Notes under the pieces: model-generated
What the model was told of the DNA's origin: nothing
The model's database searches: none
What the model saw: the letters and a program-made list of their open reading frames with translations, nothing else
Shown: in pieces, positions 1-21,147 of the stretch
How the letters are laid out: every line of letters begins with the position of its first letter
Position numbering within the stretch: position 1 is the first letter of the stretch
From: a virus
Reading direction: 5' to 3' (one strand)
Virus record (IMG/VR): IMGVR_UViG_3300022925_000218
Coordinates: 1-21,147 of that record
Length of the DNA: 21,147 nucleotides
Program-made: the position numbers and the translations under genes

Positions 1-56
1 CTGCTCAGATAGCTGCAAAAGCAAACCCAACAACAGCAAGTGGAGTAACTTGGTAA
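1..56 (+). CDS. 3' end of an upstream gene (partial)
   Basis: Reading from base 3 gives AQIAAKANPTTASGVTW followed by TAA at 54-56. The last A of that stop is the first base of the next ATG (TAATG), the coupling seen elsewhere in this genome. Only 17 residues are visible, so no function can be assigned; the position at the head of a virion-gene run suggests a structural gene. The rest lies outside the window. Confidence 0.6.
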   Translation, partial: AQIAAKANPTTASGVTW

Positions 57-301
57 TGACTGAACAGAACAACGTAATCACTATTGATGGTAAAGAGTAT
101 AATCAAGAAGATTTATCTCAAGACCAGAACTATTTTATCAATCAGATAAAAGACTTACAAGCTAAAGCAGCTAGTTTGAGATTTCAACTTGACCAAGTAA
201 CTGTAGCACAAAATGCTTTTACAAACTCATTGATACAATCTGTGAAGGGAAGCGAAGAAGATGAAACCAAAGCTAGTGCAGCAGATGAAGATGCAGCCTG
301 A
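56..301 (+). CDS. DUF6447-like small coiled-coil protein
   Basis: This is an 81-residue protein. An in-frame TTG lies two codons upstream at 50, but ATG at 56 is preferred because it forms a TAATG overlap with the previous stop. The N-terminus has the short motif ITIDGKEYNQEDLS, followed by a helical stretch (about residues 25-65: QIKDLQAKAASLRFQLDQV) and a Glu/Asp/Ala-rich acidic tail. The T-I-D-G-K-E-Y start plus coiled coil matches my memory of the DUF6447 family, common in phages and of unknown function. It sits among virion genes just upstream of a small membrane protein. The family match is from memory, and the role is unknown. Confidence 0.7.
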   Translation: MTEQNNVITIDGKEYNQEDLSQDQNYFINQIKDLQAKAASLRFQLDQVTVAQNAFTNSLIQSVKGSEEDETKASAADEDAA

Positions 302-473
302 GTTAAAGGTACAAATGGAATTGGAAGCACACGAAAAAGAATGTGCTATCCGATACCAAGCAGTCAACGATAAGTTATGTGCTTTAGACAAAAGAATGTG
401 GCGAATAGAAGCTATGTCTATGGTGGGTACACTTGGGGTGGTAGCTTTGGTTGTCGCAATCGTGATGAAATAA
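261..473 (+). CDS. small C-terminally anchored membrane protein, XhlA-like
   Basis: The protein has 70 residues with a polar helical N-terminal part (LEAHEKECAIRYQAVNDKL) and one hydrophobic segment at the C-terminus (about residues 52-69, SMVGTLGVVALVVAIVMK). This layout, a soluble coil followed by a terminal membrane helix, resembles haemolysin XhlA-type phage proteins that work with holins. In this phage type similar proteins usually lie near structural or lysis genes. The start is uncertain: ATG 261 overlaps the previous gene by 41 bases, while ATG 315 has a good AAAGG five bases upstream and would give a 52-residue protein with no overlap. A lysis role is inference; it could equally be a minor membrane protein. 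No endolysin is visible in the window. Confidence 0.65.
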   Translation: MKPKLVQQMKMQPELKVQMELEAHEKECAIRYQAVNDKLCALDKRMWRIEAMSMVGTLGVVALVVAIVMK

Positions 474-487
474 TAGGAATATAAAGT

Positions 488-2623
488 ATGGCAATGTTTA
501 AAGGCTTTAAGCCACAGGGATTACAAAAAATAGCCACACGTATGGGTTATGCAGGTAGCATGGAAAACTTTGATGACTACTTGAAGCAGAACCCTGACAA
601 AGAACGTGAGATGATTGTGTATAGAAGCAAAGCACAAGAGATGGCTAAGGGTGGTGCTGTGCGTAAAAAGATGCAAGAAGGTGGTGTGGTTACAAATCAA
701 ACGAATACACCTACAAGCCCTCCAGCCTCAGACCAAACTATAGGTGCTACAACAATACAAAGAATGTATCAACCCGGAGTTCCTCAAGGCGGTGTAACAG
801 TCGCTAGTGGAATACCACAAGATGCAGGTCAAATGATACAACCCGGAATGGGTACAGTTACAGGCAGTGTGGCTGTTCCTACTGCTTTAGCTACAACAGC
901 ACAAGCTAGTCCTACACAAGAAAAACAAGCACAAGCAATGCAAGCACAAACTGCAGCACCTGCTATAGATTCTGCATTAAGTGCTACTCAAGCTGCACAA
1001 ACAACAGAAGATGACCCTAGAGCAAAAGTTATAGCAGCTCAACAGACAGCTTCAAGTGTTGGTAATCTACAAGCTGCCCAAGGTCAGGCTACTCTTATAG
1101 ATAATCCTGTACAAAGAGAAATACAATCAGGTGAATTAATATCAGGTGCTACTGCTGATGCAGAAAAAGCTAGTCAATTTACAGAGCAGATTCAAGCTGC
1201 TACAGCTACACCAAGTCAACAGGCTACTGTACAAGGACAGTTAGCACAGCTTACTGCTGACTTTGATATGAATAACCCACCTGCATGGGCAGCAGGAACA
1301 TTACGTGGTATACAGGCACAGATGGCTGCTAGGGGATTGGGTGCTTCTTCTATGGCAGGTCAAGCACTTATACAAGGTGCATTAGAAGCTGCTCTTCCGA
1401 TAGCACAAGCTGATGCAAGTATACAGGCACAGTTTGAGACACAAAACTTATCTAACAGACAACAGAGAGCAATGCTTGCTGCACAACAACGTGCTACTTT
1501 TTTAGGTCAAGAATTTGACCAATCCTTTCAAGCTAGGGTTGCTAATGCATCTAAAATAAGTGACATAGCTAATCAAAACTTTACTGCAGAACAACAAGTA
1601 CAATTAGAGAATAGTAGACTTGCTAATACAGCTAACTTAGAAAACTTAAATAATAGACAAGCTCTTGTAGTAGCACAAGCATCTGCTTTAGCTAATATGG
1701 ATTTATCTAACTTAAATAATAGACAGCAGGCTGCGGTACAAAACGCACAGTCATTTCTGCAGACAGATATGGCTAACTTATCTAATCAACAACAAACAGA
1801 ATTGTTTAAAGCACAGCAGAGAATACAGTCTATGTTTACAGACCAAGCTGCCGTAAATGCAAGTAGGCAGTTTAATGCTACAAGCCAACAACAGACAGAC
1901 CAATTCTTTGCTAATTTAGCATCTCAGGTAGCACAATTTAATGCATCACAATCTAATGCTCAAGCACAATATAATGCAGGTCAGGTTAATACTATAGAAA
2001 GATTTAACTCTGAACTAAATAATCAACGTGACCAATTTAATGCACAGAACCAATTAGTTATAGCACAGAATAATGCACAGTGGAGAAGAGAGTTGGCTAC
2101 AGCAGATACTGCAGCAGTCAATCGTGCTAACGAATTAAATGCTAATGCTATATTAGATATATCAAATCAAGCCTATAATAATTTGTGGACATATTATGGT
2201 GACACAATGGAGTGGGCATGGACATCTGCTGAAAACTCACAAGATAGAGTAGCAGATATGGCTATAGCACAGCTAGATGCAGATACACGTAAACAAGTAC
2301 AGGCAGAACAGTCAGGTTCACAGACAGGACAAGCTGTAGGAGGTTTAGTTGGTACTGTTTTAGGAGCAGGTATACAGCATGGTTTTGGTAATCTATTCTG
2401 TTGGGTAGCACGTGAAGTGTATGGTAAGAATGACCCAAGATGGTTTGTATTTCGTATGTGGATTAAGTTTGATGCACCTGAATGGTTTCAAAAGTTATAT
2501 GGTAAATATGGTAAAAAGTATGCAACATTCATATCAGATAAACCATTATTAAAAAGGGTAACTAAGTATCTAATGGATTTTGTAGTAGAGAAGAAAAGGA
2601 GTGCAGTATATGAGAGGGTTTAA
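488..2623 (+). CDS. 711-residue Gln/Ala/Asn-rich virion protein with conserved C-terminal domain
   Basis: This is a large probable structural protein. Residues 1-65 form a charged N-terminal region ending in AKGGAVRKKMQEGG. Residues 65-240 are low-complexity Ala/Gln/Thr. A more conserved block follows at about 255-330 (NPPAWAAGTLRGIQAQMAAR). Next comes a long helical array of roughly 22-residue repeats with LNNRQ and LSNQQQ cores (about 320-560). A distinct C-terminal domain starts near residue 637 (CWVAREVYG) and is rich in Trp and Tyr. I recall that end domain from the C-termini of several marine phage tail and structural proteins. It lies in the virion operon, with AGGA nine bases before the ATG. 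An internal core/ejection or tail component are both possible; no enzyme motif is seen. Confidence 0.75.
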   Translation: MAMFKGFKPQGLQKIATRMGYAGSMENFDDYLKQNPDKEREMIVYRSKAQEMAKGGAVRKKMQEGGVVTNQTNTPTSPPASDQTIGATTIQRMYQPGVPQGGVTVASGIPQDAGQMIQPGMGTVTGSVAVPTALATTAQASPTQEKQAQAMQAQTAAPAIDSALSATQAAQTTEDDPRAKVIAAQQTASSVGNLQAAQGQATLIDNPVQREIQSGELISGATADAEKASQFTEQIQAATATPSQQATVQGQLAQLTADFDMNNPPAWAAGTLRGIQAQMAARGLGASSMAGQALIQGALEAALPIAQADASIQAQFETQNLSNRQQRAMLAAQQRATFLGQEFDQSFQARVANASKISDIANQNFTAEQQVQLENSRLANTANLENLNNRQALVVAQASALANMDLSNLNNRQQAAVQNAQSFLQTDMANLSNQQQTELFKAQQRIQSMFTDQAAVNASRQFNATSQQQTDQFFANLASQVAQFNASQSNAQAQYNAGQVNTIERFNSELNNQRDQFNAQNQLVIAQNNAQWRRELATADTAAVNRANELNANAILDISNQAYNNLWTYYGDTMEWAWTSAENSQDRVADMAIAQLDADTRKQVQAEQSGSQTGQAVGGLVGTVLGAGIQHGFGNLFCWVAREVYGKNDPRWFVFRMWIKFDAPEWFQKLYGKYGKKYATFISDKPLLKRVTKYLMDFVVEKKRSAVYERV
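1644..1725 (+). repeat. direct repeat encoding 22-residue protein repeat units
   Basis: The 16-base string ACTTAAATAATAGACA occurs at 1644-1659 and again at 1710-1725, exactly 66 bases (22 codons) apart and in the same frame. It encodes the NLNNRQ core of successive helical repeats in the 711-residue virion protein. This indicates tandem duplication of a 22-residue unit, with related but diverged copies on either side. Confidence 0.75.
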
Positions 2624-2825
2624 TCCTGCTATTGTAGCACATTTAAATTTAGACTTAGATAAGGTTATAGGTGAAGAAAAGAAAACTAATAAGTCATCAG
2701 GATTATTAGCACCTAAAAAAACTATGATGAATAGAGGGCAAGATAAAATTGACAATCCTTTATATCGTGTCGCTAATCATGTAAAGATATTACGTGACAA
2801 AAGAAATGAGTTGAAAGATGCTTAG
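2610..2825 (+). CDS. conserved small phage protein, unknown function
   Basis: The protein has 71 residues and begins MRGFNPAIVAHLNLDLDKVIG. ATG at 2610 is chosen over an in-frame GTG at 2601 because AGGAG (2597-2601) sits eight bases before the ATG and overlaps the GTG itself. The gene overlaps the end of the 711-residue virion gene by 14 bases, and its stop overlaps the next ATG by eight bases, so it is embedded in a coupled run. It is basic and hydrophilic, with no membrane segment, signal peptide or motif that I recognise. Context suggests a minor virion or assembly protein; that is inference only. Confidence 0.7.
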   Translation: MRGFNPAIVAHLNLDLDKVIGEEKKTNKSSGLLAPKKTMMNRGQDKIDNPLYRVANHVKILRDKRNELKDA

Positions 2826-3348
2826 AGACCAATCCTTTGATGCACCAATCCCGGGCATGTCTATGACAGCAGAATTAGGTTCTAGACCTTGGCAGTCTCC
2901 ACCTAAATATACAACAGTAGATGATGCTATAGAATATTATCTAGATAGAATGTCATCAGAAGAGTTTTTAGACCAACTAACTGATGTAATGGAAATGGGT
3001 GTACCTGTAACAAGTATTGCTAATACAATGCAACTAGGCAATGTTATGGAAGGCATACATTCTGTAGATGTAGGAATGTTAGTATTACCTGTGTTAGTAG
3101 AGATGATGATGCTTGTAGGAGATAGTGCAGGTATAGAGTACGATAGTGGCTTGAGTAAAGAAGCACCTATGAATGAGAAGCGTACAAGAAATACACTTGT
3201 AGCTAAGACAGCACGTAAACTACAGTTGCAGTTAAATGAACAAGAAGGTAAAGAAGATAAACCTATGGTAGATGAACCTATAGAAATGGAAGAACAAGAA
3301 GAAATGCCTGAAGAAAAACCTAAAGGCTTAATGGGTAGGAGAAAATAA
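2818..3348 (+). CDS. conserved marine-phage virion-operon protein (PIPGMSMTAELG family)
   Basis: This 176-residue protein starts MLRDQSFDAPIPGMSMTAEL. The N-terminal 110 residues look folded and helical (DAIEYYLDRMSSEEFLDQL, MEMGVPVTSIANTMQLGNVM), while residues from about 140 form a Glu-rich, probably disordered tail ending MGRRK. I recall very similar proteins, always of unknown function, in the structural modules of uncultured marine podoviruses and myoviruses. It overlaps the preceding gene by eight bases. Its last codons (Arg-Arg-Lys-stop) double as the Shine-Dalgarno of the next gene, whose ATG follows immediately. A role in assembly or as a minor virion protein is likely but unproven. 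Confidence 0.75.
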   Translation: MLRDQSFDAPIPGMSMTAELGSRPWQSPPKYTTVDDAIEYYLDRMSSEEFLDQLTDVMEMGVPVTSIANTMQLGNVMEGIHSVDVGMLVLPVLVEMMMLVGDSAGIEYDSGLSKEAPMNEKRTRNTLVAKTARKLQLQLNEQEGKEDKPMVDEPIEMEEQEEMPEEKPKGLMGRRK

Positions 3349-3351
3349 ATG
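3337..3351 (+). promoter_or_regulatory. stop/Shine-Dalgarno/start junction cassette, copy 1
   Basis: AGGAGAAAATAAATG combines a Shine-Dalgarno (AGGAG), the upstream Arg-Arg-Lys-stop codons (AGG AGA AAA TAA) and the abutting downstream ATG. The identical 15 bases occur at two junctions on the other strand (11710-11724 and 17959-17973). Confidence 0.75.
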
Positions 3352-4458
3352 GCAATAGCAGGTTTCGGATTAGGAAGTTTCATTGGTGGAATGGCTAAAA
3401 GTCTTGATGAAAGATTAAAAGATGATATGCGTAGAACTGCTGAAAGGTCAGACAGGGTTAGAGAATATCATGTTACTAGAGCAGCTAGAAAAGAAGAAAG
3501 ATTTGAAGAAGAGCAAAAGGAACTACAGGAAGTATTACAAAATTTAAGTAGTTATATGGATAAAGCAGGAATAGAAATACCTGAAGGTATGACTAAAGCC
3601 GATTTTGCCGCACAACTATATACAACAGGTGGTGGTACTATATCTTCAGGTAAACAGTTAATTGCAGATTTAGATGAACATTATAAAAAGAAGGGTGATA
3701 TTAAAGGTTTAATTAAGCAAGCTAGTTTAGTTACTAAAGGTAAAGGTTTTGGTGATTACATTAATAACTTTGTAAGAAGACCTGATTCTATGCTTAAAAT
3801 ACCTGAGAATCTTAGAGGTGGTGTAGGCTTCTTGAAAGATGTTGATATTACTAAGGGAATAAAAGATGAAACAGGTGCTATGCTTGCTAGAGAAAAGCAG
3901 CCAGAGAAGTTTGAAGTATCTGGTTTAGGTTTTGATAGGTCTCAAATGGTATTTGCAGAGCAGTACAAAAAAGAACAGAGGGCTACAGACCTAGCTATAG
4001 AAAAGGCAGAAGCAGATATAAAGAAAACTTTAGCAGATGCTAAAATAGAAAATGCCTTTACTTCTTCAGGATTTTTGTCGAAAATAAAAGAAGATAAAAA
4101 AGCATTAGGAGAGGCTAGGGGAGTACAATTAGATGCTAACGGTAATATAAATATAAAATCCGCAAAAGAAAAGAAAATAGATTTGTCTGAATTTCAGTCC
4201 GATGTAGTTAAAATGATAGCCAATACAGGAATTACAGCTACAGGAACATTTACCGATAAAAGAAACATATCTATACTAGTTTCTCAGGCATCTGTCAAAG
4301 ATGATAAAGGTAACTATCTCATACAACCTAAAAATATGCCTACAAAAGCAAAAGATTTATCTATCGGAACTGTTTATTCTATGAGAAATAATAAGACTAA
4401 TGAATCAGGACCACATATTTATTTAGGTCCGGGAATTTCACCCATACCACTATATTAA
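3349..4458 (+). CDS. 369-residue coiled-coil virion protein, probable internal or ejection component
   Basis: The ATG directly follows the previous stop. Residues 1-15 are Gly-rich and hydrophobic (MAIAGFGLGSFIGGM). Residues 18-75 are a highly charged coiled coil (RRTAERSDRVREYHVTRAARK, KEERFEEEQKELQEVL). The remainder mixes helices with Lys-rich stretches, including a second helix near 205-230 (TDLAIEKAEADIKKTLADAK). No enzymatic motif is evident. Its place between two structural genes and upstream of a 1199-residue protein mirrors the two or three adjacent internal core genes of T7-like phages (gp14-gp15-gp16). I therefore favour an ejection or internal virion protein, without direct sequence similarity that I can see. 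A tail component is the main alternative. Confidence 0.7.
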   Translation: MAIAGFGLGSFIGGMAKSLDERLKDDMRRTAERSDRVREYHVTRAARKEERFEEEQKELQEVLQNLSSYMDKAGIEIPEGMTKADFAAQLYTTGGGTISSGKQLIADLDEHYKKKGDIKGLIKQASLVTKGKGFGDYINNFVRRPDSMLKIPENLRGGVGFLKDVDITKGIKDETGAMLAREKQPEKFEVSGLGFDRSQMVFAEQYKKEQRATDLAIEKAEADIKKTLADAKIENAFTSSGFLSKIKEDKKALGEARGVQLDANGNINIKSAKEKKIDLSEFQSDVVKMIANTGITATGTFTDKRNISILVSQASVKDDKGNYLIQPKNMPTKAKDLSIGTVYSMRNNKTNESGPHIYLGPGISPIPLY

Positions 4459-4467
4459 GGAATTAAA

Positions 4468-7400
4468 ATGGCTACAGAAGAAATAATACCCGGGTTCAGT
4501 GCTGTGCCTGTTGATGGTGCTGTAGTACAAAACTTGCCCATTAAAGAAGAAGAAGAACAAGAAAAAGTAGAAGAAGAAGTAATATCTGGATTCAGTGCTG
4601 TGCCTGTAGACTCTTCAGTAGAAGGTGTTACCCCTCCTAAATCAGAACCTGAATATATCCCCACCGAATCTCGTTTAGAAGACATACGAGAAACTCCCCC
4701 TAAACCTACGTCAATAAAAGAACTAGAACAGGATGAAGAACTAGTAGCCGAAATATTGCAATATCGTCAAGATAGATATGGAGTAGCAAAAGATGAAAGG
4801 TCAGATAGTTTGTTGTTTGGAAGAGCATTTGGTGGACAGGATTTAACTAATGAAAATGTTATTGACGATTTTATGGATAATTTTAGATTTATCAGTGGCA
4901 ATAGTATGGATGCTGCTACAGAAATATCGTGGTTAAAAGGTCTTGAGCAAAAAGAAGCGGATGCTAAAGCCTCTGGAGATATTGATAGGGCAAATGAATT
5001 TGCTGAACAGAGAGAAAGAGCACTACGTTTATATCAAAAAGCAGATAGTGTAAGAAATTTATTTGACTCTAAAAGATACGAAGGAATGAACGCATTTGAA
5101 ACTATTGCTGATATAGCAGACAACGTAACAGGAAATGTTATGGCAGCTTTTACTGACCCTTTAACAGCCATTACAGCAGGTATAGGTAGAGCAGTAACGG
5201 GTACGTCTAAAGCATTAGGAGTATCTCCATTTAGACAAGCACTTAAAGCTGCAGGAATTACCTTTGGCGTAGAAGCCGCAGGAGCCGCAGTAACAGATGT
5301 TATGGTTCAGAATGTAGAAATAGAGATGGGTGCTAAAAAAGAAGTTGACTACAAAAGAACAGCTACTGTAGCAGGCATAGGTGGCTTAACAGCAGGTACA
5401 ATTTCAGGTGTAGGTAAGTTTAATGCTGAAAAGAAAGTAGGAATTGCTACTCGTGGAGAATTAGATAAAGCATGGGAAAAGGTTAAAAAGGAACAAACAG
5501 AAGCTGCCATAAAGAAAAATGAAGAATTAAGTGGTCAATCTAACTCTATCAGAGAAAACTTAGCCAAAGGTCTTGAAAAGATTTATGGTAAAAATGCTAT
5601 ATTAAGATATAAAGAAGGACCAAACAAAGGGCAAGTTAGAGGTATAGATTCAAATGTCATTAAAGAATCTGACCAAGCAAAAGGTTTCTTTAAGAATATG
5701 AATCTTGATGAAGATGTTATAGAACCTACAATTAGTTTTGACATCTTTGAAAGAACTACGGCTGCTGTTTCAGAAATAGTTGCAGGATTAAAAGATGGTA
5801 AACTTAAATTAGTTGATGAACCTAATATAACAGGTGGAGTCACTTTAAAATCACTGACATCTCCTTTACAAAGAAAAGAACGTGTTAGTGAAAGAATGTT
5901 AAACATAACTAGTAATATGTCAGAAGAAAGCCTAGATGAAATGACCAATATATTAGGTAGATATGGTGTTACTAGAAGAGAGATAGCTGCTGCTTTATTT
6001 GTTGATGCTAGTATGGCAGGTAAAACATTAGGTAATCTAAGTGCCTTACAGAGAAATTTTACCAAGGCTGCTAGACAGAAGACAGCAGGAGAAGTGGCAG
6101 AAGAAGCTGAATCACAATCAGTAGATAGGCTAGGTACTACTTTCAGAAGATTAGAAGATTTAAGAAGATTAACACTTGTTAGTGGTGTTGCTACTGCTAC
6201 ACGTAACGCATTATCACAGACTATAAGGTCGGGTGTTGATACACTTGTGTATGGTTTTGAGTCAGGATTACATTCATTAGCAGGAACAGGTAGAAAAAAG
6301 TTTGGTTTTAAAAACACTATAGCACAATTAAAACATACTTATGGAAATCAAGAGGATGCAGCAAACATAGCACAATTTATGTTAGATGCTTTTCCTGAAC
6401 AGAAAGTAAGATTTTATAATCAATATTCAGAGGTAAAAAATACATTAGTAAAGAAAAACCCTGCTCAAGCTGCTTTGTCTAATAAACAAAGTAAATTAAG
6501 TGAGGGTACAAATCCTGTGTTAGATAAGTGGGAAGGTGCAATTACAACACTAAACTATTTTAATAGATTACAAGAAGCTCTGTATCGTAATGGTGCTTTC
6601 ACTACATCAATACAACGTCAATTATTTGACAAAGGTGTTGACATGGTAGATGTGTTAAAAACAGGTAGATTAACAGAAAACGTATCAGAAGATATGATAG
6701 CAAAAGCTGTAGATGATGCTTTAGAATTTACTTATGCTAGTCAGCCAAGATTTTCTTTATTTAGACAGGCAAACAATTTTATTGTTAAATCAGGTTTGAC
6801 ACTAGCTATTCCATTTCCAAGATTTATGTTTAAAGCTATAGAAATGACATATAATTATAATGTTACAGGTGCAGGAACTGCTTTGTTTAGAATGGGTGCA
6901 TCTAAATTAAAAGGTCAAAAGATAAGCGATGGTATGTATAGACAATTATCTGAAGGTATTGCAGGTGGTATGCCTTTAATAGCTTTAGGTTATTTACTGC
7001 GTGACCCTGATGGTGAAACAGCAGGTTCAGAATGGTACAATTTAAAAGATGGTAAAGGTAATGAGTTTGATGCTAGACCATATTTTCCCATAACTCCCTA
7101 TCTTTTAATAGGAGAAATGATACATAGAGGATTTAATCCTAAAATGGTCAATGATAATTTTGGCAAGAAAAATATATCTGAAATGATTGAGGGTTTTACA
7201 GGAACTAACTTTAGGGGTAAAGGTCCTATATCTTTAATGACTGAAGATTTATTAAGTAGTTCTACTGACCCATTGGAAATGCAAGATACGTATAATAATC
7301 TAGGTAGATATTTAGGTGAAGCTATTAGTGGATATCTTCAACCTGTTTATCAAATCGCTGATTTTGCCTCTGCTCCTGCTCAGTTAGGAATTGGAGACAC

Positions 7401-8067
7401 ATATCAAAGACAAAGAGATTATAATTCAGACCCTGAGAAGAGGGATGGCATTGAGTCTTTCTTTCAAGGTGTATTTAAGCCATTTAAATCTAGATTAGCG
7501 AGAGTAGGTGAATCTGTAGGGTTTGACCAAGATGATGTTCCTTTTAAAGAAGACCCACGATTTGAGGAAGTTCCTGAAAGAATATTACCATTTATGAAAA
7601 TAATGTTTGGAGCTACATTAAATCGTGTGCCACCTAATTATGTACAAAGATTAAATCAATTAGGTTTTACATATAGAGATTTCATGTCTAGGACTAGTTC
7701 AGCTAAAGTGGATAGATACATGAACAAAGAAATAGGTGAGGCTATGAATAGAGAAATACCTGAAGTGTTGATGACTGCAGCTGAAGAAAATCTAAGTGCA
7801 GACGAAACTGCTTCACGTGTTCGTGATTATATCAAGGTAGTCAAGCAAACTATACGTGCAGAACTAAAAGTTGGAGACACAGATGCTGCTCTAGCAGGTC
7901 TTATAAGTAGATTCAGAGGCAATTATGAAGTTACCAAAAGAACAGCACTAAAAGCATTTAAAGAAAAAGAAGGTAGAGAACCAGATTTTTTCAAAGCAGA
8001 TGATGTAAATCGCTTAATTGAACTGACTACTACTAAATCTTTCTATTCAAAACAAAGACCTAAGTAA
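4468..8067 (+). CDS. 1199-residue large virion protein, probable internal/ejection protein
   Basis: This is the largest gene of the window, with AAGGA six bases before the ATG. The N-terminus is acidic and Pro-rich and holds a duplicated motif (GFSAVPVD, near residues 9 and 41). Helical charged regions follow (about 140-210), then an Ala/Gly-rich segment that may contact membrane (about 225-320). A long central helical part lies at about 420-560. Hydrophobic patches lie near 770-800 (LTLAIPFPRFMFKAIEM) and 830-850 (GGMPLIALGYLL). The C-terminal third is charged. I see no lytic transglycosylase motif. Size, membrane-active look and last position in the structural operon fit a T7 gp16-like or other podovirus ejection protein; this is inference from architecture. 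Its stop codon abuts the convergent mazG stop with no spacer. Confidence 0.75.
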   Translation: MATEEIIPGFSAVPVDGAVVQNLPIKEEEEQEKVEEEVISGFSAVPVDSSVEGVTPPKSEPEYIPTESRLEDIRETPPKPTSIKELEQDEELVAEILQYRQDRYGVAKDERSDSLLFGRAFGGQDLTNENVIDDFMDNFRFISGNSMDAATEISWLKGLEQKEADAKASGDIDRANEFAEQRERALRLYQKADSVRNLFDSKRYEGMNAFETIADIADNVTGNVMAAFTDPLTAITAGIGRAVTGTSKALGVSPFRQALKAAGITFGVEAAGAAVTDVMVQNVEIEMGAKKEVDYKRTATVAGIGGLTAGTISGVGKFNAEKKVGIATRGELDKAWEKVKKEQTEAAIKKNEELSGQSNSIRENLAKGLEKIYGKNAILRYKEGPNKGQVRGIDSNVIKESDQAKGFFKNMNLDEDVIEPTISFDIFERTTAAVSEIVAGLKDGKLKLVDEPNITGGVTLKSLTSPLQRKERVSERMLNITSNMSEESLDEMTNILGRYGVTRREIAAALFVDASMAGKTLGNLSALQRNFTKAARQKTAGEVAEEAESQSVDRLGTTFRRLEDLRRLTLVSGVATATRNALSQTIRSGVDTLVYGFESGLHSLAGTGRKKFGFKNTIAQLKHTYGNQEDAANIAQFMLDAFPEQKVRFYNQYSEVKNTLVKKNPAQAALSNKQSKLSEGTNPVLDKWEGAITTLNYFNRLQEALYRNGAFTTSIQRQLFDKGVDMVDVLKTGRLTENVSEDMIAKAVDDALEFTYASQPRFSLFRQANNFIVKSGLTLAIPFPRFMFKAIEMTYNYNVTGAGTALFRMGASKLKGQKISDGMYRQLSEGIAGGMPLIALGYLLRDPDGETAGSEWYNLKDGKGNEFDARPYFPITPYLLIGEMIHRGFNPKMVNDNFGKKNISEMIEGFTGTNFRGKGPISLMTEDLLSSSTDPLEMQDTYNNLGRYLGEAISGYLQPVYQIADFASAPAQLGIGDTYQRQRDYNSDPEKRDGIESFFQGVFKPFKSRLARVGESVGFDQDDVPFKEDPRFEEVPERILPFMKIMFGATLNRVPPNYVQRLNQLGFTYRDFMSRTSSAKVDRYMNKEIGEAMNREIPEVLMTAAEENLSADETASRVRDYIKVVKQTIRAELKVGDTDAALAGLISRFRGNYEVTKRTALKAFKEKEGREPDFFKADDVNRLIELTTTKSFYSKQRPK
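4495..4607 (+). repeat. 17-base direct repeat in the 5' end of the large virion gene
   Basis: TTCAGTGCTGTGCCTGT occurs at 4495-4511 and 4591-4607, 96 bases (32 codons) apart and in frame. It encodes the repeated GFSAVPVD motif, separated by a Glu-rich linker, and suggests a local duplication at the N-terminus of the protein. Confidence 0.85.
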
Positions 8068-8457
8068 CTACCTATTATCTCCTGACCCATGTAATGTTCC
8101 ACGTACTTTTCTTCCGTGTAACTTCTTCAAGTTCTCTTTCATAATATCATTTAGTGGAACACCTACCTCTTTCGCAAGCATAGCACAGTACCAAAGTACA
8201 TCACCTATCTCTGATGCTATGGCAATCTTCTTCAATTCAAAGCCTTCCATATCTTCGCCATCACGTATAAGTTTCTTTACCTTACCTGCTACTTCTCCTG
8301 CTTCACTAGTTAACCCTAGAGCTAAATACTCTAGAGCTTTGTACTTAGGAAAGATGGCTGTCTGCCCTGCCTTCATTTCATAAAACTCAGCAGTCATTAC
8401 TTCTTCTATAACTAATTTATCCTGCATGAATTTTCTCGCTTCCTCTTCTAGCTTCAT
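8068..8457 (-). CDS. mazG: MazG-like nucleotide pyrophosphohydrolase
   Basis: The 129-residue protein has the MazG/all-alpha NTP pyrophosphatase signature. The metal-binding ExxE is at E52 and E55 (SEAGEVAGKVKKLIRD) and the downstream ExxD is at E83 and D86 (SEIGDVLWY), within the usual spacing. The end RGTLHGSGDNR is typical of phage and bacterial relatives. Such enzymes hydrolyse (d)NTPs to the monophosphate and pyrophosphate; phage versions have been proposed to act on nucleotide pools or alarmones. The ATG has AAAGGG about nine bases upstream and overlaps the RMF-like gene by 41 bases; Met11 is an alternative start. It is the last gene of the long - strand operon and abuts the convergent virion gene with zero spacing. 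Confidence 0.93.
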   Translation of the reverse strand: MKLEEEARKFMQDKLVIEEVMTAEFYEMKAGQTAIFPKYKALEYLALGLTSEAGEVAGKVKKLIRDGEDMEGFELKKIAIASEIGDVLWYCAMLAKEVGVPLNDIMKENLKKLHGRKVRGTLHGSGDNR

Positions 8458-8656
8458 CTTTTTTGACCCTTTCTAATCGTTGATAATATGAGGTGTTAAA
8501 ACCTCTAAGCCACTCACGTGCTTGCATGGTATTACTGTGATATGGATTAATAATTTTGCCTCTCTTAAAGTCAGATATACCTCTAGTGAATTGTATTTTT
8601 AGAGGTGCATCATACTTACTTAGATTTGGATTTCGCTTTCTGCTCTTCAATTGCAT
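8417..8656 (-). CDS. ribosome modulation factor (RMF)-like small protein
   Basis: The 79-residue, very basic protein starts at ATG 8656, which has AGGAG eight bases upstream; two in-frame ATGs at 8674 and 8662 lie before or too close to that site. Residues 25-60 (RGISDFKRGKIINPYHSN, then AREWLRGFNTSYYQRL) follow the RMF pattern: Gly, a short helix, NPY (N37-Y39), a loop, then W49 and GF (52-53). In bacteria RMF binds the 30S/100S ribosome and drives hibernation; phages often carry RMF-domain proteins of unknown role. The N-terminal extension (MQLKSRKRNPNLSKY) is Lys/Arg-rich. It overlaps the 83-residue gene upstream and mazG downstream. The related CrpP-type family is an alternative. Assignment rests on motif spacing seen by eye. 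Confidence 0.65.
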   Translation of the reverse strand: MQLKSRKRNPNLSKYDAPLKIQFTRGISDFKRGKIINPYHSNTMQAREWLRGFNTSYYQRLERVKKDEARRGSEKIHAG

Positions 8657-8867
8657 TGTCATTACTCCTTTCAAAGTATTTAGTTAGTATGTTAAGTTTT
8701 CCGTTTAGTTCTTGTAGTGCTAACATCTCTTTTTCAATGTTATACATAATGTTAGGATGGTTGCCAACACCAACAGGATTAGTTAGCATAACTTCTACAT
8801 TAGCTATGTGACTATTCATCTGTCCTATCATTTTAGTTTTTACTGCATTAAGTATCATTTCTCTCAT
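8616..8867 (-). CDS. conserved small marine-phage protein (MREMIL family)
   Basis: The 83-residue protein begins MREMILNAVKTKMIGQMNSH and contains the motif NPVGVGNHPNIMYNIEKEM, then a helical segment and a Lys/Ser-rich tail. I recall close relatives, always unnamed, in many marine phages next to nucleotide-metabolism genes, but no function is known to me. The ATG has GGGAGA six bases upstream and shares ATGA with the stop of the 50-residue membrane protein. It overlaps the RMF-like gene by 41 bases. No catalytic motif or membrane segment is visible. Confidence 0.75.
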   Translation of the reverse strand: MREMILNAVKTKMIGQMNSHIANVEVMLTNPVGVGNHPNIMYNIEKEMLALQELNGKLNILTKYFERSNDNAIEEQKAKSKSK

Positions 8868-9016
8868 TTATTTCTCCCTTTTGGTTTTAGATGTAAAAAT
8901 TCTCTAATGTGTAGCTTCCTACCTTTAAAGAACACTATTAAGTTTATAGTTGTGTTGATGGAAATGGCGATAAGTAACCACCATTGCCACCATAATAACT
9001 CCGCTGATTCTAACAT
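8864..9016 (-). CDS. 50-residue single-pass membrane protein coupled to ribonucleotide reductase
   Basis: The open frame runs from ATG 9016 to TGA 8864. The ATG overlaps the reductase stop by one base (TAATG) and the TGA overlaps the next ATG (ATGA), so it fills the space between two firm genes exactly. The protein starts MLESAELLWWQWWLLIAISI, has one hydrophobic, Trp-rich membrane segment (about residues 7-30), and then a basic tail (KGRKLHIREF to KPKGRNK). The positive-inside rule predicts N-out, C-in. There is no separate strong Shine-Dalgarno, so translation is probably coupled to the reductase. Function unknown; I recognise no family. The perfect fit of both ends argues against a chance frame. 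Confidence 0.7.
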   Translation of the reverse strand: MLESAELLWWQWWLLIAISINTTINLIVFFKGRKLHIREFLHLKPKGRNK

Positions 9017-10950
9017 TAATTAGATGTCAAGTCAACTACTTCACAAGCATCTGCTGTGCAAGCTAACTCTCTTCCACCTGATGTAGTGTCTTCCTTTTCA
9101 AAATCTGCTAACTTAGACCAATCAATAGAGTCAGGCATCTTTGTGCACAACTCCAAATACTGTTCTTGATTTATATCTTGATAAGGTGCTTGAGCATATG
9201 TATGGTCACTGAATGGTAAGAAAGATATACCTGATACTTCATCAAAGTTCTTGTACACCCATGCTCCTACATCCATCCATTCATCTTCCTTTACAGACAC
9301 AGTAACAGAAGGCTTGTGCTCACACCAATGTCTTTGGAACATGAGCCAATACTCTAGCTGTTCAATAGCAGACATCTGCGTTCTAGTGACAGCACCTTCA
9401 GGTGACTTCATAGGAAAGCTAAACACAGTTGTGCTATCAGGTTTTGAAAAACAAGGCTCACTCGGTATACCATTCTCTTTCATAAACTGTGTAATTGGGT
9501 CTTTGTTATCGCCACGTACAGTTCTGATGTAGTAGTCATTGTGTCTAGCATGAATACCTGATGCACTGTCAACTAATTGACTAACTGTACCACTTGGCTT
9601 TACACAAGTAATAGCAGTTGACTGTGGTATACCTAAGTCTTTAGCCATCTTCTTATTAGTTTCTACTGCTACTTCTCTTAACATAGTAAGTACTTCTTCT
9701 GTCCATATATTTGTATCCAAGATACCTGTTAGGGAAACTCCTAACAATCTCTCTTCCTCTGTATTATCTTTCCATATCTTACGCAGATACTTAAAGTTAG
9801 TAAGAGTAGATTGAAATGTACCTAGTATAGTAGCCATTCGTACCTTCTCTGTTAAAGATGTCAAGTCATCTGTAGCTCTGCAGACAACTTCAGTAAGATT
9901 ACAGAACTGATAAGGTCTAAGTATAATCTCACTACAAGGATTACATCCAAACTCGTGGTCAATATCACGTCTACCATTCTCAGAGGCTTTAACTTTAGCG
10001 GCTTGTCTGTTAAATATACCACGTTCACCTGACTTAGATTCATATAAAGATGTCCACTCTCGCATGAACGTACCCATCTCAGGTTTATTTTTATAGGCTA
10101 CAGAGTTATTGGCTAATGCTCTTTGACCTTCTCTCTTTATATTTTTGTCTGGTTCATCCCACCATTCTCCTGATTTAGCGTGTCTTAATTGGTCATCACC
10201 TAAGTTAGACAGAGAGATAAGAGCAGAACGTCTTACACCACCTACAACTACAACCTCACCAATCTTACACATTAAATCGTGACACTCAATTGGGTATAGT
10301 CTTCTGCCTTTAGCACCTTTGAACTTCTGTATGCAAAACTGAAATAATTCAACTAATGGTGCAGGTCCTGATGCTCTACCACCAAATGTCTTTAATCTAG
10401 CACCTGCAGGTCTTACTTGTGATACATCCCACTTTGGAACTTGCCCTACATATAACATAGCAATAAGTTCTCGCAATGCTTTAGCCCAACCGGGTCTGCT
10501 GTCACCAACAGTTATGATAGTAGTGCTATCCTCAAAGTGTTCATTGACAATGGGTAGCTTATCAACATTTTCTCTTTCCACAGAGAATCCTACACCTGTG
10601 CCACACATAAGTATGTACATACATTCGTCAAAACTACGTGGGCTATCTACAGGTATGTAGCTACAGTTATAACCACCTACATGACACCTATCTAAGGCAG
10701 GTCCTGCAGTCATTAAAGCTCTCATGCTAGGCATTGTACCTAAACTCAGTATCTGCTCTGTAAGTTTATCTTTTAGAGCTTTAGTTATATTATAAGAGTA
10801 GTTATTCTTTAGGTGATTAGACATGTAATCAAAGTATCTGTCTACAGTCTCCCCCCAATTCTCTCTTCTTTGTTCATCATCCTTCCACCTAGCATAGCGA
10901 GAGAGTGCTATGAAGTTTTGGTAGTCTGTAGGTAAATAGTTATTAATCAT
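9016..10950 (-). CDS. nrdJ: adenosylcobalamin-dependent (class II) ribonucleotide reductase
   Basis: The 644-residue enzyme reduces ribonucleotides (triphosphates in the RTPR type) to deoxyribonucleotides using a B12 radical. Key residues match the monomeric Lactobacillus RTPR type: C96 (NCSY) and C350 (FCNL) as the redox pair; C339 in NPCSE as the thiyl-radical Cys with E341; and the C-terminal pair C631/C636 (ACTADAC). The 339-350 and 631-636 spacings equal those of RTPR. Other conserved pieces are CGTGVGFSVE (116-125), VVGGVRRSA (236-243) and KPSGTVS (451-457). It is about 95 residues shorter than RTPR. AGGAG lies seven bases before the ATG. It supplies dNTPs for phage DNA and makes the phage dependent on host or imported cobalamin. 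A 57-residue gene overlaps its start and a 50-residue gene overlaps its stop. Confidence 0.96.
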   Translation of the reverse strand: MINNYLPTDYQNFIALSRYARWKDDEQRRENWGETVDRYFDYMSNHLKNNYSYNITKALKDKLTEQILSLGTMPSMRALMTAGPALDRCHVGGYNCSYIPVDSPRSFDECMYILMCGTGVGFSVERENVDKLPIVNEHFEDSTTIITVGDSRPGWAKALRELIAMLYVGQVPKWDVSQVRPAGARLKTFGGRASGPAPLVELFQFCIQKFKGAKGRRLYPIECHDLMCKIGEVVVVGGVRRSALISLSNLGDDQLRHAKSGEWWDEPDKNIKREGQRALANNSVAYKNKPEMGTFMREWTSLYESKSGERGIFNRQAAKVKASENGRRDIDHEFGCNPCSEIILRPYQFCNLTEVVCRATDDLTSLTEKVRMATILGTFQSTLTNFKYLRKIWKDNTEEERLLGVSLTGILDTNIWTEEVLTMLREVAVETNKKMAKDLGIPQSTAITCVKPSGTVSQLVDSASGIHARHNDYYIRTVRGDNKDPITQFMKENGIPSEPCFSKPDSTTVFSFPMKSPEGAVTRTQMSAIEQLEYWLMFQRHWCEHKPSVTVSVKEDEWMDVGAWVYKNFDEVSGISFLPFSDHTYAQAPYQDINQEQYLELCTKMPDSIDWSKLADFEKEDTTSGGRELACTADACEVVDLTSN

Positions 10951-11116
10951 CTTTATTCTCCTGTATAGTTCTCATATTTTTTATTGTGACACCACCTATA
11001 TCATATATAAATTCTGTTAGACTTGTTTCAATTTCTTCAGCTACATTTTCATCAGCAGGTATAGGATACTCATCCTCATCTACGTCTAATGTAAGCATTA
11101 CTTTAACTCTTACCAT
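10943..11116 (-). CDS. 57-residue acidic conserved phage protein
   Basis: The frame runs from ATG 11116 to TAA 10943. It overlaps the DUF3310 gene by 14 bases and the reductase start by eight. The protein begins MVRVKVMLTLDVDEDEYPIP and is acidic (about 14 Asp/Glu of 57); a predicted beta strand, helix (VAEEIETSLTEFIYDI) and strand (GVTIKNMRTIQE) suggest a compact alpha/beta fold. I recall near-identical small proteins of unknown function in marine podoviruses and myoviruses. AGAGG lies six bases before the ATG. Placement just before the reductase may mean a link with nucleotide metabolism or only operon packing. Confidence 0.75.
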   Translation of the reverse strand: MVRVKVMLTLDVDEDEYPIPADENVAEEIETSLTEFIYDIGGVTIKNMRTIQENKDD

Positions 11117-11369
11117 CGTAGACCTCTATAAGTTTATTGAGATACCATTGTGCTTTTTTTAAGTCTTCTACACCATTTTTATATCGGTATCTCCATAGAT
11201 ACTTAACTATGTTACCTTGTAGATAATAATCAAAACCATTAGTTAACATAGCTTCTAAAGCATCTATAGTTTCAATACCTGCTTTGTTATAATGAGCAGG
11301 ACTATTAACCATATCTTGATTTTGTTCTTCTTGTTCTAACCTCATTTTCATATACTCCAAATGCCTCAT
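11103..11369 (-). CDS. DUF3310 (SaV-like) protein
   Basis: The 88-residue protein shows the DUF3310 pattern: VNSPAHYNKAGIETIDALE, then QGNIVKYLWRYRYKNG and VEDLKKAQWYLNKLIE. The family is widespread in phages and is sometimes described as nucleotide-kinase or SaV-like, without a firmly known activity. The start is uncertain. ATG 11369 lies one base after the upstream stop but has no Shine-Dalgarno; ATG 11345 (Met9) has GGAG nine bases before it and gives 80 residues. The conserved part begins after both. It overlaps the 57-residue gene by 14 bases and belongs to the replication and nucleotide operon. Confidence 0.88.
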   Translation of the reverse strand: MRHLEYMKMRLEQEEQNQDMVNSPAHYNKAGIETIDALEAMLTNGFDYYLQGNIVKYLWRYRYKNGVEDLKKAQWYLNKLIEVYDGKS

Positions 11370-11370
11370 A

Positions 11371-11712
11371 CTAATGCTGTGTTTCTTTTTTAAAGTTGAT
11401 TCTAATTATATTGTCTTCAATCTTTTCAACTTTGGAAGTATTAGTTATAACATCTTTATACTCATTGTCAAGTTTATTTACTACATAATCATTCACAGTA
11501 TTCCTTAACTTAACATCTTTTTCCATTAAAGGTATTACCGAAGAAATCATTTTACATATATGCATTACTTGGTAATAATCATCATCATCCAAATTATTTT
11601 GTGGAGATGTTATAATTACTACATCTATTTCCCCTGTCCAAATATCATTATTATCTAACATAGGTCTTATCCTAATAGTAAAGTCTTCAGGTCTAGGTTT
11701 TAAATCATCCAT
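11371..11712 (-). CDS. conserved phage protein, unknown function (113 residues)
   Basis: The protein begins MDDLKPRPEDFTIRIRPMLD. It contains WTGEIDVVIITSPQNN, an Asp run followed by YYQVMHICKMISSV, and a Lys/Asn-rich C-terminus. The DFTI-I-RP/WTGE/DDDDYY/CKM pattern resembles small unnamed proteins that I recall from cyanophages and other marine phages. Two strands followed by a long helix are plausible; there is no membrane segment. The ATG abuts the stop of the endonuclease I gene, with AGGAG seven bases upstream inside the last codons of that gene. No function can be assigned; the neighbours are recombination and nucleotide-metabolism genes. Confidence 0.72.
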   Translation of the reverse strand: MDDLKPRPEDFTIRIRPMLDNNDIWTGEIDVVIITSPQNNLDDDDYYQVMHICKMISSVIPLMEKDVKLRNTVNDYVVNKLDNEYKDVITNTSKVEKIEDNIIRINFKKETQH

Positions 11713-11724
11713 TTATTTTCTCCT
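11710..11724 (-). promoter_or_regulatory. stop/Shine-Dalgarno/start junction cassette, copy 2
   Basis: AGGAGAAAATAAATG read on the - strand ends the endonuclease I gene (Arg-Arg-Lys-stop) and starts the 113-residue gene. The 15 bases are identical to the junctions at 3337-3351 and 17959-17973. Confidence 0.75.
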
Positions 11725-12171
11725 TTTTATTTTTGTACCCTTAAATTTTATAAAACTAGGGTGTTTGTTTTTGCCTTTTTCTTTTAGCCAATCTTCAGGT
11801 ATTATTCTGTCGTAGAATCTGAACCCATATTTATCACACCATTGACCATAAGATGATTTAGCTCCTTTTCTTAATTTGTTTCTACTATTAGTAAATATAA
11901 ATCTAATATCTAAATCAGGGTGTTGTTCCTTTATAGCTAAATGTTTTCTTCTATCTATTGCTAAAAATCTTCCTTTAGTCTCTATTATAATCCCGTTATT
12001 TAATATAAAGTCAGGGGTATAGGTGCGATATGATAAGTCTTCCCATTCAATCTTAACTTTTTCATAAAGATATTTATACTTTAATTCATCAAGATAAATG
12101 GATAACTTGTGTTCTAAACCACTCCTATACCCATGTTTTATAGCTTCTCTTCTTATTTTATGAGGAGACAC
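11713..12171 (-). CDS. T7 endonuclease I-like Holliday junction resolvase
   Basis: The 152-residue protein belongs to the phage endonuclease I family (T7 gp3), which cuts four-way junctions and branched DNA. The catalytic set is in place: E20 in RSGLE, D53 in TPDF, and E63 with K65 in IIETKG, close to T7 E20, D55, E65 and K67. Downstream family motifs include LDIRFIFTNSRNKLRKGAKS and WCDKYGFRF; the C-terminus is Lys-rich. The start is GTG directly after the upstream TAG with no clear Shine-Dalgarno, so translation may be coupled; the position of E20 supports this start. It likely resolves replication and recombination intermediates, alongside the Cas4-like exonuclease and DNA polymerase, and may help degrade host DNA. 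Confidence 0.94.
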   Translation of the reverse strand: MSPHKIRREAIKHGYRSGLEHKLSIYLDELKYKYLYEKVKIEWEDLSYRTYTPDFILNNGIIIETKGRFLAIDRRKHLAIKEQHPDLDIRFIFTNSRNKLRKGAKSSYGQWCDKYGFRFYDRIIPEDWLKEKGKNKHPSFIKFKGTKIKRRK

Positions 12172-12393
12172 CTAGAAGTTTCGCCACGATATAAATGGGT
12201 TGCTATATGAATAGGTATTACTATACCCTAAATTCTTTAGCTCTTCCTTTACTGCTTCGTCAGCGGCTTTCCTAGCTTCTATAGCATCTCGTAAACCTGC
12301 TGTACGTAGGTCACGATACTCTTTCTTTGCTTCAGCTAGTTGCTTCTCCATCTCTTCAATATTGGCTTTTAATTCATCCAACGATTTACTCAC
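12172..12393 (-). CDS. 73-residue coiled-coil protein
   Basis: The start is GTG at 12393, which shares GTGA with the stop of the exonuclease gene and has AGGAG seven bases upstream. Residues 3-50 form a strongly charged helix with heptad-like spacing (SLDELKANIEEMEKQLAEAK). A short tail rich in Tyr, Ser and Asn ends in an aromatic residue (NPFISWRNF). The tail is unlike the coil and may be a docking peptide, but that is speculation. Both ends are locked to neighbouring recombination genes, so a role as accessory factor of the exonuclease or resolvase is possible. No family is recognised. Confidence 0.7.
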   Translation of the reverse strand: MSKSLDELKANIEEMEKQLAEAKKEYRDLRTAGLRDAIEARKAADEAVKEELKNLGYSNTYSYSNPFISWRNF

Positions 12394-13247
12394 GTTTCTT
12401 CTCCTTTCATTTCAACATAAGCAACAGTCTTAGGTGACTTTGCTTGTGACATAACTGCTGGTAATTCTTTCAAACCTTTCCAACAGTCAAACCTGTATGA
12501 GCAAAAGGTACAATGTTTGTTTAAGACTTTATTACCTGTTTCTTTACCACGAAATGTTTCCATTTCAGGCTCAAAACATCTCTTAAACTCATTATTGTTT
12601 ACCTTTTTAACAGTTTTATTAATATAGTTAATCTCTTCATCAATGTCAAGACCTGTAGCAGGAACATATTTAAAATCTCCATTTGCTTTGTTGACTACCC
12701 ACCAACCACCTGCCTTTTTCTTAGATGCTTTTGCATAACCTGCAAGCTGTGCTACATAACCAAAACCATCCATTTGTTTTAATGTCTCATAAGATTCAAA
12801 CTTATTATTGTAAGACCATTGAGAAGCAGACTTGATATCATCAACACTACCATCAATAACTATATCATATGTTCCTTCAATCTTAGCGTCAGGAAGTTCT
12901 AGAGTAACCTTATCAGCGTCTTCATATTTTACACCTGCTTCTTTGAGTAAGCCTTTGAAGACAGCTTCAACAATGTCACCAAGCATCATATTCATAACGA
13001 ATGTTGTAGAACGTGGTAAAGCGATATCAGGTTTATTTTTGTCATACCACAATTGGCAAGATGGTCTACCTATATTAGACATACGGAGTCTGAATTTATC
13101 TCTAGATTGACCACTGCCAAATTGTCGTTTAACAGCATCCATTACATCCTTACCAATCTGAGAAACTGTTTCATCTGAAAAGGTTGTCTTCCCATTTGAA
13201 GCATCTTCCATGAATTGATGTAATGCTAGTTCTGCTGAATGTTGCAT
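12390..13247 (-). CDS. PD-(D/E)XK exonuclease, Cas4/RecB-like, with probable Fe-S cluster
   Basis: The 285-residue protein has the RecB/Cas4 nuclease motifs in order: GDIVEAV (E94), IEGTYDIVIDG (D128), VDDIKSAS (D137 and K139), and YVAQLAGYA (Q167, Y171). Four cysteines follow the Cas4/AddB iron-staple pattern: C64 near the N-terminus (RPSCQLWYD) and a C-terminal C246-x2-C249-x5-C255 (KHCTFCSYRFDC), predicting a 4Fe-4S cluster. It probably acts as a DNA exonuclease in replication, recombination and host DNA breakdown, in the place taken by gp6 exonuclease in T7. The ATG overlaps the upstream stop (TAATG), with GAGG about ten bases before it, and the stop overlaps the next GTG (GTGA). No cas genes or CRISPR array are present, so it is a stand-alone nuclease. 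Confidence 0.88.
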   Translation of the reverse strand: MQHSAELALHQFMEDASNGKTTFSDETVSQIGKDVMDAVKRQFGSGQSRDKFRLRMSNIGRPSCQLWYDKNKPDIALPRSTTFVMNMMLGDIVEAVFKGLLKEAGVKYEDADKVTLELPDAKIEGTYDIVIDGSVDDIKSASQWSYNNKFESYETLKQMDGFGYVAQLAGYAKASKKKAGGWWVVNKANGDFKYVPATGLDIDEEINYINKTVKKVNNNEFKRCFEPEMETFRGKETGNKVLNKHCTFCSYRFDCWKGLKELPAVMSQAKSPKTVAYVEMKGEET

Positions 13248-14146
13248 TAAGCTACATCCTCTTCTATCTCAATATCAACAAAATCATCAGTGGTATTTAC
13301 ATCCTCATCTGATATATCTTTGTTAGTTTTTTCCTGCCAAGAATTAGCTATATACGTATTATAGTTATCTATCCAAAGCATAAAGTCTGAAAACATAGAC
13401 TGGTCTGCATCTGTAAGGGCAATACTTTTAGTTAAATCTAGAGATACTACAGGAAGATAAAACACGTTACCACTAGGAAGTTTTCTTTCCTGTGTATTTG
13501 CAGTAATCATATGCTGAATAGGAAGTCTTTTATGTTTAGCTAAATCTGCAAAAGGTTTTCCTACATCTTTAAAAGCATCACGATTATCTATCTCCCAAAT
13601 AAAAGGTGATGTATCTACAGTAACATCTTCTCCCTTTTCATTAACAGGAGATACCATATCTACAGTGCCTAATATAACACGAACTCTTTTTATTTGTTTA
13701 ATAAGTTCCTGTGTCTTCTCAGGCAATGCCTTAAAGTCTTCTATATAACCTGCAGGTTTACCACAGTTAAGACCACCTTTATTATCTTTTAAATCTATGT
13801 TTAGATTATCTGCCATAATAGTTTTGACATATTCATTAGGTTGGTCATTAAAACCTTTAATGAATCTCTTATACATAAACCTCTGTAAGAAAGGTCTTAT
13901 CTTTATAGACTTAGAATAATATGTAGCAGTATCAGGTATCTCTAATTTGTAAGTACCCCCTTCTACAACTTCCATATTCACTTTCTTACCTTTAACTTCA
14001 GCCTCACCCATAATAGCAGAGTGATTTATTTTTAGTCTAGGTAACGTGCTACTCTTTTGTTTACTAGCAGTTCCCTCATTTGCGATACCCATTGCTTTAG
14101 CCATTGCGGCGTAATTATTAGTATCAATAGTCGTTAGTTCTGTCAT
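13247..14146 (-). CDS. probable single-stranded DNA-binding protein
   Basis: The 299-residue protein lies between DNA polymerase and the exonuclease, where marine podoviruses usually carry the ssDNA-binding protein (T7 gp2.5 role). After a flexible start (to about residue 35), the body is strand-rich (MEVVEGGTYKLEIPD, KSIKIRPFLQRFMYKRF, RVRVILGTVDMVSPV), as expected for an OB-like fold, with many basic and aromatic residues. It ends in an acidic tail (TTDDFVDIEIEEDVA), the feature that SSB-type proteins use to bind polymerase and helicase. AGGAG lies nine bases before the ATG. I see no diagnostic motif, so the function is inferred from context, tail and recollection of similarly annotated marine phage proteins. 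Confidence 0.65.
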   Translation of the reverse strand: MTELTTIDTNNYAAMAKAMGIANEGTASKQKSSTLPRLKINHSAIMGEAEVKGKKVNMEVVEGGTYKLEIPDTATYYSKSIKIRPFLQRFMYKRFIKGFNDQPNEYVKTIMADNLNIDLKDNKGGLNCGKPAGYIEDFKALPEKTQELIKQIKRVRVILGTVDMVSPVNEKGEDVTVDTSPFIWEIDNRDAFKDVGKPFADLAKHKRLPIQHMITANTQERKLPSGNVFYLPVVSLDLTKSIALTDADQSMFSDFMLWIDNYNTYIANSWQEKTNKDISDEDVNTTDDFVDIEIEEDVA

Positions 14147-14183
14147 ATTTACATTCTCCTTTTAGTAAAGTTTATAAGTTATA

Positions 14184-16226
14184 TCAGCTTACATCTTTAG
14201 TGTCAAGCCAATTATTACCTATTTTTGATTCTAATAATAATGGTACATTAAATTCTATACCCCATTTATTATTAACTAATATAGGCAGGTTTCTGTTTGT
14301 GGTTTCTATTGCACCTAATACTGCCTTTTCTTCATCAGGGTGCACATCAATCACAATACTGTCGTGTACTGTATTTACCACACAACTCTTCATAGTGTCA
14401 AGTAATTTATCAATATAAAGTAATGCCAATGGAACTATGTCGGCTGTCGCAAAAGACTGAACAGGATAGTTTTTTATCTGCGTAAAATTAGATACTCTTC
14501 CATGTTTATTTTTATATACATTAGGAAAAGAAAATTCTCTACCTGATGGTGTTTTTATAGTCTTATTAGTTACAGCTTCTTTAGCCAATCGGGAGTGCCA
14601 TAATGCAACCCCTTCGTACTTTTTTGTGAACTGTTCATAATATTTTGCTTCAGCAGACGTTCTCCCAAATCCTGTTGCTCCATAGAGGGGTGCAAAGGTA
14701 TGAGCTTTGGCTTCTTGCCTAGAAGTCTTCTGACCTGATTCCGTAATGACAGAAGCAGTGTATGCATGTACATCAAATCCATCTTCAATCTCCTTCATTG
14801 CTATTTTGTCTTGTGATAGGTAGGCAGCCGTTCTAAACTCTAGCTGTGCAAAGTCAGCTTCTAATATCTTACCACCTTCCCAACGTGATACAAATACTCT
14901 CTTAACAGGGAACGTTCCACCTCTTGGCATGTTCTGCATGTTAGGGTCTGCACCACTAAATCTACCTGTAGCTGTTCTGTGCTGTAGTAATCTCACATGT
15001 AACTTTCTATCTTTCTTTGTGTGTATCTTTATACCTTCAACAAAAGATGATAAGTAAGTTTCTACTGCACTCAATCTTCTAACTTTAGATAAGAAGTCTA
15101 CAGCATCTGTCATATTCTTAGCACGAGCTGCCCTCTCTAAAGTTTCTATATTTAATTTGGATGTAGAGAAACCATTAGCACTTGCCCACTTAGGACTAGG
15201 CGGTCTGAATCGTAAGCCTGCAACCTTATCTGTGTTTGTGAAAACGTAACCTTGACCATTACATGTTTTACATCTACTTGCTTTTGCATAAGGATTGCCA
15301 TCTACTTTCATTCTAAATATTTCTCCCTTACCCTCACAATCTTGGCATTGTTCTGCACGTGTTTTATATAAAACTTTTGTTCCTTGTATTATCAAGTTTC
15401 TAAAATCCACATCATCCATGTAAGGGTCTATTGAGTTTGCCCACTCTGTCTTATCTTTAATTTTCCTACCATAGATAACCCAAGATAATTGTTCAGGACT
15501 ATTCAAATTTATAGGAGTATCACCCATAAGATTAGCTGTATGAGCATGTAAGTCTGTATTTAATTGTCTTCTCTCATTCTCAAACTCTTTTTGCACTGCA
15601 TCTAATGCTTCCATGTTAACAGAAAAACCTCTTCTATATATACGTGCTAAACAACAAGCTACCTCATTTGTAAGTAACACTGTGTTTAACAGAGGTGAAT
15701 CACTACTACTATTTAATCTTACATATAATTTATCAGAGAGTTCCTTGGTAGCATGTAAGTCTGCACTCAGATAATCACTTAGCTCTTTATGGGGTATATC
15801 TCTAGTTGTATATCCCTCACTAAAGTATTTTTTTAGAGTACCTTCTTTTTGTGTAGCTAACTCATATCTTTCAGCACAGGCTTCAAGAGATAAAGGTTTC
15901 TTTTGACCACGTTGTAATACATACTCTCCTAACATAGTGTCAAAAACTGAACCATTGTACTTAAATCCTGATTCCCATAACCAAACTAAATCATAAGCTA
16001 TATTGTGTCCTATAAGTATAGTCGCATCATCTAATGCTTTTTGCACAATTTCATGCCCGTTTGGTGTAGGCTCTACTTCACTATGGTCAAAGGTAATTAT
16101 TGTTTCTTCATTATTAGCATTTAGCAAACCAACCATAACTAAAGAATTTGTTTCTTCAAAAGGGTCTAGGTGTAGCTTGCCATCTCTTTCTATTACAGTA
16201 TTTTCTACGTCTAATATTAATCTCAT
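14184..16226 (-). CDS. polA: family A DNA polymerase with 3'-5' exonuclease and DnaJ-like zinc finger
   Basis: This is the 680-residue replicative polymerase. The proofreading exonuclease shows Exo I D6/E8 (LDVEN), Exo II D79 (GHNIAYD) and Exo III Y152/D156 (YLSAD). The polymerase shows motif A D458 (EADFAQLEFR), motif B R503, K507, F511 and Y515 (RQEAKAHTFAPLYG), and motif C H621/D622 (VHDS). A DnaJ-type zinc finger with C294, C297, C319 and C322 (CQDCEGKG and CKTCNGQG) lies in the thumb region, near where T7 polymerase carries its thioredoxin-binding loop. This insertion marks HMO-2011-type marine phages. Motif C has Ser623 where Glu is common. The residue matching E. coli position 762 is Phe. 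The ATG shares ATGA with the GIY-YIG gene stop; AGGAG is five bases upstream. Confidence 0.97.
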   Translation of the reverse strand: MRLILDVENTVIERDGKLHLDPFEETNSLVMVGLLNANNEETIITFDHSEVEPTPNGHEIVQKALDDATILIGHNIAYDLVWLWESGFKYNGSVFDTMLGEYVLQRGQKKPLSLEACAERYELATQKEGTLKKYFSEGYTTRDIPHKELSDYLSADLHATKELSDKLYVRLNSSSDSPLLNTVLLTNEVACCLARIYRRGFSVNMEALDAVQKEFENERRQLNTDLHAHTANLMGDTPINLNSPEQLSWVIYGRKIKDKTEWANSIDPYMDDVDFRNLIIQGTKVLYKTRAEQCQDCEGKGEIFRMKVDGNPYAKASRCKTCNGQGYVFTNTDKVAGLRFRPPSPKWASANGFSTSKLNIETLERAARAKNMTDAVDFLSKVRRLSAVETYLSSFVEGIKIHTKKDRKLHVRLLQHRTATGRFSGADPNMQNMPRGGTFPVKRVFVSRWEGGKILEADFAQLEFRTAAYLSQDKIAMKEIEDGFDVHAYTASVITESGQKTSRQEAKAHTFAPLYGATGFGRTSAEAKYYEQFTKKYEGVALWHSRLAKEAVTNKTIKTPSGREFSFPNVYKNKHGRVSNFTQIKNYPVQSFATADIVPLALLYIDKLLDTMKSCVVNTVHDSIVIDVHPDEEKAVLGAIETTNRNLPILVNNKWGIEFNVPLLLESKIGNNWLDTKDVS

Positions 16227-16738
16227 TTTAACTCCTGTATTATTTCTTTTGTTTTTTCTACTGATATTTTAAACCATTCCCCTGCATACTCACTAGCTAA
16301 TTCTTTAGCTTTCTTATGAGCTTCCCCCTCTGCTTTTCTTCTATCTGTTACAGGTACAGATACTTCAACCTTATAGTCACGAAAAGGACTTGAAGTTTGA
16401 TAAGAATTACATCTGTCTTCGGTATCAACTGCCATGCCTATTTTTACCCAACCTTCCCAAGCAGGATTACTAATAGCATAAATGTATCCCTCTAAAACTC
16501 TATCTAACTTTTCAAAAGAAGAGAAAGCTGCATCATTGAAAGTTCTATAATTGCCTGCCTTATACAGAGGGTGCGATTGTGGTATATATTTTCCATTAAC
16601 ATACATTCTATTAGGATTAGAACTTTTATTATATTCAAAAGAACATTGTTTGCATTGTGTTCTATTTGTTTTCTTCCATGAAGAACTCCAATTATAATCT
16701 GTTAATTCTATATCACATGTATTACACTTTTTAATCAT
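16223..16738 (-). CDS. T5orf172-type GIY-YIG nuclease with N-terminal zinc finger
   Basis: In this 171-residue protein, C5, C8, C29 and C32 (CNTC and CKQC) form a probable zinc finger. Residues 83-160 match the T5orf172/MUG113 branch of GIY-YIG nucleases: GYIYAIS (Y85), WVKIGMAVDTEDR (K99, G101, R109), EGEAH (E137, H141) and GEWFKIS. Such proteins nick or cut DNA and are often free-standing, homing-like genes in phages, but here both ends are tied to neighbours by ATGA overlaps (helicase stop, polymerase start), which argues for an integrated gene rather than a recent intruder. It may take part in DNA processing or exclude competing phages; the target is unknown. Confidence 0.85.
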   Translation of the reverse strand: MIKKCNTCDIELTDYNWSSSWKKTNRTQCKQCSFEYNKSSNPNRMYVNGKYIPQSHPLYKAGNYRTFNDAAFSSFEKLDRVLEGYIYAISNPAWEGWVKIGMAVDTEDRCNSYQTSSPFRDYKVEVSVPVTDRRKAEGEAHKKAKELASEYAGEWFKISVEKTKEIIQELK

Positions 16739-17961
16739 ACTACATACCTCGCTGTTCTATACTCAAGATTACATTCTATACGACCATGCCAACCTGTCAA
16801 CTTATTTTTGACAACATTAATATGTCTTTGTGTATCTTCTTCATCACCATCTACAGTTGTAGTAGGATTCTTCGCTATCAAAAGCATGAGGTCAGCTTCA
16901 GCGGCTTTACCTGTTCTACTGCCTTCCATCATAGACTGATTAAGCTCTATCCTGCCCTCTGCATCTGCACTAAGTTGTGACATGTAAAACATAGCACACT
17001 CGTGCTGTTTAGCTATTTGTCTAGCATATACTGCATTAGCCTTGAGTGCTTCATCTGTCCTAGCAAATCCACCTGTAGTAGCAAACTTGTCTCCCATATC
17101 CAAGAGAACTACATCAGGCTTATAAGATTTACAAACACTTTCAACCCATGCCATATCACGACCTGTTGCATCCTTTATCTTGATTCTTTCCTTAACAGGT
17201 GCATATAAGTCTCTTGCACGACTAGGGTTCTTTCTAATATCTTGCATAGTCATGCCTGTGGCAGCCGTCAGGTATCTTGCACCAACCCTGTGAGCAGATT
17301 CTTCGTTACATAAGATTATACAATTAGCACCTTGATGTGCAAACCCTTGTGGACTAGCAATTAAACTAGCATGAAAAGATGTCTTACCTGTGTTAGGTCT
17401 AGCACCTACCTCAATCAAGTGACCTGCATTTATACCTTCTATAACTTTGGTAAGAGTTGGTATGTTAAAACTCCAACGTGCTTCCAAATCATTTTTAGCT
17501 AGAAGTGTATCTAAATCAATATCATCCCACTCAATATTAAGATTTGGTGTAAAGTCATCCCCATACTTCTCTAATAAACTTCTCAAGGGTTCAAGACTAC
17601 TCTTGTCTCCATTAACATAATCAAAACCTAAATTAGCTATGTCTTCTCCAATAACTTGTTGAAACAACTTAGACAACACTTCTTGTGCTATGTCTACTCC
17701 CATTGCCTGTTCTTTCTTTATACGATTAAACAGACTGTTATAGACAGCCTTTTGTGCTGTTGTAAATGTGGGGTTAGAAGTCATAAACAAAGCCTCTATC
17801 TCATCAGGTGTAACAGACCTATTGTATCTCTCTATAGCCTTATCTATTGACTGTTTAATTTTTCTTACATCTTTGCTAAACAATCTGTCAGGACATTTAG
17901 CTCCTCTATGTTCATCATAGAACTCTTTATCCATTAAACTTCTTATTAATGATAACTCCAT
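16735..17961 (-). CDS. DnaB/T7 gp4-type replicative DNA helicase
   Basis: The 408-residue protein has a RecA-like core: Walker A GARPNTGKTS (G186-T194), Walker B DVVLLDMGD (D288), a MSQL motif (327-330) and the terminal block NVVKNKLTGWHGRIE, typical of SF4 ring helicases. The N-terminal 150 residues are helical and lack zinc-binding cysteines and Toprim residues, so primase is a separate gene (18102-18839), unlike the fused T7 gp4. It should unwind duplex DNA at the fork as a hexamer. The ATG abuts the stop of the zinc-ribbon gene, with AGGAG seven bases upstream; its TGA overlaps the GIY-YIG gene ATG. Confidence 0.95.
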   Translation of the reverse strand: MELSLIRSLMDKEFYDEHRGAKCPDRLFSKDVRKIKQSIDKAIERYNRSVTPDEIEALFMTSNPTFTTAQKAVYNSLFNRIKKEQAMGVDIAQEVLSKLFQQVIGEDIANLGFDYVNGDKSSLEPLRSLLEKYGDDFTPNLNIEWDDIDLDTLLAKNDLEARWSFNIPTLTKVIEGINAGHLIEVGARPNTGKTSFHASLIASPQGFAHQGANCIILCNEESAHRVGARYLTAATGMTMQDIRKNPSRARDLYAPVKERIKIKDATGRDMAWVESVCKSYKPDVVLLDMGDKFATTGGFARTDEALKANAVYARQIAKQHECAMFYMSQLSADAEGRIELNQSMMEGSRTGKAAEADLMLLIAKNPTTTVDGDEEDTQRHINVVKNKLTGWHGRIECNLEYRTARYVV

Positions 17962-17973
17962 TTATTTTCTCCT
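17959..17973 (-). promoter_or_regulatory. stop/Shine-Dalgarno/start junction cassette, copy 3
   Basis: AGGAGAAAATAAATG on the - strand ends the zinc-ribbon gene (Arg-Arg-Lys-stop) and supplies the Shine-Dalgarno and ATG of the helicase gene. It is identical to the copies at 3337-3351 and 11710-11724. Confidence 0.75.
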
Positions 17974-18114
17974 TAATTTATAGGGTTTTAAAAATTTAGT
18001 TTTACAAGACCTGCAAAACCTTCCGTTCTTTCCTAGCCTTTTCATGTCCTTTTCATAACAGTTAGGACACATATCATCGTCAGATTTTTTGTTATCCCAT
18101 TTTATATAAGGCAT
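17962..18114 (-). CDS. 50-residue zinc-ribbon protein between primase and helicase
   Basis: The frame runs from ATG 18114 to TAA 17962, overlaps the primase gene by 13 bases and abuts the helicase ATG. The protein begins MPYIKWDNKKSDDD and has two Cys pairs, C16/C19 (CPNC) and C34/C37 (CRSC), set 15 residues apart as in zinc ribbons. A Lys/Arg-rich tail ends KLRRK. The paired Cys motifs and the exact fit between two replication genes support it as real despite its size. It may bind DNA or bridge primase and helicase, replacing the zinc-binding linkage of a fused gp4-type enzyme; this is speculation. No family is recognised. Confidence 0.75.
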   Translation of the reverse strand: MPYIKWDNKKSDDDMCPNCYEKDMKRLGKNGRFCRSCKTKFLKPYKLRRK

Positions 18115-18839
18115 CGCAATTTATCCATATCTTCTTCATTCTTATATTTTAAATCATCTTTCAGTTTTACAACTTTTATATTGTTTACATATCCTCTTAG
18201 TTCTTTGGCGAAGGATAATGTCTTGGGTAAAGCATCAGGGTCTAATGCTATTATTGCTGTTGAGAATTGTGCAAGATAATTCTTATGCGAATCAGAAAGT
18301 GATGTACCCAACACAGCTACCCCAACTAATACATCATTACCTATTATTGTCGCACTCACACAATCCTCAACAACTACTGCGACCTTACCACAACCAAAGG
18401 TGTAAGGCAAGGTGCTTTTTCCATAACGTTTCCATTTAGGTAGTTTATTTTTTAAAGACCTACCTGTAGCATCTACAATCTCATCATTATGTTTAACTAC
18501 AAACACAACTCTATCTTCTTTTACATCATACATTAAATGTTTATTATCTATACCATAATAATTTTCACCTGTATAAGGAATGATATAGTCAGGTAGTCTA
18601 AAACTTTCTTCAGCAAATTCCTTGACTCCACCAAAGCTAGTTCGTATGTCATCTACAGATAAATGAATACGTGTACCACCCTTTATGTTGCAAGAAGCCT
18701 TATAACAATTCCACACAAGACTACCCATATTATTTGTAACAGTAAAAGTATTATACCCACCACAATTAGGACAGTTAGTTCTTTTTGTAACACCATTGCT
18801 AATGTTCATATCATTTACAATGTTATATATATTACTCAT
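18102..18839 (-). CDS. stand-alone DNA primase with zinc-binding and Toprim domains
   Basis: The 245-residue protein has an N-terminal zinc-binding domain with C23, C26, C45 and C50 (CPNC, then CYKASC), as in T7 gp4 primase. The Toprim catalytic domain has E158 (VVVEDCVSA) and the DxD pair D200/D202 (IIALDPDA). It should make short RNA primers for the lagging strand. Unlike T7, helicase is encoded separately downstream, with a small zinc-ribbon gene between them. The ATG lies three bases after the integrase stop and has no strong Shine-Dalgarno, so translational coupling is likely. A TATAAT-like string just before the ATG is too close to serve as a normal promoter. Confidence 0.92.
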   Translation of the reverse strand: MSNIYNIVNDMNISNGVTKRTNCPNCGGYNTFTVTNNMGSLVWNCYKASCNIKGGTRIHLSVDDIRTSFGGVKEFAEESFRLPDYIIPYTGENYYGIDNKHLMYDVKEDRVVFVVKHNDEIVDATGRSLKNKLPKWKRYGKSTLPYTFGCGKVAVVVEDCVSATIIGNDVLVGVAVLGTSLSDSHKNYLAQFSTAIIALDPDALPKTLSFAKELRGYVNNIKVVKLKDDLKYKNEEDMDKLRCLI

Positions 18840-18842
18840 GTA

Positions 18843-19760
18843 TTATACACTTTCTTTGTCGGCATTTGTTATGCTTGTATCATGCTTTTTTCGTTCTGTC
18901 AATGCAAAATTTGCACTAATTAAAGTATTTTTCATGTAAGGTTTAACACTATTAGGGTTAGAGTGCCCTGTTACTGACATAATTTGCCCTATTCCTACAC
19001 CTGCATCCACCATTTCTGTCGTACCTGTCCTTCTTAGGTCAGACAGTCGCAACTCGTCAGATAAACCTGCCTGTTGCATTAGTTTCCTAGCAAATACAGG
19101 CAGTTTATGTAGAGAATAAGGTCTGTATTCACCCTTTATAGCTTTTGGTCTTGGTGCAACATACTTTTGGAAGCCAAAGTCTTGCTCTTGTTGCCTTAAC
19201 ATATCAAATAAGTCATCATCAATAGGTAAATATACATCTGCTTTACGTTTTGATTGCTCTATGTGTACTGTTTGCTTATCGAAGTCTATTGCAGACCATT
19301 CTAGTAACCTCATATCTCCTAACCTTTGACACCAAGCATATGCCATGTGACCAATGATACCTAAATTACGGGTGTTAAAATCGCTGTATGCAGTATCTAA
19401 AAACTTTTGGACATCTTCTCTAGCCCAAACTACCTTTCGCCTCTCAGAGACCCTCTTACGTATACTAGCGAAAGGATTAACATTACATAGCTCCTCTCTG
19501 ATACCGTGATTAAAGACAACTCGTGTGACTGACATAACATGATTAGCCATCGGTACACCTTTCTCACACCAAATGTTATATGCAGTTTTTGCATAACGTG
19601 TGGATAACTTAGTGTAGTCGTGTTTAGATAATGTCTTCTCTTCTATTTTTGTATCAAGCATTACCCCAAGAAAATATTGATATTGTTTCTTAGTTTCTTC
19701 TCGTAAGTTCTTGAAATCAAAGGATAAATAATAATCATTGACTAAGTTTTTTAACTGCAT
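18843..19760 (-). CDS. int: tyrosine recombinase / phage integrase
   Basis: The protein has 305 residues from ATG 19760, which has AGGA eight bases upstream; a TTG ten codons further up (19790) is a weaker start. The N-terminal part is a SAM-like, core-binding helical domain (to about residue 105). In numbering from the TTG frame, the catalytic set is R156 (CQRLGDMR), K181 or K183 (EQSKRKADVYLP), R253 (LSDLRRT), H276 (TGHSN) and Y285 (KPYMK). Box II carries Ser250 where His is usual; substitution there is tolerated in many active relatives. It probably integrates the phage into, and excises it from, the host chromosome. It sits within the replication operon between early genes and primase. 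No attachment site or tRNA-like core is visible nearby, and no repressor is seen. Confidence 0.95.
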   Translation of the reverse strand: MQLKNLVNDYYLSFDFKNLREETKKQYQYFLGVMLDTKIEEKTLSKHDYTKLSTRYAKTAYNIWCEKGVPMANHVMSVTRVVFNHGIREELCNVNPFASIRKRVSERRKVVWAREDVQKFLDTAYSDFNTRNLGIIGHMAYAWCQRLGDMRLLEWSAIDFDKQTVHIEQSKRKADVYLPIDDDLFDMLRQQEQDFGFQKYVAPRPKAIKGEYRPYSLHKLPVFARKLMQQAGLSDELRLSDLRRTGTTEMVDAGVGIGQIMSVTGHSNPNSVKPYMKNTLISANFALTERKKHDTSITNADKESV

Positions 19761-20076
19761 CTTGTCTTTCCTTTTTGTTTTGTTCGGCAAATCTATTTAG
19801 AAATCTTGTAACAAAATCTTCTATACCATTACTATGATAATGTTTCTCATAAGCACGTTGTCTTCTTGCCCATCTGCCTGTAGTCCAATAATAAACATAT
19901 TCTTTTGCTTCATCATTAGTAATCCAAAGCATAGAGGCAGGAATATTTACCATGTAATCTATTTTATTATCTTGTAAATATTTTTCAACAAATTCTAGAG
20001 TTTCATTAGTATCTTTTCTAAAAATTGCCTCACCTTTTGAATTGTGCCTAACAAATTTCCAATTATGTTTGCTCAT
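19735..20076 (-). CDS. hypothetical early protein, 113 residues
   Basis: The start ATG 20076 has AGGAG seven bases upstream; a longer in-frame extension to 20163 begins inside the upstream gene and lacks such a site. The protein begins MSKHNWKFVRHNSKGEAIFR, contains YVYYWTTGRWARRQRAYEKH (very basic and aromatic), and ends in a charged helix (FAEQNKKERQDAVKK). It overlaps the integrase start by 26 bases. No known motif is seen. The basic middle could bind nucleic acid, and its place just upstream of the integrase might make it an accessory factor, but neither can be shown from sequence. Confidence 0.7.
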   Translation of the reverse strand: MSKHNWKFVRHNSKGEAIFRKDTNETLEFVEKYLQDNKIDYMVNIPASMLWITNDEAKEYVYYWTTGRWARRQRAYEKHYHSNGIEDFVTRFLNRFAEQNKKERQDAVKKLSQ

Positions 20077-20077
20077 T

Positions 20078-20350
20078 TTATTTCTCCTTACTTTTATTGA
20101 GCAATGCAAGTGATGCAAGTTCAATACGTTTATTATATTGTAATTGATAACCTGTTCCTGCACCTAATGATTGCTTATCTATTAAGTGTTTGTGGTAATG
20201 ATTAACACTATCCCATTTCTCCTTTAGTTCCCTACATATCTCATCATACTCTATGTCCTCAATGATAGGTTCATTCATAACATAATATAAATATGAGTGC
20301 ATAAGATAGTAAGGAACTAACATATTAGTATTTGTTCTCCATATCTGCAT
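20078..20350 (-). CDS. orphan NAD+-DNA-ligase domain Ia-like small protein
   Basis: The protein is 90 residues from ATG 20350, with 81 if Met10 is used; neither has a strong Shine-Dalgarno. The segment YYLMHSYLYYVMNEPIIEDI, followed by EYDEICRELKEKW, resembles the N-terminal Ia domain of NAD+-dependent DNA ligase LigA (Y-x-Y-Y, then D-x-EYD-x-L-x-x-EL), which binds the nicotinamide part of NAD+. The nucleotidyltransferase lysine motif and all later domains are absent. A continuation HKHLIDKQSLGAGTGYQLQY is shared with small marine phage proteins that I recall. It may bind NAD+ or merely resemble it. It starts three bases after the 26-residue peptide stop. Confidence 0.7.
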   Translation of the reverse strand: MQIWRTNTNMLVPYYLMHSYLYYVMNEPIIEDIEYDEICRELKEKWDSVNHYHKHLIDKQSLGAGTGYQLQYNKRIELASLALLNKSKEK

Positions 20351-20353
20351 TAT

Positions 20354-20434
20354 TTATATAACAAACTTAGTTGATATAACATATGCTAAATACATAAGTG
20401 ACAAAGCGAATGTCGTATAAAATACTTGTACCAT
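20354..20434 (-). CDS. 26-residue hydrophobic peptide (putative membrane microprotein)
   Basis: The tiny frame runs from ATG 20434 to TAA 20354. It has a full AGGAG six bases before the ATG and begins one base after the stop of the gene upstream; the next gene starts three bases after its own stop. The peptide begins MVQVFYTTFALSLMYLAYV, and nearly the whole length could span a membrane, with one Lys near the C-terminus. Without it there would be an 85-base gap, unusual for this genome. It could be a membrane-active early peptide; no function can be assigned, and chance remains possible at this size. Confidence 0.55.
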   Translation of the reverse strand: MVQVFYTTFALSLMYLAYVISTKFVI

Positions 20435-20435
20435 A

Positions 20436-20963
20436 TCATTCTCCTTTCTTTTTATTTGTGTCAATATAAATTCTCATATGAGATGATTCATGTAAGCCTT
20501 GACCCCAATATGTAGCACCTGTACCTCTCAATTCAGGTTTAATATGCTGTCCTCTTACTCTCATCTTGTATGAGTCCTTGTTAAGATACTTCTTCATAGT
20601 GTCAACAAACTCCTGACCATCTGTGTCGTTAGGTATCTCGCTGAATACATAGTTGCAACCTTTTCTAGATTGGCTTCTCATAACTGCTTCATATGTTTGT
20701 TTATCAACCATGTTCATGGCTTTCTCTTTCCACATGTCACGTTCCCTTGCTAATTTGGATATCACATCAACAGTTAATTGATTAGTTAATTTACGTTCTT
20801 GATGTCTAAATGCTCTAACTAAATGTATTACATCCATATCTGCAATACGTATTGGTTCATCATGGTTTGTAGAGTGATGCTCTACTTCATCTAACTCGTA
20901 CATATCAGCAGGTAGCTTATCATCTACTGCTTCTAATATTTTAACTAACTGTTTTACTTTCAT
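20436..20963 (-). CDS. conserved early phage protein, 175 residues, unknown function
   Basis: ATG 20963 is used because AGGAG lies seven bases upstream and the ATG shares ATGA with the upstream stop; an in-frame ATG seven codons further up (20984) lacks this. The protein begins MKVKQLVKILEAVDDKLPAD, has a central charged helix (NQLTVDVISKLARERDMWKE) and a C-terminal block with strand-like segments (GATYWGQGLHESSHMRIYID). No catalytic motif is recognised. I recall unnamed relatives of the C-terminal block in marine phages. Its position near the promoter-proximal end of the - strand operon suggests an early role, such as host takeover. Confidence 0.72.
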   Translation of the reverse strand: MKVKQLVKILEAVDDKLPADMYELDEVEHHSTNHDEPIRIADMDVIHLVRAFRHQERKLTNQLTVDVISKLARERDMWKEKAMNMVDKQTYEAVMRSQSRKGCNYVFSEIPNDTDGQEFVDTMKKYLNKDSYKMRVRGQHIKPELRGTGATYWGQGLHESSHMRIYIDTNKKKGE

Positions 20964-21147
20964 GCTATCTCTCCTTCTAGCCATTTTGGTTTAGTTGTAT
21001 AGTTATATCTAGCGAATCTCATCTTGTCAACTCTGTAAAATGCTCTATATGCTTCGATAGGAAAGTTCTCATCTGTCTTCAAGTCATCATGCCCACTAAA
21101 ACATTGTGGGTGGGGTGTCATAAAGTTCTTCCAATCAGGTACAAACT
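20960..21147 (-). CDS. 3' part of an early gene (partial)
   Basis: An open frame enters from the right edge and ends at TGA 20960, overlapping the next ATG (ATGA). The 61 visible residues include FVPDWKNFMTPHPQCFSGHD, DENFPIEAYRAFYRVDKMRF and the end KPKWLEGEIA. The aromatic-rich pattern GHDDLKTDENFPIEAYRAFY looks conserved, and I think I have seen it in other marine phages, but I cannot name a family. The start and most of the gene lie outside the window. Confidence 0.65.
   Translation of the reverse strand, partial: FVPDWKNFMTPHPQCFSGHDDLKTDENFPIEAYRAFYRVDKMRFARYNYTTKPKWLEGEIA

Follow-up and report, generated by a model that had tools for sequence, protein, structure and literature searches.

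The window, that is, the whole stretch of DNA that was analyzed, is a virus record of 21,147 bases and a fragment. On its minus strand, at positions 20078-20350, it encodes a protein of 90 amino acids that includes SYLYYVMNEPIIEDIEYDEI as residues 19-38. The ORF matched the Pfam family PF22745 (Nlig-Ia) with an E-value of 3.1e-16 and 60.2 bits against a cut-off of 27, residues 12-88 of the protein aligning with positions 13-90 of the 92-position profile. PHROG 19233 (E 9.7e-23) as well as PHROG 6466, labeled 'DNA ligase' (E 1.7e-9), also matched, and a phmmer search against the PDB placed LigA chains at the top (E 2.5e-4, residues 9-47). Among 19 close relatives the median dN/dS was 0.14 (range 0.04-0.36) for 141 of 171 pairs, the remaining 30 lying beyond the divergence range used, which identifies the ORF as a real gene under purifying selection. 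The profile match, the AlphaFold2 model described below and the dN/dS values characterize it as a solo Nlig-Ia ORF of subtype A, a free-standing domain of the phage type with a match far beyond chance. A sequence-only reading of this DNA had described an orphan LigA Ia-like domain of about 90 residues with no nucleotidyltransferase gene in the window, and both statements were confirmed, the former by the profile score and the end of the ORF at 90 residues, the latter by the absence of the ligase families PF01653 and PF01068 from the window at E ≤10. As a candidate LigA the protein carries no adenylation domain (PF01653), and the Ia part is followed by an H-x-H-K motif and an A-G-T-G turn instead of LigA-like sequence.

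By gene content and gene order, the window classifies as a fragment of an HMO-2011-type marine phage. Its DNA polymerase shares 69% identity with the counterpart in Puniceispirillum phage HMO-2011 and 65% with those of the Roseobacter phages CRP-1 and CRP-345, and the genes are ordered as in HMO-2011 (integrase, primase, helicase, polymerase, endonuclease, ribonucleotide reductase and MazG). The Ia gene lies within this early region, separated by one small gene from the phage integrase gene (18843-19790, minus strand; PF00589, E 2.7e-17; 59% identity to the HMO-2011 integrase) that marks the HMO-2011-type early module. The next gene downstream (19735-20076, minus strand, 113 residues, ATG at 20076) had no Pfam match at E ≤0.01; its AAGGAG sits inside the 3' end of the Ia gene, and translation of the two genes is likely coupled. 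The upstream gene (20436-20984, minus strand, 182 residues) matched no family above the cut-off and is conserved beside Ia within the same phage lineage, its neighbor cluster comprising 27 loci, in 24 of which it is the first or second called ORF on the upstream side. PF22745 was not matched in HMO-2011 or CRP-345, and the 11 marine phages whose polymerases are closest (12 records) were absent, by organism tally, from the 70 phage records found with the window protein by tblastn at E ≤10 (60 of them listed, many with weak E-values). This absence makes Ia an accessory gene in the lineage of the window.

Several other features of the window were observed. A T5orf172-domain protein (16223-16738, minus strand; PF10544, E 7e-12) is encoded between the helicase and DNA polymerase genes, which directly adjoin in HMO-2011, and looks like an inserted GIY-YIG-type endonuclease. 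A 53-residue gene end at 20960-21121 (minus strand) likely belongs to a gene extending beyond the window, and a longer relative (L089:660-1292) matched the pyrimidine dimer DNA glycosylase family PF03013 (E 3.9e-5). Two large plus-strand ORFs (488-2623 and 4468-8067, encoding 711 and 1199 residues) had no PHROG match at E ≤1e-5 and are presumably structural. The plus- and minus-strand genes converge near position 8067.

Relatives of the solo domain

Solo Nlig-Ia proteins are common in phages. Such domains were described computationally in 81 phages by Iyer et al. 2022 (PMC9503650), who report that these phages are without a ligase, with one exception, and that the ligand residues are conserved. 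The window protein is an additional case of this published phenomenon; the orphan status assigned by the earlier reading therefore stands in that no ligase partner was found, but not in the sense of a lone oddity. Among the literature matches listed, PMC9503650 is the only one that treats solo Nlig-Ia, and no experimental function was found in the titles and abstract beginnings of the open-licence literature searched. What is added here are at least 482 IMG/VR stretches encoding relatives, a split between solo proteins and LigA in a tree, a distinct second half and a fusion to a helicase.

From the stretches confirmed in the IMG/VR alignment search, 80 loci were kept, and the identical search of GTDB contigs gave four loci. 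A tblastn search with a subtype B query found 235 phage records at E ≤0.01, and a few short PF22745 frames also occurred among 142 genomes surveyed for LigA-length matches. The distinct proteins extracted from the loci numbered 110 for subtype A and 30 for subtype B; in the subtype A set, the fragment L029 gave no match, Ia was absent from L030 and L031, and L001 was excluded as a copy of the window. LigA Ia stretches were usable for 25 of 27 LigA loci, with L218 and L222 excluded.

The search for a ligase partner covered 28 records, consisting of 12 phage records with Ia, two HMO-2011-type records without it and 14 IMG/VR contigs. PF22745 was matched in 26 of these, 22 above the cut-off, and neither PF01653 nor PF01068 in any. 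Both families were likewise absent from all 17 phage records with the domain (16 stand-alone and one fused), which comprise the 12 subtype A records as well as ReqiPoco6, phiEco32, Amyev, pEa_SNUABM_9 and RGL3, with Rollin labeled as partial. The true LigA of Serratia phage Moabite, used as a positive control, was detected at E 1.6e-92. For the window itself, being a fragment, the absence of a ligase domain does not extend to the whole genome.

A tree of 69 columns was calculated from 45 of the 110 subtype A proteins (chosen in locus order with near-copies removed), 30 subtype B proteins and 25 LigA Ia stretches. All solo proteins were split from LigA Ia with a support of 99/100, in a tree with unsettled bootstrap and flagged long branches in which subtype A requires two changes. 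This split argues against host LigA having been truncated repeatedly in recent times and fits the suggestion made by Iyer et al. (PMC9503650) that the separate domains may be old.

Two side observations concern individual relatives. A subtype B solo Ia (L150) was found in genome G015 (also L072), which holds LigA as well as a subtype A solo Ia, and the solo loci of this genome are perhaps located on phage or prophage contigs. Proline-/arginine-rich tails with repeated VRTRxRP or RRVRRR-like ends were present on the solo Ia proteins L034:3959-4648, L043:3941-4552, L038:3965-4378 and L042:3932-4378; the window protein is short and without such a tail. Binding of nucleic acid by the arginine-rich tails is possible.

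Ligand pocket, second half and predicted fold

The NMN-contacting positions Tyr22, His/Tyr23, Asp32, Tyr35 and Asp36, a list from work on E. coli LigA, carry the same numbers in the window protein by coincidence. Conservation marks the corresponding LigA-type NMN pocket at residues 22-36 (20243-20287, minus strand), and Tyr22, Tyr23, Asp32, Tyr35 and Asp36 are all present in the window protein. Among the 110 distinct subtype A proteins, with gaps excluded, Tyr22 was found in 106/106, Tyr23 in 105/106, Asp32 in 109/109 and Asp36 in 110/110, and position 35 was aromatic in all 106 that fitted the position pattern, the four misfits being excluded. Loss of the aromatic and Asp contacts, named by the sequence-only reading as evidence against its proposal, did not occur, since Tyr22, Asp32 and Asp36 were invariant wherever the column was filled. 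All 25 LigA stretches have Asp at position 36. Subtype B retained Tyr22, Tyr23 and Asp32, while its position 36 was Gln in 18, Asp in 11 and Ser in one of the 30 proteins. Phage ECBP2 was a match of the subtype B query (phiEco32 type). The ECBP2_0056-type solo Nlig-Ia of Iyer et al. 2022 has the stand-alone Ia, the LigA-type ligand residues and, within the fragment that the window covers, the absence of a phage ligase in common with the window protein, but the latter belongs to subtype A, with its constant Asp36 and H-x-H-K motif.

AlphaFold2 modeled the window protein with a pLDDT of 94.7 and a pTM of 0.87, with helices predicted at residues 8-24, 32-44, 52-56, 59-64 and 74-89. In a Foldseek search of the PDB, LigA chains occupied ranks 1-6 with 44-70 aligned columns and weak E-values, the best match being 5tt5 (E. 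coli LigA with NAD+, E 0.67). VIA-align placed 7k72_B (M. tuberculosis LigA with NAD) at the top with a Z of 5.7, an rmsd of 3.6 Å and 63 aligned residues; the 17 highest of 19 rows were LigA (Z 5.7 to 3.3), and unrelated rows reached at most 2.4. With Z below 8 and weak Foldseek E-values, the fold match depends on support from the sequence match. Comparison of a predicted structure with LigA Ia had been proposed by the sequence-only reading, and in the model no departure from an Ia-like fold is apparent. Against predicted viral proteins, Foldseek returned near full-length matches, five of them at E ≤0.001 and the best at E 3.8e-7 with a TM of 0.89; among those named are proteins from Pseudomonas phage SM1 and from a Rheinheimera phage.

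The likeness to LigA is confined to the first half, where the helical hairpin and the NMN-contact positions are shared with domain Ia of 7k72, 5tt5 and 1dgs, and the LigA-like character claimed earlier holds for this half but not for the second, which is unlike the sequence following Ia in LigA. LigA continues into the adenylation domain. The window protein instead has H-Y-H-K-H at residues 51-55 (20186-20200, minus strand), the H-x-H-K motif of phage subtype A identified by conservation, then an A-G-T-G turn at residues 64-67 (20150-20161, minus strand) that falls within a loose G-[ST]-G-like signature shared by the two solo subtypes, and a C-terminal helix at residues 74-89 (20084-20131, minus strand) assigned from the AlphaFold2 secondary structure. 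This helix remained unaligned in VIA-align rows 1-16, in which the LigA alignments stop at model residues 57-74; row 17 (3sgi, Z 3.3) stops at residue 80. Because H[MY]HKHLI was one of the two IMG/VR search patterns, a count of H-x-H-K over all 110 proteins would be biased, and conservation is therefore given for the 58 of 110 proteins without it: His51 was present in 57/58, His53 in 53/58, Lys54 in 55/58, Leu62 in 57/58 and Gly65 in 56/58. The H-x-H-K motif was found in none of the 25 LigA Ia stretches, and the loose G-[ST]-G-like pattern in 91/110 subtype A and 28/30 subtype B proteins compared with 0/25 LigA stretches. In the survey of 142 genomes for LigA-length frames (109 with a match), the PF22745 match stopped no later than position 58 in 51 of the 58 best-scoring rows, and none among the rows listed extended beyond 71. 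Among 26 matches of solo proteins, 16 extended to position 70 or further, 11 to 80 or further, and 10 stopped early. The second half of the solo proteins differs from the LigA sequence after Ia.

Genomic neighbors and helicase fusion

The neighbors of Ia, analyzed with a crude longest-ORF caller, vary by lineage, the type of the window being the early integrase-primase module. A baseplate-hub cluster was found beside Ia in 13 loci (one member tested). Ia directly precedes a primase-helicase gene in three contigs, two of which are closely related, as well as a single-subunit RNA polymerase gene in one contig, and follows thymidylate synthase in pVa-21. Six genomes selected by size and annotation, one of them covered over 50 of its 62 kb, had their nearest core replication gene 175 to 2,844 bases from Ia when one genome was treated as circular (Fisher p 0.003). 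If that genome is treated as linear, its distance becomes 29 kb (Fisher p 0.011); both p values are post hoc and uncorrected. No polymerase, primase or replicative helicase was annotated within about 4 kb of Ia in six of 12 subtype A phage records (TM16, I4, RcZahn, Rollin, MAR10 and L338C), with only hypothetical proteins nearby in Rollin.

The protein gp102 of ReqiPoco6 (L158:2944-4569) consists of Nlig-Ia (112.9 bits at residues 16-101) followed by an SF2-type helicase part. The latter matched DEAD at E 0.0013, under the Pfam cut-off, and shares about 70% identity with proteins annotated as DNA helicases in Gordonia phages. ReqiPepy6 gp102 has the same Ia-helicase fusion, both being Rhodococcus phage proteins of 541-542 residues. 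Like the window protein they contain a phage-type Nlig-Ia without a ligase domain, and unlike it they are fused to a helicase. In the main text of PMC9503650, the gp102 fusion was not found and 'helicase' occurs twice, in other contexts. The helicase part of gp102 also weakly matched PbeA in PADLOC (E 1.9e-5). ReqiPoco6 gp102 is annotated as 'DNA ligase' but had no ligase domain match.

Two clusters point toward DNA glycosylases. A Pyr_excise-type cluster comprised 18 loci, with 17 located two to four ORFs upstream of Ia, and its sole member tested, on L089, matched Pyr_excise at E 3.9e-5 with 24.4 bits against 23. A DUF7178 cluster (L063:4352-4951 and its relatives; PF23802, phrog_3842) lay on the upstream side of Ia in 18 of the 110 loci compared, in 16 of them as the nearest called ORF, and has relatives in 142 phage records. 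DUF7178 is predicted to have a DNA glycosylase fold, based on a model from six sequences with a pLDDT of 83.8. Rows 1-6 of its Foldseek search were 8-oxoguanine and 3-methyladenine DNA glycosylases (best E 0.11), followed by unrelated helical proteins, and all 50 VIA-align rows shown were DNA glycosylases, which we take to be of the HhH-GPD kind, with 3knt_D at the top (Z 11.6, 172 residues; helical models may reach Z 13 from arrangement alone). A DUF7178 relative was annotated as N-glycosylase/DNA lyase in one of 30 phage records listed, and a PDB profile search gave nothing notable (best E 1.5). In the reciprocal search, subtype A Ia was present beside 13 of 80 DUF7178 loci and a subtype B match in one more; at least 500 bases downstream were visible in 61 of the 67 loci without subtype A. 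The association is therefore lineage-specific, DUF7178 does not define the function of Ia, and a general link between Ia and DNA glycosylases was rejected.

Possible roles of the solo domain

Our tentative preference is that the solo Ia protein is an NAD+-dependent accessory factor of phages that lack a ligase and make use of the LigA of the host, and that it is tied to DNA metabolism or to this LigA. The observed parts of this proposal are the domain identity, the conserved pocket, the different second half, the 17 ligase-less records and the purifying selection. Initial recognition of NAD+ by subdomain 1a has been suggested for the LigA of H. influenzae (PMC5052709), and a free Ia could accordingly bind NAD+ or NMN. 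The pocket in common with LigA would most likely hold the NMN end of NAD+, or NMN, and the phage-specific second half with its H-x-H-K motif, A-G-T-G turn and C-terminal helix probably stands in for the LigA adenylation domain and may provide ligand contacts that this domain makes in LigA. Phages without a ligase presumably rely on host LigA, and our guess is that solo Ia could relay the cellular NAD+ state during infection, either to host LigA or to a partner in DNA metabolism. The gp102 helicase fusion and the adjacency to primase-helicase, RNA polymerase and predicted glycosylase genes, as links to DNA metabolism, speak for such a factor, while the weak PDB fold scores, the non-general glycosylase link and the six of 12 records without nearby replication genes speak against it. 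If NAD+ gating of phage DNA metabolism is true, NAD-depleting bacterial immunity would be tied to phage replication.

The accessory distribution suits a role in host conflict equally well. Iyer et al. 2022 (PMC9503650) propose sensing or shielding of NAD+, according to which the protein would report or protect NAD+ that is depleted by the NADases of abortive-infection defense. The patchy occurrence, with Ia missing from the marine phages with the closest polymerases and from most DUF7178 slots, is in its favor. On the other hand, an NAPRTase-type salvage gene was found in none of the 17 phage records, PADLOC matched neither of the two solo proteins scanned, and a lone sensor requires an effector, none of which is constant beside solo Ia. 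Cellular NAD+ is in the millimolar range. Shielding by stoichiometric binding at that concentration is implausible, and sequestration of NAD+ by mass action, suggested for a free module by the sequence-only reading, was rejected on these grounds. We consider such a defense-related role a possibility of lower rank and favor the accessory factor over it, a choice that the data do not decide. The two subtypes, the conserved residues outside the pocket and the helicase fusion offer concrete constructs and mutants for distinguishing NAD+ sensing from roles with host ligase or repair.

A broader version of the accessory-factor proposal, which we regard as rather unlikely, would make the solo proteins an old, virus-only family of NAD+/NMN-gated regulators instead of cut-down ligases, which the extra half makes complete as ligand-binding proteins and which switch a DNA-metabolism partner according to the NAD+ state of the cell under infection. 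This partner would be the helicase in gp102 and elsewhere possibly host LigA or a repair enzyme.

Still less probable is a modulator of host LigA, also raised by the sequence-only reading, that docks in trans on the LigA adenylation domain and inhibits or activates the enzyme. The retained Ia pocket in phages without ligase domains would be consistent with it, and a parallel idea was put forward for jumbo phages, whose stand-alone DNA-binding domain of ATP-dependent ligases occurs without a known ligase and might recruit host ligase (PMC7824862). That domain is unrelated to Nlig-Ia and binds DNA rather than NAD+. A free Ia would compete with the tethered Ia of LigA, and the second half is unlike LigA. 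Ligase-less phages presumably use host LigA, and an inhibitor, which would damage a phage depending on it, is therefore unlikely; the inhibitory form of the earlier suggestion fits poorly. The authors of the jumbo-phage survey reportedly overlap with those of the solo Nlig-Ia study.

Binding of NAD-capped RNA ends, with the NMN end of the cap in the pocket and the RNA held by basic tails of some members, is very improbable: several relatives have Arg-rich tails, but the window protein, judged by its residues, has just a short lysine-rich C-terminus. The poorest candidate, a split phage ligase with Ia as one subunit and a catalytic part from another locus, would suit a fragmentary window with a partner outside it, but was rejected for the 17 phage records tested, which contain neither PF01653 nor PF01068, and both families are also missing from HMO-2011 and CRP-345.

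Solo Ia proteins are often annotated as 'DNA ligase'.
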